64,000 nt of DNA from Chitinophagales bacterium (GTDB lineage Bacteria > Bacteroidota > Bacteroidia > Chitinophagales > Chitinophagaceae). The notes beneath the pieces are model-generated. The model saw nothing but the letters and a program-made list of their open reading frames with translations. It made no database searches and was not told where the DNA came from. Below are positions 1 to 64,000 of this stretch, piece after piece. A program made the position numbers and the translations under genes. Where the stretch lies: assembly GCA_017303395.1 (NCBI GenBank), contig JAFLBN010000012.1, positions 1 through 64,000 of the forward strand, in the 5' to 3' direction. How positions within the stretch are numbered: the first letter of the stretch is position 1; each line of letters begins with the position of its first letter.

Positions 1-2018
1 GCACCTACGGTCACGTTGGCAATCACAGATTTTACAATCGGGTTCTTTTTACCTTTTGCATAGTCTATATCCAATGCCTTGTTTACACGTTCTTCCAGTT
101 GCATTAATACCTGATTGGTATATGCCTGATCTGTACCTACCGGCATATTCAAATACACATATGCAAAGTTTGGTTCGCCACTTGGGAAGAAGACTACTTT
201 AGGACTACGTATACCCATCAGTACCACAGAAAATATCAGTATACCTGTAGTAATACCCATCGTCTTCCATGGGTGTGCCAATGCAATTTTCAACCACTTT
301 GTATACCAGTTCTGGAATGCAGGCCATGTTTTGTTTTGGAAACTATGTATCCATTTTTCAAAAACAAATTTTTCCAACAGTACGAACAAATACAGGAAGA
401 TGATGAAGTTGGCAATACCCCAAGACTGTGCCATATAGAATATAGCTGCCACCGCAAGGAATATTATCATTACCACTTTGTCTTTCTTACCCCATTTGCG
501 TTTACCATCATCATTTGGTTTATGTGGTTTCATGAAGTCTACCGCAAATACCGGGTTGATGATATATGCCACCAGCAAGGATGCAAGTAGTGTAATTATC
601 AACGTAACCGGCAGGAAGAACATGAATGAACCGATAACACCTTTCCAGAATGCCAATGGGATAAATGGCATCAATGTAGTAATGGTACCTGATAATACCG
701 GCAGGAAGATTTCGCTAGTTGCAAGCTTCGCTGCTTTTTTAATATCCATCTTACCATTGTCAAATATCCTGTGTGTATTCTCTATCACCACAATGGCATC
801 ATCCACTACTATACCTAACGCAAGCAGAAAGGAGAACAACACAATCATGTTCAGCGTGAAGTCAATCGTTGGCATGAACATAAACGCTATAGCACATGAC
901 AACGGCACCGACATTGCCACAAACAAGGCATTGGTAACACCCATGAAGAACATGAGGATAACAGTAACCAATATAAAGCCAATGATGATGGTATTAATCA
1001 AATCTTCTAGCGTATGGCGTGTCTGGTCTGACTGGTCACCAGTGATTACGATGTCAAGGTCTTTAGGCAGCTCACTCGCTTTCATTTCATCTACCAGCTT
1101 CATGATATTGTCTGAAGCCTCAATCAGGTTTTCGCCTTTTGCCTTGATAATGTTAAGTGTGATAACGTTTTTGTTATCCAGACGCGCATAACTTTCCTGC
1201 TCCTCAAAATTGTCTACAACATCTGCTATGTCTTTCAGGTAAAGCGCTTTACCATATTGGTTTTTCACAATCAGGTTACCTATCTGCTCAGCGCTCTTAA
1301 ACTCGTTCCTGACTGTAAGAATTCTTTTCTGATTATTCATCGACACCTGACCCGGAGTAGATGTGATGTTCTCATACGCAACTGCATTTTCAATATCACC
1401 AAACGTGAAACCTGCCGCCGTCATACGGTACATGTCTACATTTATTTGTATTTCCCTGTCAAGCGCACCAACCATATCTACGCGCTTGATTTGCTTCATC
1501 TCTTCAATATTATCCTTTACACGGTCTGCATATTTTTTCAGCCTGTTCAGGTCGTAGTTACCGGAGATGTTTACGTAAAGTATCGGGAATTCAGAAAAGT
1601 TGATATCATTTACTTCAGGTTCATTTGGCAGATTTTGGGGCAGGTCTACTCGCGCCTTATCTACCGCATCTTTTACGTCTTGCTTAGCTTTATCTACTTC
1701 AACATCTGTATTGAATTCTATCATTACAACAGAGAAATCCTGAAACGAATTGCTCGTTACTTTCTTAACACCTGTAATGTTTTTTACCTGTTTTTCAATA
1801 GGTTTTGTTACCAGGTTCTCCATGTTTTCAGGAGATGTACCGGGATAGATGGTCTGCACAATAATCTGTGGCATCTTAATCTCCGGGAACTGCTCTTTCG
1901 GCAGGTTGTTGTACGACATCAGACCGATTAGGGTAATGATGATCGTAAGTATATATACCGCGGTACGGTTATCTATAAACCAACTCGACGGGTTGAATTT
2001 TTTGACTACGTCTTTCAT
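1..2018 (-). CDS. RND family efflux pump, inner-membrane subunit (partial)
   Basis: Proton-driven RND transporter of the AcrB/MexB (HAE) type, which exports drugs or other small molecules across both membranes together with the adaptor and TolC-like genes just upstream. About 672 N-terminal residues are visible of a family length near 1,040; the C-terminal third lies beyond the left edge. TM1 begins about residue 20, followed by the porter domain with the typical PGTSPE stretch near residue 60. TM4 carries the adjacent proton-relay aspartates D406 and D407 (GIVVDDAIVVIE). The ATG at 2016-2018 lies 35 bases after the adaptor gene, so it is the last visible member of a TetR-TolC-adaptor-pump operon. 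Substrate cannot be told from sequence. Family assignment is firm. Confidence 0.95.
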   Translation of the reverse strand, partial: MKDVVKKFNPSSWFIDNRTAVYILTIIITLIGLMSYNNLPKEQFPEIKMPQIIVQTIYPGTSPENMENLVTKPIEKQVKNITGVKKVTSNSFQDFSVVMIEFNTDVEVDKAKQDVKDAVDKARVDLPQNLPNEPEVNDINFSEFPILYVNISGNYDLNRLKKYADRVKDNIEEMKQIKRVDMVGALDREIQINVDMYRMTAAGFTFGDIENAVAYENITSTPGQVSMNNQKRILTVRNEFKSAEQIGNLIVKNQYGKALYLKDIADVVDNFEEQESYARLDNKNVITLNIIKAKGENLIEASDNIMKLVDEMKASELPKDLDIVITGDQSDQTRHTLEDLINTIIIGFILVTVILMFFMGVTNALFVAMSVPLSCAIAFMFMPTIDFTLNMIVLFSFLLALGIVVDDAIVVIENTHRIFDNGKMDIKKAAKLATSEIFLPVLSGTITTLMPFIPLAFWKGVIGSFMFFLPVTLIITLLASLLVAYIINPVFAVDFMKPHKPNDDGKRKWGKKDKVVMIIFLAVAAIFYMAQSWGIANFIIFLYLFVLLEKFVFEKWIHSFQNKTWPAFQNWYTKWLKIALAHPWKTMGITTGILIFSVVLMGIRSPKVVFFPSGEPNFAYVYLNMPVGTDQAYTNQVLMQLEERVNKALDIDYAKGKKNPIVKSVIANVTVG

Positions 2019-2053
2019 TTAAATGCTTTTTCGATTGGTGAGTATATTGTCTC

Positions 2054-3163
2054 TTATTCAACGTTAATCAGGTCGCCATTGTCAAGATCTGCATAGCCTG
2101 CAGTGATTACTCTGTCGCCTTCGTTCAAACCTTCCAGTACTTCAACCATACCGTTAGAATTGTGTCCTGTTTTTACCATTACAGCTTTAGCCTTATTACC
2201 ATCAGCTATGTACAGCAGCGCACCTTCTGCAGTGTTTTGAATAACAGATACAGGCACTACGATAGCCTTGCTGTTCTGATAATTTGCAATCTGCATTTTG
2301 CAGCTCATGTTAGGATGCAGTTTGTTATTGTTGCCCAACCTGATTTCAACCTGAAATGCACGAGACACCGGGTCAACTGCTTTTGATACATAAGTAAGCT
2401 TAGTCTTCATGGTATCTTTTGTATCAGCAAAAATCAGATTAACAGGATTACCTTCCTGTACTTTACCAAGGTAGTTTTCACCAAGATTAGCTTGTATTTT
2501 CAGTGCGTCAAAGTTTACTACACGTATGCCTGCAGGCTTCATTGCAGGATTTAGCGGATCCCCAACTTTAATATCTATCAAATCTACTGTCCCGCTAACT
2601 GGAGATATGATTTTGTACATGTTTCTTTGTGCAATTAATGCCTCTTTTTGTTTAGCAGCGGCCTCATAAGTAGCTTTTGTGGTCAAAAGATTTACCTCAG
2701 AACCTATGTTTTGGGCCCATAGTCTTTGATTTTTTTCATACACCTGTTTTGCCAAAATCAATTGTACTTCTGCAGCCTTAATTTGTTGTTCTACAGCTGC
2801 AGCTTCCAAAATCGCAAGTGTTTGACCTTTACTAACCTTTTGTCCGGTATGAACTAATATACTTTGAACAGTACCAGGTGCTTGTGGCATGGCTGTAACA
2901 CTTTGGTCACCATTAACATTTGCTTGTACCTCTACAAAAGAATTGAACTGTTGTGGCGTAGCAACCATTATAGATACCGCCGTTGCTTTACCTGGTTTGT
3001 TTTTATTTACTTCCGCTTCTAGCTTCGCAATTTTTTCGTCTAAAGAAGCACGTTCCTTTTTCAGTTTTACGAGTTCTGCATCATTCTTGCCTTTGCCATC
3101 GTCGCCACCACATGCGGCCAGAATTGTTGTAGATATAAATAATAATAAGAGTGAGCGTTTCAT
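2054..3163 (-). CDS. RND efflux periplasmic adaptor (membrane fusion protein), lipoprotein
   Basis: HlyD/AcrA-type adaptor that bridges the RND pump and the outer-membrane channel. The N-terminus is a lipoprotein signal with lipobox ILAAC (Cys18), so it is probably anchored by lipid in the inner membrane. A short coiled coil (about residues 30-58) follows. Then come the split biotinyl-lipoyl-like domain (VHTGQKVSKGQTLAILEA near residue 105), an alpha-helical hairpin (about 125-175) and the beta-barrel and membrane-proximal domains. Its 369 residues are normal for the family. It sits between the TolC gene (34-base gap) and the pump gene (35-base gap). Confidence 0.95.
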   Translation of the reverse strand: MKRSLLLLFISTTILAACGGDDGKGKNDAELVKLKKERASLDEKIAKLEAEVNKNKPGKATAVSIMVATPQQFNSFVEVQANVNGDQSVTAMPQAPGTVQSILVHTGQKVSKGQTLAILEAAAVEQQIKAAEVQLILAKQVYEKNQRLWAQNIGSEVNLLTTKATYEAAAKQKEALIAQRNMYKIISPVSGTVDLIDIKVGDPLNPAMKPAGIRVVNFDALKIQANLGENYLGKVQEGNPVNLIFADTKDTMKTKLTYVSKAVDPVSRAFQVEIRLGNNNKLHPNMSCKMQIANYQNSKAIVVPVSVIQNTAEGALLYIADGNKAKAVMVKTGHNSNGMVEVLEGLNEGDRVITAGYADLDNGDLINVE

Positions 3164-3197
3164 GTTATATATTTTGAATAAAGTGTTGATTAATTAT

Positions 3198-4553
3198 CTA
3201 TTTAAATTTTCCTAGTGCTTTTTGAATATCTGATTTCGCATTAACAACATCCAACATGGACTGGAAGTAGTCGTTTTGTGCTTTAAGCATTTCCGCTTGT
3301 GCTAATGTGACTTCACTATTACTACCTACACCAGCTTTGTATTTATTGTATGCTACATCCAGTACTGAATTTGCCAAATCGAGATTTCTCTTTTTAGTTT
3401 CAGATGCTATGATTGCGTTTTTGAGTGTTGTTTTACTCGAAGCCAAATTAAAATCAATCGCTAGTTTCAGATTCTCTAAATCGTTTTCAGATTTTTTAAC
3501 GGCATACTTTGCTTGAACAACTCTATTATGTCTTTGCAAACCATCGAAAATTGGCACTCTTAATTGTAGCCCTACTAAAGAATAAAAAATGTATTGCTCT
3601 TTAAATACGTCTGAAAAAGTGTTAGTAGAATAGGTATAAGCTGCAGTGCCAAATGCTGCAAGAGAAGGCAAACCTGAGAACTTATGTCTTTTCAGATCGT
3701 ACTTGTTCAGGTTCAGCTTAGATTCCATTAGTTTGAACTCAGTTCTGTCCTGATAATCAAAATCAGCACTCGACAACATATCGGATACTGTATTCATATT
3801 TATATCGACGGTTGTATCGGTAAGTAGAATTTGTTGTTCCATATCCATTCCCATCTGATATTTCAGTAACTGCTCAACTACTGTCATCATACCATCTATC
3901 CTTATACTATCTGATATAAGGTTATTTAACTGTACCGTGATTTTATCTACCTCTAATTTCTCTGTAAGTCCCTCCTGATATATGGCTTTCACATCATTAG
4001 CAGATGACCTAACAATCCTCATTGAATTAGTTAGTATTTTAAACTGTTGTTTTGCTATAACAAAGGCGTAATATGCTTTCTGAACATTATACCTCAATTC
4101 TTCCTCACTCATTGACACACTATGCTCATATAATTTCAGTATTGCATTTCTTGCCTGCAGGGCCACCATTACAGAACCATCGAAAAGTACTTGAGAAGCA
4201 CTTGCACTTGCAGTGGCAGAAAACTTTGGGGTAAAGGGAACTGCAACAAATGTTCCTGAAGGACCACCAATAAATTCTGCAGGTACAAATGATTGGATTG
4301 GGTTAAGATAATCATTGAACTCTCCTTTTGCACTAACCTGAGGTAGTGCAATACCTGTTATTTCCGCATTTTTCGCTTTCTGAATTTTTAGATCCAGTCT
4401 TGCATTTTTGGTTGATGCATTATGCTTCACAGCATATTTCATGGCATCTTCAAGGCTCAGTGTTACAGGCTCCTGAGATACTTCTGTTTGCCCGTACATG
4501 GCGAGTGGCAACAGGCTGAGTGCTAAAGTGGTTTTATATAATAGTCGTCTCAT
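3198..4553 (-). CDS. TolC-like outer-membrane efflux protein
   Basis: Outer-membrane channel of a tripartite efflux system (OEP family). A Sec signal peptide of about 21 residues ends near MYGQ. The mature protein is rich in long amphipathic helices, with the internal duplication typical of TolC; both repeats have Ala/Asn/Leu-rich helices, and the family stretch YNKYKAGVGSNSEVTLAQ lies in the second. Length is 451 residues. The start overlaps the TetR stop by four bases (ATGA type), so the two are probably translationally coupled. Its partners are the adaptor and RND pump downstream. Confidence 0.94.
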   Translation of the reverse strand: MRRLLYKTTLALSLLPLAMYGQTEVSQEPVTLSLEDAMKYAVKHNASTKNARLDLKIQKAKNAEITGIALPQVSAKGEFNDYLNPIQSFVPAEFIGGPSGTFVAVPFTPKFSATASASASQVLFDGSVMVALQARNAILKLYEHSVSMSEEELRYNVQKAYYAFVIAKQQFKILTNSMRIVRSSANDVKAIYQEGLTEKLEVDKITVQLNNLISDSIRIDGMMTVVEQLLKYQMGMDMEQQILLTDTTVDINMNTVSDMLSSADFDYQDRTEFKLMESKLNLNKYDLKRHKFSGLPSLAAFGTAAYTYSTNTFSDVFKEQYIFYSLVGLQLRVPIFDGLQRHNRVVQAKYAVKKSENDLENLKLAIDFNLASSKTTLKNAIIASETKKRNLDLANSVLDVAYNKYKAGVGSNSEVTLAQAEMLKAQNDYFQSMLDVVNAKSDIQKALGKFK

Positions 4554-5176
4554 AACTTGGAAACTTGCTTTACGTATTGTTCTTTATATTTCTGGTATAG
4601 TTTTTCTCCTTTGGGTGTCATAATGCCGTAGAGAAAATGTTCTGCTACTTCATGCATTACAAACTGAAAATCGTTACGGCTGTTTATCATCAGATTGGGG
4701 TGCAATACCAGCATCGATACCTCCATTCTGTACCTTGCCATAAAATCTGCATTCAGATTTTCGCGATACAAGCCATCCTTCATACCCCAGATGATGTTTT
4801 CTTTGATTGCCTCAATATCTTTTTCCAACATATTGGTTTTAAATATCTTAAAGGCTTCCGGGTAGTAGCGTTCCAGTTCCAGCATTGCTATCGGATTCAT
4901 GTTTGCCAGCATGTCATCAAACATTATCATCACCTTCACCATGCCTTCTATCGCATTTTCAGACTGGTTCATAATGCTGATACAAGTATCTGATACACTG
5001 CACTGGTACCAGGTAAGGGCTTCATTTATCACTTCGCCCTTATTGGCAAAGTGCTGGTAAAGCGTCTTTTTAGATATACCCGCCCTTCTCGCTATATCAT
5101 CCATCGTAATTGTCTTAAAGCCATACTGGCGGAACAATTCCGTGGAAGCACTGAGTATTTTATTTAATGGTTCCAT
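4550..5176 (-). CDS. TetR/AcrR family transcriptional repressor of the efflux operon
   Basis: DNA-binding repressor with an N-terminal helix-turn-helix at about residues 25-43 (TMDDIARRAGISKKTLYQHF) and a variable all-helical ligand-binding domain. Counted from the ATG at 5174-5176 it has 208 residues; an in-frame GTG at 5188 would add four, but it overlaps the -7 promoter element. It is the first gene of the efflux operon and overlaps tolC by four bases, so it probably autoregulates the whole unit. A 28-bp palindrome lies 20 bases upstream of the ATG. The inducing ligand is unknown. Confidence 0.9.
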   Translation of the reverse strand: MEPLNKILSASTELFRQYGFKTITMDDIARRAGISKKTLYQHFANKGEVINEALTWYQCSVSDTCISIMNQSENAIEGMVKVMIMFDDMLANMNPIAMLELERYYPEAFKIFKTNMLEKDIEAIKENIIWGMKDGLYRENLNADFMARYRMEVSMLVLHPNLMINSRNDFQFVMHEVAEHFLYGIMTPKGEKLYQKYKEQYVKQVSKL

Positions 5177-5187
5177 ATTAACGGGCA

Positions 5188-5195
5188 CAAAACTA
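5188..5195 (-). promoter_or_regulatory. Candidate -7 element of the efflux operon
   Basis: Minus-strand TAGTTTTG fits the Bacteroidota TAnnTTTG -7 consensus exactly and touches the 28-bp operator. The transcript would start about five bases before the ATG at 5176, so it would be nearly leaderless. No clear -33 TTG was found at the usual spacing, which lowers confidence. Confidence 0.45.
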
Positions 5196-5196
5196 T

Positions 5197-5224
5197 GGAA
5201 ACATTTTTCATAAAAAACGTTTCC
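5197..5224. promoter_or_regulatory. Palindromic operator, probable TetR-regulator site
   Basis: A 28-bp dyad whose halves agree at 12 of 14 positions: GGAAACATTTTTCA on the left, and GGAAACGTTTTTTA when the right half is read on the other strand. Size and symmetry suit TetR-family operators. It lies 20 bases upstream of the TetR ATG and directly next to a minus-strand -7 element, so a bound repressor would cover the core promoter. Binding by this TetR protein is inferred from position. Confidence 0.7.
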
Positions 5225-5357
5225 TATGTATATTTTGTATTTATAGTTAGTATCAATAAAACAAATAGTTCATTATCAGGTGGATACCTTATACCGCTTC
5301 GATGCAAGTTCTTCCTGTTTCGGTTAATAATTATTAGCTTTAGTCAAAATCTGTATT

Positions 5358-5789
5358 ATGGGATTCTTTCAGGATTTTAAAGCTTTTGCCATGCGTGGCA
5401 ATGTTATGGATCTTGCTGTCGGTGTTGTTATCGGCGGTGCTTTTGGCAAAATCGTTACCGCAATGGTAGATGATATATTGATGCCTGTCATTGGCATGGC
5501 AACAGGTGGCCAAAAATTCGATGACAAATTCATGGTATTGAAAGCTGCGAAAGATGGAGATGTATATACATCGCTTGCACAAGCAAAAGAAGCAGGTGCA
5601 AACGTATTTGCATACGGTCATTTTATACAGACAATAGTAGATTTTCTCATTATAGCTTTCTGTATATTTCTGGTAGTTCGTGCAATGGCACGTATGCAAA
5701 AAGAGAAAGAAGCTGCACCTCCTGCACCTGCAGAGCCATCATCAACAGACAAGCTGCTGATGGAAATCAGAGATGCATTAAAGAAATAA
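5358..5789 (+). CDS. mscL: Large-conductance mechanosensitive channel MscL
   Basis: Pentameric inner-membrane channel that opens under membrane tension and releases solutes after hypo-osmotic shock. The protein has the MscL layout: an N-terminal amphipathic helix (GFFQDFKAFAMRGN), a Gly/Ala/Val-rich pore helix TM1 (about residues 16-38, DLAVGVVIGGAFGKIV), a periplasmic loop, TM2 (about 82-103) and a charged C-terminal helix. Its 143 residues are typical. It is transcribed away from the TetR-led efflux operon and the two share a 180-base intergenic region. Confidence 0.97.
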   Translation: MGFFQDFKAFAMRGNVMDLAVGVVIGGAFGKIVTAMVDDILMPVIGMATGGQKFDDKFMVLKAAKDGDVYTSLAQAKEAGANVFAYGHFIQTIVDFLIIAFCIFLVVRAMARMQKEKEAAPPAPAEPSSTDKLLMEIRDALKK

Positions 5790-5866
5790 CAATCAGTTTG
5801 TTGAAAGTTTTTGTGGTATAAAAGCGATTATTTACGCATTTTTGTGCCATAGCTCGGCTTTTGTTT

Positions 5867-6628
5867 ATGGCTACAGGAAAAATATATCAGGATCTGCTTA
5901 CTATGAAACGGCAAAACCGTAGCGGCTTTGCTGTATTAATAGACCCTGATAAAGTGGCCCCTGCAGACATGATTCATCTGGCAAAACTATGCAATGATGC
6001 TGCTGTCGATTATGTATTGATGGGCGGCAGCCTTGTTGTAGCCGACAATCTTGAAGCTTGTATTCAACGTTATAAGGCTGAAAGTGACATACCTGTTATA
6101 CTGTTTCCGGGCAGCCCGGCACAGGTTACGCCTTATGCCGATGCCTTATTGTACTTGTCTCTGATATCAGGCCGTAACCCTGAACTGCTGATAGGTCAGC
6201 ACGTTGTATCTGCCCCTGCGGTAAAAGCCAGCGGACTGGAAGTGATATCTACCGGCTACATGGTGATAGATGGCGGTACACCAACTACAGTATCGTATAT
6301 GAGCCACGCCGCGCCAATACCTGCCAATAAGCCAGATATAGCACTCTGTACCGCATGGGCAGGCGAGTTGCAGGGCAAGCATATTATATACATGGATGCA
6401 GGTAGTGGTGCCAAAAACCCTATCAGTAAAGAAATGATACATACCGTAAGCAGCCGTATAGAAATACCACTCTTTGTTGGTGGTGGCATACACACACCGG
6501 AGAAAGTGTATGAAAACTGTAAAGCGGGTGCCAACATAGTAGTAGTTGGTAATGCTATAGAACGCGATCCACTGCTGATACGCGATTTGTCTCAAGCTAC
6601 AAAAGAAGCCAGAAGTACAGTAAAATAA
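5867..6628 (+). CDS. Geranylgeranylglyceryl/heptaprenylglyceryl phosphate synthase (GGGPS/PcrB family)
   Basis: TIM-barrel prenyltransferase that joins a polyprenyl diphosphate to sn-glycerol-1-phosphate, the first step of archaeal-type ether lipids. Family marks are VLIDPDK near the N-terminus (Mg-binding Asp), the central YMDAGSGAKNPIS stretch and the glycine-rich phosphate-binding loop GGGIHTPEK near the C-terminus. I chose the ATG at 5867; a TTG two codons upstream is possible. Length is 253 residues. Members are known in several Bacteroidota, where physiological role and prenyl chain length are less clear than in archaea. It stands alone, 78 bases after mscL. Confidence 0.9.
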   Translation: MATGKIYQDLLTMKRQNRSGFAVLIDPDKVAPADMIHLAKLCNDAAVDYVLMGGSLVVADNLEACIQRYKAESDIPVILFPGSPAQVTPYADALLYLSLISGRNPELLIGQHVVSAPAVKASGLEVISTGYMVIDGGTPTTVSYMSHAAPIPANKPDIALCTAWAGELQGKHIIYMDAGSGAKNPISKEMIHTVSSRIEIPLFVGGGIHTPEKVYENCKAGANIVVVGNAIERDPLLIRDLSQATKEARSTVK

Positions 6629-6674
6629 GGGATTCCCCTCCCTCCTTATTACACTCAGAAATATATTATTTGTT

Positions 6675-6718
6675 AAGCGCTTGTTAACCAGTTGTAAAGC
6701 CGGAGTTAACAAGCGCTT
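6675..6718. repeat. Perfect 14-bp inverted repeat, possible terminator or operator
   Basis: AAGCGCTTGTTAAC at 6675-6688 is repeated as its exact reverse complement at 6705-6718 around a 16-base loop. Each arm also contains two small palindromes, AAGCGCTT and GTTAAC. It lies 46 bases after the GGGPS stop and about 85 bases before the next start. It could be a terminator without a strong T-run (TTATTATTTC follows) or a binding site for a dimeric regulator of the secreted-protein gene. Confidence 0.55.
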
Positions 6719-6804
6719 ATTATTTCATTATCCCCTGTCGATACCCCCATCTTTGTGTCATCAAAAGCAAATAATTCAATCTAACAACAAAACAAACAAC
6801 GATA

Positions 6805-7353
6805 ATGAAAAAGGTAATCGCAATCATCGCACTGGCAGTAACAGGTTTCGCAGCAAAAGCACAAGTTGCTTCTACAGCTACGCAAACAGTAAACCTGAAC
6901 CTGAGCAACGCAATCGAATTGACTTTCACAGGATCTAATACTGCTACAGGTGCTGCTGTTAACCTGGCTTTCAATACAGTTAACGATTATGCAAACGGTG
7001 TTACATCATCTGCACAGGAACTGAAAGTACGTTCTAACAAAAAATTCGGTGTTACAGTAAAAACCAACAATGCAAACTTCTCATACACCGGTACTACTAC
7101 ACCGGCTCCTGTAATGCCTGTAAATGGTGTTCTGGCACTGAAAGTAAGTGCAAATGCAACTGGTGGTACTATCGCTTCTCCGTTCAGCGCATCTGCTTAC
7201 AACGATTTGTCTGCAACTGCAGCAAACCTGATAACAAATGCTAACAACGGTGGCAACCAAACTTTCAGCGTAATGTATGAAGCTACTCCAGGCTTTGCTT
7301 ACCCTGCAGGTACTTATACTGTAGATGTAGTTTATACTGCTACACAGCTTTAA
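6805..7353 (+). CDS. Small secreted beta-rich protein, function unknown
   Basis: A clear Sec signal peptide (MKKVIAIIALAVTGFAAKAQ, cleavage after AKA or AQ) is followed by about 160 residues rich in Thr, Ser, Ala, Asn and alternating hydrophobics, with no cysteine in the mature part. The pattern suggests a beta-sandwich, somewhat like fimbrial or spore-coat-U-like subunits; that comparison is by impression only. Codon use is strongly biased (AAC, CTG, GCA, GTA), as in highly expressed genes, and a strong terminator follows, so it is probably an abundant single-gene transcript. I do not recognise a named family. Confidence 0.8.
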   Translation: MKKVIAIIALAVTGFAAKAQVASTATQTVNLNLSNAIELTFTGSNTATGAAVNLAFNTVNDYANGVTSSAQELKVRSNKKFGVTVKTNNANFSYTGTTTPAPVMPVNGVLALKVSANATGGTIASPFSASAYNDLSATAANLITNANNGGNQTFSVMYEATPGFAYPAGTYTVDVVYTATQL

Positions 7354-7380
7354 TTAGTCTCTCTCTTATCCCTTATACAG

Positions 7381-7410
7381 AAGGGCCCTTTATAGGGCTC
7401 TTATTTTTTT
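7381..7410 (+). terminator. Rho-independent terminator after the secreted-protein gene
   Basis: Stem AAGGGCCC (7381-7388) pairs with GGGCTCTT (7395-7402), with one G-U pair and a TTTATA loop, followed by A and seven Ts. It lies 28 bases after the stop codon and separates the gene from rnhB. Confidence 0.85.
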
Positions 7411-7434
7411 ATATATACTTCCTATTTTTACCGG

Positions 7435-8040
7435 ATGGTAAAGGAAGGGCAGTTAAAACCATATTATCAGCAAGGTATTATCGAGGCGGGATGCGACGAA
7501 GCAGGCAGAGGATGCCTTGCTGGGCCTGTATTTGCAGCAGCCGTAATTTTGCCTGAAGGGTTTTATCATCCGTTGCTGAACGACAGCAAAAAACTGACAG
7601 AAGCCGACCGCGAAAAACTTCGACCAATAATAGAGGAACAAGCCATTGCATGGGCAGTGGCTCAAATAAGCGAAGGAGAAATAGATGAAATAAATATTCT
7701 TAAGGCATCTTTCAAAGCCATGCATACAGCTGTGGATAACCTGAAAACTAAACCCGAACTGCTATTAATTGACGGCAACAGATTCACACCTTATCTGGGC
7801 ATACCACACCAATGCATAGTTGGTGGCGATGCTAAATATGCATCGATAGCCGCCGCCAGTATCCTTGCCAAAACACACAGAGACGAATACATGTTGCAAA
7901 TTGATACAGAGTATCCACACTATGGATGGAAAGACAACAAGGGCTACGGTACTGCCAAGCATGTAGCCAAGCTGCATGAGCATGGTATGTGCAGGCATCA
8001 CCGCAAAACTTTTAAGTGGGATAAAACTGCTGTTGATTAA
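7435..8040 (+). CDS. rnhB: Ribonuclease HII
   Basis: Cleaves the RNA strand of RNA-DNA hybrids and starts removal of ribonucleotides misincorporated in DNA. The N-terminal signature [13 protein letters not shown] holds catalytic D21 and E22. LLIDGN and the later [16 protein letters not shown] region, with its DEYM aspartate, match the remaining metal ligands. The [17 protein letters not shown] substrate-binding stretch is present. Length 201 residues is normal. The gene converges with the histidine kinase gene and their last four bases overlap. Confidence 0.97.
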
Positions 8041-9008
8041 GCAGAAACAGGTAGCATTATCTCGAAAATGCAGCCTGAAGGCACATTATCCATCACGGCT
8101 ATCTTACCATTGTGCTGTTTTATGATTTTTGATGTTAGGTATAAGCCCAATCCTGTACCTTTAGATTTACGGGTTTCTTCATTGCCTATACGGTAAAACT
8201 TATTGAATACCTTGCCCTTCTCAGCATCAGGTATACCGGGTCCATTATCGGCAATTTGTATTACCGCACTGTTATTTTTCAGTTGCAGGCTTATTGTTAC
8301 GGGTTTATCGGCAGGTGTATACTTTACAGCATTTTCCAGCAGGTTGTTCAACGCCATTTGCAGCAGCAGTTTGTCACCATTCAATTGACAAGTTTCTATT
8401 GTGTTTGCAATAAACCTACCAGGGTATCTTGCTGCATAGTCTTTTGTGCTGCTCTGCAACAACTCGTCCAACTGCAGCACTTCTCTTGCAGGCACATATT
8501 GCCTACCCTCCATCTGTGAAGCTATCAGCATATTGTTACACAAATCATTCAACCGATTGGCCTCCTTCACACAACGGTCTATCAGCATGGACTTTTTTTC
8601 TTCATCAAGCTGGTGCCGCTCCATGGTTTGGAGATTCAACTTCATGGCAGCAATGGGCGATTTCAGTTCGTGTGTTACAGACAACATAAAATTATTTTGT
8701 TGTCTTGATAGCCTGATGCTTCTGCGGAATGAACTATAAACAACTGCTGCACCAATTAATATTACTAAGAGGAATGTAGAGCCCTCTCCCAGATATTGCT
8801 TTTCATCTGTGTTTAGTTTAGCCTTCAGTTGCTGTATACGTGAATTATACATTTCAGGATACTGTGCACTGTCTACTTCTGTTTTCAGAATGGCTACACC
8901 CTGATTATAAATTTCAATACTTTTCCTGTTGAGGCTGAAACCCCAAAATACAAGTGCTGCTACAATGTATGTCAGCAACAATAAGTGAACAGTAGTAAAA
9001 AAACGCAT
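8037..9008 (-). CDS. Orphan membrane sensor histidine kinase
   Basis: Two-component sensor kinase. TM1 (about residues 8-26) and TM2 (about 78-92) flank a short periplasmic segment of about 50 residues. The HisKA domain has its phospho-acceptor H113 in [13 protein letters not shown]. The HATPase domain follows, with N-box [14 protein letters not shown]1 box [13 protein letters not shown] and G2 box [12 protein letters not shown]. All catalytic boxes are intact. No response regulator is in the window, so its partner is unknown. It follows gldH by 15 bases and may be cotranscribed with it. Confidence 0.92.
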
Positions 9009-9023
9009 CGGGTATAGTTAAGT

Positions 9024-9524
9024 CTATTGCCCGTTAAAGTTACGAAGCGGATGCTTTTCTACACGCAAACCCACTTGCAATACCTCAGGCAACGGATTTA
9101 CACGCATATTTTGTTCAAAACGTATTTCCCAGGTACCTTTTTTACGCAGCATAACGGTATCTCCATCGTTTGATATCGGCAGGCGCTGTTCCCAGATAGT
9201 ACCCATTCCTCTGCCCATCCATTTACCACTTGGCTCTGCCAATGGTATTTCAAGCCTTGTTTTTTCAAATGTACTATCGCCAGGCTTTTTGGTATATACC
9301 CATATCCATATGTTTGAATTGGGGTATGTTTCTGTATGCCTTATCAGGAAATAAAGGTTGTAACGTGCGTTTGTATCTGTAATATCAAATTTGAAAGAAG
9401 GACGAAAATCGTACTTCCACTCATTCTGTGGTATGGCATATTCCTTCTGGTATTGCGGAGAAGGTACACAACTACCGAATGCGATAACTATAAGAGATAA
9501 TACTAAGATATATGTACGTAACAT
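9024..9524 (-). CDS. gldH: Gliding motility lipoprotein GldH
   Basis: Lipoprotein of the Bacteroidota gliding/type IX secretion gene set, associated with the envelope. The lipobox ends at Cys19 (IAFGSC). The mature part carries family features: an N-terminal tyrosine-rich strand region, the NLYFLIRHTETYPNSNIW stretch and the C-terminal LPEVLQVGLRVEK. Length 166 residues fits. It lies between yicC (32-base gap) and the histidine kinase (15-base gap) on the same strand. GldH also occurs in non-gliding Bacteroidota, so it does not prove motility. Confidence 0.88.
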   Translation of the reverse strand: MLRTYILVLSLIVIAFGSCVPSPQYQKEYAIPQNEWKYDFRPSFKFDITDTNARYNLYFLIRHTETYPNSNIWIWVYTKKPGDSTFEKTRLEIPLAEPSGKWMGRGMGTIWEQRLPISNDGDTVMLRKKGTWEIRFEQNMRVNPLPEVLQVGLRVEKHPLRNFNGQ

Positions 9525-9556
9525 GCACTGTTTGTATTCGAACCTGCGTTCAAAAA

Positions 9557-10432
9557 TTATAAGATATTCAAAACCTGTTCTTTAGCTTTTTCAAGCTCGT
9601 CTTTCATATTGATAACTATCTGCTGTATCTCTGCATTATTTGCCTTAGAACCCAGCGTATTTATTTCCCTGCCCACTTCTTGCAAGATAAAGCCTAGTAC
9701 TTTACCTTTTGATGTACCGGGTTTCTCTACTGTTTCATGAAAATATACACAGTGTTGCTTCAATCTTGTTTTTTCTTCAGATATATCAATACGCTCCAGA
9801 TAGTAAATCATTTCCTGCTCAAACCTATTAGGATCTACATTTTCGCTACCTACCATATCCTGTAACGACTGCATGATTCTGCCCCTGATTTTTTCAGTAC
9901 GTTGTGTTTCAAGCGGAACTATATCCTGCAGCAATCCTTCAATATTCTGAATTCTGTTGTGAAGGTCTTTATGCAAAGCATTGCCCTCATTTTTACGGTG
10001 CGTCATCAAGTGATTGGCAGCAGTTTCTATTACAGTTTTCAGTTGTAGCCATTCTTCTTCAGCTATCACATCCTGGTCTGCGGCAACAACCTCAGGCATA
10101 CGCATCAGCGTAGCCAGTATATTATCTTCAGGTATATTAAGGTCTGTAGCTATCTGTTTCATGCTTTCGTAGTAAAACTTGGCCAAACCGGTGTTTACAA
10201 CCATCGGCTTAGATGCGCCTTCCTGTTTAATAGCAATTGTCAGGTCTATCGTACCGCGCATCAATATACCGTTGAGCATATTGCGTATATCAAGCTCATA
10301 AGAACGGAGGATGGGCGGTAGTTTGGTAACAATATCAAACTGTTTGCCATTGAGCGATTTCATCTCTACTACTACCTGCCTGCCATTTATTGTAGCTTCT
10401 GCACGGCCAAAACCTGTCATTGAATACAGCAT
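9557..10432 (-). CDS. YicC family endoribonuclease/stress protein
   Basis: Member of the YicC/YloC family, known from Escherichia coli as a ring-forming endoribonuclease affecting RNA turnover. The N-terminal signature LYSMTGFGRAEA, the middle coiled region (about residues 130-200) and the C-terminal DUF1732 part (EKTRLKQHCVYFHE, then GFILQEVGREINTLGSKA) are all present. Length 291 residues is normal. It is first of a likely three-gene unit with gldH and the kinase. Confidence 0.93.
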   Translation of the reverse strand: MLYSMTGFGRAEATINGRQVVVEMKSLNGKQFDIVTKLPPILRSYELDIRNMLNGILMRGTIDLTIAIKQEGASKPMVVNTGLAKFYYESMKQIATDLNIPEDNILATLMRMPEVVAADQDVIAEEEWLQLKTVIETAANHLMTHRKNEGNALHKDLHNRIQNIEGLLQDIVPLETQRTEKIRGRIMQSLQDMVGSENVDPNRFEQEMIYYLERIDISEEKTRLKQHCVYFHETVEKPGTSKGKVLGFILQEVGREINTLGSKANNAEIQQIVINMKDELEKAKEQVLNIL

Positions 10433-10551
10433 ACCCTGTAATTTGAGAAAACAAAGAAAGTATAAAAAAGTGAAAGCCGCCGTTTTATAATAAAAAAGGC
10501 TAAAATCGTCTTAAAACAATCAATATGGTTCGGTTGGCAGCGATATTTGGT

Positions 10552-10559
10552 TATTTTTG
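10552..10559 (+). promoter_or_regulatory. Candidate -7 element before the EnvC-like gene
   Basis: TATTTTTG matches TAnnTTTG exactly and lies 26 bases before the preferred ATG at 10586. A TTG sits only 15 bases upstream, shorter than the usual -33 spacing. The intergenic region also drives yicC in the opposite direction. Confidence 0.4.
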
Positions 10560-10585
10560 TTGCTTTGGTAAAAGACCCTGATTGG

Positions 10586-12019
10586 ATGCGCATTATTGCT
10601 TTATTTCTTCTTGTTTTATTTCCCGTTTGTATGTGGGGGCAGCAGCCTTCGCGCGAAGATCTTGTTAAGCGCCGTCAGAGCATTATGGAATCCATCAAGC
10701 AGACAGAGGCACAACTGGAAGCTACAAAACAAAATAAAAATGCTACTATGGGTCAGTTGCGTGCCCTGCAAAATAAACTTGCAGAACGCCAACGCCTTAT
10801 CGGCAATATCAATGCAGAAATAAACCATATCAACAACAACATTGAAAACTCTACCAAAGAGGTAAATACGCTGAAGCAAAATCTTGAAGTACTGAAGGCA
10901 CGATATGCACAGTCTGTAAGATATGCTTACCGCAGCCGCAGCTCTTATGACATGCTTGCTTTTTTATTTTCTTCAAAAGACTTTAATGAAGCACTGCGCA
11001 GGGCAAAATACCTGAAAAAATATCGCGAGTATCGTAAACAACAGGCAGATAAAATCAGAGTAACTCAAGGCATCATTGTTAAAAAGATAGATGTACTGAA
11101 TGCTGAAAAGTCTGAAAAAGATGAATTGCTGAGCACCGAAGAGAAGCAAAAGCAGGAAATACAGAAAGAAACAAATCAAACCAATCAGGTAGTAAAGGAA
11201 CTGAAAGGACAGGAAAAACAACTGATGGCGCAGATTGAAAAAGACAAACGCGCCTCGAAACAGCTGAACAGGGCTATTGAAGATATCATACGTCGCGAGA
11301 TGGAGATAGCACGTAGGAAAGCAGAAGAAGAAGCAAGGAAAAGAGCTGAAGAAGAACGACGTAAAGAAGAAGAGGCGCGTAAGGCAAATATGCTAGCTGC
11401 TGCAGGTAGTAGTGCCAACAGACCTGCAGCTAATAATACTCCCAACACAGGCAAACCTGTGGAAAACCCTCGTGTCGTAACTAATAACAATCAGGGTAGG
11501 CCTGCCGCAAACAATACTACTGCCAGCAACCCGCAACCTAAACCGGTAGTTCCTAAAAACTACGACTATTCATTGACGCCAGAGGCGAACGCACTGTCGA
11601 ACAGCTTTGAAAACAACCGTGGACGCTTACCATGGCCGGTTGATAAAGGATTTGTTTCTCAAGGTTTCGGTAAATATCACCATGCAGTTGCACAAAAAGT
11701 AGAAATGGAAAACTATGGTGTGGACATCAGCACACCACACAACGCGCCTGTAAGAAGCATTTTTGAAGGTACTGTTATGAAGGTTTTCTCTATTGACGGT
11801 AAAGACTGGAATGTTATTATATCTCACGGTGCATACAACTCTGTATATGCAAATCTGGCAAAAGCCAATGTACAAACCGGCCAGAAGGTGAATACAAAAC
11901 AACAAATTGGGGTTGTACGTATGAACGAAGATGGTGAAAGCATTCTGAATTTACAGATATGGAAAAGTACAGGTCGTAGTAATGTTCGCCTGAATCCTGA
12001 AGCCTGGATAGCTCGCTAA
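10586..12019 (+). CDS. EnvC-like murein hydrolase activator (degenerate LytM/M23 domain)
   Basis: Periplasmic protein likely to control peptidoglycan amidases in cell separation. The ATG at 10586 starts a good signal peptide (MRIIALFLLVLFPVCMWGQ); an upstream in-frame start would spoil it. Long coiled coils fill about residues 20-265, with a Lys/Glu/Arg-rich stretch, then a Pro/Asn linker and a C-terminal LytM fold. Active M23 peptidases bind zinc with HxxxD and HxH; here the first His is Asn (NYGVDIS) and the last is Asn (VYANL). Catalysis is therefore unlikely, as in E. coli EnvC, whose degenerate LytM domain activates AmiA/AmiB. Which amidase it serves is unknown. Confidence 0.88.
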   Translation: MRIIALFLLVLFPVCMWGQQPSREDLVKRRQSIMESIKQTEAQLEATKQNKNATMGQLRALQNKLAERQRLIGNINAEINHINNNIENSTKEVNTLKQNLEVLKARYAQSVRYAYRSRSSYDMLAFLFSSKDFNEALRRAKYLKKYREYRKQQADKIRVTQGIIVKKIDVLNAEKSEKDELLSTEEKQKQEIQKETNQTNQVVKELKGQEKQLMAQIEKDKRASKQLNRAIEDIIRREMEIARRKAEEEARKRAEEERRKEEEARKANMLAAAGSSANRPAANNTPNTGKPVENPRVVTNNNQGRPAANNTTASNPQPKPVVPKNYDYSLTPEANALSNSFENNRGRLPWPVDKGFVSQGFGKYHHAVAQKVEMENYGVDISTPHNAPVRSIFEGTVMKVFSIDGKDWNVIISHGAYNSVYANLAKANVQTGQKVNTKQQIGVVRMNEDGESILNLQIWKSTGRSNVRLNPEAWIAR

Positions 12020-12032
12020 CACAAATATTATA

Positions 12033-12058
12033 AATTCACTAAATATGAGTGGATTTTT
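12033..12058 (+). terminator. Rho-independent terminator after the EnvC-like gene
   Basis: AATTCACT (12033-12040) pairs with AGTGGATT (12048-12055), with one G-U pair and a seven-base loop, and runs into five Ts. It begins 13 bases after the stop codon. Confidence 0.6.
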
Positions 12059-12072
12059 CAATATCTGTTTAG

Positions 12073-12080
12073 TACATTTG
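12073..12080 (+). promoter_or_regulatory. Candidate -7 element before the WbpM/CapD-type gene
   Basis: TACATTTG fits TAnnTTTG exactly, just downstream of the envC terminator and 68 bases before the ATG at 12149. No convincing -33 TTG is seen. Confidence 0.45.
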
Positions 12081-12148
12081 CCATACTTATCCCTGAAAAC
12101 TCACGCTAAGTTTACCCCAAACGTTATTGCTTACTAGATTAATAGACT

Positions 12149-14065
12149 ATGCACTATAGAATACGCATTTTACCACGTTGGATAATCTTTGTCCTGGACT
12201 TGCTATGCGTTGAACTATGTTTATTCTTCTCCTTCGTATTGCGTTTCAATTTCAATCTGGAAGATGTAGCACGATATGATATGTCAATGATTCTTGGCTT
12301 TTCATTGGCACTTAATACCATACTGTTCTACCTGCTGAAAAGCTATGCAGGTATCATCAGGTACACAAATATTGAAGATACTTTCAGGTTGTTGATTGTA
12401 AACTCCATAGCATCTGTATTCTATTTTTCTATCAACTTCATTATTACTCAATCGTCAAAAGGCATTTACCTTTTCCCAATATCAGTAGTAGTAATCAATT
12501 TCTTCATTACCAACTTTACTTTAATTACCTACAGACTTTTAGTACGTTACATATTTAAGTATTACCAAAAGCACAACCTTGACAGGGCCAAAACAAAAGC
12601 AGCAGTCTACGACGCAGGCGAAAACGGTCATCAGGCAAAGAAGATAATAAACGATATACCTAACGGGAATTTGCAGGTAGTGGCTTTTATCGATGATGTA
12701 TTGGGTAAAACAGGAAAGCTGATTGAAAATACACCTATCTACAACAGTGATGACGCATCTTTCGAAAAATTGAGAAACGATGATGTTAAGCTGTTAATTA
12801 TTGCCAACAAAAACATCAAGAAAGAGAAGCTTAATTATCTGGTAGATAAATGTCTGCAATATGGTATAAAAGTGCAGCAGGTACCACCTTTGCAACAATG
12901 GCTGGATGGAGATCTTAATGTGGACACGTTGAAAGACATCAACATTGAAGACCTGCTGGAACGTGAAGTAATACGCATAGATAATGAGAAAATCCACTTT
13001 GAGCTCAAAGGCAAAAAAATACTGGTAACAGGTGCAGCGGGTTCTATTGGTAGTGAACTGGTAAGGCAACTACTTAAGTATAAGCCTTCACTCATAGTGA
13101 TGTGCGACAATGCCGAAACACCTATGCACAACATGATACTGGAGCTACGTGAAATAGCTTCAGGCGTGAATGTAAAACCATATATAGGCGATATATGCGA
13201 CCGCACACGCATGGAGCATTTGTTTGAGATTTATAACCCTGAGGTTGTATTCCACGCTGCCGCATACAAACACGTGCCTATAATGGAAGACAATCCATCT
13301 GTAGCAGTACTGAACAATGTATTTGGCACCAAAACATTGGCAGAACTGTCCGTGGCAAATGGCGTTGAGAAATTTGTAATGGTTTCTACAGACAAGGCGG
13401 TGAACCCTACTAACATAATGGGGGCTACCAAACGTATTGCCGAAATTTTTACACAGAGCTACTACAAGTATATGCTGAGCAATAACATTGCTTTACCGCA
13501 CAACAATAAGCTCACAAAATTTGTAACCACACGATTTGGTAATGTACTGGGTTCTAACGGTTCGGTAATTCCTATATTCAAAAAACAGTTGGAAAAAGGT
13601 GGTCCTATTACAGTTACCCATCCTGAAATAACACGTTATTTCATGACCATACCTGAGGCTTGCCAATTGGTAATTGAAGCCGGTGTTATGGGACAGGGTA
13701 GCGAGATATTTGTATTTGATATGGGCGAACCTGTAAAGATTGCAGACCTTGCCAGAAAAATAATACGCCTTGCAGGTAAAGAGCCTGATACTGATATTAA
13801 GATTGTATATACAGGGCTAAGGCCTGGTGAAAAGCTATACGAAGAGCTACTGAATAACAGTGAAAACGTAGTGCCTACTTACCACGATAAAATAATGATT
13901 GCAAAAGTACCTGAGTACGATTATGCTGCCATCAAAGACAAAGTGGATAAATTGATATCAAGTGCGCAAAGGCACTACACATTAGAAACTGTAGGTATTA
14001 TGAAAGAGCTGGTACCTGAGTTTACCAGCAACAACGTTACTTACGAGTCTATTAAAACCAAATAG
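12149..14065 (+). CDS. Membrane-bound UDP-sugar 4,6-dehydratase (WbpM/CapD/PglF family)
   Basis: Inner-membrane nucleotide-sugar dehydratase that makes UDP-4-keto-6-deoxy sugars from UDP-GlcNAc for surface glycans. About four TM helices lie in residues 10-130. A first Rossmann-like domain (about 140-250) follows, then the SDR catalytic domain with NAD motif GAAGSIGSEL from residue 295 and the STDKAVNP active-site stretch from residue 413, where the usual SDR Tyr-Lys is modified as in FlaA1/WbpM. Length 638 residues is typical. It converges on the polysaccharide operon with three bases between the stops and probably supplies it although it is on the other strand. Confidence 0.93.
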   Translation: MHYRIRILPRWIIFVLDLLCVELCLFFSFVLRFNFNLEDVARYDMSMILGFSLALNTILFYLLKSYAGIIRYTNIEDTFRLLIVNSIASVFYFSINFIITQSSKGIYLFPISVVVINFFITNFTLITYRLLVRYIFKYYQKHNLDRAKTKAAVYDAGENGHQAKKIINDIPNGNLQVVAFIDDVLGKTGKLIENTPIYNSDDASFEKLRNDDVKLLIIANKNIKKEKLNYLVDKCLQYGIKVQQVPPLQQWLDGDLNVDTLKDINIEDLLEREVIRIDNEKIHFELKGKKILVTGAAGSIGSELVRQLLKYKPSLIVMCDNAETPMHNMILELREIASGVNVKPYIGDICDRTRMEHLFEIYNPEVVFHAAAYKHVPIMEDNPSVAVLNNVFGTKTLAELSVANGVEKFVMVSTDKAVNPTNIMGATKRIAEIFTQSYYKYMLSNNIALPHNNKLTKFVTTRFGNVLGSNGSVIPIFKKQLEKGGPITVTHPEITRYFMTIPEACQLVIEAGVMGQGSEIFVFDMGEPVKIADLARKIIRLAGKEPDTDIKIVYTGLRPGEKLYEELLNNSENVVPTYHDKIMIAKVPEYDYAAIKDKVDKLISSAQRHYTLETVGIMKELVPEFTSNNVTYESIKTK

Positions 14066-14071
14066 GTTTTA
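14053..14071. terminator. Short hairpin shared by two convergent gene ends
   Basis: TAAAACC (14053-14059) pairs with GGTTTTA (14065-14071) around a five-base loop. It overlaps both stop codons of the convergent dehydratase and sugar-transferase genes. The stem is AT-rich with short T-runs on each side, so it is a weak but plausible bidirectional terminator. Confidence 0.4.
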
Positions 14072-14656
14072 TTTCAACGCCGTTTTTATTGTCAGGAATA
14101 TTATCCTGAAGTAGTTGCTAACACTTTGGTTTGAAATGTATTGTTGATTCAGGCGGATTTTATCGGGCATTATTACATTGATATAATATGCTTCGGGATC
14201 TGTCTGCTGCTCCAGCAGGCTGTTTTCATTATAATAAGTAATCGATGCAATATCTGTTATACCAGGGCGTATACTCAGTACTGTTCGTTGTTCTTCAGTA
14301 TACAGGTCTGTGTACTTTTTCACCTCAGGGCGCGGACCTACCATGCTCATTTGTCCTGCCAATACATTTATCAATTGCGGCAGTTCATCAAGCTTATACT
14401 TACGTATAAAGGCACCTGAGCGGGTGATGCGATTGTCTGTAGCTCCGTAAGTAAGTAAACCAGCCTTATCAGCATCCAGACACATGGAGCGAAATTTGTA
14501 CAGGTAGAACTCTTTACCAAAACGCCCCACTCTTTTTTGCTTATAGAATACTGTACCTGTACTATCCAGTTTTATCCAGATAGCTATCAGAAGGAAAACA
14601 GGTGCAAATATTATCAGGCTGATGATTGCAATCAGTATATCTAAAAGTCGGGTCAT
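14069..14656 (-). CDS. Phosphoglycosyl transferase, PglC/WcaJ C-terminal type (initiating sugar transferase)
   Basis: Monotopic membrane enzyme that moves a phospho-sugar from a UDP-sugar to undecaprenyl phosphate, the first membrane step of repeat-unit assembly. It has the single re-entrant membrane helix (about residues 5-28), the [18 protein letters not shown] stretch, catalytic D90-E91 in KLDELPQL and the MVGPRPE motif. At 195 residues it is the short PglC-like form, without the extra TM domains of WbaP/WcaJ. It is last in the polysaccharide operon and overlaps the aminotransferase stop by four bases. Donor is probably a UDP-di-N-acetylated or 6-deoxy amino sugar, an inference from neighbours. 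Confidence 0.92.
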
Positions 14657-15867
14657 TTCACTACGGCAGTGTAGGCTTTCTCAATTTGTTCTTCGATAAA
14701 AGTACATTGTTCATCGGTTAATTGAGAATATATGGGTAGTGAAATTTCGTTGTGGTAATTATCGTATGCTTGCGGGTAGTTAGCAATATCATAGCCTTTT
14801 TGCTTAAACAGTGTAAGCATAGGCATAGGCACAAAGTGTACATTGGTAGCCGCACCCGCCTCTGCCACAAGTTGAATAATACTATCGCGTTGTGCTTCAG
14901 TGATATCTTTTATCCTTAGCAGGAAGAGATGGTAAGAGGACTCCCTATCTGCATCTTTAGACGGTGGCATGATAGCCCAATCTTTATTTTTAAAGAAACG
15001 GCTGTAATGATCAAACACTCTTCTTCTATCAGGCAGTAATTGTGTTTTGTATTTGCGCATTTGTGCCAGCCCAATAGCCGCACAAACATCTGTCAGATTT
15101 ATCTTTAGGCCATCACTTACAATATCGTAGCGCCAATTGCCTTTCTGCGTTTTGGTAAATGCATCTGCTGTTTGCCCATTCATAGCATTCAGGCGCATCC
15201 ATTTATAGGTTTCTTCATTGTCGAAACCTGCAGGTAAATTCAATGCAATTACACCACCTTCAGCAGTTGTAATGTTTTTCACCGCATGTAGCGAGAAGAT
15301 GGTTATGTCTGCGCCCAGTGTAGCAGGCTTACCCATATAAGTAGCACCAAAAGAATGTGCAGCATCTGCTATCAGCAGTGGTCTGCCCAGCTTTTCTTGC
15401 ACATCACTTGTTGCAGTAAATATTTGTTTAACACTATCCTGTTGAAGTATGCCATTAATACGACTATAATCGCATGGCCAGCCCGCAACATCTACTGTTA
15501 TGATTGCTTTAGTTTTAGGTGTGATGGCAGCAGCAAGCTTTTCAGGATCTATGGTAAAGTCTTCTTTGATATCAACCATTACTGGTATGCCTCCTGAATG
15601 CAATACAGCCAATGCTGTTGCCGAATAAGTGTACGCAGGTATTATTACTTCATCTCCGTCTTGCAGCCCTAACCATTTCAGTACCAGCAGTGCGCCTGAT
15701 GTCCATGAGTTAACACAAAGAGCATGTTGCACATCTGCTATTTCTGCAGACAGTTGTTCTAGTTGCTTTACTTTAGGCCCGGTAGTTATCCATCCCGATT
15801 GAAGTGTGTTCATCACTTCATCAAGCACGTCCTGATCTATATATGGTGGAGAAAACGGGATGTTCAC
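14653..15867 (-). CDS. DegT/DnrJ/EryC1 sugar aminotransferase, probable WbpE-like
   Basis: PLP-dependent aminotransferase acting on a keto-sugar nucleotide. I prefer the GTG at 15867, giving VNIPFSPPYID, because family members begin with this strand and the ATG at 15900 would overlap the upstream oxidoreductase by 32 bases. The Schiff-base lysine is K197 in HAVKNITTAEGG. The SGWITTGPKV and VLHSGGIPVMVDI stretches are family-typical. It directly follows the WbpB-like oxidoreductase; WbpB and WbpE catalyse consecutive steps (3-oxidation, then 3-amination) in the UDP-Glc(2NAc3NAc)A pathway, so this is the best WbpE candidate of three aminotransferases in the locus. Exact substrate is inferred. 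Confidence 0.88.
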   Translation of the reverse strand: MNIPFSPPYIDQDVLDEVMNTLQSGWITTGPKVKQLEQLSAEIADVQHALCVNSWTSGALLVLKWLGLQDGDEVIIPAYTYSATALAVLHSGGIPVMVDIKEDFTIDPEKLAAAITPKTKAIITVDVAGWPCDYSRINGILQQDSVKQIFTATSDVQEKLGRPLLIADAAHSFGATYMGKPATLGADITIFSLHAVKNITTAEGGVIALNLPAGFDNEETYKWMRLNAMNGQTADAFTKTQKGNWRYDIVSDGLKINLTDVCAAIGLAQMRKYKTQLLPDRRRVFDHYSRFFKNKDWAIMPPSKDADRESSYHLFLLRIKDITEAQRDSIIQLVAEAGAATNVHFVPMPMLTLFKQKGYDIANYPQAYDNYHNEISLPIYSQLTDEQCTFIEEQIEKAYTAVVK

Positions 15868-15868
15868 T

Positions 15869-16879
15869 TTACTTATTTTTACAATCGTATATTCTTTCAA
15901 TAATGTCTACCACTTTCAGCCCTTCCAGTGCGTTAGTGGTAATTGTAGCTTTACCATTCAGTACATCTACCACATTCTGTATTACATAATGGTGATTAGC
16001 TGCACTACCTTTATACGGGCCGTAATCATTCGGCGGATTGGTAGGCTTCAGCTCAGGCATTTCATAGCCCTTGATGTGACAGTATTCAACTTTGTCCATA
16101 TACTGGCCACCAACTTTTATGCTACCGTTAGCACCAATTACTGTCATGCTGCTTTCCAGATTCTTGTCCCATACAGAGGTAGAAAAATTGATACTACCAA
16201 TACCACCTTTCACAAACCTGAAATTGATAACGCCTGAATCTTCAAACTCCGTCAGTTGTTGATGATTGAAGCTGGAAAATGATGCTTTGATATCAGTAAT
16301 ATCGCCAAACACCCAATACAGCAAATCTATAAAGTGGCTGAATTGTGTGAACAGCGTTCCACCATCCAACTCCTTAGTACCATGCCAGGAGCCTTTTTTG
16401 TAATAACGCTCGTCACGATTCCAATAGCAGTTTACCTGCACCATATATATATCACCAAGTGTGCCATCAGACACAACTTGCTTCAACCATTCTGATGGTG
16501 GCGAGTACCTATTTTGCATAACACAAAAAAGCTGTTTCGAGCTGTTGAGTGCATTATGGATTACAGCTTCGCACTCTTTTTTGTGCAGCCCCATTGGCTT
16601 TTCTACAACCACGTGATGCCCGGCATCTACAGCTTTCAAGGCCTGTGTTGCATGCAGCCCATTTGGGGTAGCAATGGTAATAACATCTGCCTCTACACCT
16701 GCCTGCAACAATTCGTCCAGCGATTCAAAAAAAGAAACACCTTCCGGTACATCTGCCTTTAATGAAGAATTGGTATCGCACACAGCCACCAACGAGCAGT
16801 CTTCGTGCTGCTGTATCATGGCAGCATGTCGCTTACCTACGTGACAATACCCAATTACCGCAAACCTTATTTTCTTCAT
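15869..16879 (-). CDS. Gfo/Idh/MocA oxidoreductase, probable WbpB/WlbA-like UDP-GlcNAcA 3-dehydrogenase
   Basis: NAD-dependent sugar oxidoreductase. The N-terminal Rossmann motif is GYCHVGKRH, and VVEKPMGLHKKECEAV carries the EKP catalytic lysine. The C-terminal half has NRYSPP, YWNRDERYYKKGSWHGT and the GGTLFTQFSHFIDLLYW stretch with the catalytic His region. This last combination is the pattern of WbpB/WlbA, which oxidise C3 of UDP-GlcNAc uronate before transamination. Length 336 residues fits. The aminotransferase follows at once, and a WbpA-like dehydrogenase is in the same locus. Confidence 0.87.
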   Translation of the reverse strand: MKKIRFAVIGYCHVGKRHAAMIQQHEDCSLVAVCDTNSSLKADVPEGVSFFESLDELLQAGVEADVITIATPNGLHATQALKAVDAGHHVVVEKPMGLHKKECEAVIHNALNSSKQLFCVMQNRYSPPSEWLKQVVSDGTLGDIYMVQVNCYWNRDERYYKKGSWHGTKELDGGTLFTQFSHFIDLLYWVFGDITDIKASFSSFNHQQLTEFEDSGVINFRFVKGGIGSINFSTSVWDKNLESSMTVIGANGSIKVGGQYMDKVEYCHIKGYEMPELKPTNPPNDYGPYKGSAANHHYVIQNVVDVLNGKATITTNALEGLKVVDIIERIYDCKNK

Positions 16880-16931
16880 AGAAATGAGGTAGCAATATCA
16901 GAAAATTATTTCACTTATGCTAAGGCAAATA

Positions 16932-17633
16932 TCATTTACGAGCCATTGTGAATGCGATATATCCGCTGTTTTGTGGGAGTAGCTGCCAGAGAAATGAATT
17001 TATTATATATGCAGCCTTGTTTAATATCGGTATAGAAAACTTTGACGGTACGATGCCAAAGCTTTCTACACTAACAGATGAGAATTGTTTACATAAATCG
17101 TTCAGCTCTTGTATGCTGAAATAATGCCAACCTGAATGTTTGTTTTTCAGGCGTTTTATTAACTGCAGGAAAATATTTCCCTCCAGATTGTCGGCAGTGA
17201 GTAAAATACCTTGCGGGCTAAGAAGTTTATAGATATTGTCAATTGCCTTTTGCCTTGCAGTGCTAGTGCGGCTTGCAGCATCACCGTATTGTTCCTTCAA
17301 CCCACCAAGTACAGATTTCATGATGATAATATTGTAAGTAGTACTGAAATCCTGTGTATTTACAAGGTTGAAATCGCTGTATGTTATTTTATCATCAACA
17401 CCATATTTTCTGTGTAGTTCCCGGGCTTGTTGTGTAGGGCCTTGCCTATCGGTACAAACTACATGAAAGCCTTGTAATGCCATCCATAAAGACAAACCGC
17501 CATTACGCTCGCCTATAGCAAGTACTTTGCTATCTCTCGGCAAACCAACCAACACAGGTTGCCATAGTTTTATAAGGTGCGACCAGTTTTGCACATCCCA
17601 TTCAATAATATCCTGCTTCAGTTGTGTATTCAA
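16932..17633 (-). CDS. Class I SAM-dependent methyltransferase
   Basis: Small methyltransferase of 233 residues. Motif I is VLAIGERNGGLSLWMAL, with the acidic end of strand 2 in VVCTDRQGPTQQA. Position in the operon between a glycosyltransferase (8-base gap) and the WbpB-like gene (52-base gap) suggests O- or N-methylation of a sugar or a terminal cap. The target cannot be seen from sequence. The C-terminus is hydrophobic (AAYIINSFLWQLLPQ), hinting at membrane contact. Confidence 0.8.
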   Translation of the reverse strand: MNTQLKQDIIEWDVQNWSHLIKLWQPVLVGLPRDSKVLAIGERNGGLSLWMALQGFHVVCTDRQGPTQQARELHRKYGVDDKITYSDFNLVNTQDFSTTYNIIIMKSVLGGLKEQYGDAASRTSTARQKAIDNIYKLLSPQGILLTADNLEGNIFLQLIKRLKNKHSGWHYFSIQELNDLCKQFSSVSVESFGIVPSKFSIPILNKAAYIINSFLWQLLPQNSGYIAFTMARK

Positions 17634-17641
17634 AACTATAT

Positions 17642-18865
17642 TTACAGTTGCAGCAATTGCTGATAGAATCTTTGAGCAATCAGTTTTCTGTCAAATTTTT
17701 CATTGACGTACCTAACCCCATTCTCACTCAAATCAGTGTAGAGTAGCTTATCTTTACTAAGCAGGTATATATTGTCAGCTAATTGTTTTTCATCTTCAGG
17801 TGTGAAGAACAGACCGCACCTACCTTCGTCAATAAACAATTCTTTTGCTTCGCCATCTACGCCAAGCAGTATGGGTTTGCCCATAGCCAGATTTTCAAAT
17901 ATCTTAGACGGTATAGCCCCTTTAAATAAAGGAATGTTTCTGAGTGGCACTATTGCGGCATCTGCAGCTGCAACTATGTTTGGCATTTCTTCCCTACTTT
18001 GGTTGGGCAGGAAATTTATATTATCCAATTGCAGCGATGACTTCATTTCATGCAGGAAATCTTTTTGCGGCCCATCGCCTACCATTACAAATTTCACTCG
18101 TTTCTCTTCTCGTAGTATTGCAGCAGCTTTCAGTATTACTTCTAATGCCTGTGCATGGCCAAGTATGCCTGCATATAGCACAACAAAATCGTCGGTATTA
18201 TAACCATGTTTTTCTCGCCAGTTATAACTTACATTGGCAACACCAAACTTATCTGCATCTATACCATTGGGCAACCAAAAAGTTTTTACGCGTGGAAAAC
18301 GTGTGTTGACGCTGTTCACAATGCCCTGTGTTTGCCCGCTGACCAATTCCGATGCTTTATACAAGCGAGCTTCCAGCAAATATGCTAGTTTCAGGAATAG
18401 TTTGTTAGATACAAGGCCTAGCTTTTCTGCACTTTCAGGCCACAGGTCCGATACATTAAATACCAGCTTAGAACCTTTCAGCCATTTCAAAAGCATGGCT
18501 GTAATGCCCAGAAATAAAGGTGGCGACTCACATATAACTATATCGTGCTTCTTTACCTTGAACAAGCCACAAATCAACGCACTGAATACAAAAGAAAAAT
18601 AGTTGAGCAGCCTGATGGCAATGCTATTTGATTTTTTTACGAATATCCATGAACGGTGCACCGTAATTCCATCAAACGAATCTTTTATGTACCATTTGCC
18701 TTCATACCCTTTCTGTATCTGCATAGCAGGATAGTTAGGCATAGCCGTAAGCACAGACACATCCATACCCAGTAGTTGCAAATGCTTCGCAAGGCTACTG
18801 AGGCGGTTTTGTGGGGCACCCGTCTCAGGCGGATAATATTGTGTAAGTATCAGTACGCTTGGCAC
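17642..18865 (-). CDS. Glycosyltransferase family 4, WbuB-like
   Basis: Retaining GT-B transferase. The N-terminal signature LILTQYYPPETGAPQNR and the AMPNYPAMQIQKGYEGKW stretch are typical of WbuB-like GT4 enzymes that often add amino sugars. The C-terminal donor site has GDGPQKDFL and AIVPLRNIPLFKGAIPSKI, then the EX7E-type region around FENLAMGKP. Length 407 residues. The start is GTG and overlaps the epimerase stop by one base, so translation is coupled. Sugar specificity is unknown. Confidence 0.9.
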   Translation of the reverse strand: MPSVLILTQYYPPETGAPQNRLSSLAKHLQLLGMDVSVLTAMPNYPAMQIQKGYEGKWYIKDSFDGITVHRSWIFVKKSNSIAIRLLNYFSFVFSALICGLFKVKKHDIVICESPPLFLGITAMLLKWLKGSKLVFNVSDLWPESAEKLGLVSNKLFLKLAYLLEARLYKASELVSGQTQGIVNSVNTRFPRVKTFWLPNGIDADKFGVANVSYNWREKHGYNTDDFVVLYAGILGHAQALEVILKAAAILREEKRVKFVMVGDGPQKDFLHEMKSSLQLDNINFLPNQSREEMPNIVAAADAAIVPLRNIPLFKGAIPSKIFENLAMGKPILLGVDGEAKELFIDEGRCGLFFTPEDEKQLADNIYLLSKDKLLYTDLSENGVRYVNEKFDRKLIAQRFYQQLLQL

Positions 18866-19944
18866 TATATAGAAGCCAGGTGTTTTGTTATTATTTCAGC
18901 AGCATGGCCATCGCCATAAAATACACTGCCGTTACGAAATTCTTTATCGTAGTACATAGCTACCGCTTCCAATATCTTGTCTTTGTTTGCACCTGTTATG
19001 GTGCTGCATCCTGCAGTTGTCAGCTCTACCCATTCTGTCTGGTCTCTGAGTATCACACAGTGTTTGTGGAAGAAGTATGCTTCTTTCTGCAAACCACCAC
19101 TATCCGTCAATACCATATGACTGTGCTTCAGTAAAGACAACATATCGAAGTATCCAACAGGCTCTATCACAATACAATCCAATTGCAGATGATACTGTTC
19201 TATCATCTTTCTGGTACGCGGATGCAACGGGAGTACTATTTTGTATTGCTTTGCCAGTTCATTGATAGCATCAACAATAGCCGTAAGCCTTGCTTTATCG
19301 TCAGTATTCTCTGCACGGTGGCATGTGGCCAATAAGTACTTATCATCTTCCAGCCCCAATTGTTGCAGTATAGTAGAGTGTTGTGCTATTTGCTTAGCGT
19401 AATACAATGCAGCATCATACATCACATCACCTGTGTTCACCACCAGTTTGTCGGGCGTAGCAAGACCTTCATTTTTCAGATTTTGTATGGCAGTTTCTGT
19501 AGGACAAAAAAGTTGCTTGCTTACCCTGTCTGTAAGAATACGGTTTACCTCCTCCGGCATATCCATATTGAAGCTACGCAAACCAGCCTCAATGTGCGAT
19601 ACAGGCATGTGGAGCTTTGATGCAGCCAATGCACCTGCAAGTGTTGAGTTAGTATCGCCGTACACAAGTATGGTATCGGGTTTTTCTTTTATGATAGCCT
19701 GCTCAATACCTTCCAGCATTTGTGCCGTCATGGTAGCATGCGTACTTGTGTTGATGCTGAAATGATAATCGGGTTTCGGTATTTCCATTTCGCGGAAGAA
19801 AATATCAGACATGCTATCGTCGTAGTGCTGGCCTGTATGTATTAATACTTCCCTAATTCCACCATGTTCATTTATGGCTCTTGATACTGCCGCCGCTTTG
19901 ATAAATTGAGGGCGTGTACCAATTACCGTCAATACCTTGATCAT
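18865..19944 (-). CDS. Non-hydrolysing UDP-sugar 2-epimerase, WbpI-like
   Basis: GT-B-fold epimerase of the WecB superfamily. The N-terminus reads GTRPQFIKAAAVSR rather than the GTRPEAIKMAP form of WecB/MnaA; to my knowledge the former is the mark of WbpI/WlbD, which epimerise UDP-2,3-diacetamido-glucuronate to the manno form. VYGDTNSTLAG and HIEAGLRSFNMDMPEEVNR are conserved, and the C-terminal TDSGGLQKEA site is intact. Length 359 residues. Its WbpA, WbpB, WbpE and WbpD counterparts are in the same locus, supporting UDP-ManNAc3NAcA as product. A plain UDP-GlcNAc 2-epimerase is the alternative. Confidence 0.88.
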   Translation of the reverse strand: MIKVLTVIGTRPQFIKAAAVSRAINEHGGIREVLIHTGQHYDDSMSDIFFREMEIPKPDYHFSINTSTHATMTAQMLEGIEQAIIKEKPDTILVYGDTNSTLAGALAASKLHMPVSHIEAGLRSFNMDMPEEVNRILTDRVSKQLFCPTETAIQNLKNEGLATPDKLVVNTGDVMYDAALYYAKQIAQHSTILQQLGLEDDKYLLATCHRAENTDDKARLTAIVDAINELAKQYKIVLPLHPRTRKMIEQYHLQLDCIVIEPVGYFDMLSLLKHSHMVLTDSGGLQKEAYFFHKHCVILRDQTEWVELTTAGCSTITGANKDKILEAVAMYYDKEFRNGSVFYGDGHAAEIITKHLASI

Positions 19945-21342
19945 TTACAGGTTCACTCTTTTTACTTTAGAAATAACGGCTCTGAATTTTCCGTTGTTGC
20001 CACAAGGTATTTCTTTCATTTCAAAAATCTGAACATTCAGCTCACCAAGTTGACTATATATCCTTTTGGTTAATATTTCACGTTCTTCTGTAGTAAGTTC
20101 TCTTTCTACCTGCACATTTATTATAATATCTTCTAAAGTTTCCTGTACAATTTGCCCCTTCACGATTGCAGGTATACCAATAAATATACCATGAAACCTT
20201 ACCATCTCCCTGCCATCTTTACCAACGATAGCGTCTTCTATCCTGCCAGTTATTTCTTCTACCAATGGCATCTGCCTTCCACATGAACACTGTTTATCGC
20301 TGACACGCATGTAGTCTCCAATCTTATACCTTATCAAGGGTTGGTCGTAATTCAGAAAACCTGTGCATACTACTTCTCCATATTCACCCAGCTTTGCCGG
20401 CTCTCCGTTTTCATTCAGTATTTCTATAAGGCCTACATCGGGGCTTATATGTAAGCCCCGATGTTCACATTCACTAACAAGGCCACATGCTTCCACTCCA
20501 CTCCAACCATCATAGGTTTTGCAGCAATACACATCTTCCATTACCTCCCGCATTTCAGGAGTCAGCTTCTCGCTGGAAGTTATTACTGCTTTCATCTGTG
20601 GCACTTGCAAACCTCTCTCCTTTATAAACCTTGCCAGAAAATAATTGCTCATTGCATAGCCAACCATATAGTCGGGCTTATACTTATTCAATGCATCAGC
20701 ATAGTTCTGTATGGTAGCCGGTGAAATATGGTAGGCAGAGAAATATATCTGTTTCTCGAAATAGTTGTACCTGTAGTAAGGTGGCCTTGCATTGGCATCG
20801 GGCAATACACGTCTACCACCTATCATCCCACGACTCATGCTATTATCAACACCTGCCCAGTTTCTTACACGTGCTTCATAGGCTGCACTCCAGCGTTGAT
20901 GCATGGCATCTGAAAACAAGATAGATGTCGGTGTACCCGTTGTTCCGCTCGATTCAAAATAACTACCGCCACTTTCTCTGTTGTCAGACAATAATGTTGT
21001 TTTGCAATATTTGCGTAGATCGTCTTTAGAAAGAAAAGGAAGGTTTTGTATATCTGACAGGTTAAACGATTTCAACTTATCTTCTGTAATACCCGCAGCC
21101 GTCCATTTATCTCTGTAATACGGAACAGTGTTAAAAGTGTGCAGGAGCATTACTCTCAATTGATGAGTCGTATAAGCTTCCCACTCTGCTGCTGTGTATT
21201 TTTCTCGTTCTTTATACTGTTTCAGTTCACTTGCAAAAACACCACCAAACCTGCGTTTCTTCCACTGCAAGCCGTATAGGCTTACAAAAACATTTTGTAA
21301 CCAAACAGGTACTTTGCTATATATGCTTTCCGCGAGTGACAT
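19945..21342 (-). CDS. CapK/PaaK-like adenylate-forming enzyme
   Basis: ANL-superfamily protein related to phenylacetate-CoA ligase and to CapK of capsule loci. The AMP-binding P-loop is SSGTTGTPTSILFS, and YKIGDYMRV lies near the hinge. A CSCGRQMP cluster is a family feature. Length 465 residues. In polysaccharide loci such proteins are thought to activate an acid, perhaps an amino acid or acyl group, for sugar decoration, or to act as acyltransferases; the real reaction is mostly untested. It lies directly before the WbpI-like gene with no gap. Confidence 0.85.
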   Translation of the reverse strand: MSLAESIYSKVPVWLQNVFVSLYGLQWKKRRFGGVFASELKQYKEREKYTAAEWEAYTTHQLRVMLLHTFNTVPYYRDKWTAAGITEDKLKSFNLSDIQNLPFLSKDDLRKYCKTTLLSDNRESGGSYFESSGTTGTPTSILFSDAMHQRWSAAYEARVRNWAGVDNSMSRGMIGGRRVLPDANARPPYYRYNYFEKQIYFSAYHISPATIQNYADALNKYKPDYMVGYAMSNYFLARFIKERGLQVPQMKAVITSSEKLTPEMREVMEDVYCCKTYDGWSGVEACGLVSECEHRGLHISPDVGLIEILNENGEPAKLGEYGEVVCTGFLNYDQPLIRYKIGDYMRVSDKQCSCGRQMPLVEEITGRIEDAIVGKDGREMVRFHGIFIGIPAIVKGQIVQETLEDIIINVQVERELTTEEREILTKRIYSQLGELNVQIFEMKEIPCGNNGKFRAVISKVKRVNL

Positions 21343-21347
21343 GAAGA

Positions 21348-22376
21348 TTATAAACTATTAATTGCCTCTTCCCATTTCCTGTACACATTCGCCTCATCAT
21401 AGGTGGCAACTTTCATTTTCGCATTATTGATAATACTGGATGATAATGCCTGATTTTCTATTAATGAAATAATGGCATCTGCCATACTTTTTGCATCATC
21501 ATCTTTTGCGATGATTCCTGTCAGACCATCATCTAACAAATAAGGCACGCCACCAACACCTGTACTTACTACAGGTAAACCCATAGCCCACATTTCTAAA
21601 AAACTAACGGGGGCATTATCTATTCGGTTAGTAGATATATAAATATCACAATCGGCAGCAAGTTGATTCTTTTGTTGGTTGTTGATAAAGCCAACGAAGT
21701 CTATATACTTGTCTAGCCCGAGCTTTACAACCAGTTCTTTAGTTTCTTTCAGCATACCTAAGTCTGGACCTGCCATTACCATTTTTACATCGGCATATTT
21801 ATCCTTCAAGATATTTAGGACTTGTGCAGCCATCAAGGGGTTATAAATATCACTAAACGCACGCATCCATAATATACGAGGGCGAATCTTAATCTTTTCT
21901 TTGAATTGATAATCGGATAGTTCAATTATATTTTCTATCAGCACAGACGCTATACCATGTTTCTTCAATTCTTGTTGTATGAATGCAGACGGGGCTGTTA
22001 TAAGGTCTGCTTTGTTCAATAGTGCTTTGTATCTGTGCCCTATTGAAGATTCAAGTTTTGCAGGCACGTTACCACCATGCACAGTCATCACTATTTTTTT
22101 GTGCAGCAATGTAGCAATGTGTGCAGCAATGTATTGCCATATAAAACTATTGCCGGAATAAAATTGTATAATGGCAACATCGTATGCAGATGCTTTTTTG
22201 AGCATTGTAAATACAATATCAGCCAGCCGCTTCCACTTGCTTATATGCTTTGATGTTACAATCAGTTGTACACCTCTTTTCTGCATAGTATTTGCCAATA
22301 CAAATGCCTGTGTTGGTGGATTATTACCTGACTGTGCAAACAACCCTGCTATCAGAATACTTTTATTGATTGGCAA
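21348..22376 (-). CDS. Glycosyltransferase family 4
   Basis: GT-B glycosyltransferase. Support comes from MTVHGGNVPA in the acceptor domain, then the donor domain with VMAGPDLGMLKE, ADCDIYISTNRIDNAPVSF and the EMWAMGLPVVSTGVGGV stretch holding the EX7E glutamates. The longest frame begins at an ATG at 22424, but that overlaps the polymerase gene by 62 bases; a TTG at 22376 starting LPINKSILIAGLFAQ leaves a 14-base overlap and fits the fold start, so I prefer it with moderate confidence. Sugar specificity is unknown. Confidence 0.82.
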   Translation of the reverse strand: MPINKSILIAGLFAQSGNNPPTQAFVLANTMQKRGVQLIVTSKHISKWKRLADIVFTMLKKASAYDVAIIQFYSGNSFIWQYIAAHIATLLHKKIVMTVHGGNVPAKLESSIGHRYKALLNKADLITAPSAFIQQELKKHGIASVLIENIIELSDYQFKEKIKIRPRILWMRAFSDIYNPLMAAQVLNILKDKYADVKMVMAGPDLGMLKETKELVVKLGLDKYIDFVGFINNQQKNQLAADCDIYISTNRIDNAPVSFLEMWAMGLPVVSTGVGGVPYLLDDGLTGIIAKDDDAKSMADAIISLIENQALSSSIINNAKMKVATYDEANVYRKWEEAINSL

Positions 22377-23742
22377 GTTTCTTTCTTTTGTGCAATACAT
22401 ATACCGGTATTGCTGCAAGTACATAACACACTATGGTAGTATTGGTACGCATAGCCGAGTGTAGCGATGTAAGTAACGCAAATAAAAAAATACTGGCTAT
22501 AGCCACACGCCATACCATATACTTTTGCCTTCGTAGCCACCATATCGGAAATACAAATAACAATATCACAACTGCCAAGCCACCAACACCATGTTCACTA
22601 AGCAAACGTGTATATTCTGTATGCGATGCTATTGCTGCAAAGCCATAAGAAGGACGTAAATCTTTTGACATACCAGGACCCACACCAAATACCGGATGGT
22701 CTTTGAACATATCAATATCTGTAGACGCAATTTGTGTTCTGCCGGAGGTTATAGTATTTAACGAGCGTTGCTTTGACCCTGTAAGCGTACCAATTGTTTC
22801 ACCTTTATAACGGAGTAGTAACTGGTTATTCGTCATATCATTCACTTTCACAAATATGACTAGGCCGAAACCAATGAATAGTGACAATAAAACTGTAAAC
22901 CTCAAAAATGACTTCAAGCTAGTAAAAGCTGCAGGACCAATTGCCACCACAAGACATACCAAAGTGGTAAGTATGCCACCTCGCGAAAACGTCAGGAATC
23001 CTCTGTATAACAGCGCTGCCATCAACAAAAAGTTCAGCCATCTCAAACTGAACAACGGCCTCCGCAGAACCATCAGCAGCATGGTAAGTATCATACCTAC
23101 GCCCAATACAGTTGAAACCTGATTACTACCAAATGCACCTGATGTTTTGAAATTGGATGATAAAGTGAAATCTATCTTATCAAAATCAGGTGTTTTTATA
23201 GTCAGGTACACAAGAACAGGTATTACCGGCATGATACCAAATTGAATAACCCTGCAATATTTTTCTATACTCCACCTTTCTCTGGCCGAGAATACAAGCA
23301 TCAATGCCAGCAATAGAATACCGAATACATTTAATACCCAACCTTCAAAATCGAACGTACCTAAACCAACTAAAATACTTGGCGCCAATGCCAGCAATAT
23401 ATATCCACCTGTATGATACATTGCCTTTGCAGAGCCATACCTGATATGCTGAACAAAAAGTAGTACTAGTAACAATATCAGATAATACTTCCCTATTTCG
23501 TGCGGTAAGAATGGCGCCCTTGACATTCGCGCCCATACTTCCATTATAGGTGAAGCAGCAAAGCCGTACCATATCCATCTGCTATCTTTAATAATAACAC
23601 TGTATATCGCAGAGACTATAATGAATAACCATACAGCAGTAACTAATATTGGTACATACACAGACACTGCACCAGCCATTAACAGCAAGGTAAGCTGTGG
23701 TACAGACAAGTGTTTATAATATTGTTGTGTATTTTCAGCCAT
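22363..23742 (-). CDS. O-antigen polymerase/ligase-like membrane protein (Wzy/WaaL superfamily)
   Basis: Polytopic inner-membrane protein of 459 residues with about 11-12 TM helices and one larger loop, as in Wzy polymerases and WaaL ligases. The FGVGPGMSKDLRPSYGFAAI and ASHTEYTRLLSEHGVGGL stretches match the PF04932 pattern with its conserved HxxY/E region. As the only such protein in a locus with a Wzx flippase and a Wzc kinase, it probably polymerises the repeat unit in the periplasm; a ligase role is the alternative. It overlaps both neighbouring glycosyltransferase genes. Confidence 0.85.
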   Translation of the reverse strand: MAENTQQYYKHLSVPQLTLLLMAGAVSVYVPILVTAVWLFIIVSAIYSVIIKDSRWIWYGFAASPIMEVWARMSRAPFLPHEIGKYYLILLLVLLFVQHIRYGSAKAMYHTGGYILLALAPSILVGLGTFDFEGWVLNVFGILLLALMLVFSARERWSIEKYCRVIQFGIMPVIPVLVYLTIKTPDFDKIDFTLSSNFKTSGAFGSNQVSTVLGVGMILTMLLMVLRRPLFSLRWLNFLLMAALLYRGFLTFSRGGILTTLVCLVVAIGPAAFTSLKSFLRFTVLLSLFIGFGLVIFVKVNDMTNNQLLLRYKGETIGTLTGSKQRSLNTITSGRTQIASTDIDMFKDHPVFGVGPGMSKDLRPSYGFAAIASHTEYTRLLSEHGVGGLAVVILLFVFPIWWLRRQKYMVWRVAIASIFLFALLTSLHSAMRTNTTIVCYVLAAIPVYVLHKRKKLANQ

Positions 23743-24847
23743 TCAATATTTCAGACCCCAGTTTATAGATGTAATTATTATAGGTAAATAATTTTGCCAT
23801 TTCATGAGCCTTCCATGCTTTTGCTTTCAAGTTTTCAGCATCATCCAAATTCAGTGAATTGAAATACGCAGTAAATGAACATACCTTTACATTCCACAAA
23901 AAGCCATTTGTTTCATTAATATACTGACCGATTGAAGACACATCTGAAACTACAGGAATACATCCAAAATTAGCTGCCTCTGCTATCACCTTGGGGAAAC
24001 CCTCTGATTTGCTTGGCAGCAATATCAGATGAGATTGTTTATAAATTTCAAATACCTGCGTTCTGCTAAGTGAACCATGAAATTTTGCAGCAACATTAAT
24101 ATCTGCTGCATATTGTATTAGTTTATTTAGTTCAGGGCCATCACCAATAAAGTCTATCGAGGCAAATTTGTATTTACTATTCTTTACAGCATCTACAATA
24201 TCATACACACCTTTTTCAACATCCATTCGTCCCACAAAACACATTCGCAGGGGTTGTGAATAGTCTTTCTTTTGCAGTACGTTAAGCCCTTCATACCTAT
24301 CATCTTCTGTTAGGCAAGGATTTTCAAATGTTATACATTTAGCAAGCTGGTTATTCCATCTGCCATTGATGGTTACCTTTCTGCTTTGCAGATTTTTCAA
24401 CATCCATCTTTGCAATCGGTATGATAGGGGAGGATTATCCTGCATCCAGTTTCCTGCATATTTATACCATCCTTTCTTTTTAGTAAAAAATGTGAGATAC
24501 GGTATTATATATAAACCTATAGAAGTAGGCGCTCTGAACTGAAACACATCTGCATCCTTAATCTCTCTACAAATGATTCTAAGATTGCTGATAGCAGATG
24601 TAATAATCCTCAACTTATTCCTGAACCCTGCACCACCAAACGGTGGTATTGGTACAAATTTCACCTTGCCTGTATAGGGCAAAGCACTAGGTGGTATATT
24701 ATTTGTTTTGTGCAAACATGCAATATGTACAACTTCCCCAAAGCGTTCAGCAACAGCATCTAACTCCTTAACGGTAGCACCCCACCCATAGACAATGCCT
24801 TTATCGTCTATATAATGCTCTGTATGTGATACTACCAATATCTTCAT
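23735..24847 (-). CDS. Glycosyltransferase family 4
   Basis: GT-B glycosyltransferase of 370 residues. The N-terminal domain begins ILVVSHTEHYID, and the donor domain has CFVGRMDVEKGVYDIVDA, FIGDGPELNKLI and LLPSKSEGFPKVIAEAANFG, the EGFP...EA form of the EX7E motif. It overlaps the polymerase start by eight bases and the next glycosyltransferase by four, so the three are translated as a block. Sugar not predictable. Confidence 0.9.
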   Translation of the reverse strand: MKILVVSHTEHYIDDKGIVYGWGATVKELDAVAERFGEVVHIACLHKTNNIPPSALPYTGKVKFVPIPPFGGAGFRNKLRIITSAISNLRIICREIKDADVFQFRAPTSIGLYIIPYLTFFTKKKGWYKYAGNWMQDNPPLSYRLQRWMLKNLQSRKVTINGRWNNQLAKCITFENPCLTEDDRYEGLNVLQKKDYSQPLRMCFVGRMDVEKGVYDIVDAVKNSKYKFASIDFIGDGPELNKLIQYAADINVAAKFHGSLSRTQVFEIYKQSHLILLPSKSEGFPKVIAEAANFGCIPVVSDVSSIGQYINETNGFLWNVKVCSFTAYFNSLNLDDAENLKAKAWKAHEMAKLFTYNNYIYKLGSEILNG

Positions 24848-25935
24848 ATCAGCTCTTTAGCCAATTGATTCCAGTCATGTCTTTTAGCCCAGCCTTTGCA
24901 CTCGTCTGCAAGTGCTACTTTATCCATTTTTAAGATAGTGTCAATTGCATTAGTAATTTCAGCAGGTTTGTGTGCATCAACTAATATACCAGTCCTGCCA
25001 TTATCAATTGCATCTTCAATACCTGTCCCTTTACTACCAATGCTAGGTATGCCATTTATATTTGCTTCAAGTATGGCAATTCCAAAACCTTCTACGTCTC
25101 CCATGCTGTCGCTGTCGCTCAGCATGCAAAAAATATCAGCCGTTTTATAAGCCCTTCTCAAATCAGCATCGCTTAGCTTTCCATGAAATGTTACATGGCT
25201 TTGCAGTCCTGATTGTTGTACCAAATTTTTCAAAGTACCATCTGCATCTTTCCCTACAATATGATAATGCACATCAGGATAGGTTTTTTTAATCTCATGT
25301 AATGCATTGATAACATTATGTTGCCCTTTACGTTGTGTTACACTTCCTACTGTCAATAGGTTTGGATAGCCGTTCCATGTAAATGGCTCTGCCTCAACAT
25401 TCCAATCCTCCATGTTTAACCCATTTGGCAATACCTCAATATGCTGTCTGTCAATTTTGCTTTGTAATAATGAACGTGTATAATTTGAAACAGCAAATAC
25501 TTTATCGCCGTTCAATATAGATTTCTTTGTAAGTGCTTGCTTTACACTACCTCCCATATTCAATTCAGAGCCGTGTATTATCAATATTGTATGTACGCCT
25601 TTGAAAAGAGTCTTTAATACCAAGCCCATCCACAGTGAAAACTGTCCTGTGAGTATTACTTTATCAAACCTGTACTTTTTATACAAACTGATGATTGTTC
25701 TTATTCGATTGATGTAGGTTGAAAATCCATTACGCGTGATTCTATGAATGTTGATTTCTCTATTGTTGTTTAAGAAACTACTAATCTCATCTTCACTTGT
25801 GTAATCCATATTGCACACTACTGAAACATTTATACCATTATGCAATAAGCCTTTAGCCATGCTATAAGCATGCTTACCTATACCACCAGGTCCGGGAGGA
25901 AACTCAGAACTTATTATCAGATAATGAGGCTTCAT
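24844..25935 (-). CDS. Glycosyltransferase family 4
   Basis: GT-B glycosyltransferase of 363 residues. The N-terminal nucleotide-fold start SEFPPGPGGIGKHAYSMAKG has the glycine-rich loop, followed by IIHGSELN. The donor domain shows LLTVGSVTQRKGQHNV, HIVGKDADG and DVEGFGIAILEANINGIP with the EX7E glutamates. It follows the GT2 gene by three bases and overlaps the next GT4 gene by four. Confidence 0.9.
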   Translation of the reverse strand: MKPHYLIISSEFPPGPGGIGKHAYSMAKGLLHNGINVSVVCNMDYTSEDEISSFLNNNREINIHRITRNGFSTYINRIRTIISLYKKYRFDKVILTGQFSLWMGLVLKTLFKGVHTILIIHGSELNMGGSVKQALTKKSILNGDKVFAVSNYTRSLLQSKIDRQHIEVLPNGLNMEDWNVEAEPFTWNGYPNLLTVGSVTQRKGQHNVINALHEIKKTYPDVHYHIVGKDADGTLKNLVQQSGLQSHVTFHGKLSDADLRRAYKTADIFCMLSDSDSMGDVEGFGIAILEANINGIPSIGSKGTGIEDAIDNGRTGILVDAHKPAEITNAIDTILKMDKVALADECKGWAKRHDWNQLAKELI

Positions 25936-25938
25936 GTA

Positions 25939-27519
25939 TTAATACCTGCTTTGCAATTCGTTGATAGCAGCAGTAAGATTAGCTTTATAGCGTTTTCGTA
26001 TTGCTGGTAGTTTGCCTGTAAAAACCAACAACCTGACAAGCCTTTTAACCCACCCTCCGTTTATCATCAACTGATCGAAGTATTTTATGCGCACATAGTT
26101 TATAAATTCAGTTGCACCAAAATATTTTTTCAGTAAAAACAATTCAGAGCTTGTAGGCTCTGCAAATTTTGTAATTGAGTTCTTCGATGTTCTGTTTGTA
26201 ATTGCTCTTGCTTTATAAGTCCGCAGTCCGCCAACTGGTGCTCGGTGATGATCTATCAGTGCAGAAGAATCGAACACCATAAATGCACCAAGCTGATGAC
26301 AGCGAAGCGCCAAATCATAGTCGGCACGAATATTCCTGTTGAAGAACATATCCATACCTCCAGCTTTTACAACTACTTCTCTTTTTATCAGTGTAATCGG
26401 AAAAGTATCAGACATGTAATAGAACGGATTTACGGATTTGGGGGGCAGTCCAAGTTCTACAACATTAGAAGCTACCATATCAGCATTATAATACTGCGCT
26501 GTTCCTAATAGCTTTTCAATAAAATCAGGGGTAATATTATCCGCATCATCTCCGAGAAACAAAAGATATTCACCTTTAGCTTCTTCTATTAGTTTGTTCC
26601 AAGCAATGCATTGTCCCTTTTCAGACTGTGGAAACCATTTGAGATTTATTGCAGTGTATTCATTAGCATCTATAGTCTGCCTTCTCGCATCATCTGTCTG
26701 ATCTGTTACTAAAACCTCAAGCGGCATTATTGTCTGCACTGACAGTTGATCCAATTCGTTTTTCAGATAACTATACCTATCAAGCGTTGGCGCAAGTACC
26801 GAAACTGTTTTAGGAATAGCTGCGTGCTTTATTGCCGATGAATGTAGGTCTGGTTTCAGATGTATGTACGCTACATTATTAACACTACTTTTATTCCTGA
26901 TATTATTCAGCAATCCCTTCTTGTTCAGTACAACCCACCAATGCCACTTAGCGGGGAAAAATTGCTTGATAAATATCCATTCATCGCGTTCACTTAGAGT
27001 TATCTTTTCTGCCTCTTGTTTTACAAGAGCATGATGATAACGCATCATACCACCTTTTCGGATAATAGCATAACCCATACACAACCCCATTGCATCAACA
27101 GTTGTATATTGTGGATAAATGACAGGCAATACCTCTTTCAACACCGACAACCTGATAAGCGATGCCTTCAAGCTCAATCGAAACGATGAGCTGCTCACAT
27201 CAGGCGTAGCATCTTTATTATATATCCATGCGGGATTTATATAGTTAAGTGCATTCGGCAAACCCGAAGTGCCTAATCTCAAACCTGCATGCCATACATC
27301 TAAATTTGTTTGTGCAAGCTCTGCTGTAAGGGTTTCATTTATTTCGCCCAAATCAGCATCCCAAAACAATATCCATTCAGCTTTAGACTCTTGAACTAAA
27401 CGCTGAATATTTTGCCTCATATCATCAACACTGTAGGCAGTAGTATACACCTGACCGTATTGCCAGTTTACTGACTGCCTTTCAGCATTAATTAATACCA
27501 AGTCTATCTTAGGAAGCAT
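25939..27519 (-). CDS. Two-part glycosyltransferase with C-terminal GT2 domain
   Basis: I take the ATG at 27519 (MLPKIDLVLINAERQSV), giving 526 residues; an upstream ATG at 27546 overlaps the preceding gene more. The second half (from about residue 250) is a GT-A family 2 transferase: SVLAPTLDRYSYLKNEL, VTDQTDDARRQTI, then LFLGDDADNITPDF with the DXD metal site. The first 230 residues look like a second, degenerate GT-A-like domain (ILFWDADLGEINETL resembles a DXD site). Two active sites or one catalytic plus one binding domain are both possible. Confidence 0.83.
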   Translation of the reverse strand: MLPKIDLVLINAERQSVNWQYGQVYTTAYSVDDMRQNIQRLVQESKAEWILFWDADLGEINETLTAELAQTNLDVWHAGLRLGTSGLPNALNYINPAWIYNKDATPDVSSSSFRLSLKASLIRLSVLKEVLPVIYPQYTTVDAMGLCMGYAIIRKGGMMRYHHALVKQEAEKITLSERDEWIFIKQFFPAKWHWWVVLNKKGLLNNIRNKSSVNNVAYIHLKPDLHSSAIKHAAIPKTVSVLAPTLDRYSYLKNELDQLSVQTIMPLEVLVTDQTDDARRQTIDANEYTAINLKWFPQSEKGQCIAWNKLIEEAKGEYLLFLGDDADNITPDFIEKLLGTAQYYNADMVASNVVELGLPPKSVNPFYYMSDTFPITLIKREVVVKAGGMDMFFNRNIRADYDLALRCHQLGAFMVFDSSALIDHHRAPVGGLRTYKARAITNRTSKNSITKFAEPTSSELFLLKKYFGATEFINYVRIKYFDQLMINGGWVKRLVRLLVFTGKLPAIRKRYKANLTAAINELQSRY

Positions 27520-28708
27520 TATGTATGGATGAATAGAAGTTCGCAAATGCTTCTATCTGTTTATCTATTGTAAAATATTTATTCACTCGCTCTATTCCTT
27601 TCAAACCCATTTCTGATATCTTTTCTCTGTTTTCAGAAAAGAATATCAGCTTTTCAGCAATAGCCTCCGTATCCCATTTACGAACCACAAATCCCGTAAC
27701 CATATCTTCAATATTTTCTGGCAAGCCATCCGCATCTGTACAGATAACGGGCAAGCCCATTGCCTGTGCTTCCAAAACAGCATTCGAGAAACCTTCAGAT
27801 ATAGCAGGGTGAACAAACAGATGCGATTGCTCTAATTGCTCTTTTGTTGCTTCTGCCGAAAGCGCTCCCAGTAGTTTCACATTATTTTCTAAGCCCGACT
27901 CTTTAATGATAAACTGTAACGCCTGCAAATGAGCACCATCACCAACTATGTTGTATTCAAAATCAATTCCTTTTTCCTTCAATATACTAGCTGCACGTAT
28001 TGCATATTCATAGCCTTTCTTCCACACCAGTCTTCCTACACTTACAATCTTCAGCTGGTCCACAGGCTTGTTGTTATTAATGGGTTTGAAAAAAACTGTA
28101 TCGATAGCGGGCGGTATTAATACTTCTATACCCTTGTTTATATACCCTCTTTCTAATGCTCTGTTTCTCAAATCATTTCCAAGAAAATGAAATCCTTTAC
28201 ACTTGTTCCAAACTTCACTATAGTAGCTTTTATCATCTAATCCAGCATAGTTCAAATCGTACCCTCGGAAACTTACACTCATTTTTGCATCAGTAAAATT
28301 GCTGACAGCAACACCTTTTACTGCAAGTGTTCCGAATTCAAAATGGATAATCTCGGGGTTTAGCTTTATTACAGGTGCATATATCAATGCTGTTTTTAAT
28401 TTATCTTGAAGGTTACCTACGTCTTTTAGTATATAGCTCTTGAATTTTTTATTAGAAAAGAAGCCGGTAATGACAGATGTTATGGCTGCTGTCTTTTCAT
28501 GAGCGCCTGAATAACCACAATGTATCTTTTTACGATAGCTGTCAGGTAAACTGTACTTAGTAATAAATGCATCAACATTCTGTCTGCTATCCCAAACAAG
28601 CAGATGTACATCAAGCTTTTCCGCCAGTTTTATAAACTTAGATGCAAGAAACCCTGAATTCAGCGGCACCTCATGCATCACTAACAATATCTTAGGTTGT
28701 GTGCTCAA
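27509..28708 (-). CDS. Glycosyltransferase family 4
   Basis: GT-B glycosyltransferase of 399 residues with a TTG start whose TTGA overlaps the stop of the amidotransferase-like gene. Features are LLVMHEVPLNSGFL at the N-terminus, FEFGTLAVKG and SFRGYDL in the acceptor domain, and a donor domain with IVSVGRLVWKKGYEYAI, NIVGDGAHLQAL and the SEGFSNAVLEAQAMGLP EX7E stretch. The GRLVWKKGYEYAI form is seen in colanic-acid WcaL-like enzymes, so a galactosyl role is conceivable but unproven. Confidence 0.9.
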   Translation of the reverse strand: MSTQPKILLVMHEVPLNSGFLASKFIKLAEKLDVHLLVWDSRQNVDAFITKYSLPDSYRKKIHCGYSGAHEKTAAITSVITGFFSNKKFKSYILKDVGNLQDKLKTALIYAPVIKLNPEIIHFEFGTLAVKGVAVSNFTDAKMSVSFRGYDLNYAGLDDKSYYSEVWNKCKGFHFLGNDLRNRALERGYINKGIEVLIPPAIDTVFFKPINNNKPVDQLKIVSVGRLVWKKGYEYAIRAASILKEKGIDFEYNIVGDGAHLQALQFIIKESGLENNVKLLGALSAEATKEQLEQSHLFVHPAISEGFSNAVLEAQAMGLPVICTDADGLPENIEDMVTGFVVRKWDTEAIAEKLIFFSENREKISEMGLKGIERVNKYFTIDKQIEAFANFYSSIHNAS

Positions 28709-30426
28709 TCGTTAAATACGGTTTTCATAAAGACTGCAAATGTGTGCATCATGGATATTCTGTAACCATTAGCAGCCGTTGGGTAATCATAAAAATCTTG
28801 TAACAATTCTTTCACCTTTTCTATTTCTACAATCTTTGCAAATGCTGGGTTATCCAGTAATATTTTTTCAAGATTTTTTCTTCCTGCATCATTCAGATAA
28901 AATAGCTCCCAGTTTCTGCTTATGTTATTATTGGTTTTCAGGCTTCGTTGTATCCTTTTTACTATTCTGTACAGTAGGTTTCTGTTATTGAAGCGTTTGT
29001 AGTTGTGCAGATTAGCATCATATTCCTGCCATTTAATCCTCGCCAGTTCCGGATGGTGTTTTTTGATGTAAGCTATCTGAAACAAACGTTGCTGTACAAT
29101 ACTTGTTGGCACCATACTAAAAAAATCTACAATGCGCTTATCATAAAATGGCAATACAGGCAATACTGCTGCCTGATACATACGCAGGCTTGGCACCGTC
29201 CACCTGAAAGACCATTGGTCTGTCTTAAAGATTTTCATCCTGAAATCTTTATCCTCAATATGACTGTGTTGGTTATTCCAGTTATAGAAATAGTTTTTCA
29301 GGAAAGTATCATAATTAGCATAGTGTGGCTTACATACATTTTCTAATAACCAATCACTACCACGCTTCACTATTTTCTTCTTAAAGAATTCATTCTCATT
29401 CAATGTGCCCATTCCCATGTCATCCATCCACACATCTCCCCAATGGCCACCTACTACAACATCAGCACGTTGTTCCAGCTCATCCAACATACAGGCCTGT
29501 CTTGTGCCGTCTATATATTGAAACAGCTCCACCGCATCGGCTATCGTTGCAGATTTTTCAAACAGATACTGTGGTACAACATATTCATCAAAAGCAATTC
29601 CTTCAGCTTTGGCAATCTTCTTTGCAATCTTCGTTTCTATAGACTTAGCAGTATATCCGTAAGAATAGCTCCAAACTGATTTGGGTTGTTTTATTTGCTT
29701 AGCTAACACTCCTGCCAGTGTACGAGAATCTAATCCACCTGATATAGGTAATGCTACTTTTTTATTTGCAGTAGCAAAAGACATTATTTCCTGCAATATG
29801 CCATCAAACCTTTCTAACAAATTATCTTCATTCTCCACAGCAGGACTGAAAGACCAGTTCCAGTATCTTTTGTACGAAAGCAAATCTAAATCTTCGCTGA
29901 ATGTATAATGTGATGCAGGTTCTAATATTGCTATACCTTCCAGCCATGTTGTATTACCTGGGAAAAAGCCCATGGCCATGAAACCAGTAATACCTTCCCA
30001 GTCTAATGTTTTTACTGACGAATTTTTTGCAAGTCCTGTATAGTAGGTGCTGACTGTATTTACTCCTTCTATTGAGGAATAGTATAAATGGTACGTACCT
30101 AAACGGTTTGTAAATACGTGATACTGTTTACTAGCTTTTATGTAAACTATAAGTGCATAATGCCCTGCAGGTTCATCAAAAACACTCGCATCACCTGAGA
30201 TATACTGCGCACATTGTTTCATCAAACTTGCTATATCAACAGACTCATACAGCTGACCAATCAGAATGATTGAAGCGCTTTCATCTTCGTAAGCAGTATA
30301 GTATTCACTATTACCCGGTAAGCTATTCCATAACTGTGGCATGGTTTTATCAACCTGCCACGCAGTATTATCTAACCTAGTGTACTTTGGTTCATTACCA
30401 ATCCATATATCGTAGAAAGCACTCAC
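28705..30426 (-). CDS. Asparagine-synthase-like protein lacking the glutaminase cysteine
   Basis: 573-residue relative of asparagine synthetase B. The C-terminal ATP-pyrophosphatase half is intact, with PP-loop LPISGGLDSRTLAG around residue 229. The N-terminus is MSAFYDIWIG: there is no Cys2, so glutamine cannot be hydrolysed in the usual way, though the N-terminal region still resembles the Ntn-hydrolase fold. Such proteins may take free ammonia or another amine and form an amide on a uronic acid sugar or an amino-acid decoration. The start is GTG, sharing one base with the preceding glycosyltransferase stop. Contrast with the complete AsnB-type protein in the same locus. Confidence 0.82.
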   Translation of the reverse strand: MSAFYDIWIGNEPKYTRLDNTAWQVDKTMPQLWNSLPGNSEYYTAYEDESASIILIGQLYESVDIASLMKQCAQYISGDASVFDEPAGHYALIVYIKASKQYHVFTNRLGTYHLYYSSIEGVNTVSTYYTGLAKNSSVKTLDWEGITGFMAMGFFPGNTTWLEGIAILEPASHYTFSEDLDLLSYKRYWNWSFSPAVENEDNLLERFDGILQEIMSFATANKKVALPISGGLDSRTLAGVLAKQIKQPKSVWSYSYGYTAKSIETKIAKKIAKAEGIAFDEYVVPQYLFEKSATIADAVELFQYIDGTRQACMLDELEQRADVVVGGHWGDVWMDDMGMGTLNENEFFKKKIVKRGSDWLLENVCKPHYANYDTFLKNYFYNWNNQHSHIEDKDFRMKIFKTDQWSFRWTVPSLRMYQAAVLPVLPFYDKRIVDFFSMVPTSIVQQRLFQIAYIKKHHPELARIKWQEYDANLHNYKRFNNRNLLYRIVKRIQRSLKTNNNISRNWELFYLNDAGRKNLEKILLDNPAFAKIVEIEKVKELLQDFYDYPTAANGYRISMMHTFAVFMKTVFND

Positions 30427-31553
30427 TATTTTATTCGCATCATCTTTTTGTACACTTTCTCAAATTCTGCAGCCTCTATATCCAAAGTGTGTTCTTTTAT
30501 TACTTCTTCATATGCCTTTGCTGTCATAGCATCAGCATATTCGGGTTCATTCATGTATTTATTTATGCAAGCAGTCAGTTCTTCAACATTTCCCGGCTTA
30601 AACAATAAGCCTGTTTCATTTGTCTGTATCAAATCTCTGCTACCCGATACATTACTGGCAATACAAGGCAGTTTAGCCGCCATAGCTTCTATCAATGATA
30701 CAGGGCTACCCTCTTCGTGTCCGCCCGCATCTGTTGTTGGTAATACAAACATATCACTCGCATTCAGCAACGCATTCACATCGCTTACAGGCCCTGCCAG
30801 CACAACCCTATTTTTTAGTCTCAAGCTTTCTATCAAACTGTACAACTCCGCAACATATTCATCATCTCTTGCCGCACCTGCCAGTACTACGTATACTTGT
30901 TCAAGATTAGCTACAGCTTTTACAAGTGTTAACTGGTCTTTGACTCTTAACAACTGTGCAACACAAGTTACAAGCACAGCATCATCAGGTATATGATATG
31001 CTGTTCTTACTGTTTTATTCTTTTCAGGGTAAAACATTTTTACGTCAACTGCCCCTGGTATGAAATGCGTTTTAGTTTTCAAATATGGTGGTGCGAAAAA
31101 GCGCCTGAACATTGTTGTGTTTCTGGCAATGATACTGTTAGATAAAAAGCTCTTTACTTTCCAAGCAGCTCTATCCCAGTTCATGTTCTTTTTTACATAC
31201 ACATATTTTGCACCTGCAAACTTTGCTATCAGTGCTTCCGAATAATCAGAAGACCAGTTGAACGACTGCCAGATATCAAACTTATACTTCTTAAAACCAC
31301 CTGCTAAGGTTCTTGCATGCTTCAGTATAGATATCATACCCGCAATACCGCTTACCATAAATGGTTGCACCAATACATGATATCCTTTTTCTTTAGCTTC
31401 ATAAAAAAGCCTGCCACCTTCCTGTTGCACACAGATATAAGGTTCAAATATTTCTTTATCCAACCTGTCTATAATATTCATCATCTCCATGCCACTACCT
31501 GCGGTAATGAAATTGGGTATGGTAAATAGTATGCGAACTTTTTTACTTGCCAC
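30426..31553 (-). CDS. Glycosyltransferase family 4
   Basis: GT-B glycosyltransferase of 375 residues. It has ILFTIPNFITAGSGMEMMN at the N-terminus, then the donor domain LVTCVAQLLRVKDQLTLV, VVLAGAARDDEY and DAGGHEEGSPVSLIEAMAAK with the EX7E acid pair. The start codon is GTG and shares one base with the upstream TAG stop; its own stop shares one base with the next GTG. Sugar specificity unknown. Confidence 0.9.
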   Translation of the reverse strand: MASKKVRILFTIPNFITAGSGMEMMNIIDRLDKEIFEPYICVQQEGGRLFYEAKEKGYHVLVQPFMVSGIAGMISILKHARTLAGGFKKYKFDIWQSFNWSSDYSEALIAKFAGAKYVYVKKNMNWDRAAWKVKSFLSNSIIARNTTMFRRFFAPPYLKTKTHFIPGAVDVKMFYPEKNKTVRTAYHIPDDAVLVTCVAQLLRVKDQLTLVKAVANLEQVYVVLAGAARDDEYVAELYSLIESLRLKNRVVLAGPVSDVNALLNASDMFVLPTTDAGGHEEGSPVSLIEAMAAKLPCIASNVSGSRDLIQTNETGLLFKPGNVEELTACINKYMNEPEYADAMTAKAYEEVIKEHTLDIEAAEFEKVYKKMMRIK

Positions 31554-32767
31554 TAAGCTTCAATGATATTTAATAATTCCTGTAAAGGATTTTCAATAAA
31601 ATTCTTTTTCACCCAAGCGTATGCTACATCACCCATTCTCATGCGCTCTTCTACATTTGTATACGCCCTGCTTATTGCCTGTTCTATTTCTTTGGGTTCT
31701 CTTGCATTGTAGCAAGGGTACAAAACAGGATATGTAGACGTATAATAACTATCCACCCTATGCGTGATGACCGGTTTCTTCATCAGCATTGCTTCTACCA
31801 CCGTACCAAACGTCAGAAAACTATGCGCGAATTCTCCGCAACATACATCTGCTTGTTGTACAACATACATCAATTCTTTGCGGTACATTTTAGGCAGCCA
31901 ATATACTTTATCCTCTATCCCCAGTTGATGTATAAGTTTCTTCGACTGCTCTACATCTGTGCCATACTCCAGCATTACTAAGCAAGCATTACACTGCGGG
32001 TTTTCTTTTATAAAACCTCCAAAGCCTTGTATCAAATGGTGCGTATTCTTTCCTGTGAACTGGTTATGATATGTAGCCCATTCCTGCCTGCCATGATACA
32101 GCAATACAAAATCATGTTTGCTTTTTATATTCTCAATTATTGCAACAATACTCTCAGGCAATTGGGTTTTATCTATATACTCGTATTCAGGATAGTAAAT
32201 AAAAGGCATTGGCACTTTCTTATAAATACCCTTATACTGCAAGCTCTTCAATTGTGCTTCAAACTCATCATTCGTTGCATCAGCAAATATGTATAGTGCA
32301 TCTACAATAGCTCCTTTCAGGTACTTGGCCATAGTACCTTCTTTCATCTGGCTATAGCTCGGCCTGTCAGTACTACCTGTCAGCAGTGATTTTATCTTAC
32401 TCTTCAGCGCATACTCCTGTGGCAGCTGTGCATATTTATATACATCGGATCCGTAGGGATAATACACATCTATATTAAAGCCTGCCTTGTATGCAACTGC
32501 GGCTTCTTCTCCTTGCCCTATGTAAAAATCAAATCCATTCAACACCTTTCTTATAACTTCCACATCAGCATTATGAAAACCATTTTCCAACCAATCTACC
32601 TGATGACAAAATGATTCATAGTCATTTCCATAACTATCTGCCATAGGTTGAAAATGAGGCATCGCCAATCGGTAAAACAAATGGGCATCATACTCCTTAT
32701 CCCTCAAATAGCGGGTAATAGCGAAGAAATTATTGTTCATATTGCCTACAAGGGCAATGCGCTTCAT
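31553..32767 (-). CDS. Glycosyltransferase-like protein, paralogue of the 38.6-kb gene
   Basis: 404 residues with a GT-B-like layout but a diverged N-terminus: ALVGNMNNNFFAITRYLRD. This is nearly the same start as in the protein encoded at 38647-39798 (ALIGNMNNNYFSLMRYLRD), and both share an ending of the form VYWLPKMYRKELM / VMWLPVMSRKKIM followed by a Cys/Gly-Gly-Glu-Phe segment. The C-terminal FGTVVEAMLMKKPVITHRV keeps the GT4 EX7E idea. It lies between Wzx (four-base overlap) and a GT4 gene. Probably a transferase; sugar unknown. Confidence 0.78.
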   Translation of the reverse strand: MKRIALVGNMNNNFFAITRYLRDKEYDAHLFYRLAMPHFQPMADSYGNDYESFCHQVDWLENGFHNADVEVIRKVLNGFDFYIGQGEEAAVAYKAGFNIDVYYPYGSDVYKYAQLPQEYALKSKIKSLLTGSTDRPSYSQMKEGTMAKYLKGAIVDALYIFADATNDEFEAQLKSLQYKGIYKKVPMPFIYYPEYEYIDKTQLPESIVAIIENIKSKHDFVLLYHGRQEWATYHNQFTGKNTHHLIQGFGGFIKENPQCNACLVMLEYGTDVEQSKKLIHQLGIEDKVYWLPKMYRKELMYVVQQADVCCGEFAHSFLTFGTVVEAMLMKKPVITHRVDSYYTSTYPVLYPCYNAREPKEIEQAISRAYTNVEERMRMGDVAYAWVKKNFIENPLQELLNIIEA

Positions 32768-34242
32768 ATACCGAATACTTTATTGAAGTAAGGTGATAGT
32801 TTTGGAAAAATATTGGCAATGGTTGCAGATACCTGAACTGTTGCACTACGATACAAGAACCGTGCAACTATTATATAGAGTAGTACAAATGCTGCACTGA
32901 GTATGCATGTAGTATATATCGGTTTCATGTAGGGCAGGAATGTTGCACCAAACCACACTATACCGATCAAAATTGCATTTAAAATGAAATACGGGAATAT
33001 ATCGCTATACCAATTTAAAAAAGGCTTAGATACAGCATCCATTATTTGTTTAATGTTCCAGTTGATAAAAACAACTTTTACAATTGTTACTGCCAGTGCC
33101 AGGCCGCCTAGACCAAACATAGAACCTATATAAGAACCTACTAAATGGAATGGTCCGTATATGGCAGTTACTATAAAGCTCTTTTTATTCAGGTGGAAAG
33201 AGTTCATCACACTACCATACGAGCTGGATACGCATTTAAATGCAGCTGCAACAATCAGTATGCGCAGTGGCAATACAGCCTCTATCCATTTACTACCATA
33301 CAGTGTTTGTACTATCGGCTCTGCAGCTACAAACATTATAGCCAGCATAGGTAGTGCGAAAAATGAAAATGCTTTCAGAAAACTGACATAGTGATGATAA
33401 AACCTATCCTTATCATCTACATACTTTGGCAATACAGACGACAGTACGTTGTTAGATACTTGTGTTAGTTGTCCTGTAAACAACTCTGCCAATTGAAATG
33501 CTATATTATATACCCCTAACTTATCTATCCCTACAAACCTTGCCAGAATAAACTTATCACCATAGTCAGTAAGCCGTGTAAATATAGTAGCACCTATCAG
33601 GTGTTTTGTAAAATGGTATATCTCTCGCCACCTGTTGGTGAATAATTGAAAACTGATTTTAAGTTTAGTTTGCCTGTACAGCAAAAAAGTAAGTATGGGC
33701 TGAAAAAGGATTGTGGGTATCAGTAAACTATAAACCCCCCATCCGGCAAACACGGCAGCAATCTTTGCCAGTGGTATCAGTATGATAAATGGCGCCTGTA
33801 CTTTTACCTGTTTATCAAATTGAAGGTTTTTACTGAGCCATGTTTTTGGTATTGTTTGCAGTTGAGAAAAGATAAATATCCCTGCTGCTATAAACCCCAG
33901 TTTAACAATCCGTTCATCATGCTGTGCATCTGCCCAAAACGGCACCGCACAGAGAAAGACTACAGCAATACCTATTGTAATGATTACATTGAACCAAAAC
34001 GCAGCTTTAAATATTTCGTCTGTATCATCTTTTCTATAAGCCAGCAGGAACTCAGCCAACCCCGTAGTACCAAGTACCGATATCAGGTATAGCAATACCT
34101 CGGTTATACTTACCAGCCCGAAATCGTAAGGCGTTAGTTTGCGAGCAAGAAAAATCATAGCTACAAGCCCCATGATTTTCTCCAGCACATTGCGCCACAG
34201 ATAGCTCACAAAACCCTTGCCTGCCTGCTTAGCTACACCCAT
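32764..34242 (-). CDS. Wzx-type lipid-linked oligosaccharide flippase
   Basis: MOP-superfamily membrane protein moving undecaprenyl-linked repeat units to the periplasmic face. I use the ATG at 34242 (MGVAKQAGKGFVSYLWRN); the longer frame adds 12 polar residues that do not fit the family start. About 12-14 TM helices are visible. KLTPYDFGLVSITEV and the conserved QLQTIPKTWLSKNLQFDK segment match PF13440/WzxC-like flippases. Length 492 residues. It pairs functionally with the Wzy-like protein in this locus. Confidence 0.9.
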   Translation of the reverse strand: MGVAKQAGKGFVSYLWRNVLEKIMGLVAMIFLARKLTPYDFGLVSITEVLLYLISVLGTTGLAEFLLAYRKDDTDEIFKAAFWFNVIITIGIAVVFLCAVPFWADAQHDERIVKLGFIAAGIFIFSQLQTIPKTWLSKNLQFDKQVKVQAPFIILIPLAKIAAVFAGWGVYSLLIPTILFQPILTFLLYRQTKLKISFQLFTNRWREIYHFTKHLIGATIFTRLTDYGDKFILARFVGIDKLGVYNIAFQLAELFTGQLTQVSNNVLSSVLPKYVDDKDRFYHHYVSFLKAFSFFALPMLAIMFVAAEPIVQTLYGSKWIEAVLPLRILIVAAAFKCVSSSYGSVMNSFHLNKKSFIVTAIYGPFHLVGSYIGSMFGLGGLALAVTIVKVVFINWNIKQIMDAVSKPFLNWYSDIFPYFILNAILIGIVWFGATFLPYMKPIYTTCILSAAFVLLYIIVARFLYRSATVQVSATIANIFPKLSPYFNKVFGI

Positions 34243-34311
34243 CCTGCAGATATGCAAACAGCTTCCGCGTTGCTGCAAAAGCTGTTACTGTAAAATTGTT
34301 TGCTGATTGTA

Positions 34312-34884
34312 TCAGGATAGTTTAACAACACTACCGTTTTGTAATAAGTAGTTCTCATTGCTTTCAGGACAAGTAGCCTTGCCTTCTACATCAAATTTCA
34401 GTTTGTGACCGTACTCGCTCATCCAGCCAGTTTGCCTGGCAGGGTTGCCTACAACCAATGCGTAGGGCGGAACATCTTTTGTAATTACAGCGCCTGCACC
34501 AATAAATGCAAATGTACCAATATCATGGCCGCAGACTATTGTAGCATTGGCACCAATGCTTGCGCCCTTGCCAACATGTGTCTTCGCATATTGATTGCGC
34601 CTGTTCACAGCACTACGCGGATTGATAACATTTGTGAATACACAAGACGGACCAAGAAACACATCGTCGTCGCAAGTAACACCTGTGTATAATGATACGT
34701 TGTTCTGAATCTTTACGTTATTACCTAGTACCACTTCAGGACTGATAACCACGTTTTGCCCAATGTTACAACCATTACCAATTTTGCAATTGGGCATGAT
34801 ATGCGAGAAGTGCCAGATTTTTGTACCCTCACCTATTTCGCAACCGTCGTCTATTACTGCTGTTGGATGTGCAAAGTAGCTCAT
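34312..34884 (-). CDS. Left-handed beta-helix N-acetyltransferase, WbpD/WlbB-like
   Basis: Trimeric hexapeptide-repeat acyltransferase of 190 residues. The N-terminal half has [20 protein letters not shown] and [20 protein letters not shown] repeats. [17 protein letters not shown] and [19 protein letters not shown] carry the family catalytic region, and [18 protein letters not shown] is the WbpD/WlbB C-terminal signature. In Pseudomonas and Bordetella these enzymes acetylate the 3-amino group of UDP-GlcNAc(3NH2)A. It sits eight bases after the WbpA-like gene, the classical pathway partner. Confidence 0.92.
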
Positions 34885-34892
34885 TCGTATTC

Positions 34893-36182
34893 TTAAAGAC
34901 GATGGTCAACTAATGTTTTATCAAGACAGCCTTTCACATCATAAATGATACCATCAGGTTTCAGGTATGATTTCCAATCTGCATTTACAAACTCATCGTG
35001 TGCCACGGCCAGTACCACAGCATCGTATTTACCACTTGGTTTTTCACTTGTAGTATCAATACCATATTCGTGCTTTACTTCTGTAGGACTCGCCCATGGG
35101 TCATACACGGTAACATTGATATCGTAAGATTTCAATTCGGCAAGTATATCTACAACTCTTGTATTCCTTACATCAGGGCAATTCTCTTTAAACGTAACGC
35201 CCAGCATCAGGATATTTGAGTTCTTGATAGTAAGATTACGCTTAATCATCATCTTCACTACCTCATTGGCTATGTAGCCCCCCATACCGTCATTCATCCT
35301 GCGGCCTGCCAGTATTATTTCAGGATTGTATCCCACTTCCTGTGCCTTCTGTGCCAGATAGTAAGGATCCACACCTATACAGTGTCCACCAACCAATCCG
35401 GGTTTGAATTTCAGGAAGTTCCATTTTGTACCTGCAGCTTCCAACACGTCATGTGTATCTATACCCATACGGTTGAAAATTTTAGCAAGTTCATTCACGA
35501 ATGCGATATTGATATCACGTTGTGCATTCTCAATCACTTTCGCTGCTTCAGCTACTTTTATACTGCTGGCTTTATGCGTACCTGCTACTATAATAGATGC
35601 ATACAGTTTATCAACTGCTTCTGCTATCTCATCTGTAGAGCCTGATGTTACTTTTTTAATCTTAGTAACCGTGTGTTGCTTATCACCCGGGTTAATGCGT
35701 TCAGGAGAATAGCCACAATAAAAATCTTTATTGAACTTCAGCCCTGAAACTTTTTCCAACACAGGTACACATTCATCTTCCGTTACACCGGGGTATACGG
35801 TAGACTCATACACTACAACATCGCCTTGTTTCAACACCTTACCCACCGTTTCACTTGCTTTGTAGAGCGGTGTCAGATCGGGGCGGTTATATTTGTCTAC
35901 CGGTGTTGGCACTGTTACTATATAATAATTACAATCTGCAATATCTTCCAGTTTGTTAGAGCACAACAAACCTTTATCCTCAGGCTTGCTTTGCACTATC
36001 ACTTCCTGCAAAGCTTCAGTCTCTACTTCCAGTGTATGATCCTTGCAGCTTTGCAGTTCTGCTATGCGTTGAGCATTGATATCAAATCCTACTACAGGAA
36101 ATTTTTTTGCGAATTCTACTGCCAATGGCATACCTACATACCCCAAACCAATTACCGCTATTCGCTGTTTAGTCTCACTCAT
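34893..36182 (-). CDS. UDP-N-acetylglucosamine 6-dehydrogenase, WbpA-like
   Basis: NAD-dependent nucleotide-sugar dehydrogenase of 429 residues that oxidises C6 to the uronic acid, first step to UDP-GlcNAc uronate. Features are [20 protein letters not shown] (NAD site, N-terminal), [20 protein letters not shown], and the catalytic cysteine in [18 protein letters not shown] second Rossmann domain carries [16 protein letters not shown]. The overall pattern is that of WbpA/TviB rather than UDP-glucose dehydrogenase. It is flanked by the Wzc-type kinase (19-base gap) and the WbpD-like acetyltransferase. Confidence 0.93.
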
Positions 36183-36201
36183 GATTGTAGTGTTGTATTG
36201 T

Positions 36202-38565
36202 TTACTTACGTTTGATTAGTTTTTTCAATTTCATTGTAGATGCGGTAGTAGGCTCATCATAATAACCCGAACCATATTTACCATATCCGTAGGCATTACC
36301 TCTTTTCAGTTCTACATCATTTATCACCATGCCCATGTGCTTCATTTTACCCGACCTATACAACTCATCGGCAGATTTCAATTGCTCGTAGTATGTATAC
36401 CCTTGCCTCAATATATAGATAACAGCGTCTGCATTTTTAGCCAGCAACTGTGCATCAGTTACCAATCCTATAGGTGCGGTATCTATTACTATGTAGTCAT
36501 ATTTTGTTTTCAACTCAGCAATCAGTTGCTCTGTTTTTGGCAACATTATCAACTCTGCAGGATTGGGCGGTACAGGGCCCGATGGCATTACATCAAATCC
36601 TTCTACTACGCCAGATGGGACAATAACATCATTCAGATTTGCTTTTCCTATTACGTAATTAGAGAAACCAACCTGATTATTCAAATGCAGATGATGTGCT
36701 ACTTTCGGTTTCCTTAAATCCAGTTCCAGTAATATTACTTTCTTTCCGGATAATGCCAGTGTACTTGAAAGATTGATAGAGATAAATGATTTGCCCTCAC
36801 CACTCATGCTGGATGTTATCAAGATGGTTTTTTCGGCATCATCAGTCAACATAAACTGAATATTGGTACGCAGTGCCCTGAACTGCTCTGCAACAACGGT
36901 TCTTGCATCCTTCTTCACTACTACCACTTGCTCTTCTGAAACTGATGTAATTTCACCCAGTATCGGAGTAGCCGTACCTGCTTCCACATCGCTACGAGAC
37001 TTGACCCTGTTATTGAACAGCTCTTTCAACAATATCCTGACACCTGGTACAAGTATACCTATTACCAATGCTATGAGATAAATTTTCGACTTAACAGGAA
37101 AAACTGCTCTGCCCGATTGTTTCGCCGGGTCTATAACTTTCAGGTTAGATACTGTTGCAGATTTAGATATTGCGGCCTCTTCTCTTTTCTTCAACAAGAA
37201 TAAATACAGCTCTTGTTTGATAGCTTGTTGACGGGCGTATTCTCTTGATTCTCTTTCTTTAGATGGTACAGCCCTAATGCTGTTATCAATAATATCGGCA
37301 CGAGACTTCAGTTCATTTACTGAAATCTGATATCCTTTCTTGAGCGATGTTATGTAATTTCTAATACCTATCCTCAAGTCTTCTAGCTGCGCTTCAACAT
37401 TCCTAACTTGCGGGCTACTTTCGGTGAAGGACATTAGCAATCTTTGACGTTGTGTTTGCAGATTGTTATAGTCACTGATAATGTTTACAAGCGTTGCATC
37501 CTGTGCTATTAATGTAGCAGGCATTACCCTCGTATTGTTACCACTATTCTGCACATACTTTTCCAGAGACTCTAATACTCTTAGCTGCACTTCTTTCTGT
37601 GTCAGCTCCTGTTGTGTATTTCCTGTATTATCAAGCAACAGCCTCGACTGTGCTTCAATATCTGTAAGCCTGTTGCGGCTTTTAAAGTTTTCTATAGATT
37701 TTTCGACAGATGTCAGTTCATCACTCATCAATCCCAGCCTGTCTTCTATAAAGCGGATAGTACCATTTGCTACTTCGTTCTTATCCTCAATATTCGTTTC
37801 CTGATATTGCTGTATCAGCTTTTGCAAAATATCTTCTCCACGTTGCGGTATTTCATCTCTTATAGATAGGTTGATGATGTTTATCTGCCTGTTGATAAGC
37901 TCTACACCCAAAGAAGAAAGATAAGACTCAGTTATGTCTTCAACCGGTGTGATGTTGATGATATATTCTTCTACTTCATTGTAAATGTGCGCATCATTTG
38001 GGTTGCGCTCTATTACCACGGCAGATACAGGCAGTTGCAATGTATCTCCATACTTACCTTGCCAGGTTTTCTTTTCATTAGCCAGTTCAAACTTATCTCC
38101 GCCAAGCGGCTTCAGTGTGTAGCTATAGAAGGCCGTAATAGCCGTATCTGGTATCAGTGTTTTAAATAAAAACGGACCATCATTATAAATAGCCGATGTT
38201 TTTATGGCTCCGGGTATAAAGTATTGGATATTGAGGTCCATTTGAGCAACCACGCGTTGCATCAACAAACGGCTTTTAAATATCTCTACCTCATTTTCTA
38301 TATTGCTTACAGAGTTGCCCATGCCCAGCTCTTCCAGCAATGCACCGTTTACCCCTTGTCCCTGCTCACTCTTTATCAGCACTTTCGCTTTGATGAGATA
38401 TTGCGGAGTAGCGTATCGCAGGTAGCCAAACGCAAAAATCAATGCCACAGCCACAGATATAGCAATAGAAGGCCAATAGTCCACAAGTCTGGACAGCAGC
38501 CTTTCTACATTTATACGGTTTGCCTGCCTGTTATCGACAAACATAGGCTCTATATTATCCTGCAT
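36202..38565 (-). CDS. Polysaccharide co-polymerase and BY-kinase (Wzc-type)
   Basis: 787-residue inner-membrane protein controlling polysaccharide chain length and export. The Wzz domain has TM1 at about residues 32-50, long periplasmic helices and TM2 at about 495-515. The cytoplasmic tyrosine-kinase domain has Walker [10 protein letters not shown] (K592), Walker A-prime [10 protein letters not shown] and Walker [13 protein letters not shown]-terminal tyrosine cluster ([13 protein letters not shown]) is the autophosphorylation tail. A PHP-type phosphatase that would reverse this lies at 50.9 kb. The usual Wza-type outer-membrane partner is not in the window. Confidence 0.95.
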
Positions 38566-38646
38566 GTATGCAATAATCTAAACTTTAAAGATAGTTATGC
38601 TATATTAATAATACTATATCCGAAAAGCTTAATAACCCGTTGTTAA

Positions 38647-39798
38647 CTAAGATTTCAGGATGTTTATATAGCTATTTGCCAGTTCTTGCCCTGCTTCTTT
38701 ATCAAACCAAGCCTTTAGTGCTTGTCCGTTCGCAGTCAGTTTGGCCTTATCAGATATGTATGTCTGTAACAGTCTGCTTATTTCTGCGCTATTATTGGTA
38801 TTGAAGAAGGGCGGCATTTTCATACCTGTATTAGCCTCAAATAAGCTGTCGGGCATATCTACATACTGGAAAAAAGGCACTCCTTTCGCCATAAATTCCC
38901 AACCAGTACCACCCCATACTGCACCACCAAACTCACCACCACCAAAATGCACATGTTCCAGCAGTCGCATTATTTTCTTGCGGCTCATTACAGGCAGCCA
39001 CATTACTTTATCCTCAATACCCAGTTGGGCTATCTGTGCTTTTGATGCCTCTACGGCTTCTCCGTAGCTAAACAATACCAGTAACGGATTGGCATCTGTC
39101 TGGTTAGCAAAATCAGCGAAGCCTTTTATCAGTATGTCATTCCGTTTTATCTCCCATGTTTTGCTTCCTTTCGGAAAATGGGATACATGGCTGAAAACAA
39201 CGGGGTAATGCTGATTGAATTTTTGAATAGTCGTGGAGAGAAATTCGTCATCTCCTTTTACCTGCTCTTTATTATATATCATCAGCAATGGCAGCGACTG
39301 CGTTTTCACGCCAATCTTCTCTGATTTTATCCTGCTCTCTTCGTCTATTGTTCCTACTACTTTGGTATTATGTTTCAGCCCTTTTACTTGGTAATATGCC
39401 TCAATCTTTTCTTTCAGGTAATGAACAGGCTTTGTCTTGGTAATGCGGTAAGTATACTCTATGCCTACGCAATAAGGTGTAAATAAATCGAGCTTCATAC
39501 CTGCTTTGTAGAAATATGCAGGTGTAAAACCACAACCTATATAGTAATCGTAACCCTCAAATTCTTTGCGTATATCTGCGGGAGACATTTTAAAATATTG
39601 CCCTAATGCTCCACCGTTTATTTTAGTTTGTTTGATGTACGGCTTCCACTTTTCAATATCCCAAGTATCATTTTCTGGCAGAAAATGATTTATCTCATCG
39701 GCAAATAGTAACAACTCCGCATCTACACCTGCATCGCGCAGATAGCGCATCAGCGAGAAGTAGTTATTGTTCATATTACCAATGAGCGCTACCCTCAT
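38647..39798 (-). CDS. Glycosyltransferase-like protein, paralogue of the 31.5-kb gene
   Basis: 383 residues beginning ALIGNMNNNYFSLMRYLRD, near-identical to the start of the protein encoded at 31553-32767. A GT-B-like C-terminal half has LVLFSYGEAVEASKAQI and VMWLPVMSRKKIMRLL, then a glycine-rich GGGEFGGAVWGGTGWEFMAK where GT4 enzymes have the EX7E site. Its ATG shares one base with the hisH stop (TAATG), so it is translated with the HisH/WbpG pair. Probably transfers the amidated or amidinated sugar; this is inference from context. Confidence 0.78.
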   Translation of the reverse strand: MRVALIGNMNNNYFSLMRYLRDAGVDAELLLFADEINHFLPENDTWDIEKWKPYIKQTKINGGALGQYFKMSPADIRKEFEGYDYYIGCGFTPAYFYKAGMKLDLFTPYCVGIEYTYRITKTKPVHYLKEKIEAYYQVKGLKHNTKVVGTIDEESRIKSEKIGVKTQSLPLLMIYNKEQVKGDDEFLSTTIQKFNQHYPVVFSHVSHFPKGSKTWEIKRNDILIKGFADFANQTDANPLLVLFSYGEAVEASKAQIAQLGIEDKVMWLPVMSRKKIMRLLEHVHFGGGEFGGAVWGGTGWEFMAKGVPFFQYVDMPDSLFEANTGMKMPPFFNTNNSAEISRLLQTYISDKAKLTANGQALKAWFDKEAGQELANSYINILKS

Positions 39799-40412
39799 TA
39801 TAGCTTGGCAAAGTTGGTCAGCAGTTTCATGCCAAACTTATGGCTCTTTTCAGGGTGAAACTGTGCACCCATGATATTATCACCATTCGTCAGCATCGAG
39901 TCGAAATCATAACCGTAATGCGTACGGGCTATTACATATTTATCGTCTTCTGCTTTTGCATGATAAGAGTGTACAAAATAAAAACGTGGTTCGGGTGGCA
40001 GGTCGTCTACCAATGCACAATGGTTCACTACACTTATTTCATTCCAACCCATATGCGGCACTTTCAGGTCTGTTGATTGCGGAAAGTTGAACTTAACCGT
40101 TTTTGCAGGTATCCATCCCAATCCTTTCAACACACCTTCCTCACTCGACTGCGTGAGCAACTGCATACCCAGGCATATACCCAATACCGGTACTCTATCT
40201 TCCAGTGCTTTTTTATTCAGCACATCTCTCATCCCTGCTTCATCTATCTGTTGCACAGCAGCATCAAATGCACCTACACCAGGCAGTAGTATTTTTTTAG
40301 CATTGGCAATTTTCTCTAGGTCGCCTGTTATCTCGCAAGCGGCACCTATACGTTTCAGCATGTTTTGTACAGATGCAAGGTTGCCCATGCCATAGTTCAC
40401 TATCGTTATCAT
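39798..40412 (-). CDS. hisH: HisH-like glutamine amidotransferase subunit
   Basis: Class I glutaminase that releases ammonia from glutamine. The ATG at 40412 starts MITIVNYGMGNLASVQ, the normal HisH start; upstream in-frame sequence is spurious. The nucleophile is C80 in GICLGMQL, and QFHPEKS holds the His-Glu of the triad. Length 204 residues. It overlaps the WbpG-like gene by four bases (ATGA). In Pseudomonas aeruginosa O5 the hisH2-hisF2-wbpG trio forms an acetamidino group on a diamino uronic acid. Here the HisF partner is absent, so ammonia may be passed straight to the WbpG-like enzyme or through the chromosomal HisF. Confidence 0.92.
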   Translation of the reverse strand: MITIVNYGMGNLASVQNMLKRIGAACEITGDLEKIANAKKILLPGVGAFDAAVQQIDEAGMRDVLNKKALEDRVPVLGICLGMQLLTQSSEEGVLKGLGWIPAKTVKFNFPQSTDLKVPHMGWNEISVVNHCALVDDLPPEPRFYFVHSYHAKAEDDKYVIARTHYGYDFDSMLTNGDNIMGAQFHPEKSHKFGMKLLTNFAKL

Positions 40413-41584
40413 GCTTGTTGTTGCTTTTTCAGTTTCTCTATATCCAACGGAAAACAATATTTAAGGTAGAAGCTCTTAGGTACAAGGCTCGATTTATAGA
40501 GCATGTAAAACAGCGGCCTCATACGCTCAAATGTTTTCTTGTATGTTTTATAATCCCAGAAGAATTTTTTTGGAGCAGCCATCAACGCATCATATTCCTC
40601 ATCACTCAGCTCCAGCCTTTTTTTAAAGAAAGGAATCAGGTCTTCTTCTATATGCGGTGGTTTTGCATATTCAGCAATCGCGTCTTCTCGTTTCATATCT
40701 CCTGAACGCACAGCTGCGGAAAGGCTATTGTTACGCTGATCAAGTTTGAAACGTTGCGGATGATACACACTATGGTGGAAAGCCGTCATCCTATTTTCAA
40801 GATGGTGGCCGCCGTAGTATTCCCAGTTGTATTCTTTTTCCAGCATGGCTCGTGCCTCTGCTTTGTTATATGGTATATACCAGAACGGACGTATCTTTTT
40901 TATCTTCTTAAAGATGATCCATTTCAAAAATGCCGTTAGTGGCATGTTAGGGAATGTCTTCATCTTCATGGTGCCAAAGCGCTTGTGTATGTCGCTGATG
41001 TATTTACCATCTACATACATAATACCCAGTGGCGAAATACCTTCTGCTTTATACGAGTGCCCTTCAAGCACATACTTAATGCCAAACTTGCTGGCAGCGC
41101 GATACAACACTTCAGCAAGCGCTATATCTGTCGGGCCATCCAGTTCGGGTACACCCGCTTTCAGAAATGCCTTAAAGACATCGTTCGATTCTTTGTTGTC
41201 TATTACATAAGTATCAAGGTCTACATTCAGCTTACCCAATACTTTAAAAATATTTTGTGTGGCGATGGCAGTATTCCATGTGTTATCATAGTGTACTGCC
41301 AACGGACGCAGCCCCCATTCCTTCACTGCCATGTGCACCATGTACGATGAGTCTGTACCGCCGCTTACACCTATCACACAATCATAAGGTTTACCCTCAC
41401 CGTCCTTCTTTATCTGCTCTACTATTTCCAGAAAAGCATTGATGCCTTCCTGTGTTCCCGTCTTGTATTCTTCCTGCAGTTGGTCCATGGTTTTGCAGTA
41501 GTTGCACACGCCCTGTTCATCAAACACTATGTTCGGAACACGTTCATCATATATACACCTGCTGCAAATCTTCATTTCTGCCAT
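40409..41584 (-). CDS. N-acetyl sugar amidotransferase, WbpG/PseA-like
   Basis: ATP-pyrophosphatase-type synthetase of 391 residues that converts an N-acetyl (or amide) group into an acetamidino group using ammonia. A zinc-ribbon-like set of cysteines, C7, C10, C27 and C30, opens the protein. The PP-loop is GVSGGTDSSYMVH (about residues 75-87). EGHSYKAEGISPLG, and the long tail with YYGGHHLENRMTAFHHS, are family features. Overlap with hisH shows they work as a pair. Confidence 0.92.
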   Translation of the reverse strand: MAEMKICSRCIYDERVPNIVFDEQGVCNYCKTMDQLQEEYKTGTQEGINAFLEIVEQIKKDGEGKPYDCVIGVSGGTDSSYMVHMAVKEWGLRPLAVHYDNTWNTAIATQNIFKVLGKLNVDLDTYVIDNKESNDVFKAFLKAGVPELDGPTDIALAEVLYRAASKFGIKYVLEGHSYKAEGISPLGIMYVDGKYISDIHKRFGTMKMKTFPNMPLTAFLKWIIFKKIKKIRPFWYIPYNKAEARAMLEKEYNWEYYGGHHLENRMTAFHHSVYHPQRFKLDQRNNSLSAAVRSGDMKREDAIAEYAKPPHIEEDLIPFFKKRLELSDEEYDALMAAPKKFFWDYKTYKKTFERMRPLFYMLYKSSLVPKSFYLKYCFPLDIEKLKKQQQA

Positions 41585-41586
41585 GC

Positions 41587-42141
41587 TTAATAATACTTTA
41601 ATTCAGGTTTACCATCTGCATCTATCAACACCTCTCCTATCTGCTTTGCAGGGTTGCCTGCTACTATTGCAAAATCATTTACATCGCGGTTCACAAAACT
41701 GTTTGCTGCTACTACGCAATGCTTACCTATCGTTACACCATTTTGTATCATGCTCTGCGGACCAACGAAGCAACTATCTCCAATCGATACCGCACTATAT
41801 TCATATTTTTCTTTACCACCACTCACAGCCCACTTCACGGTGTTGTGCGTGTAAATATGCACACCTGCACTTATTGAGCAATTAGACCCTATCGACAATC
41901 CACCTGTTCCATCCAATATGGTATAAGGGCCTATCCATGTATTGTTTCCCACTTTCACATCTCCGAAAACAGTACAACTGTCATATACACTCGTTCCCTC
42001 ACCAAAGCCCAGATACTTTGCTTTTTCCCAACGGTCTGTAAACAATTCGTTTACAGGTAATACGCGGTTGTATTGCTTCTTCATCCTGTTTCGCTTTGCA
42101 GCAAACAGGCGTTTCAGTATAGTATTAATATACTTTTTCAT
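41587..42141 (-). CDS. Hexapeptide-repeat acyltransferase
   Basis: Left-handed beta-helix acyltransferase. The ATG at 42141 (MKKYINTILKRLF) is preferred over 42171; it leaves a 17-base overlap with the upstream asnB-type gene. Repeats run from about residue 50: VFGDVKVGNNTWIGPYTILD, SIGSNCSISAGVHIYTHNTV with the catalytic-type histidine, and TIGKHCVVAANSFVNRDV, ending in AGNPAKQIG. Length 184 residues. It probably O- or N-acetylates a sugar; acceptor unknown. It sits directly before the WbpG-like gene. Confidence 0.87.
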   Translation of the reverse strand: MKKYINTILKRLFAAKRNRMKKQYNRVLPVNELFTDRWEKAKYLGFGEGTSVYDSCTVFGDVKVGNNTWIGPYTILDGTGGLSIGSNCSISAGVHIYTHNTVKWAVSGGKEKYEYSAVSIGDSCFVGPQSMIQNGVTIGKHCVVAANSFVNRDVNDFAIVAGNPAKQIGEVLIDADGKPELKYY

Positions 42142-44020
42142 TGTTGAGGTATATACGGCACCACCATTCAAAGCTGAGGAAAGACCAAAGCAACAAACGG
42201 TGATTGATTTTCTTTTCTGTATGTTCCTTTATGATGAACTCAATGTATTCAGGATTTATAAAATCTGCACTTACGGCTTTCTTGCCAAGCAGCAAGTCTT
42301 TTATGTATTGTGCATTCTCTCCACGATACCAACTTTCATCAGGCGCAGAGAAGCCTTGTTTTTTCCTGTTGATGATTTTTTCCGGCAGGAAGCTCATCAT
42401 TGCTTTGCGCAATACATTCTTGCCGTCATCATATTCTTTGTAAGCACGTTTCTTTTCGTTGAGTGTGTCATTCTCATTCACACGCTTCATCATTTCCAAA
42501 TTACCCAGTTTGTGCTTCACAGGTATTTTCATGGCTATGTCTACAAGGTCGTTATCCATAAAAGGGAAACGCTCTTCCAATCCATTAGCCATAGACAGTT
42601 TATCGCCCACCAACAGCAAACCCGGCAAGAAAGTCTTTATCTCGAAGTACAGGCTGTTTTCTATATGATGTTCAGGTGTATCGTATTGCAGCTTATCGTT
42701 GAAAGTAAATACACGTTCAAACACTTCTCTTGGTTCTGCAATATCAATCCTGTTGAATGTATCAGCCGTAAATAATTTCTGCTTATCGTTATCAGGCACT
42801 AAGCGTTGCCAGAAGCTGTAGTAATTATCAAAAAACGCTTTTTGATCGAGCGACTGATATACGCTATAATAACGCCAAGGGTAGCCACCAAACAATTCAT
42901 CGCCACCCGTACCTTGCAAACATACTTTTACAAACTTAGATGCAAGACGGCTGATGTAGTAGTTGGGATAACACATACCAACTCGCAAATCTTCCAGATG
43001 ATATATAACACGCGGTAACGACCAGCTTAAATCTCCCGCATTAATCACTTGTTCGTAATGCTCAGTCTTGAAATAGTTGGCCATCAATTCTGCATCTCTG
43101 CGTTCGTCATAGTTGGCTTCTACTCCAGTCACCTCACTCATGTCAAAGCCAGCGGTAAATGTAGTAAGCCTGTCTGTGTGCGATGATGCGATAGCTGTAA
43201 CTGAACCCGAATCCATACCGCCACTTAAATAACTACCAACGGGAACATCTGCTACCATCTGTCTGTGTACAGAAGTTTCGAAGGCAGATTTTGTAAGCTG
43301 TACCGCATCTTCAAAACCCATGTTGTTATCAGCCTTTGTAAAATCATAATCCCACCATGAGTGGTGTTTTACATAAGTGCTGTCTGTATTAATTACCACC
43401 GTATTTGCAGGTGGCAACATAGTTACTCCCTGAAACAGTGTGTTGTAAGAAAATACGTTCTGAAAAGAAAAATATTGGTTCAGCGCCGCATAGTCTACGC
43501 CCATTTTATAATCAGGGTGTGTAATAATGGCTTTTATTTCTGAACCGAAAACAAGTGTTCTGCCATTGAACCAGTAATACAGGGGCTTAATGCCAAACCT
43601 GTCGCGGCTCATGTACAGGCACTGTTGTTTTTTATTCCACGCTGCAATCGCGAACATACCATTCAGTCGCTGAAAGAAATCAGGGCCGTAAGCACTCAGA
43701 CCTTCAGCTATTACTTCAGTATCTGTTCTCGATACAAAAGAATAGCCCTGTTGTTGCAGCTCTTCTCTCAGCTCTTTGAAATTGTAAATGCATCCGTTAA
43801 ACACAATCACCCATTCATCGTTTTTAGATGCCATGGGTTGTGCGCCAAGCGATGATGTATCAAGTATTGCCAGCCTGCGGTGTGCAAGGCCTATCTGCCC
43901 GTCAACATAAACGCCATCGCTATCAGGGCCACGATGTGCAAGCACATCTGCCATACGCTGTACGTGTTGCTTTTCTACAGACTGACGATTTAGATTATAT
44001 ATACCGGCTATGCCGCACAT
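42125..44020 (-). CDS. Asparagine synthase (glutamine-hydrolysing) family, AsnB-like
   Basis: 631-residue amidotransferase with both halves intact. The N-terminal Ntn glutaminase starts MCGIAGIYN with Cys2 as nucleophile and has LAHRGPDSDG. The synthetase half has PP-loop YLSGGMDSGSVTA around residue 266 and GTGGDELFGGYPWRYY. In polysaccharide loci such proteins (WbpS/AsnH-like) often amidate a uronic acid carboxyl rather than make asparagine, which fits the uronic-acid pathway here. The start lies one base from the aminotransferase stop. Confidence 0.9.
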   Translation of the reverse strand: MCGIAGIYNLNRQSVEKQHVQRMADVLAHRGPDSDGVYVDGQIGLAHRRLAILDTSSLGAQPMASKNDEWVIVFNGCIYNFKELREELQQQGYSFVSRTDTEVIAEGLSAYGPDFFQRLNGMFAIAAWNKKQQCLYMSRDRFGIKPLYYWFNGRTLVFGSEIKAIITHPDYKMGVDYAALNQYFSFQNVFSYNTLFQGVTMLPPANTVVINTDSTYVKHHSWWDYDFTKADNNMGFEDAVQLTKSAFETSVHRQMVADVPVGSYLSGGMDSGSVTAIASSHTDRLTTFTAGFDMSEVTGVEANYDERRDAELMANYFKTEHYEQVINAGDLSWSLPRVIYHLEDLRVGMCYPNYYISRLASKFVKVCLQGTGGDELFGGYPWRYYSVYQSLDQKAFFDNYYSFWQRLVPDNDKQKLFTADTFNRIDIAEPREVFERVFTFNDKLQYDTPEHHIENSLYFEIKTFLPGLLLVGDKLSMANGLEERFPFMDNDLVDIAMKIPVKHKLGNLEMMKRVNENDTLNEKKRAYKEYDDGKNVLRKAMMSFLPEKIINRKKQGFSAPDESWYRGENAQYIKDLLLGKKAVSADFINPEYIEFIIKEHTEKKINHRLLLWSFLSFEWWCRIYLNNEKVY

Positions 44021-44021
44021 G

Positions 44022-45170
44022 TTAGAGCGCTTTCAGCAGTGTTACGATGTATTCAAAATCGTCTGCTGTCATTTTATTGTGTAAAGGAATAGACATTGAA
44101 TATTCGTTGGCTGCATAAGCACCCGGATAGTCTTGTGGTTTAATGCCGAATGTATTGGCATAATAACCCAGCATATGCACCGCATGCGTACCCGGACGTG
44201 TGCTGACACCTTGCTGTTGCAGATACTCCATCATGTCGTTTCTGCTCATAGGTGCTTTTGCTTCGTCTATAAACAAAACATAAGACTGCCAGCCGTGTTT
44301 GTATTTCGCATCATACACCGGTGTGCGCAGCCATTCAATATCTTTCAGTTGTTCGTTGTAATAGTTTGCCCAGTCTTGTCTTTCGGTGATAAAAGTATCC
44401 AGCTTTTGTATTTGTACAACACCAAGTGCACCTTGCAGGTCTGTCATACGGTAGTTATAACCTACCATATCAAATTCAGGCAGTATGTAAGGGCGAGGGC
44501 CTTTATGCCTTTGCTCTTCAGATATTGACGCACCATGATTACGCAGGCAATTCAGTTTCTCTGCCAGCGCATCATCGTTGGTTGTCAGCATACCACCTTC
44601 ACCTGTTGTTACAGATTTGCGCGGATGAAAAGAGAAACATCCTATATCGCCCAATGCACCCGCGGCAGTACCGTTTAGTGCAGCACCTGCGGCACATGCA
44701 CCATCTTCTACTATCTTTAGTTCAGGTGCAATTTCTTTTATTTTATCAACATCTGCACACAAACCAAAAAGGTGTACAGGTATAATAGCTTTTGTCTTTG
44801 CTGTAATCTTAGACCTCAGTTGATTAACGTCTATATTAAACGTCACAGGGTCTATATCTATAAACACAGGTTTTGCACCGCAGTACATTACTGCATTTGC
44901 AGTAGATACCCAAGTGAAGGCCGGTACTATCACCTCATCGCCTGCACCAACACCTAATGCTACCAATGCCAGATGCAATGCTGTAGTACAGTTAGATACT
45001 GCCAGTGCATGTTTCACGCCATGCCTTTCAGCAAACAGTTTTTCAAACTGTGCTACTTTAGGGCCTTGTGTTATCCACCCGCTGAATACAGGATCTTTCA
45101 GTGCTTCCCACTCTTCCTGCCCCATACTTGGCAGCGATATCGGTATATTTCTTTTCTGTGTTGCAGACAT
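44022..45170 (-). CDS. DegT/DnrJ/EryC1 sugar aminotransferase, perosamine-synthase-like
   Basis: PLP-dependent aminotransferase of 382 residues. It has PAFTWVSTANAVMYCGAKPV, IPVHLFGLCADVDKI and the Schiff-base lysine in FHPRKSVTTGEGGM. The pattern is closest to 4-aminotransferases acting on 4-keto-6-deoxy sugars (perosamine synthase, PglE). Such an enzyme could use the product of the WbpM-type dehydratase at 12.1 kb. It is flanked by an SDR epimerase (10-base gap) and the AsnB-like gene. It remains a second candidate for the WbpE step. Confidence 0.88.
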   Translation of the reverse strand: MSATQKRNIPISLPSMGQEEWEALKDPVFSGWITQGPKVAQFEKLFAERHGVKHALAVSNCTTALHLALVALGVGAGDEVIVPAFTWVSTANAVMYCGAKPVFIDIDPVTFNIDVNQLRSKITAKTKAIIPVHLFGLCADVDKIKEIAPELKIVEDGACAAGAALNGTAAGALGDIGCFSFHPRKSVTTGEGGMLTTNDDALAEKLNCLRNHGASISEEQRHKGPRPYILPEFDMVGYNYRMTDLQGALGVVQIQKLDTFITERQDWANYYNEQLKDIEWLRTPVYDAKYKHGWQSYVLFIDEAKAPMSRNDMMEYLQQQGVSTRPGTHAVHMLGYYANTFGIKPQDYPGAYAANEYSMSIPLHNKMTADDFEYIVTLLKAL

Positions 45171-45180
45171 GATGATTCGT

Positions 45181-46158
45181 TTATGCTTTCGTCATTGTTT
45201 TATCTCTCCATTCTATCAGCTTCAGCAATCCTTCTTCCAATGAGTATTTGTATTTAAACCCAAGTTCGTTTTCAGCCCTTTGGCGAGAACCTATTCTATT
45301 TTGTACCAACGCACGTGCATCGTCTGCACTGTATGGTTTGTATATCACTTCCAGTTTAGATTCCTTCAGTTTCAGTATCGTATCGCACAGCGTTTTGATA
45401 GTCGTCTGCACTTCTGTGCCTACGTTGTAAAAACCTGATTCAACATCGCTTAGTATTGCCTGCACATTACAACGCGCCACATCTTCTACATAAATAAAGT
45501 CGTATGCCTGAGAACCGTCACCATTAATAGTCGGTTGCTCGTTGGCATCTATCTTATTCAGCATAATAGGCACTACACCACTATATACTGCATGTTGATC
45601 TTGTCCCGGGCCGTATACATTCATATAACGCAATCCTACTACTTTCAGTCCATATCTGTCGTTGAAAGCTGTACACATAGCCTCGCCGGATATTTTAGTG
45701 GCTCCGTAGAAATTTTTGTTATTGAACGGGTGGCTCTCTGTCATCGGCACTTCCACAGCATCGCCATATACAGATGCTGAAGATGAGTACACCAGCTTCT
45801 TCACTTTATGCTTTACACATGCTTCCAGTACATTGAATGTACCGCCGATGTTTACATCAAAAGCCGTGCGAGGAAAATCCATGCAATGCAGCAACCACAT
45901 TGCCGCCAGATGAAACACATAGTCTACACCTTCCATTGCTTTGTCCAGTATATCCAGCTCACGTATATCGCCGCCAAACGGATACACTGTGCAACGCGGG
46001 TCTTGCAAACAGTCGTTGATATTTACATACTTACCACGTGTGAAGTTGTCGTAAATGATTACTTCTTTCACATCGTGTTTCAACAATTCTCTCACCACAA
46101 ATCCGCCGATAAAGCCGGCACCGCCAATCACCAATACTTTTGAATTCTTCAGTTCCAT
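45181..46158 (-). CDS. NAD-dependent sugar epimerase/dehydratase (extended SDR)
   Basis: 325-residue extended SDR. The NAD loop is VIGGAGFIGGFVV, the catalytic Ser-Tyr-Lys set appears in YSSSASVYGDA and FYGATKISGEAM, and RYMNVYGPGQDQ is typical of UDP-sugar 4-epimerases and dehydratases. The substrate is probably a UDP- or dTDP-sugar. It is the first biosynthetic gene after the antiterminator (6-base gap), so transcription reaches it first. Confidence 0.88.
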   Translation of the reverse strand: MELKNSKVLVIGGAGFIGGFVVRELLKHDVKEVIIYDNFTRGKYVNINDCLQDPRCTVYPFGGDIRELDILDKAMEGVDYVFHLAAMWLLHCMDFPRTAFDVNIGGTFNVLEACVKHKVKKLVYSSSASVYGDAVEVPMTESHPFNNKNFYGATKISGEAMCTAFNDRYGLKVVGLRYMNVYGPGQDQHAVYSGVVPIMLNKIDANEQPTINGDGSQAYDFIYVEDVARCNVQAILSDVESGFYNVGTEVQTTIKTLCDTILKLKESKLEVIYKPYSADDARALVQNRIGSRQRAENELGFKYKYSLEEGLLKLIEWRDKTMTKA

Positions 46159-46164
46159 AGTTTT

Positions 46165-46656
46165 TTACTTTGCACTTGTTATAGACTGTACAGGTATTTG
46201 CGCCTTCATGCTAAAGCCTAAAGCTTTAATATGTATCACTGCAATATTACCTCGCACCTGTATCAGCTCACCCTTGTTTTCTTTAAACGGACCTTCCATC
46301 ACTTCTACTATTTCACCCGGTTTAAAGTCAACTGTAATTTCTGCATTTTTATAATTCTCCAGAAAGTCTTTGATAGCCTGTATCTCTTCTTCCCTTACTA
46401 CACCCGGCTTTCCTACCCACCACAAAAAGCGTACTGCACCTGCCGTCATCAGCACTTTCACATTTTCTTCCTTGTAATCGTCAATGTAGACAAACACATA
46501 AGATTTAAAAACCGGCTCAGCTACTTTCTTCTTCCTGTCGCTCCATTGTCTTATGCTTTCCCGCAGCGGACAATATACTCTCACACCTTTCTGCTCCAGC
46601 AGTCTGGTCACTTTTTTTTCGTTTCTCGGTTTGGTATGTAATACGTACCAGGGCAT
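46165..46656 (-). CDS. NusG-family transcription antiterminator, UpxY/RfaH-like
   Basis: 163-residue specialised NusG paralogue. The NGN domain begins MPWYVLHTKPRNEKKV and has PVFKSYVFVYI; the C-terminal KOW domain has PGEIVEVMEGPFKENKGEL. In Bacteroides, UpxY proteins encoded at the head of each capsule operon prevent early termination in that operon. Its position upstream of about 30 genes and some 32 kb fits that role exactly. It follows the winged-helix regulator by nine bases. Confidence 0.92.
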   Translation of the reverse strand: MPWYVLHTKPRNEKKVTRLLEQKGVRVYCPLRESIRQWSDRKKKVAEPVFKSYVFVYIDDYKEENVKVLMTAGAVRFLWWVGKPGVVREEEIQAIKDFLENYKNAEITVDFKPGEIVEVMEGPFKENKGELIQVRGNIAVIHIKALGFSMKAQIPVQSITSAK

Positions 46657-46665
46657 CTTTTCCTT

Positions 46666-47208
46666 TTATTTATTCTCCCACAATAGCAGGTATTTTTCTT
46701 TACCCGCTCCGTTCATGCTGTGTTGGTATTTATTCCATTCCTCCGTTTCGTATGTCAGGAAACGTACTTTTCTATCTATCAGCTTTTCCGCCTTTGCCAC
46801 CATCTTTACCACATACTCCTTATCAATATCGCCTACCAGTACCAGATCTATTATGCCCGAGTCTTTGCCTTTTGCATAATCTCCTGTCAGATACAGCTTA
46901 TCTACTTTGCCCATCCTGTCTATCACCACCTCTATCACTCTGTCTATGCCTATGTACTTCATCAGGATGCTGCGCAAATCGCCAAACAGCGGGTGCCTGT
47001 CATTTGCTTTGTACATCTTTTTGTTGCCCCTACTTTCCGATACAATCATGCCTGCATCTTCAAAGCGGTTCAGCTCCACACGTATAGAGTTGGTACTTTC
47101 CTCAAACTCATCAGCCAGGCCGCGCAAGTAAGCAGTGGTTCCGGGGTTGAGGAACAACCGGAGCAAAAGCTTTATCCTTGTTCGGGATGATATTAACGTT
47201 TCCAGCAT
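46666..47208 (-). CDS. Winged-helix regulator with nucleotidyltransferase-like domain
   Basis: 180 residues. The first 85 form an ArsR-type winged helix (RIKLLLRLFLNPGTTAYLRG, then ESTNSIRVELNRFEDAGMI). The rest resembles a minimal nucleotidyltransferase fold: LYLTGDYAKGKDSGIIDLVL has a DXXD-type acidic pair where MNT enzymes have GSxARG...D, with the GS glycine-serine changed to GD. Catalysis is therefore doubtful. It sits just before the antiterminator, so it probably controls the polysaccharide operon, perhaps by sensing a nucleotide or sugar nucleotide. Its 170-base upstream region includes a 6-bp inverted repeat (47289-47305). Confidence 0.8.
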   Translation of the reverse strand: MLETLISSRTRIKLLLRLFLNPGTTAYLRGLADEFEESTNSIRVELNRFEDAGMIVSESRGNKKMYKANDRHPLFGDLRSILMKYIGIDRVIEVVIDRMGKVDKLYLTGDYAKGKDSGIIDLVLVGDIDKEYVVKMVAKAEKLIDRKVRFLTYETEEWNKYQHSMNGAGKEKYLLLWENK

Positions 47209-47288
47209 ATTTAACCGGTACTATCTAAAGAACTTTACCTGTAAAGACATGGCTCCGCCGTTGTCAGCCACAGGCTTAACACAAGAAC

Positions 47289-47305
47289 GAGTAATAAAGT
47301 TACTC
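47289..47305. repeat. Small inverted repeat upstream of the regulator gene
   Basis: GAGTAA (47289-47294) and TTACTC (47300-47305) form a perfect 6-bp dyad with a five-base spacer, 81 bases upstream of the winged-helix regulator start. It could be an operator for that regulator; there is no T-run for a terminator. The rest of the 170-base gap (47209-47377) shows nothing I can identify. Confidence 0.3.
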
Positions 47306-47377
47306 ATTCTCATCAAAAATGCAAGCCCACATACCACTTTTCATGGTTTATTAATCAGATTCTAATATTGTCCTTTT

Positions 47378-48436
47378 TTAACCAAGATTGATGTATTTCA
47401 CATCTTCCTGCGCCTTTGCATAATCCTCCGGCTTGCCTATATCCAACCAGTAGCCAAGTATCGGGAAGGATATGATGGATTTGCCATATTTCAGTAGGGT
47501 ATCCATTAGGTCTGTTACATTGTAAAACTGGCCATCCGGTACCAATGTCAGTAATTGCCTTTTCATCAGGTAAATTCCCGCATTTGAATAATAGGTATAA
47601 CGAGGTTTCTCTTTCAGCGAGTTCACAAAGTTGTTCGACGATACCTCCAGTACACCATAAGGTATATCTACCTGATAACCTGTAGTAGCAACAGCCATAT
47701 CAGCACCGCTCTTTATAAAAGCCTGGAAGAATGATTCATAGTCGATAGTTGTCAACAGGTCTGAATTCATGACTAATATATAATCATGGTCTAACTGGCT
47801 GCAAAGCTTTACAGACCCCATCGTACCCATCGGCTTATCTTCAAACACATATTTGATAGATATACCCTTTCTGCTACCATCACCAAAATAACTGATAATA
47901 GAATCTGCCAGATAGTTCACACTGATACAGATATTCTTTATACCAAACTTTATCAGCCTGTCAACATTGTGTTCCAGTATTGGCTTGAAGCCTACAGGCA
48001 ACATTGGTTTTGGCGTATGCGCCGTAAGCGGCATCAGCCTTTGTCCACGCCCGCCTGCCATTATCACCACATCAACAGGCAGCAATGTCTGTATCTGTGT
48101 CAGATTCAGCACACCAACAATCGTCATATCCCTGTTTACAATAGGTATTACAAGAAAATTCAGGTTGCGCAGCGAGCTGATATCCGCCTTATATAATTCG
48201 TCCTGATAAATAAAAAGCGGGTCGGGTAGTATATAATCCTTAATGGTATGGTTCAGAATGGTTAACCCGTTGATGAAACCACGACGCAAATCACCATCCG
48301 TCAGCGAGCCTATGAGCTTCATGTTTTCATCTGCGACAATCAGTATCGGGTCGACCTTCATGTCTTCGAGTTTAATAAAGGCATCACGTACAGATTGATG
48401 CCCGAATATGACGTGCCTTTCAATGTTGCTAGTCAT
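47378..48436 (-). CDS. Sugar-phosphate nucleotidyltransferase with N-terminal CBS pair (PtmE-like)
   Basis: 352 residues. Two CBS motifs (about 8-115; ILIVADENMKLIGSLTDGDL, then VIPIVNRDMTIVGVL) precede a GT-A-like nucleotidyltransferase (about 125-350) with signature VVIMAGGRGQRLMPLT and KPMLPVGFKPIL. LVMNSDLLTTI is the metal-site strand. This layout is that of Campylobacter PtmE, a guanylyltransferase on GlcN-1-P for legionaminic acid. No legionaminic synthase or CMP-transferase is seen, so the sugar here is unknown. CBS domains suggest allosteric control by adenine nucleotides. Confidence 0.88.
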   Translation of the reverse strand: MTSNIERHVIFGHQSVRDAFIKLEDMKVDPILIVADENMKLIGSLTDGDLRRGFINGLTILNHTIKDYILPDPLFIYQDELYKADISSLRNLNFLVIPIVNRDMTIVGVLNLTQIQTLLPVDVVIMAGGRGQRLMPLTAHTPKPMLPVGFKPILEHNVDRLIKFGIKNICISVNYLADSIISYFGDGSRKGISIKYVFEDKPMGTMGSVKLCSQLDHDYILVMNSDLLTTIDYESFFQAFIKSGADMAVATTGYQVDIPYGVLEVSSNNFVNSLKEKPRYTYYSNAGIYLMKRQLLTLVPDGQFYNVTDLMDTLLKYGKSIISFPILGYWLDIGKPEDYAKAQEDVKYINLG

Positions 48437-48480
48437 CGGAGTGTGTTTTATCTTTTGTTATGACAATGCCATAACCATAG

Positions 48481-48488
48481 CAAATATA
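48481..48488 (-). promoter_or_regulatory. Candidate -7 element for the main polysaccharide transcript
   Basis: Minus-strand TATATTTG matches TAnnTTTG and lies 45 bases before the nucleotidyltransferase start. The extended 12-mer TATATTTGCTAT recurs exactly before the SDR gene at 50.8 kb. A 15-bp hairpin upstream (48625-48659) would isolate it from the preceding genes. No -33 TTG was found. Confidence 0.5.
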
Positions 48489-48624
48489 CCGCTACAGGTA
48501 AAGCATAGCTGCTACTATGCACTATGTGCAGAGAAACAGATTGTGTTTGCATTAAAGATACTATGAGGGGGAAGGCGCAACAAAATTTTCAGAATGGAAT
48601 AACAAGCCCTAAACATCTTGATAA

Positions 48625-48659
48625 CAAAACGTTTACAAGGATTGCTTGTAAACGTTTTG
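48625..48659. terminator. Perfect 15-bp hairpin after the aminotransferase gene
   Basis: CAAAACGTTTACAAG (48625-48639) and its exact reverse complement (48645-48659) enclose a five-base loop, starting six bases after the aminotransferase stop on the minus strand. The following T-run is short (TTTTG), so termination is likely but not certain; it may also act as a regulator site or RNA stabiliser. The rest of the 228-base gap holds the candidate promoter and nothing else I recognise. Confidence 0.55.
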
Positions 48660-48664
48660 AAAAA

Positions 48665-49807
48665 TTATGGCCTGTAGCTGCTGGGGATATTGACTACCCT
48701 GTCTTCCAGCCATTGCGAATTTTCTAACGGCCCACTTTGGCAATGCTGATACATGGCAAGCTTATTCATCAGCTTCCATATGGGGCGGGTCATTACTTTA
48801 TTATCATTTGTAGCTTTCAGGAAAGCATCGCGCACATCAAGGTCTTTCAGTACAACTGTGTTCAGCCAATAATTGGCTTTACCGTCTACTGCTTCTGTTA
48901 CAAACTGTATATCAGTACCCGCAAAGTAATTTTTGTACGTATCTGCAAGTGCACGTTTGTTATCAAGTATCTGTTGCAATTGCTCCAGTTGCGCACAAGC
49001 CACGGCTGCATTCAGGTTTGGCATGCGGTAGTTGTAGCCTACCTCATCGTGCACAAACTCGTACGGGTGTGGTATTTTGGCTGTGGTAGATAAATGCTTT
49101 GCGTGTTGTGCCAGCTTCTCATCGTTGGTTATGATAGCACCACCACCACCGCATGTTACTGTCTTATTGCCATTAAAACTAAATGCTGCCACCAGACCAA
49201 AGTTGCCTGTGTGCTTGCTTTTGTAGTATGTACCTAAAGACTCAGCAGCATCTTCCACCAATGCGATATGATAGCGTTCGCAAATAGCTGCTATATCATC
49301 TATCCTACACGGAAAGCCAAATGTATGCATAGGCACACAAGCTGCTATACGCCTGCCTGTAGTCTTGTTTATGCATACACCATCTTTCACTTCTGCATTA
49401 GCAGCCAGAAAATCTTCCAGTGCTTTTGGAGAAAGGCCCATGGTGTCTTTATCTACATCTACAAACACTGGTATGCCTTGCGCATGTGTTATTGCATTAG
49501 CTGTAGCTACGAAGGTGAGTGGCTGTGTTATTACTTCTTCGTCCCGTTTTACACCTGCTACTATCAGTGCAAGATGCAGTGCAGTAGTACCATTGGTGGT
49601 AGCGATAGCATATTTAGCACCGGTTATCTCCTGCATCATTTCTTCAAAGCGGTTCACATATGCACCTACTGAAGACACGAATGTAGAATCAATAGTATCG
49701 AGCAGGTACTTCTTTTCATTGCCGCCAAAATAGGGCGCATGCAATGGTATAAAAGCCTCCGGTTCTTTGAATGTTTCTCTGATGAATCGGATAGTATCGT
49801 TATACAT
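48665..49807 (-). CDS. LegC-family sugar aminotransferase (DegT/DnrJ/EryC1)
   Basis: PLP-dependent aminotransferase of 380 residues. The N-terminal IRFIRETFKEPEAFIPLHAP and FVSSVGAYVNRFEEMMQEIT are hallmarks of the LegC/PseC-like group acting on UDP-4-keto-6-deoxy-GlcNAc. EDAAESLGTYYK and the lysine in FSFNGNKTVTCGGGG, the PLP-binding residue, are clear. It overlaps the SDR gene by eight bases. With the WbpM-type dehydratase it could make UDP-4-amino-6-deoxy-GlcNAc (bacillosamine precursor), consistent with a PglC-like initiating transferase. Confidence 0.9.
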   Translation of the reverse strand: MYNDTIRFIRETFKEPEAFIPLHAPYFGGNEKKYLLDTIDSTFVSSVGAYVNRFEEMMQEITGAKYAIATTNGTTALHLALIVAGVKRDEEVITQPLTFVATANAITHAQGIPVFVDVDKDTMGLSPKALEDFLAANAEVKDGVCINKTTGRRIAACVPMHTFGFPCRIDDIAAICERYHIALVEDAAESLGTYYKSKHTGNFGLVAAFSFNGNKTVTCGGGGAIITNDEKLAQHAKHLSTTAKIPHPYEFVHDEVGYNYRMPNLNAAVACAQLEQLQQILDNKRALADTYKNYFAGTDIQFVTEAVDGKANYWLNTVVLKDLDVRDAFLKATNDNKVMTRPIWKLMNKLAMYQHCQSGPLENSQWLEDRVVNIPSSYRP

Positions 49808-50777
49808 TTTTGTATTTATTATCGTCAGGATTTAAGATAAAACCATCGTCCAGCACTTTTTTGATTTGCGCTATACCATCAGGCACTTTAAACATCAGTT
49901 CGAAGCCGAGTGTGTTTTTTATCTTATCAAAGTTTACACGATAGTCGCGCGGGTCTTCGTTTTTAGACACGTATTTTATTTTCGCATCCGGTATAAACTT
50001 CATCACTTCATCCACTATCATTTTCTTCTGATAGTTTTCAGATGTATCACCAACGTTAAATACGTCGAAAGCAACTTTTTCTGGTGCTGCTTCTATTACT
50101 GTCACAACAGAACGTGCCAGATCGTACACATGGCAATACGGACGCCAGAATTGCTCACCGAATATTACCAGCTCTCTGCCTAGTGCCAGTTCTTTCGCAA
50201 ATTCATTCACCGTCAGGTCGAAACGCGGACGCAGCGAAAGGCCATATACGGTAGAGAAACGCAGGCATGTAGGTTTTGTAGTATTTGTCTTTGGCTGAGA
50301 AAGCAGGAATTCTTCTACAGCTACTTTAGTTTCAGCATAGAGAGATACCGGCGCCGTTGCAGACTCTTCAGTTACAAATGCTTCAGGGTCTTCCATCTTG
50401 CCATAGTTGCTGCACGTAGATGCAAATACAAATTTCGATACACCCATTTCATTCGCAATGGTGTACAGCATTTTGCTACCGTCAAAATTGGTAGTGCGTG
50501 CCAGTTCAGGTTGTTTTGCACATGCAGGGTCACCTACAATAGATGCCAGATGAGCTACGCAGTCTATTCCGTCCATTGCGATGCGCACATCTGCCTCATT
50601 GCGTATGTCGCCTTTTACAAATTCAAAATCGGGAAGATTCAACAGGTCGATGATGGGTTCTCCACCATACATCAGGTTATCAAGAACCCTTACATGGTAG
50701 CCCTTGTCGAGTAATTGTCTTGTCAGCACGGAGCCGATATAGCCGGCGCCGCCTGTTACCAGTACTTTTTTAGCCAT
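49800..50777 (-). CDS. NAD-dependent sugar epimerase/dehydratase (extended SDR)
   Basis: 325 residues. NAD loop VLVTGGAGYIGSVLTR, structural DNLMYGGEP and VAHLASIVGDPACAK, and catalytic residues in FASTCSNYGKM and LYAETKVAVEEF. RFSTVYGLSLRPRFDLTVN and the later HVYDLARSVV are typical of UDP-glucose-4-epimerase-like SDRs of uncertain substrate. It is coupled to the LegC-like aminotransferase (eight-base overlap). Confidence 0.87.
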   Translation of the reverse strand: MAKKVLVTGGAGYIGSVLTRQLLDKGYHVRVLDNLMYGGEPIIDLLNLPDFEFVKGDIRNEADVRIAMDGIDCVAHLASIVGDPACAKQPELARTTNFDGSKMLYTIANEMGVSKFVFASTCSNYGKMEDPEAFVTEESATAPVSLYAETKVAVEEFLLSQPKTNTTKPTCLRFSTVYGLSLRPRFDLTVNEFAKELALGRELVIFGEQFWRPYCHVYDLARSVVTVIEAAPEKVAFDVFNVGDTSENYQKKMIVDEVMKFIPDAKIKYVSKNEDPRDYRVNFDKIKNTLGFELMFKVPDGIAQIKKVLDDGFILNPDDNKYKNV

Positions 50778-50822
50778 AGATTTACGTACGTTTTACTTGG
50801 GGTGTTTCTATAATACGAATAG

Positions 50823-50849
50823 CAAATATAATCTGCCAAACTTGGCAGA
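50823..50849 (-). promoter_or_regulatory. Candidate promoter with overlapping palindrome before the SDR gene
   Basis: The -7 element TATATTTG (minus strand, 50823-50830) lies within the same 12-mer TATATTTGCTAT found at 48.5 kb. One base further upstream is an 18-base near-perfect palindrome, TCTGCCAAACTTGGCAGA (50832-50849), placed where a repressor or activator could control this promoter. Confidence 0.5.
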
Positions 50850-50906
50850 ATTACGACTTTCAATGTATTAACGCATCGTAAACAACCCGATAACAATTCG
50901 TTTACA

Positions 50907-51686
50907 CTACGCTAGCTGCAAACGACTGTTGAGGAAAGGATATTGTTGCAATGCGGTCATTACACCACTTTGCAACATAGCTTGCAGATTATCAGCATGT
51001 TTTACATGGTGCATGTCGGTACCGCAATAGTCATACAAGCCTGCAGCCAGTATTTGTTCTGCAGCCATCTTCACACTGCGACCATAATAGCCGAATAAGG
51101 ATAGTGTATTCAATTGCAGATGGCAACCTTTATCGCGCAAGTCTCTGTATGCATCCAGATTGCCATGATAATATGCATAACGCTCAGGGTGCGCCATGAT
51201 AGGCTTATAGCCCTTTGTTTGTATGCGGAAGAGTATATCGTCAAACCTGATAGGTTCGAACATAAAAGATATTTCTACCAATACCTGATTGTCAACAATC
51301 GGCATCAGTTCTCCTGCTTCCAGCAGTTGTATAAAGTGGTCGTCTATATAATACTCTGCCGCAGCACGTATCGGGAAGTTGATATTACGCTCATGCAAAG
51401 CCTGTTGCAATGCATGCAATCCTTGCTGAATGTTGAAGCTGTTATTGGGATAGTGGTCGTACTTGATGTGGGGTGTGGTAATGGCACTCTTGTAGCCCAT
51501 AGCTTGCAGGCGCTGTATCAGCATAATGCTGTCTTCCATTGTCTGTGCACCATCATCTATACCCGGTATCATATGCGAATGCATATCTGTACCCAAGAAA
51601 GACCAGTTGCCATATCCATTCGGATTAGCAGGGCCGTATTTCAATCCACCTTCTTCCTTCTTCTTACCAAACAGCTTAGAAAACAT
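50907..51686 (-). CDS. Tyrosine-protein phosphatase of the CpsB/YwqE PHP family
   Basis: Metal-dependent phosphotyrosine phosphatase of 259 residues, expected to dephosphorylate the Wzc-type kinase and so cycle polysaccharide export. The PHP motifs are DMHSHMIPGIDDGAQTMEDS (first metal site), TTPHIKYDHYP, AAEYYIDDHF, MAHPERYAYY and CGTDMHHVKH. The N-terminus is short and basic (MFSKLFGKKKEEGG). A weak GTAAAC/GTTTAC dyad lies just after the stop (50878-50905). Confidence 0.92.
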   Translation of the reverse strand: MFSKLFGKKKEEGGLKYGPANPNGYGNWSFLGTDMHSHMIPGIDDGAQTMEDSIMLIQRLQAMGYKSAITTPHIKYDHYPNNSFNIQQGLHALQQALHERNINFPIRAAAEYYIDDHFIQLLEAGELMPIVDNQVLVEISFMFEPIRFDDILFRIQTKGYKPIMAHPERYAYYHGNLDAYRDLRDKGCHLQLNTLSLFGYYGRSVKMAAEQILAAGLYDYCGTDMHHVKHADNLQAMLQSGVMTALQQYPFLNSRLQLA

Positions 51687-51781
51687 AGTAATTCAATTCC
51701 ACTTACAATGTGAAGATACGCATATTACGGCAATGCGGTAACAGCCCTTTGCTTACGCAGTACAAGGAGCATAGCTATTCC

Positions 51782-52519
51782 TCATATAGTAATGATGGCT
51801 CCCGCATAGTTTACAATTTTGGCATTTGCCATATCTGCGGTAAATGCTATATCTATCGTTGCATGAAATATTGCTACAACAAGTATGCTGCCTTTTGATG
51901 CATTAAACAGCCATGAAAGCAACACACTACCTGTAAGCATACTGAATATCCAACCCACAATTCCATCTATTCCCATTTCGGTATATCCCGGCCTGTAGAG
52001 AAATAACGGCCAATGCCATATAACCCAGAACACTGTCAGGATTAGCGCCGCCTGTATGGGTTTATAGCGCTGTTGCAACTTAGGAAGTGCATATCCACGC
52101 CATCCTACTTCCTCTCCATAACCAAAGAATATAAGATTGTAAATAAGAAATGTGATAAAACTGAAATCAGGAAACTCTCTCGATTTTGTAAAACCTTTCC
52201 AATCAAAACTATTACCAGCTATCCAATAATCTGCAACGCCTGCCAACCACAATATCAGAAACGGGCTTAGCAATGCTATAGCTACATACAAGATAGCCTT
52301 TGGTGAAAACATTGCTTTCAACAAGTGCTGCACGCCTTGTCCATTCTGTTCGGCATATGTTACGGTAAACGCGGCTATCATTGGGCCGAAGCCGCCAATG
52401 GCATGATTGAATGGTACTACTGGTAAATTGGCAATACCCAATGCAGGCAACCACAATGGCATCCATATAACCCATGATATAACATAGGCAAGTACAAAAA
52501 AGGTGACGAGCTTCTTCAT
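51782..52519 (-). CDS. CPBP family intramembrane metalloprotease
   Basis: Abi/CAAX-protease-like membrane protein of 245 residues. I start at the ATG at 52519 (MKKLVTFFVLAYVISW); the frame continues far upstream only by chance, through the opposite-strand decarboxylase gene. About seven TM helices. The catalytic motifs are EEVGWRGYALPKLQ, WHWPLFL and the final HATID. Targets are unknown; members serve in prenyl-protein processing, bacteriocin self-immunity or membrane-protein regulation. It is divergent from the decarboxylase gene. Confidence 0.9.
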   Translation of the reverse strand: MKKLVTFFVLAYVISWVIWMPLWLPALGIANLPVVPFNHAIGGFGPMIAAFTVTYAEQNGQGVQHLLKAMFSPKAILYVAIALLSPFLILWLAGVADYWIAGNSFDWKGFTKSREFPDFSFITFLIYNLIFFGYGEEVGWRGYALPKLQQRYKPIQAALILTVFWVIWHWPLFLYRPGYTEMGIDGIVGWIFSMLTGSVLLSWLFNASKGSILVVAIFHATIDIAFTADMANAKIVNYAGAIITI

Positions 52520-52590
52520 AGAACGCAAAAATATACCCGTCAGATGCCGTAAAACATGACGTACATCAGCATCCTTACTCATTAAAGTCA

Positions 52591-52598
52591 TAACTTTG
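52591..52598 (+). promoter_or_regulatory. Candidate -7 element before the decarboxylase gene
   Basis: TAACTTTG fits TAnnTTTG exactly, 26 bases before the ATG at 52625. No -33 TTG is evident. Confidence 0.5.
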
Positions 52599-52624
52599 CG
52601 GCGCTTTACAAAAAACGGTTTTGT

Positions 52625-53857
52625 ATGAAAATGAAGTACTGGAAAAAACTGACAGTTGCAGAACAAGATGCAAGAATTACAGACGCCCTCAGTCAGAATA
52701 TCGACTATAAGCAGAAGATATCTTTGGGTGTTCCTGCATCGCGTCTGGATACCACCGTTTTTTACGAGCAGGCGCCTTTCCTGAAAGATGCACCGTTGCT
52801 GCGTACTTACGTACAAAACCCTAACCACATTGGCTGCCACACACTCGGCGATTCTGAAGATTTCTTCAAAGGCACACAAGACCTGGAACGTGAGGTAATA
52901 GAACTGCTGGCGGTAGATGTGCTGAAAGCAAAACCACATACCTGCGATGGTTATGTTGCTGCTGGTGGAACCGAAGCCAATATACAGGCTGCATGGATAT
53001 ACCGCAATTTCTTTGAACAGGAACACAATGCTTCTTACAATGAAATAGCACTGCTTGGTTCTGAAGACACACACTATTCTATAGCTAAAGCATCTAACCT
53101 GTTGCACCTGAAATGGTATAGTGTGCCAGTAGATGACAACACGCGCGAAATAATACCTACTGAACTGGATAAAACACTGGAGCAGGCAAAAGCTGAGGGT
53201 ATCAAATATTTCATCGTGATATCGAACATGGCGACTACAATGTTTGGCAGTGTAGATAACCCCGATATGTATGTAGAACACCTACAAAAACACAACCTTC
53301 CTTTTAAGCTGCATCTGGATGGCGCTTTTGGTGGTTTCATATATCCTACTGCGCATCCTGAATCTACGGTGAACTTTGCTAACCCGCATGTATCGTCTAT
53401 CACCCTAGATGCACACAAGATGCTGCAGGCACCTTATGGCACAGGTATCTTCATTTCCCGCAAAGGATTGATAAACTATGTATATACCAAAGAGGCACAG
53501 TATGTAAACGGTATGGACATCACGCTAAGCGGCAGCCGCTCGGGTGCCAATGCTGTTGCTATCTGGATGATACTGATGACCTACGGTCCGCACGGCTGGT
53601 TCGAGAAAATAAACAAACTGTTGTATCGCACAGACTGGTTGTGCAAACAACTCACGGAGCTGGGCTTTACATACTACCGCTACCCAAATATGAATATTGT
53701 AACCATCCGCGCCAAACATATACCTGCCACTATAGCACACCAGTTTGGCCTGGTACCCGATACACACGATGGCGAACCCAACTGGTACAAAATAGTAGTA
53801 ATGGACCACGTAGAGGTAGAACACCTCGATGAATTCCTAAACGAAGTAAGAGCATAA
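52625..53857 (+). CDS. PLP-dependent group II decarboxylase family protein
   Basis: 410-residue fold-type I PLP enzyme. CDGYVAAGGTEANIQAAWIY binds the cofactor phosphate, HYSIAKASNLL holds the ring-stacking His, LHLDGAFGGFIYP has the Asp-Ala-Phe segment and the Schiff-base lysine is K265 in LDAHKMLQAPYG. The closest known groups are histidine/aromatic-amino-acid/glutamate decarboxylases; substrate is not predictable. It is a single-gene unit with its own promoter-like element and a strong terminator. Confidence 0.88.
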   Translation: MKMKYWKKLTVAEQDARITDALSQNIDYKQKISLGVPASRLDTTVFYEQAPFLKDAPLLRTYVQNPNHIGCHTLGDSEDFFKGTQDLEREVIELLAVDVLKAKPHTCDGYVAAGGTEANIQAAWIYRNFFEQEHNASYNEIALLGSEDTHYSIAKASNLLHLKWYSVPVDDNTREIIPTELDKTLEQAKAEGIKYFIVISNMATTMFGSVDNPDMYVEHLQKHNLPFKLHLDGAFGGFIYPTAHPESTVNFANPHVSSITLDAHKMLQAPYGTGIFISRKGLINYVYTKEAQYVNGMDITLSGSRSGANAVAIWMILMTYGPHGWFEKINKLLYRTDWLCKQLTELGFTYYRYPNMNIVTIRAKHIPATIAHQFGLVPDTHDGEPNWYKIVVMDHVEVEHLDEFLNEVRA

Positions 53858-53860
53858 ATA

Positions 53861-53888
53861 AAGCCCCGTGATTACGGGGCTTTTAATT
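53861..53888. terminator. Strong bidirectional rho-independent terminator
   Basis: AAGCCCCGT (53861-53869) pairs perfectly with ACGGGGCTT (53874-53882) around GATT, followed by TTAATTTT; on the other strand it is followed by TATTTAT. It separates the decarboxylase from the convergent defence-island end. Confidence 0.9.
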
Positions 53889-54293
53889 TTATCTTCGACT
53901 ATTGTAAAAAGGCACTTTGAATTTAATTGTATCCTTAAAGTTCGGCAAAACTGAAGAGCGAATATTATAATAAAAAACGCTGTCTCCATCAGATAGTTGT
54001 GCATTAAATTCCGGGCTAATAAAACTACCAATTATCGTACCTGCCATTATTTGTTTGTTGTCTCTCTTTACGATGTACATAAAGCTATCAACTCTATGAT
54101 GTACTCTCAATCCATACTTAGTGAATGAATCGGTACTTATAATCAAGTAATTCCCCGATTTACCATAAATATTATGCAAGAAATCAGGACAGAATAACGC
54201 TGGTGCCTTATTACTTTGTGAAAAACAAGTATAGGTACTGAACATCAGTGCAATACTTAAAAAGTCTATTCGATATTTTTCAACCTTTGCCAT
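53889..54293 (-). CDS. Small exported hypothetical protein
   Basis: 134 residues with a probable signal sequence (hydrophobic FLSIALMFSTYTCFSQ, about residues 11-26). The rest is soluble and beta-rich in appearance; FCPDFLHNIYGKSGNYLIIS is the most distinctive segment. I recognise no family. It ends directly at the bidirectional terminator and lies 183 bases after the HhH gene, so it may be a separate unit. Confidence 0.6.
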   Translation of the reverse strand: MAKVEKYRIDFLSIALMFSTYTCFSQSNKAPALFCPDFLHNIYGKSGNYLIISTDSFTKYGLRVHHRVDSFMYIVKRDNKQIMAGTIIGSFISPEFNAQLSDGDSVFYYNIRSSVLPNFKDTIKFKVPFYNSRR

Positions 54294-54437
54294 TACTGTA
54301 TTTAACCTCTACTTTCCGATACAAAAAGTGCACTGACACCTCAAATGCCTTACTAGCAATAGCTCCAACAAGAAGCTCAACAAAAAAAATGTAAAACAGC
54401 AACAAAAAAGAAAAAAACAAAGGTCAATCAAGAGAAA

Positions 54438-54452
54438 GCTATGTAAAATAGC
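54438..54452 (-). terminator. Weak hairpin after the QueC/HhH cassette
   Basis: GCTAT and ATAGC pair around a five-base loop, 25 bases beyond the HhH gene stop; on the minus strand TTTCTCTT follows. The T-run is poor. The remainder of the 183-base gap is A-rich on the plus strand, with no gene seen. Confidence 0.3.
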
Positions 54453-54476
54453 ATTAAGTACCTCACTAAACGTCAA

Positions 54477-55154
54477 TCAACAATTTTCGTTCTCAGTGAA
54501 ATTAATTTCTATCTGATTATCAAGCTGTACAGACCTATACTTCTTATCTGACATATATTTCCAAATACCGTAGTCAACTGTTGTTCTAGATAGTTGTAAA
54601 AAATCAGCAGCATATTCTACAACTCGTTTTGTCACGTGATAACCTTCGACATTAATTTCGGCCATTTGAACAAAAGAATATATATGCCTATCAACTGCTA
54701 CAGTATCAAAGCATAATAACTTCATCAAATAATCCATTGTTTTAGGCCCGACACCTTTTAACTTGAGGAATGTCTTTTGATTTATTGTCTTTAATAGATA
54801 AGTCTTTAAATCAACACAATTATCAATCTCATTATCTATTGAAAAATCAATTAGTAGTTTAAACCTGTCAAGTTTTACTTCATCTTTCCAGTTAATGACA
54901 TTGCCGAGGCCTTCCTGGTCAATTAATGCCTTAAATCGTTTAACAGTATTTGCATCAGGATAATCTAAAAGAACTTTCTGCACCCTAGGCTTTACTACCG
55001 AGTTATAATTTAAACCTGCTTGCAATATAATATCAGTATATAGAGCTCCTATGTGGCTATAATGGAATTGGCTTTGTACATCATAAGTTTGGAAAGTCCC
55101 CCCCAAGCTTATAATGTAATCTGCAAGTTTTCTAGCTTCTTTAGCGCAGTTCAT
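54477..55154 (-). CDS. OGG-like HhH-GPD DNA glycosylase/lyase
   Basis: 225 residues of the helix-hairpin-helix glycosylase superfamily. The hairpin LKLKGVGPKTMDYL includes K138, aligned with the catalytic Lys of 8-oxoguanine glycosylase (OGG1 K249 in GVGTKVADC), and D155 in VAVDRH matches its catalytic Asp. No iron-sulphur cluster cysteines are present. An OGG-like protein (Cap11) is an ancillary part of type IV CBASS together with a QueC-like protein, and here too the gene directly follows a QueC-like gene (6-base gap). Its target, DNA, RNA or a modified nucleobase adduct, is unknown. Confidence 0.82.
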   Translation of the reverse strand: MNCAKEARKLADYIISLGGTFQTYDVQSQFHYSHIGALYTDIILQAGLNYNSVVKPRVQKVLLDYPDANTVKRFKALIDQEGLGNVINWKDEVKLDRFKLLIDFSIDNEIDNCVDLKTYLLKTINQKTFLKLKGVGPKTMDYLMKLLCFDTVAVDRHIYSFVQMAEINVEGYHVTKRVVEYAADFLQLSRTTVDYGIWKYMSDKKYRSVQLDNQIEINFTENENC

Positions 55155-55160
55155 AATATA

Positions 55161-55793
55161 TTATGCTTCCTGTTCTATTTGCCTTAAAGCTTCCAATCTA
55201 TCGACACAATTAGGACAAGCCCCACATGGTATAGTTGGTGAAGCTTGACACGAAAAAGTAGTCCCTATTGATGCTCCTAGCTCAATACCTAATTTAGCTA
55301 CTTGATATTTAGAATAATATCGAAATGGCATATTTATTTTTACAGAGCCGTAATCAATAAGCATACTTTCCATTTTTTCAAAAAACTCGTTAGAACAATC
55401 TATTTCCTTAGCATGATTGCTATTTATAAAGGCAGAATAGACATTTGTCAAACCGATTGTTTGTGCAAAAGTAGCACCTATAGTCAATAATAAAACATTT
55501 CTATAAGGAATATAGAGATTATCTGCCGTTATTTCGTCCTCCCATAAATTGGCAGCTCTTATAAATTTAGAATTAGATTTCTGATAAACTGATTGAATAT
55601 CAATAACCTCAATTTTGTCAATATAGGATTCAGGTAATACCTTTTTTAGAGTATTTAGTTCAGTTTCGGCGCAATGTTGGCCATAATTGATAAATAATGG
55701 CACGAAATCAACATTTTGGCTTATCAGCCAATAAGCCATAGTTGTTGAGTCTAATCCCCCAGAGGCTAGAAGAATCCCATCTCGATTTGTCAT
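55161..55793 (-). CDS. QueC-like PP-loop ATPase (Cap9/QatC-type candidate)
   Basis: 210 residues. PP-loop LLASGGLDSTTMAYWL (S11-S16), FINYGQHCAETEL and LYIPYRNVLLLTIGATFA match QueC. The zinc site is complete with C182, C190, C193 and C196 (SCQASPTIPCGACPNC). True QueC turns 7-carboxy-7-deazaguanine into preQ0, but no QueD, QueE or FolE is nearby. QueC-like proteins in defence systems (Cap9 of type IV CBASS, QatC of Qat) are reported or proposed to attach a deazaguanine to a protein N-terminus. It overlaps the fusion gene by four bases. Confidence 0.87.
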   Translation of the reverse strand: MTNRDGILLASGGLDSTTMAYWLISQNVDFVPLFINYGQHCAETELNTLKKVLPESYIDKIEVIDIQSVYQKSNSKFIRAANLWEDEITADNLYIPYRNVLLLTIGATFAQTIGLTNVYSAFINSNHAKEIDCSNEFFEKMESMLIDYGSVKINMPFRYYSKYQVAKLGIELGASIGTTFSCQASPTIPCGACPNCVDRLEALRQIEQEA

Positions 55794-57112
55794 AAATTAA
55801 GTTTTGAAGCAGCGATAAACACCTCAGCTATTACTTCATCTAAGTTTGATGTTACTAAACGAGGCAATTCGGTCAGCATACAATTGGTTGCTCTGTTATA
55901 TGGATCATATACAATTGTAGGTAATCCCTTAGCAGCAGCTAACCCTATTTCAATTAAAGTTCCTGGATCGTCATATAACAGTACAGCAATTAATATAGAA
56001 CACTCATCAAACATTTTCATGTCTGCCGAAAATATCTCTTGTTTCCTTGCTTTTGTAGCATCAAACGCCATTTGACCATTTTCTTCAATAGGTCTACGTG
56101 GTTTAAAATTGTGATACCTCAAACTATCAACCAATATATTTATTGGTTTAGTATCCACAAAATCAAAATCTGGGGCAGCTATATATATATTAATATTGTT
56201 TCTTTTTTCCCAAGGCAATGAAACGCCTTCAATGTTGACTAAGTCTGTAACTTTAGATTGTATCACTCTAGCAACACCTTTTTTAAAGTCATCTGGATAT
56301 GTTGTTATGGCATATTCAGTCGCAATCCAAGATGACAATACCATAGCATCCTTTAAAGACTTTTCATGATATTGGCTTACAAAAGCAGCACAATACACAT
56401 CACCAACCCCTACTGAGTGTATTATAGGCTGAGTTTGAGCATTTGAAACAGTTACTGCCTTTTCTAAAAAGTCATATCCTCTACTACCGCCTCTATTTTC
56501 TTTTAATATTATTCGCTTTGTTTTATTTTCAAACTGACCAGTAAATCCTAAAAAAGAGTCATCATAGCTTGCTTTAAAAATATCAGAAGATGTAGAAATA
56601 AAAATTGTTTCAAGTTTGCTTTTAAGATCACAAAGACTTGCAATATCTTTAATGTTATTCGCAACATCAATATGAATCTTACCTGATAGTTGATTAGCTA
56701 ATTTGACAAGATCATAATTTCCTGATATAAGCAAATAATCATTGTGTACTTTTTGAAATAAGGATTCGCAATTGCTTTCATTATATTCAATTTGTATCTC
56801 GTCTCGTAAAAGCAGCTCATATCCTTGATCTCCTATCTCCTTAGCCTCCTCAATCAAAAAGACATATGGTGAGCCAACAACATTCCCAATTTTAATGATG
56901 TCAGTACAACCAAGAGAATTCAGATAATCATGAATTTGAGCATCTAGATATGACGGAGCGAAATACCCTACAGAGAAAGGGATATTTAAAGCCCATAAAC
57001 ATCTTGCAGCATGGACAATTCCTCCCATTCTGAGTTTAGTCTCGGAATTTGCATCTTTTAAAGTAACGTCAACCACAACATCACCTATTAGGCATATATT
57101 GCTTTGTGTCAT
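55790..57112 (-). CDS. PfkB-type kinase fused to nucleoside 2-deoxyribosyltransferase-like domain
   Basis: 440 residues in two domains. Residues 1-295 resemble PfkB/ribokinase: ICLIGDVVVDVT, KLRMGGIVHAARCLWAL, and the catalytic GVGD (235-238, D238) in HSVGVGDVYCAAF. Residues 307-430 resemble nucleoside 2-deoxyribosyltransferases: IYIAAPDF, RRPIEENGQMAF, FDECSILIAVLLYDDPGTLIEIG, with E388 as the likely nucleophile. Such a pair could phosphorylate a nucleoside and cut or swap its base. ATGA overlaps with both neighbours tie it to the Met-Gly protein and the QueC-like enzyme. The fusion is unusual and its substrate is unknown. Confidence 0.83.
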   Translation of the reverse strand: MTQSNICLIGDVVVDVTLKDANSETKLRMGGIVHAARCLWALNIPFSVGYFAPSYLDAQIHDYLNSLGCTDIIKIGNVVGSPYVFLIEEAKEIGDQGYELLLRDEIQIEYNESNCESLFQKVHNDYLLISGNYDLVKLANQLSGKIHIDVANNIKDIASLCDLKSKLETIFISTSSDIFKASYDDSFLGFTGQFENKTKRIILKENRGGSRGYDFLEKAVTVSNAQTQPIIHSVGVGDVYCAAFVSQYHEKSLKDAMVLSSWIATEYAITTYPDDFKKGVARVIQSKVTDLVNIEGVSLPWEKRNNINIYIAAPDFDFVDTKPINILVDSLRYHNFKPRRPIEENGQMAFDATKARKQEIFSADMKMFDECSILIAVLLYDDPGTLIEIGLAAAKGLPTIVYDPYNRATNCMLTELPRLVTSNLDEVIAEVFIAASKLNL

Positions 57113-57480
57113 ACTGGAACAATATCAACAAATACTGAAGGTGTTGGAACTAACGAAGTGCTTTTTATAACACCAGCATATTTAAATCCATCATCAATAC
57201 ATAATTTAATATAATTGAATTTGGTTGGTAAATATCCGATCTCTTCTCCTTTTAAAGTTTCAACTGAAATGCGTACACCATTAAAAAATACAGTGACTTC
57301 CGTCCCAGAAGTAGGTAGATTTCCTGTGTTAAGGTAATAAAAGCATCTACTCACTTCTTCCAATGAGCATTCAAAGGCTTGTCCACACTTATCTTTACCG
57401 CTTGAACCCCCAGTATTCCCACCATCGGTCGGCTTTCGTTTTGAGTAATCAGTAAAAGAACCTGTTCCTGTACTTCCCAT
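57109..57480 (-). CDS. Small protein with Met-Gly N-terminus, candidate modification target (QatB-like in spirit)
   Basis: 123 residues: MGSTGTGSFTDYSKRKP, then a Gly/Ser-rich flexible segment to about residue 29, then a compact domain from KCGQAFECSLEEVSRC onward with C32, C38, C46 and one more Cys, ending in VPTPSVFVDIVPV. After Met removal the N-terminus is a free glycine on a flexible tail, as expected for a protein modified at its N-terminus. I recall no named family with certainty. It is first of four translationally coupled genes. Confidence 0.75.
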   Translation of the reverse strand: MGSTGTGSFTDYSKRKPTDGGNTGGSSGKDKCGQAFECSLEEVSRCFYYLNTGNLPTSGTEVTVFFNGVRISVETLKGEEIGYLPTKFNYIKLCIDDGFKYAGVIKSTSLVPTPSVFVDIVPV

Positions 57481-57495
57481 AGTTTTAGATATTTA

Positions 57496-58008
57496 TTAGC
57501 GGTTAAATATAGATAGTTTATTTTTTTGTGCTACTGTAGTTGGCAAACATGGTTTGCAAATTTCTGCTATATTCCTATCTGTCAACAAGTCTTTATTACT
57601 ACTACCTCTGTAAATCTTGGGTTTGTTAGCAGCAGGCTTAAAAAAAAGTGAATGTCTGAAGTATGGATAAGCTCTACTATCTAAAGAGCAAATTAATTTG
57701 CATTGAGATTGAATTAATAGTCCTATTAAGTGCTGGTCGTCGAAATTTGCGTGTTGGATCATAGTTGATACTTCATCAGCTTTTTGATCTACTTTACTAT
57801 CATCTACACCGATAGCCTTTGTTGCTTTCCGAAGTTCTACAAAGATTGGCAAATACTTTCCTAGCTCTTTTTTATACTTAGTTCCACCATATACAATTAC
57901 GCCTTTTCCATTTTTTATCCAGTCATATACAGGTTTAAACTCTGAATGATTAACGGACTCAGGCTCTAATACACTAGCGAGTGTGTTTGTATCAATAATT
58001 ATACACAT
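57496..58008 (-). CDS. PIN-like nuclease domain protein
   Basis: 170 residues. The start MCIIIDTNTLASVLEP gives the first PIN acid (D6) and DTN signature. The region ADEVSTMIQHANFDDQHLIG has the middle acids, and KLICSLDSRAYPYF the late strand acid, so a metal-dependent RNase fold is likely. The C-terminal 35 residues are basic. It lies five bases after the AAA ATPase gene and 15 before the Met-Gly protein gene, so it may be the nuclease arm of an ATPase-nuclease pair or of the whole cassette. Confidence 0.75.
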   Translation of the reverse strand: MCIIIDTNTLASVLEPESVNHSEFKPVYDWIKNGKGVIVYGGTKYKKELGKYLPIFVELRKATKAIGVDDSKVDQKADEVSTMIQHANFDDQHLIGLLIQSQCKLICSLDSRAYPYFRHSLFFKPAANKPKIYRGSSNKDLLTDRNIAEICKPCLPTTVAQKNKLSIFNR

Positions 58009-58013
58009 AGTAT

Positions 58014-59306
58014 TTAAATAGACAATAAATTAAGCTGTTCATTAATAAAAAAATCTCGAAACGCATCAGGTTGGTTTTCTGGGTATGATCCATTTTCTTG
58101 GATAGGGATTGTTATTAGCTCATTTCTATTTTCACTTTTACTAAAAAAAACCACTTGACTAATTGATTCTGCTGAAGATTTTTCTTCTTTGAATGCTCTA
58201 TTAATTCTTAATCTAAACCTATCAATAATGTAATCGCTATGTGTTTCGATAATGAACTTTTGATTTTCTAAATCATTTGATTTATAAATGAAATCGCCAA
58301 AAGCAGCCTGAGCCTTTGGATGCAAATGAATTTCTGGTTGCTGCATTGCAAACCAAGAATTATTCGGACGTGCAATCGCTTCGATTAATAATGGTAATAT
58401 TTGTGATATCCCGTACCCAACATTCATGATATTGTGCAACTTGGATTTTATCTTAATCAGAATCTCAAATGTATCATTAGATAACTCCTTTATATTTATT
58501 TCCTCATAAAGACCGCTATCATGCCCAAATCGATTTAATATTTTTCTAGTATCCTCATGTGGTAATATTTCTTTTAACACTGACGGAATATGACCACCTT
58601 CAGGATTGAATATTAGACCTCTAAACTCATATACTTTCCTCGGCTCCGCTCTTACGGGAGCCATCCAAGCAAGAGTCCTGAGAAATGATGGACGTGTTAT
58701 TTTGATAGATTTGATATCAATATCTGCTTTTTGTGTTTCATTTAGGCTGTTTGTAACAACAGATTCTAATTGATTCAAGATTGGCAATATGCCACCAGAT
58801 TCGATCTCAATCCGTTCAAAATTTAGATCATTCAAATTTGAGTTTTCAATCCAGGATTTGAAGAATTCTATATCCTCTTTCTTTTGCAATTGATCTTTTT
58901 CAATATTATACCTATACTTTAATATTGATCCTTCAAGAATAACTTGGATACTTACAATATCATTCTTAAAACTTATTTCTTTTAAGGTGGGATAGTTGTC
59001 GTTATTAATAAACCTTAGCTTTATTGCAGAAAATGATGTTCCATCGTCTGTTGCATCTTCTAACATCCCTATTTCAAAATAGCTTTTTTCTTCGCTAGCA
59101 ATTTCTGAATAGCCCCCAAGAAATGTTCCATCTTCAATTAAACCAAACTCTTTATATCTCCAAAACCCTTGAGATGAAATAATTCCAAGTAATTTTAAAA
59201 GAGATGTTTTCCCTGTACTATTTTCACCTACAAAAAAATTGACTGGTCTGAGCGGCAAATACGTTGATTTGAAGCCTCTAAAATTGTCGATATAAATGAC
59301 AGGCAT
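58014..59306 (-). CDS. OLD-like AAA ATPase, DUF3696 type
   Basis: 430-residue ABC-type ATPase without membrane segments. Walker A GENSTGKTSL (K33), the signature-like GYGISQILPLLIEA, Walker B AMQQPEIHLHPKAQAAFGDF and the H-loop FIIETHSDYIIDRFR are all intact. The tail GSYPENQPDAFRDFF resembles the DUF3696 end. No TOPRIM nuclease is attached, unlike OLD/GajA. Similar ATPases pair with separate nucleases in many defence systems, and a PIN-like gene follows at five bases. Confidence 0.86.
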   Translation of the reverse strand: MPVIYIDNFRGFKSTYLPLRPVNFFVGENSTGKTSLLKLLGIISSQGFWRYKEFGLIEDGTFLGGYSEIASEEKSYFEIGMLEDATDDGTSFSAIKLRFINNDNYPTLKEISFKNDIVSIQVILEGSILKYRYNIEKDQLQKKEDIEFFKSWIENSNLNDLNFERIEIESGGILPILNQLESVVTNSLNETQKADIDIKSIKITRPSFLRTLAWMAPVRAEPRKVYEFRGLIFNPEGGHIPSVLKEILPHEDTRKILNRFGHDSGLYEEINIKELSNDTFEILIKIKSKLHNIMNVGYGISQILPLLIEAIARPNNSWFAMQQPEIHLHPKAQAAFGDFIYKSNDLENQKFIIETHSDYIIDRFRLRINRAFKEEKSSAESISQVVFFSKSENRNELITIPIQENGSYPENQPDAFRDFFINEQLNLLSI

Positions 59307-59324
59307 TGAGTATTATTTTATTTG

Positions 59325-59332
59325 CAAAATTA
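59325..59332 (-). promoter_or_regulatory. Candidate -7 element before the ATPase-led cassette
   Basis: Minus-strand TAATTTTG fits TAnnTTTG and lies 18 bases before the ATPase start, in the 92-base gap after herA. This gap is the largest inside the defence run and suggests a separate transcript for the six downstream genes. No -33 element is clear. Confidence 0.4.
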
Positions 59333-59398
59333 TAGTTTTCATGTATCACCTTAATGATATTACTAATATAATTAATAAAATACTATTTCTGAAATAAG

Positions 59399-61252
59399 CT
59401 AGACCCAGTTTTTTATTAAGCCTCGAGTTTTATTATTTGGTTCGTATTTATCTTCAATCTTACCAATATCAATTACAACTGGAACTTGTGCCGCTAAACC
59501 TGCTAATATGCAAGTACCAGTTGGCAATATAGGTAAGTATTCAAACGACAATTTATCTAGATATGAAATAGTCTTTTCAACAGCTAGAATATCATTATTA
59601 TTAATTAAACGATGTAAAAAGTAGTTGTGTAGTTGTGAAATAATAGTCGCAGAAATATCTGAGGGTCTCTGGCTAGCAATTGTAAGAAACACACCAAATT
59701 TCCTGCCTTCTTTAATTATTTCTTCAAAGGTTTCTAATCTATAGTCCTTCCATTGCTCACTTTCTCTATCAGAATTTCTAGATAAGATATTATGTGCTTC
59801 ATCTACTATAATATTCAAATAAGATGTTTCATCATTTCTAGCTTTTTGTTCATCATATAATTGCTTACACAACAATAGTGGCAATATTTTTCTCATGTGG
59901 ATATTAACATCCTTTAATGAGACAACAGTGATATTTTTACTAAGACTTACACTATCATTAATATCTATTACCTTTCTAATGTCTTCAAATCTCTTTTCCA
60001 TTCTCTTAATTAAAGGAGACAGGTGTTCTCTATTTGCGTGTCCTTTAATAATATCATCATAGTACTGGATTACTATTTGCAAGCGTAGTTTATCTAAGGA
60101 ATTTAAAGAAACTAAGGAAATATCTATTGCATTTAAATCATTTGATACGTAGGATCTCATGTCAGCTTTCCATTTCCAATTTCCTGATTCCGGTTCAATG
60201 TATACAAACTCGTTGCCTTGATTGTAATATTGTAGGTTTTCTCTTAATCGATCTCTTACTAATGAAACATTTGAATTCGGAAGGCTGTTTTCAATGTCAG
60301 ACAGAAAGTCAATGATAACTTTTGAACCCAGTTCTTTATCGTTCTTATCTAATGCAAGAATAAGCTTTGACTTTATTAACTCTAGCATAGAAGCATTGTC
60401 ATTTAGTTTCTCGGCTAAAAAACTATTTGATAATGCTCTTCTAATGAATGGCGTTTGTGTTTTTTCTGTAGCCTCTAAAATTACAGACCAAAAAGAAGGT
60501 TCATATAATGCTTCTGAAGAAACAGGATATTTATCTCCATTCCCTTTAGTAGATAATTTGTAAATGTTCTTATATTCTTTATCAATAATAACATTGTCAT
60601 CTTCATCTACATATTCTCCATTAAAGTCTATCAAAAAGAACTTTGCATTTTTTATAAAATTAGGATTATCACCGTACTTTTTAAATAGCTCTCTATACAA
60701 TTTCGCTAATGTATAGGACTTCCCACTTCCAGTGTTTCCAAATATTCCGATGTGGCTTGCAAACATACAATCAATTCCTACTAGGATTTCTTGTCCTTTT
60801 TCAAGGGTTAGAGTTCCTATTGAAAGAGGTTCATCGTCCTTTCTAATAAAATCGTGTACTTTGTTAAATTCATCTCTATCTAATAAGTAACATTCATTAT
60901 CTATCAATGGCATTTCTTTAATACCTCTCTCAAATTCTTTCCCACTAAAAAAACCTAATAAGCTTATATTTAAAGACCTACTAATTTTTTCCTTATCGCT
61001 TGAATATTCTTTCGTTGAATATACTTTATCTTCTATTGTATACTCCCCTTCTACCTTACCAATAATGATAGTAAATCCTTTAATAATCTTTATGTAGCTT
61101 CCAACTGATACGTTTTTTATTAAATCACCTTTATACAATAAATGTGAACTATTTTTTGATTTATCTACAGTTACACGAATAGACCTACCATCAACAGATA
61201 TCACTCTGCCTATACGAAAAATAGAATCCTTAACAGTTGATTCTTCTTGCAT
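59399..61252 (-). CDS. HerA-like ATPase of a SIR2-HerA defence pair
   Basis: 617-residue hexameric HerA/FtsK-type ATPase. An N-terminal HAS-barrel-like domain (about residues 10-75) precedes Walker A GIFGNTGSGKSYTLAKL (K178), Walker B LNIIVDEAHNIL and TIASQRPSDIS, with an arginine-rich LHRLINN segment after it. In known SIR2-HerA systems the HerA hexamer scaffolds SIR2 subunits, and the complex depletes NAD or cuts DNA upon phage infection. It follows the SIR2 gene by three bases, so a fixed ratio is likely. Confidence 0.9.
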   Translation of the reverse strand: MQEESTVKDSIFRIGRVISVDGRSIRVTVDKSKNSSHLLYKGDLIKNVSVGSYIKIIKGFTIIIGKVEGEYTIEDKVYSTKEYSSDKEKISRSLNISLLGFFSGKEFERGIKEMPLIDNECYLLDRDEFNKVHDFIRKDDEPLSIGTLTLEKGQEILVGIDCMFASHIGIFGNTGSGKSYTLAKLYRELFKKYGDNPNFIKNAKFFLIDFNGEYVDEDDNVIIDKEYKNIYKLSTKGNGDKYPVSSEALYEPSFWSVILEATEKTQTPFIRRALSNSFLAEKLNDNASMLELIKSKLILALDKNDKELGSKVIIDFLSDIENSLPNSNVSLVRDRLRENLQYYNQGNEFVYIEPESGNWKWKADMRSYVSNDLNAIDISLVSLNSLDKLRLQIVIQYYDDIIKGHANREHLSPLIKRMEKRFEDIRKVIDINDSVSLSKNITVVSLKDVNIHMRKILPLLLCKQLYDEQKARNDETSYLNIIVDEAHNILSRNSDRESEQWKDYRLETFEEIIKEGRKFGVFLTIASQRPSDISATIISQLHNYFLHRLINNNDILAVEKTISYLDKLSFEYLPILPTGTCILAGLAAQVPVVIDIGKIEDKYEPNNKTRGLIKNWV

Positions 61253-61255
61253 ACA

Positions 61256-62371
61256 TCAATCTATTTTATCAACTAGTTCTTTGAATACTTTAGTGTTAAT
61301 AGCCTCAAAATCATAATACTCTCCGGTGGCAGGTTCAAGAATATCAATATTATTATAACGTAATATTGAATTGCACTTTTTTATATTTTCCTCGATATTT
61401 CCTTTTGATGGTGCATCATACGCTAGGATCTTAATTACTAGTGTTGGATTTGAATTTGCGGCTCTTACGATAATTTCCCGTATGTGCTCGTCAGACAATG
61501 AAAATCCCATAATAAACAAAATTGTATTTTCTTTCTCCATTTCATTGGAAAACACACGCAACAGTTCATAATAATATAAATTCAAAATTGTGTCATGAAA
61601 TTTTTCCTTTGTGGGATCAACAACAGTGAGTGTATCAAATTCGTTTAAAAAATCTGTTATAGATGAATCATGTGGCATACCAATAACGTCTCTCTCAAAT
61701 TCAGCAAATGTGGTGGTAGTAGTAAAGTCAATCACTTTTGATTTTATAAGTTCCCATTTCGAGTTGATTAAAGCAATACTATTTAGTTGGGAATACAGTA
61801 TTTTATCTTCTTTAGATTCCCAAGTTAATGAACCGTGAACTTTCAATAAATTAAAGACAGGGATTTCTGAAGTATTATCATAATGCAGGCTTTTTTTGAA
61901 AAACGATTTCTTAAAATTTGTTAAACTGAAGATGGGATTAAATCTACCATAGAAACCATCGTTGTATTCTAGTTGAGTTTCTTCCAAAGCCTTTTCAAAA
62001 AAAACATCAATATTTGTAGTAAATAGATTTACTTGTTTATTGAGTATTGTACTTTTTCTTTTTAGTACGATCGTATTAAGATTGACAAGAAAGGTCTTAT
62101 AATTTTCGAGGACTTTTGTTTTATTGGTTTCTATTATAGCATCGTCGATAATCGAAGGATTTTGTTTGATTACATTTTCAAAGTATTTACCCAGGATTGA
62201 CGCTCTAATAATCTCCTTTTTCTTAATGTCAAGATTAGTGTTTCGACTTAAATCTGTTAATAGTAATTCAACGTTTGCTAAAGTTGTAAAATATGGGACA
62301 GATAAGCCCGATCCAACTAAAAAGTTAATGTTACAGTCTTGTATGACATCTTTAAGCTTATCAATTTGCAT
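61256..62371 (-). CDS. SIR2-like NADase of a SIR2-HerA defence pair
   Basis: 371 residues. The NAD fold has FLVGSGLSVPYF near the N-terminus, LFTTNIDVFFEKAL (the TQN-ID site with Thr-Thr-Asn) and the catalytic H179 in LLKVHGSLTW. The late LFIMGFSLSDEHI is typical of SIR2_2 defence proteins. These hydrolyse NAD rather than deacylate proteins. Pairing with HerA fits the published SIR2-HerA anti-phage type. The gene lies 30 bases after a membrane-protein gene. Confidence 0.9.
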   Translation of the reverse strand: MQIDKLKDVIQDCNINFLVGSGLSVPYFTTLANVELLLTDLSRNTNLDIKKKEIIRASILGKYFENVIKQNPSIIDDAIIETNKTKVLENYKTFLVNLNTIVLKRKSTILNKQVNLFTTNIDVFFEKALEETQLEYNDGFYGRFNPIFSLTNFKKSFFKKSLHYDNTSEIPVFNLLKVHGSLTWESKEDKILYSQLNSIALINSKWELIKSKVIDFTTTTTFAEFERDVIGMPHDSSITDFLNEFDTLTVVDPTKEKFHDTILNLYYYELLRVFSNEMEKENTILFIMGFSLSDEHIREIIVRAANSNPTLVIKILAYDAPSKGNIEENIKKCNSILRYNNIDILEPATGEYYDFEAINTKVFKELVDKID

Positions 62372-62401
62372 GGCAATAGAGTATTATACATAAAAATATT
62401 A

Positions 62402-63130
62402 CTAATTTTCTACTTTGGTATGGGCAAGCAAGTACTTCTCAGCTTCATTGTGAAATTTGTGTACTAAAGCAGGAATGATATCAAGAAACCTATAAGATAG
62501 AAGTAGAATATACAATGTACTTAGTAGCGAAATGCAAACAATGACATACAAGCCTAATCCAAACTGGGGAATAGAAGAAAAATATATTGTAATGGCAATT
62601 AATGCTCTAAAAACAGAATGGAACGTAGCTTCTAAATTTTTTTTAGGCTCAATCAATTCACTTTCAATTTTTTGAAACGTTTCCGGAGTTAATTCATGCT
62701 TGAGATTATTATAAAGCTCTATCATTAAGGTTTTAGTAAGCCTCATTGGTGAAACTAAAGTTGATACTCTTGTAAGTGCTTTTATGTTGTCATCAACAGA
62801 TTCTTTTTTCACTTGATAATATATTATTTTCCTAGTCCACTTTATCGTCTTAAAGTGGTTTATCAAATTGAAAATTAAAAGTGAAACAAAATATGTACCG
62901 CAATAAACTGCTATAAATATGCTTAGCGGAATAAAAAAATTACCTTTTATAAAGAAATTCAGAATTGCCTTATAATCATAATAATTAAACCAAACATATT
63001 TACCATAATACTTTTCAAAAAGGAATGAAGAAATACTAATCGTAAATAGTAAATTTAATAGCCTCCGTATCGGTAAACTTATTGATTTACCTTTTAAGTA
63101 GTCTGCTGCAATTAAAAAGATTTGATTCAT
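62402..63130 (-). CDS. Membrane protein of unknown function
   Basis: 242 residues with about four TM helices (near residues 20-38, 68-95, 160-188 and 192-215) and a charged cytoplasmic middle part (about 100-155, KKESVDDNIKALTRVSTL). I recognise no family. It precedes the SIR2 gene by 30 bases on the same strand and may be cotranscribed; it may be an accessory of the defence pair or simply a neighbour. Confidence 0.65.
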   Translation of the reverse strand: MNQIFLIAADYLKGKSISLPIRRLLNLLFTISISSFLFEKYYGKYVWFNYYDYKAILNFFIKGNFFIPLSIFIAVYCGTYFVSLLIFNLINHFKTIKWTRKIIYYQVKKESVDDNIKALTRVSTLVSPMRLTKTLMIELYNNLKHELTPETFQKIESELIEPKKNLEATFHSVFRALIAITIYFSSIPQFGLGLYVIVCISLLSTLYILLLSYRFLDIIPALVHKFHNEAEKYLLAHTKVEN

Positions 63131-63145
63131 TTATACTAATGATAA

Positions 63146-63634
63146 TTAGTTAGCATTCTTAATACTCTCATCATACATTATTTTACTTACCATTTCCTCT
63201 AACTGTTTAACAGTTATTCCTTTCTCAAGAGCGTGTTTCTTAACATATTCCTCTACAGCTTTTTTTTCATCAATTTCGTTCACTCTCAAACAATTATGCT
63301 CCATTAGCAAATTGATACGATAACTAAGTCTTACCATGTAAGGAATGGTATTTGTCGTGACGACTTCTTTAAATACTTCTATATCTTTATTTGTCCTTCT
63401 TATTGATACATATATGCATATAAGCAACACTATTAAGGGCATTACATTCAACATAATTTGTATAGTTATTTGAGGCAATTGAAGTTTATCTAAGAGTATT
63501 TGAACTATCTTCTCTTCAAATATTGTTATCATTCCAGATATCAATACAGTCAATATGGCATATATAGAGAAACTTTTATTAAACTCTTTCCTATTCATAC
63601 AATATAAATTTATAGTCAATTTACTAATTTGCAA
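63146..63634 (-). CDS. Small membrane protein of unknown function
   Basis: 162 residues with two TM helices (about 20-40 and 54-77) and a hydrophilic, helical C-terminal half (about 90-160, EYVKKHALEKGITVKQLEEM). The start could also be MNRKEFNKSFS at residue 14. No family recognised. It lies 15 bases before the other membrane protein gene, so the two probably form a pair. Confidence 0.6.
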   Translation of the reverse strand: MQISKLTINLYCMNRKEFNKSFSIYAILTVLISGMITIFEEKIVQILLDKLQLPQITIQIMLNVMPLIVLLICIYVSIRRTNKDIEVFKEVVTTNTIPYMVRLSYRINLLMEHNCLRVNEIDEKKAVEEYVKKHALEKGITVKQLEEMVSKIMYDESIKNAN

Positions 63635-63702
63635 CTTGTAAAATCAATAGTAAATGAAGTAAACAAATACACACATATAAGAATTGGCTTAGTCATTTCT
63701 TT

Positions 63703-63810
63703 CCTAACTCAAATCTCCCACTTGAATAATACAGGAAAAGAATGTGAGGTAAGCTCCCATAAGGGAGTTGGCTTGCATTTCCTGTATGGGTTGGGAGACC
63801 CAGAGTTAGG
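63703..63810. repeat. 108-base imperfect hairpin, attC-like
   Basis: Paired segments, outer to inner: CCTAACTC (63703-63710) with GAGTTAGG (63803-63810); TCTCCCA (63714-63720) with TGGGAGA (63792-63798); ATACAGGAAA (63729-63738) with TTTCCTGTAT (63778-63787); AAGC/GCTT and TCCC/GGGA around ATAA, with a GTTG bulge. Outer boxes CCTAAC and GTTAGG with 5-6-base spacers to a second box resemble integron attC R and L boxes; the outermost consensus base pair is missing. A structured RNA or a transposon end are alternatives. Confidence 0.5.
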
Positions 63811-63837
63811 GATGTTTAGTTCAACTCCCGACTTTTT

Positions 63838-64000
63838 ATGAATAACTCGAACTCTCCCATAATACTATCGAAAGGTGAAATTGTTAAAGAGGTACTACAG
63901 TACTTATTAAAAGGTGATAAGGTAACTTGTTCGCAAATAGTCAAAGAAAGGTACCCTTTCAGTATAGTTGTAACCGATAGGCGTAGTTATAGCCCATTGC
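63838..64000 (+). CDS. Start of an unknown gene (partial)
   Basis: An open frame from the ATG at 63838 runs to the right edge without a stop (54 codons): MNNSNSPIILSKGEIVKEVL, then LKGDKVTCSQIVKERYPFSI and VTDRRSYSPL. The middle suggests a small helix-turn-helix-like unit but is too short to assign. It begins 27 bases after the long hairpin and is the only gene on the plus strand in the island. Confidence 0.4.
   Translation, partial: MNNSNSPIILSKGEIVKEVLQYLLKGDKVTCSQIVKERYPFSIVVTDRRSYSPL

Follow-up and report, generated by a model that had tools for sequence, protein, structure and literature searches.

A widespread mobile gene cassette that encodes a QueC-like enzyme, a small Met-Gly protein and a PfkB-NDT fusion

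Genes of the Chitinophagales locus

The window, a 64,000-nucleotide stretch from a Chitinophagales bacterium (contig JAFLBN010000012.1), carries four closely packed genes, all on the minus strand. An earlier note on this DNA had placed them correctly, as a recheck of the coordinates established, and had read the junctions as they are: two successive overlaps of four bases and a last gap of six. The first gene (57480-57109) encodes a small protein of 123 aa that starts MGSTGTGSFTDYSKRK; its first 12 codons (57445..57480) form the tail MGSTGTGSFTDY, whose Gly2 is proposed to serve as acceptor once Met has been removed. The second (57112-55790) encodes a 440 aa fusion of a PfkB domain, with D238 in the GxGD motif, and a nucleoside 2-deoxyribosyltransferase (NDT) domain, with E388. 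The NDT domain (residues 309-412; 55877..56188) matches PF05014 with an E value of 2.3e-12 and, as a four-row profile, PDB 6evs with 4.1e-8; the PfkB match (PF00294, E 0.015) lies under its cut-off. The third gene (55793-55161) encodes the QueC-like protein (210 aa; PF06508 E 6.7e-36), whose NSNHAKEIDC loop (55395..55424) holds Glu130 and Asp132. The fourth (55154-54477) encodes an OGG/EndoIII-like HhH glycosylase of 225 aa with K138 and D155 intact.

The protein names given in that note are upheld, although the scores behind the OGG name are weak: this protein has no Pfam match, it matches the PADLOC OGG model at 0.0021, and a four-row profile matches the 3-methyladenine DNA glycosylase 1pu6 (E 0.0012) and the 8-oxoguanine DNA glycosylase 9o00 (E 0.0047) in the PDB. 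The catalytic residues are nevertheless strongly conserved, with Lys138 and Asp155 present in 100% of 91 OGG-like sequences, and D238 and E388 in 98% and 99% of 100 PfkB-NDT sequences, one of which belongs to the second clade described below.

The four genes proposed as a unit are all present, but the unit in the window probably comprises six. An AAA_15/AAA_21 ATPase (58014..59306, minus strand; best PADLOC match NsnB-like) is probably its first gene, followed after a gap of 5 by a PIN-like protein as the second (57496..58008, minus strand; PF13470 E 0.0094, under cut-off), which lies upstream of the small gene with a gap of 15. The AAA and PIN pair adjoins the cassette in five loci, the window and L012, L013, L014 and L029. 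In a PADLOC scan the next genes past the AAA ATPase are HerA and then SIR2.

Distribution, accessory genes and a second clade

The 100 clade-1 loci are those found through the QueC-like protein. PfkB-NDT accompanies it in 99 of them, the small gene in 97 and the OGG-like gene in 91, which bears out the co-conservation of the set; a gene content and order common to 91-99 of 100 loci is above chance. Junctions of no more than 30 bases separate 97/97, 99/100 and 90/91 gene pairs, a best case that uses the nearest in-frame start codon, and in four Bacilli loci PfkB-NDT and QueC lie within one open reading frame. The loci are not independent, many being near-identical copies, and L113 and L121, the same DNA over the query, are counted as two; two of the loci without OGG (L102 and L105) end there with their contigs. 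The hosts span several bacterial phyla and some archaea, and the cassette is found on plasmids, including haloarchaeal ones, and on phage contigs, with no PfkB-NDT match among 50,697 phage records. The cassette is a real, widespread and mobile module.

Compared with control regions taken from the same genomes, the flanks are richer in matches to defence models: 120 flanking ORFs match 40 PADLOC families and 120 control ORFs match two, these being counts of families and not of proteins (the control family mad3 alone matched four ORFs).

Several accessory genes accompany the core of the cassette. The OGG-like gene is itself accessory because it was not found in seven Bacilli loci, in one of which the sequence stops some 600 bases beyond QueC; directly upstream in six of these seven is a NUDIX gene. 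OGG is likewise an ancillary protein of type IV CBASS, a status reflected in the PADLOC OGG model. A dGTPase lies within 587 bp at 11 of the 100 clade-1 loci, in distant groups.

A second QueC clade (clade 2) is also associated with PfkB-NDT, and 10 of its 12 aligned rows carry CH(x)5CxxCxGCxK, the signature of PF06508 'Cluster 4'. All 18 clade-2 loci encode a tail protein homologous to that of clade 1 (hhalign E 5.4e-10 between the small proteins of the two clades). The clade-2 tails are Gly/Ser-rich, with Ser (14), Gly (3) or Cys (1) as residue 2, the bacterial ones starting mostly with Ser and not Gly. Both clades have recruited OGG and dGTPase, which occur at 13 and 6 of the 18 clade-2 loci, respectively; a D12-type DNA adenine methylase-like gene is present at six. 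A SagB-type peptide dehydrogenase homologue follows QueC at 12 of the 18, and no clade-1 locus has a SagB-like match at 1e-4. Among 5,426 complete E. coli genomes, 22 have a clade-2 match, which in 18 extends over most of the query; for clade 1, a single Kosakonia query gave no DNA matches in E. coli.

The tail protein, the base site and known systems

The Met-Gly start of the small protein is a general feature of clade 1. All 96 readable tails have a start codon followed by Gly2 (consensus MGS[ST]GxGxFxDY), in a reading anchored on positions 5-12 with residues 1-4 ignored; a Met-Gly tail partner encoded beside QueC, as expected for NDG-type N-terminal conjugation, is found for every one of them. 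Left out of the tail counts were L084, whose QueC continues a cut-short dGTPase frame and where neither the small gene nor PfkB-NDT was found, L030, with a short PfkB-NDT frame by the contig start, and L071 and L100, at contig ends. The tail, MGSTGTGSFTDY in the window, is followed by a Gly/Ser linker and a domain with invariant C32, G82, C94 and G103, the mean pair identities being 0.72, 0.29 and 0.38 for tail, linker and domain. From its Gly/Ser content the tail is predicted to be flexible. A Pfam scan of the small protein gave a sub-threshold CorC_HlyC match alone (E 0.22), and a PDB sequence search gave nothing useful, the best match (0.009) being scattered pieces of an S-layer protein. 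The domain pattern G..IGxLP...C...G..Y.G.V is reminiscent of HIRAN, but only 2 of 73 small-domain members touch that family (best E 0.14); HIRAN itself was found in 0 of 29 relatives.

The QueC-like protein contains the motifs SGGLDS, YGQH, PYRN and NSNHAKEIDC and a zinc-type CX7CX2CX2C. It matches the PADLOC QueC model at 4e-27 as well as QueC (2pg3, 3bl5) and Cap9 (9nto) in the PDB, and falls below the TIGR00364 equivalog cut-off (101.2 of 150.3 bits), with EIDC instead of YPDC. Its clade is separate (99/96), the place of Cap9 being unsure. Compared with the YxDC base site of Cap9, for which residue roles are described in PMC13279940, the Asp and Cys are kept: Asp132 occupies the base-reading position of Cap9 and QueC, and this guanine-reading Asp is common to clade 1, clade 2, Cap9 and QueC. 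The base-stacking Tyr of QueC and Cap9 is replaced by Glu in clade 1 (Glu130 in the window) and by His in clade 2. Gene set, gene order, tail, catalytic residues and context can all be read from the sequences themselves.

Conjugation of a nucleobase to a protein is described, in the portions of the papers available, as shown in type IV CBASS (PMC11996544, PMC13279940) and as inferred in Qat (PMC13279940, PMC13329287). In type IV CBASS the N terminus is deazaguanylated, and Cap9 conjugates at Gly2 of its partner, in an MGGS tail (PMC13279940, PMC11996544). The cassette resembles Cap9/CdnD in that a compact QueC-like enzyme adjoins a Met-Gly protein with a Gly/Ser-rich tail, judged from one control type IV CBASS locus whose CD-NTase starts MGGSGGGFFSNSD, similar to the cassette tail MGSTGSGSFSDY, and in the conserved base-reading Asp, RN/RT and zinc-type Cys. 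It differs in the Tyr to Glu replacement, in a partner that is a small unrelated domain, in the added PfkB-NDT and in having no CD-NTase or Cap10 match. A CD-NTase, noted earlier as absent here, was not found by PADLOC among the eight window proteins scanned, and the 101 loci (1.55 Mb) likewise gave no tblastn matches to a CD-NTase (the L124 query, 1e-4) or to the TGT-family Cap10, the single divergent query used for each limiting sensitivity. A hidden CBASS was rejected on these results. The idea that NDT stands in the place of TGT is an analogy.

Like the cassette, qatABCD pairs a QueC-family enzyme with a dedicated partner: QatB has a disordered Gly N terminus (MGTS; PMC13279940, PMC13329287), and its Gly2 is required for defence (PMC13279940). 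QatB is alpha-helical, however, and QatC, at about 400 aa against the 210 aa of the cassette enzyme, has N- and C-terminal extensions and has lost both base-reading residues (PMC13279940, PMC13329287). No QatA or QatD gene (KAP, TatD) is among nine window proteins scanned. PF06508 Cluster 4 shares an operon of PfkB-NDT and QueC (PMC13329287), whereas the window belongs to the other clade, with CX7CX2CX2C and NSNHAKEIDC and without the Cluster 4 signature. The main text of PMC13329287 does not use the terms glycosylase, dGTP or small protein, and its available portion does not mention SagB or tail-protein partners of Cluster 4. To the systems described so far our analysis adds two distinct clades of QueC, with PfkB-NDT common to both and a dedicated tail protein in each.

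Proposed mechanism and competing explanations

On balance, we lean towards the cassette being a mobile defence-type protein-conjugation module, in which QueC-driven N-terminal conjugation is combined with PfkB-NDT action on a (deoxy)nucleoside in phage defence; the anti-phage role in itself is likely. We infer every reaction as follows. Methionine is removed ahead of Gly, Ser or Cys as an established rule, and the small protein would be made with Met-Gly and then lose its Met. The QueC-like ATP-pyrophosphatase, whose family serves in the synthesis of tRNA bases, would activate a guanine-like base with ATP and couple it to the free N-terminal amine. The N terminus of the small protein is probably the substrate, and a SagB-family homologue beside clade-2 QueC would fit a peptide substrate. 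For the group attached, the chances that it is a guanine-like base appear evenly balanced, and 7-deazaguanine in particular is a more tentative proposal. PfkB-NDT might act on the sugar of the base, NDT moving a (deoxy)ribosyl on or off and PfkB phosphorylating, although we hold this step with less than even confidence. OGG, NUDIX and dGTPase would be add-ons of guanine (deoxy)nucleotide chemistry, the dGTPase supplying deoxyguanosine or starving the phage, and OGG or NUDIX taking the modified nucleotide out of DNA or the pool. In the window, the AAA ATPase and PIN-like nuclease are the likely effector or trigger. If the proposal is true, N-terminal base tagging would be a common immune chemistry.

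A bolder version, which we regard as speculative and rather unlikely, is a nucleotide built on protein. A guanine-type base, perhaps not CDG, would be placed on the N-terminal Gly by the QueC-like enzyme, NDT would add deoxyribose from deoxyguanosine (supplied by the dGTPase where present), PfkB would add a 5'-phosphate, and in clade 2 the SagB-type flavoenzyme would oxidise the tail. The tethered deoxynucleotide could then serve as a decoy or chain-ender, or become incorporated into phage nucleic acid, and OGG or NUDIX would be the removal enzyme.

The accessory genes also suit a role in nucleotide-pool or DNA modification, an explanation we consider unlikely. PfkB-NDT and the QueC-like enzyme would here make a modified deoxyguanosine nucleotide for phage or host DNA, OGG and NUDIX would clean up, the dGTPase would lower competing dGTP, and the small protein would be a carrier or regulator whose tail is a mere QueC docking peptide. 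The accessories do act on guanine nucleotides or DNA (OGG at 91/100 and 13/18 loci, dGTPase at 11/100 and 6/18), and the NUDIX gene of the OGG-less Bacilli loci and the D12-type methylase-like gene of clade 2 point the same way. The NUDIX/OGG exchange is, however, confined to one class and may therefore be a single event, and neither the invariant start codon and Gly2 nor the clade-2 SagB-type peptide dehydrogenase is explained.

Purine (deaza)salvage, the function printed for PF06508 Cluster 4 in PMC13329287, would account for PfkB and NDT as salvage-type enzymes, and one locus, L107, has a gene with a VUT family (queuosine salvage) annotation close to the module. We find it improbable, since the cassette occurs sporadically, on plasmids, on phage contigs and in islands that have defence neighbours, and a tail protein is encoded at 18/18 clade-2 and 97/100 clade-1 loci. 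No other locus has a match to the VUT protein of L107 at 1e-4, and a VUT transporter was rejected as a general source of substrate, L107 alone having the gene. The printed salvage reading of Cluster 4 would change if N-terminal conjugation is true.

The earlier statement that no queuosine pathway gene is present stands for the neighbourhood but not for the host genome, which encodes FolE, QueD-like and QueE-like proteins elsewhere and has no QueC over the TIGR00364 cut-off. This combination would fit a queuosine-pathway remnant or spare QueC making preQ0 for tRNA, an explanation that is extremely unlikely: tblastn with one query each found no QueD, QueE or FolE match within 101 loci, the cassette QueC is under the TIGR00364 cut-off throughout 45 cassette genomes, 22 of these have a canonical QueC alongside, and of 59 genomes from the lineage to which the window belongs, 56 have no full-length QueC-family match, so that absence of QueC is normal there. 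QueD is absent too in 11 of the 23 cassette genomes without canonical QueC; in six of them neither QueE search gave a QueE-like match, and the remaining five match a Clostridia QueE alone (4e-10 to 7e-4). On these counts, host-made CDG is unlikely to be the general substrate. Bases or tail chemistry as yet unseen are hinted at by the SagB-type partner, by base sites of Glu/Asp or His/Asp and by hosts that lack a CDG pathway.

A widespread module and its gene content

Our analysis indicates that the cassette is part of a module that is real, widespread and defence-associated. The earlier note had placed four genes at 54477..57480 of the window, the first three overlapping by four bases each and the fourth following by six; genes, coordinates and junctions are all borne out on re-reading. 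Domain scans strongly support the QueC and NDT assignments and weakly support those of PfkB and OGG.

Relatives with the window's type of QueC (clade 1) were found with a profile of four QueC-like proteins, which picks out 104 relatives among genome contigs and 16 loci among viral ones. In addition, a plasmid tblastn search with the PfkB-NDT protein matched seven records, four covering more than 80% of the query. The clade 1 set of 100 loci comprises the window, three of these four plasmid records, the best 80 of the 104 genome-contig relatives and the 16 viral loci; these are not independent samples, since several of the Rhodobacterales and viral copies are nearly identical. Four-sequence profiles detect PfkB-NDT in 99 of the 100 loci, the small tail protein in 97 and OGG in 91. 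Among the loci with missing partners is L084, a rearranged locus in which the small gene and PfkB-NDT were looked for and not found. A contig end truncates L071, the contigs of L102 and L105 stop before OGG, and L030 has a short PfkB-NDT frame close to its contig start. No OGG was found in seven Bacilli loci, in one of which, L048, about 600 bases of contig remain beyond QueC, and in four Bacilli loci (L042, L044, L045 and L048) PfkB-NDT and QueC form a single ORF of about 660 aa. A dGTPase open frame continues directly into QueC in L084 (8447-9000).

The genes are tightly spaced, with junctions of 30 bases or fewer in 97/97, 99/100 and 90/91 gene pairs, in gene order, and a four-base overlap as the most frequent value (35, 60 and 24 pairs); these figures are a best case, since the nearest in-frame start codon was taken.

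The small protein tail, enzyme residues and substrate supply

There is a strong case that the small protein, a dedicated partner in the module, is conjugated at its N-terminus. Residues 1-4 of the clade 1 tails were read after anchoring on later tail positions alone, and Gly2 follows the start codon (94 ATG, 2 GTG) in 96 of 96 readable tails, with Ser3 in 94 and Thr3 in two; the 97th protein (L100) is cut and was left out. The profile was built from four tail-bearing proteins; its matches nevertheless cover the whole domain. Across 73 alignment rows, residues 1-12 have an average pair identity of 0.72, compared with 0.29 for the linker and 0.38 for the domain; M1, G2, C32, G82, C94 and G103 are invariant. 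In L124, one type IV CBASS control locus, which contains a QueC-like protein, a protein that we take for Cap10 from its place and an annotated CBASS cyclase, the CD-NTase begins MGGSGGGFFSNSD. According to PMC13279940, Cap9 places a base on Gly2 of MGGS, and Gly2 and parts of the tail of QatB are required for defence.

The SGGxDS, YGQH, PYR and NSNHAKExDC motifs and Cys positions of the QueC-like proteins are 97-100% conserved in 101 sequences (100 from clade 1, one from clade 2). PfkB D238 and NDT E388 are conserved in 98% and 99% of 100 sequences, and OGG K138 and D155 in 100% of 91; the roles that we assign to these four residues are presumed from their families. In an alignment of 29 clade 1, 12 clade 2, one Cap9 and seven canonical QueC rows, no row lacks the Asp to which reading of the base edge is ascribed. 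Where Cap9 and QueC have a stacking Tyr, clade 1 has Glu and clade 2 has His. Both the Asp and the Tyr are gone from QatC of qatABCD (PMC13279940).

Among 45 cassette-carrying genomes surveyed for queuosine genes, canonical QueC exceeds the cut-off in 22. The remaining 23 divide into 12 with a PF01242 (QueD/PTPS) match and 11 with none, some of the latter being MAGs and one (GAM79) a complete genome. TIGR04508 matches none of these 11; a Clostridia QueE query likewise finds no match in six and gives matches of 4e-10 to 7e-4 in the other five, which may be other radical SAM proteins. In the window's own genome, which is 100% complete, FolE, QueD-like and QueE-like genes are present and canonical QueC was not found. 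From this gene survey, host-made CDG looks to be on hand for some carriers only. Other possible routes are uptake of a deazaguanine, conversion of preQ0 to an amidine, a reaction known for Gat-QueC, and activation of the lactam of a plain purine in the manner of GMP synthetase or TilS. QueD-like and QueE-like genes without QueC over the TIGR00364 cut-off occur in 11 carriers (L108 and G000; also G001-G004, G006 and G009-G013).

A second QueC clade and PF06508 Cluster 4

L107, a locus reached through a PfkB match of 27% identity, has a small gene between OGG and PfkB-NDT that is absent from the record's gene table. Its QueC, which defines clade 2, has matches in 49 plasmid records (24 with identity of at least 42%), haloarchaea and a cyanobacterium among them. 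Matches also occur in 22 of 5,426 E. coli genomes, 18 over most of the query and all chromosomal. We sampled 18 clade 2 loci (L107, L109-L123, L126 and L127), namely 11 of the 24 plasmid records, 2/2 viral loci, three of the 22 E. coli genomes, all beside integrases and one next to tRNA-Sec, and two relatives of the window's genome.

In 18/18 loci PfkB-NDT is preceded by a small protein whose tail is rich in Gly and Ser, with Ser2 in 14, Gly2 in three and Cys2 in one, and the domain of this protein aligns with that of clade 1 (probability 96.6, E 5.4e-10). The domain is present twice in each of the three haloarchaeal proteins (L115, L116 and L119); in L119 an extended acidic stretch of some 190 residues forms the tail. 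OGG lies near in 13 of the 18 loci, and a dGTPase and a DNA adenine methylase-like gene in six each; clade 1 and clade 2 OGG align over the HhH part (probability 87.8, E 3.3e-6). In 12 loci (L107, L109-L113, L118, L120-L123 and L127) QueC is followed by a SagB-family peptide dehydrogenase homologue; the five scanned match TIGR03605 at E 2e-15 to 3e-5, all below the family cut-off. These genes are partly unannotated, or labelled nitroreductase or dehydrogenase. Genes for a multiubiquitin-domain protein and a ThiF family member adjoin the Synechocystis module (L111:1-2243).

A tree of 50 rows resolves clade 1 (99/96) and clade 2 (100/100) each as one side of a branch, and Cap9 sits on a long branch whose position is unsure. 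The CH(x)5CxxCxGCxK signature, found in 10 of 12 clade 2 alignment rows, identifies clade 2 with Cluster 4 of PMC13329287. There, PfkB-NDT is adjacent in about 89% of Cluster 4 neighbourhoods, and the cluster is interpreted as purine salvage; we reinterpret this neighbour pair as a defence-associated module with a tail protein. The pair itself is already published; for the small tail protein together with PfkB-NDT and QueC, we recognised no description in the open-access literature covered, which does not prove that there is none.

Genomic context and defence association

Upstream of the window cassette, on the same strand, come a PIN-like gene, separated by a gap of 15 bases, and an AAA ATPase after a further gap of 5. 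Beyond them, at 59399-62371, adjoin HerA helicase and SIR2-like genes with strong PADLOC model matches, probably a separate SIR2-HerA defence system. A survey of 1,196 called ORFs flanking 101 loci finds the AAA and PIN pair in five loci, the window among them, a dGTPase 11-587 bp from the cassette in 11 (TM6, Bacteroidales, Bacilli, Rhizobiales and Marinobacter), and NUDIX directly upstream in six of the seven Bacilli loci lacking OGG.

For 18 genomes, 120 of 183 flanking ORFs (at least 150 aa) were compared with a control set, 120 of the 235 ORFs taken from a single distant region in each genome. At E 1e-20 or better, 40 PADLOC families are matched in the flanks versus two in the controls (mad3, four ORFs; mad2, two ORFs). 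The 25 flank families listed include type I restriction, AbiEii, a 2TM effector, dGTPase, reverse transcriptase-NUDIX, NsnB (the AAA neighbour), PDC-S25 and PbeA. Since families rather than proteins are counted, and those listed have one or two ORFs each, flanks and controls clearly differ in which kinds of defence gene they hold, and less so in protein numbers.

The modules are sporadic, since full-length QueC-family genes occur in just three of 59 genomes of the window's lineage: the window's own and two clade 2 modules. The flanks of 8-12 loci, which belong to Rhodobacterales genomes and viral contigs, carry phage portal, terminase and DUF6441 genes.
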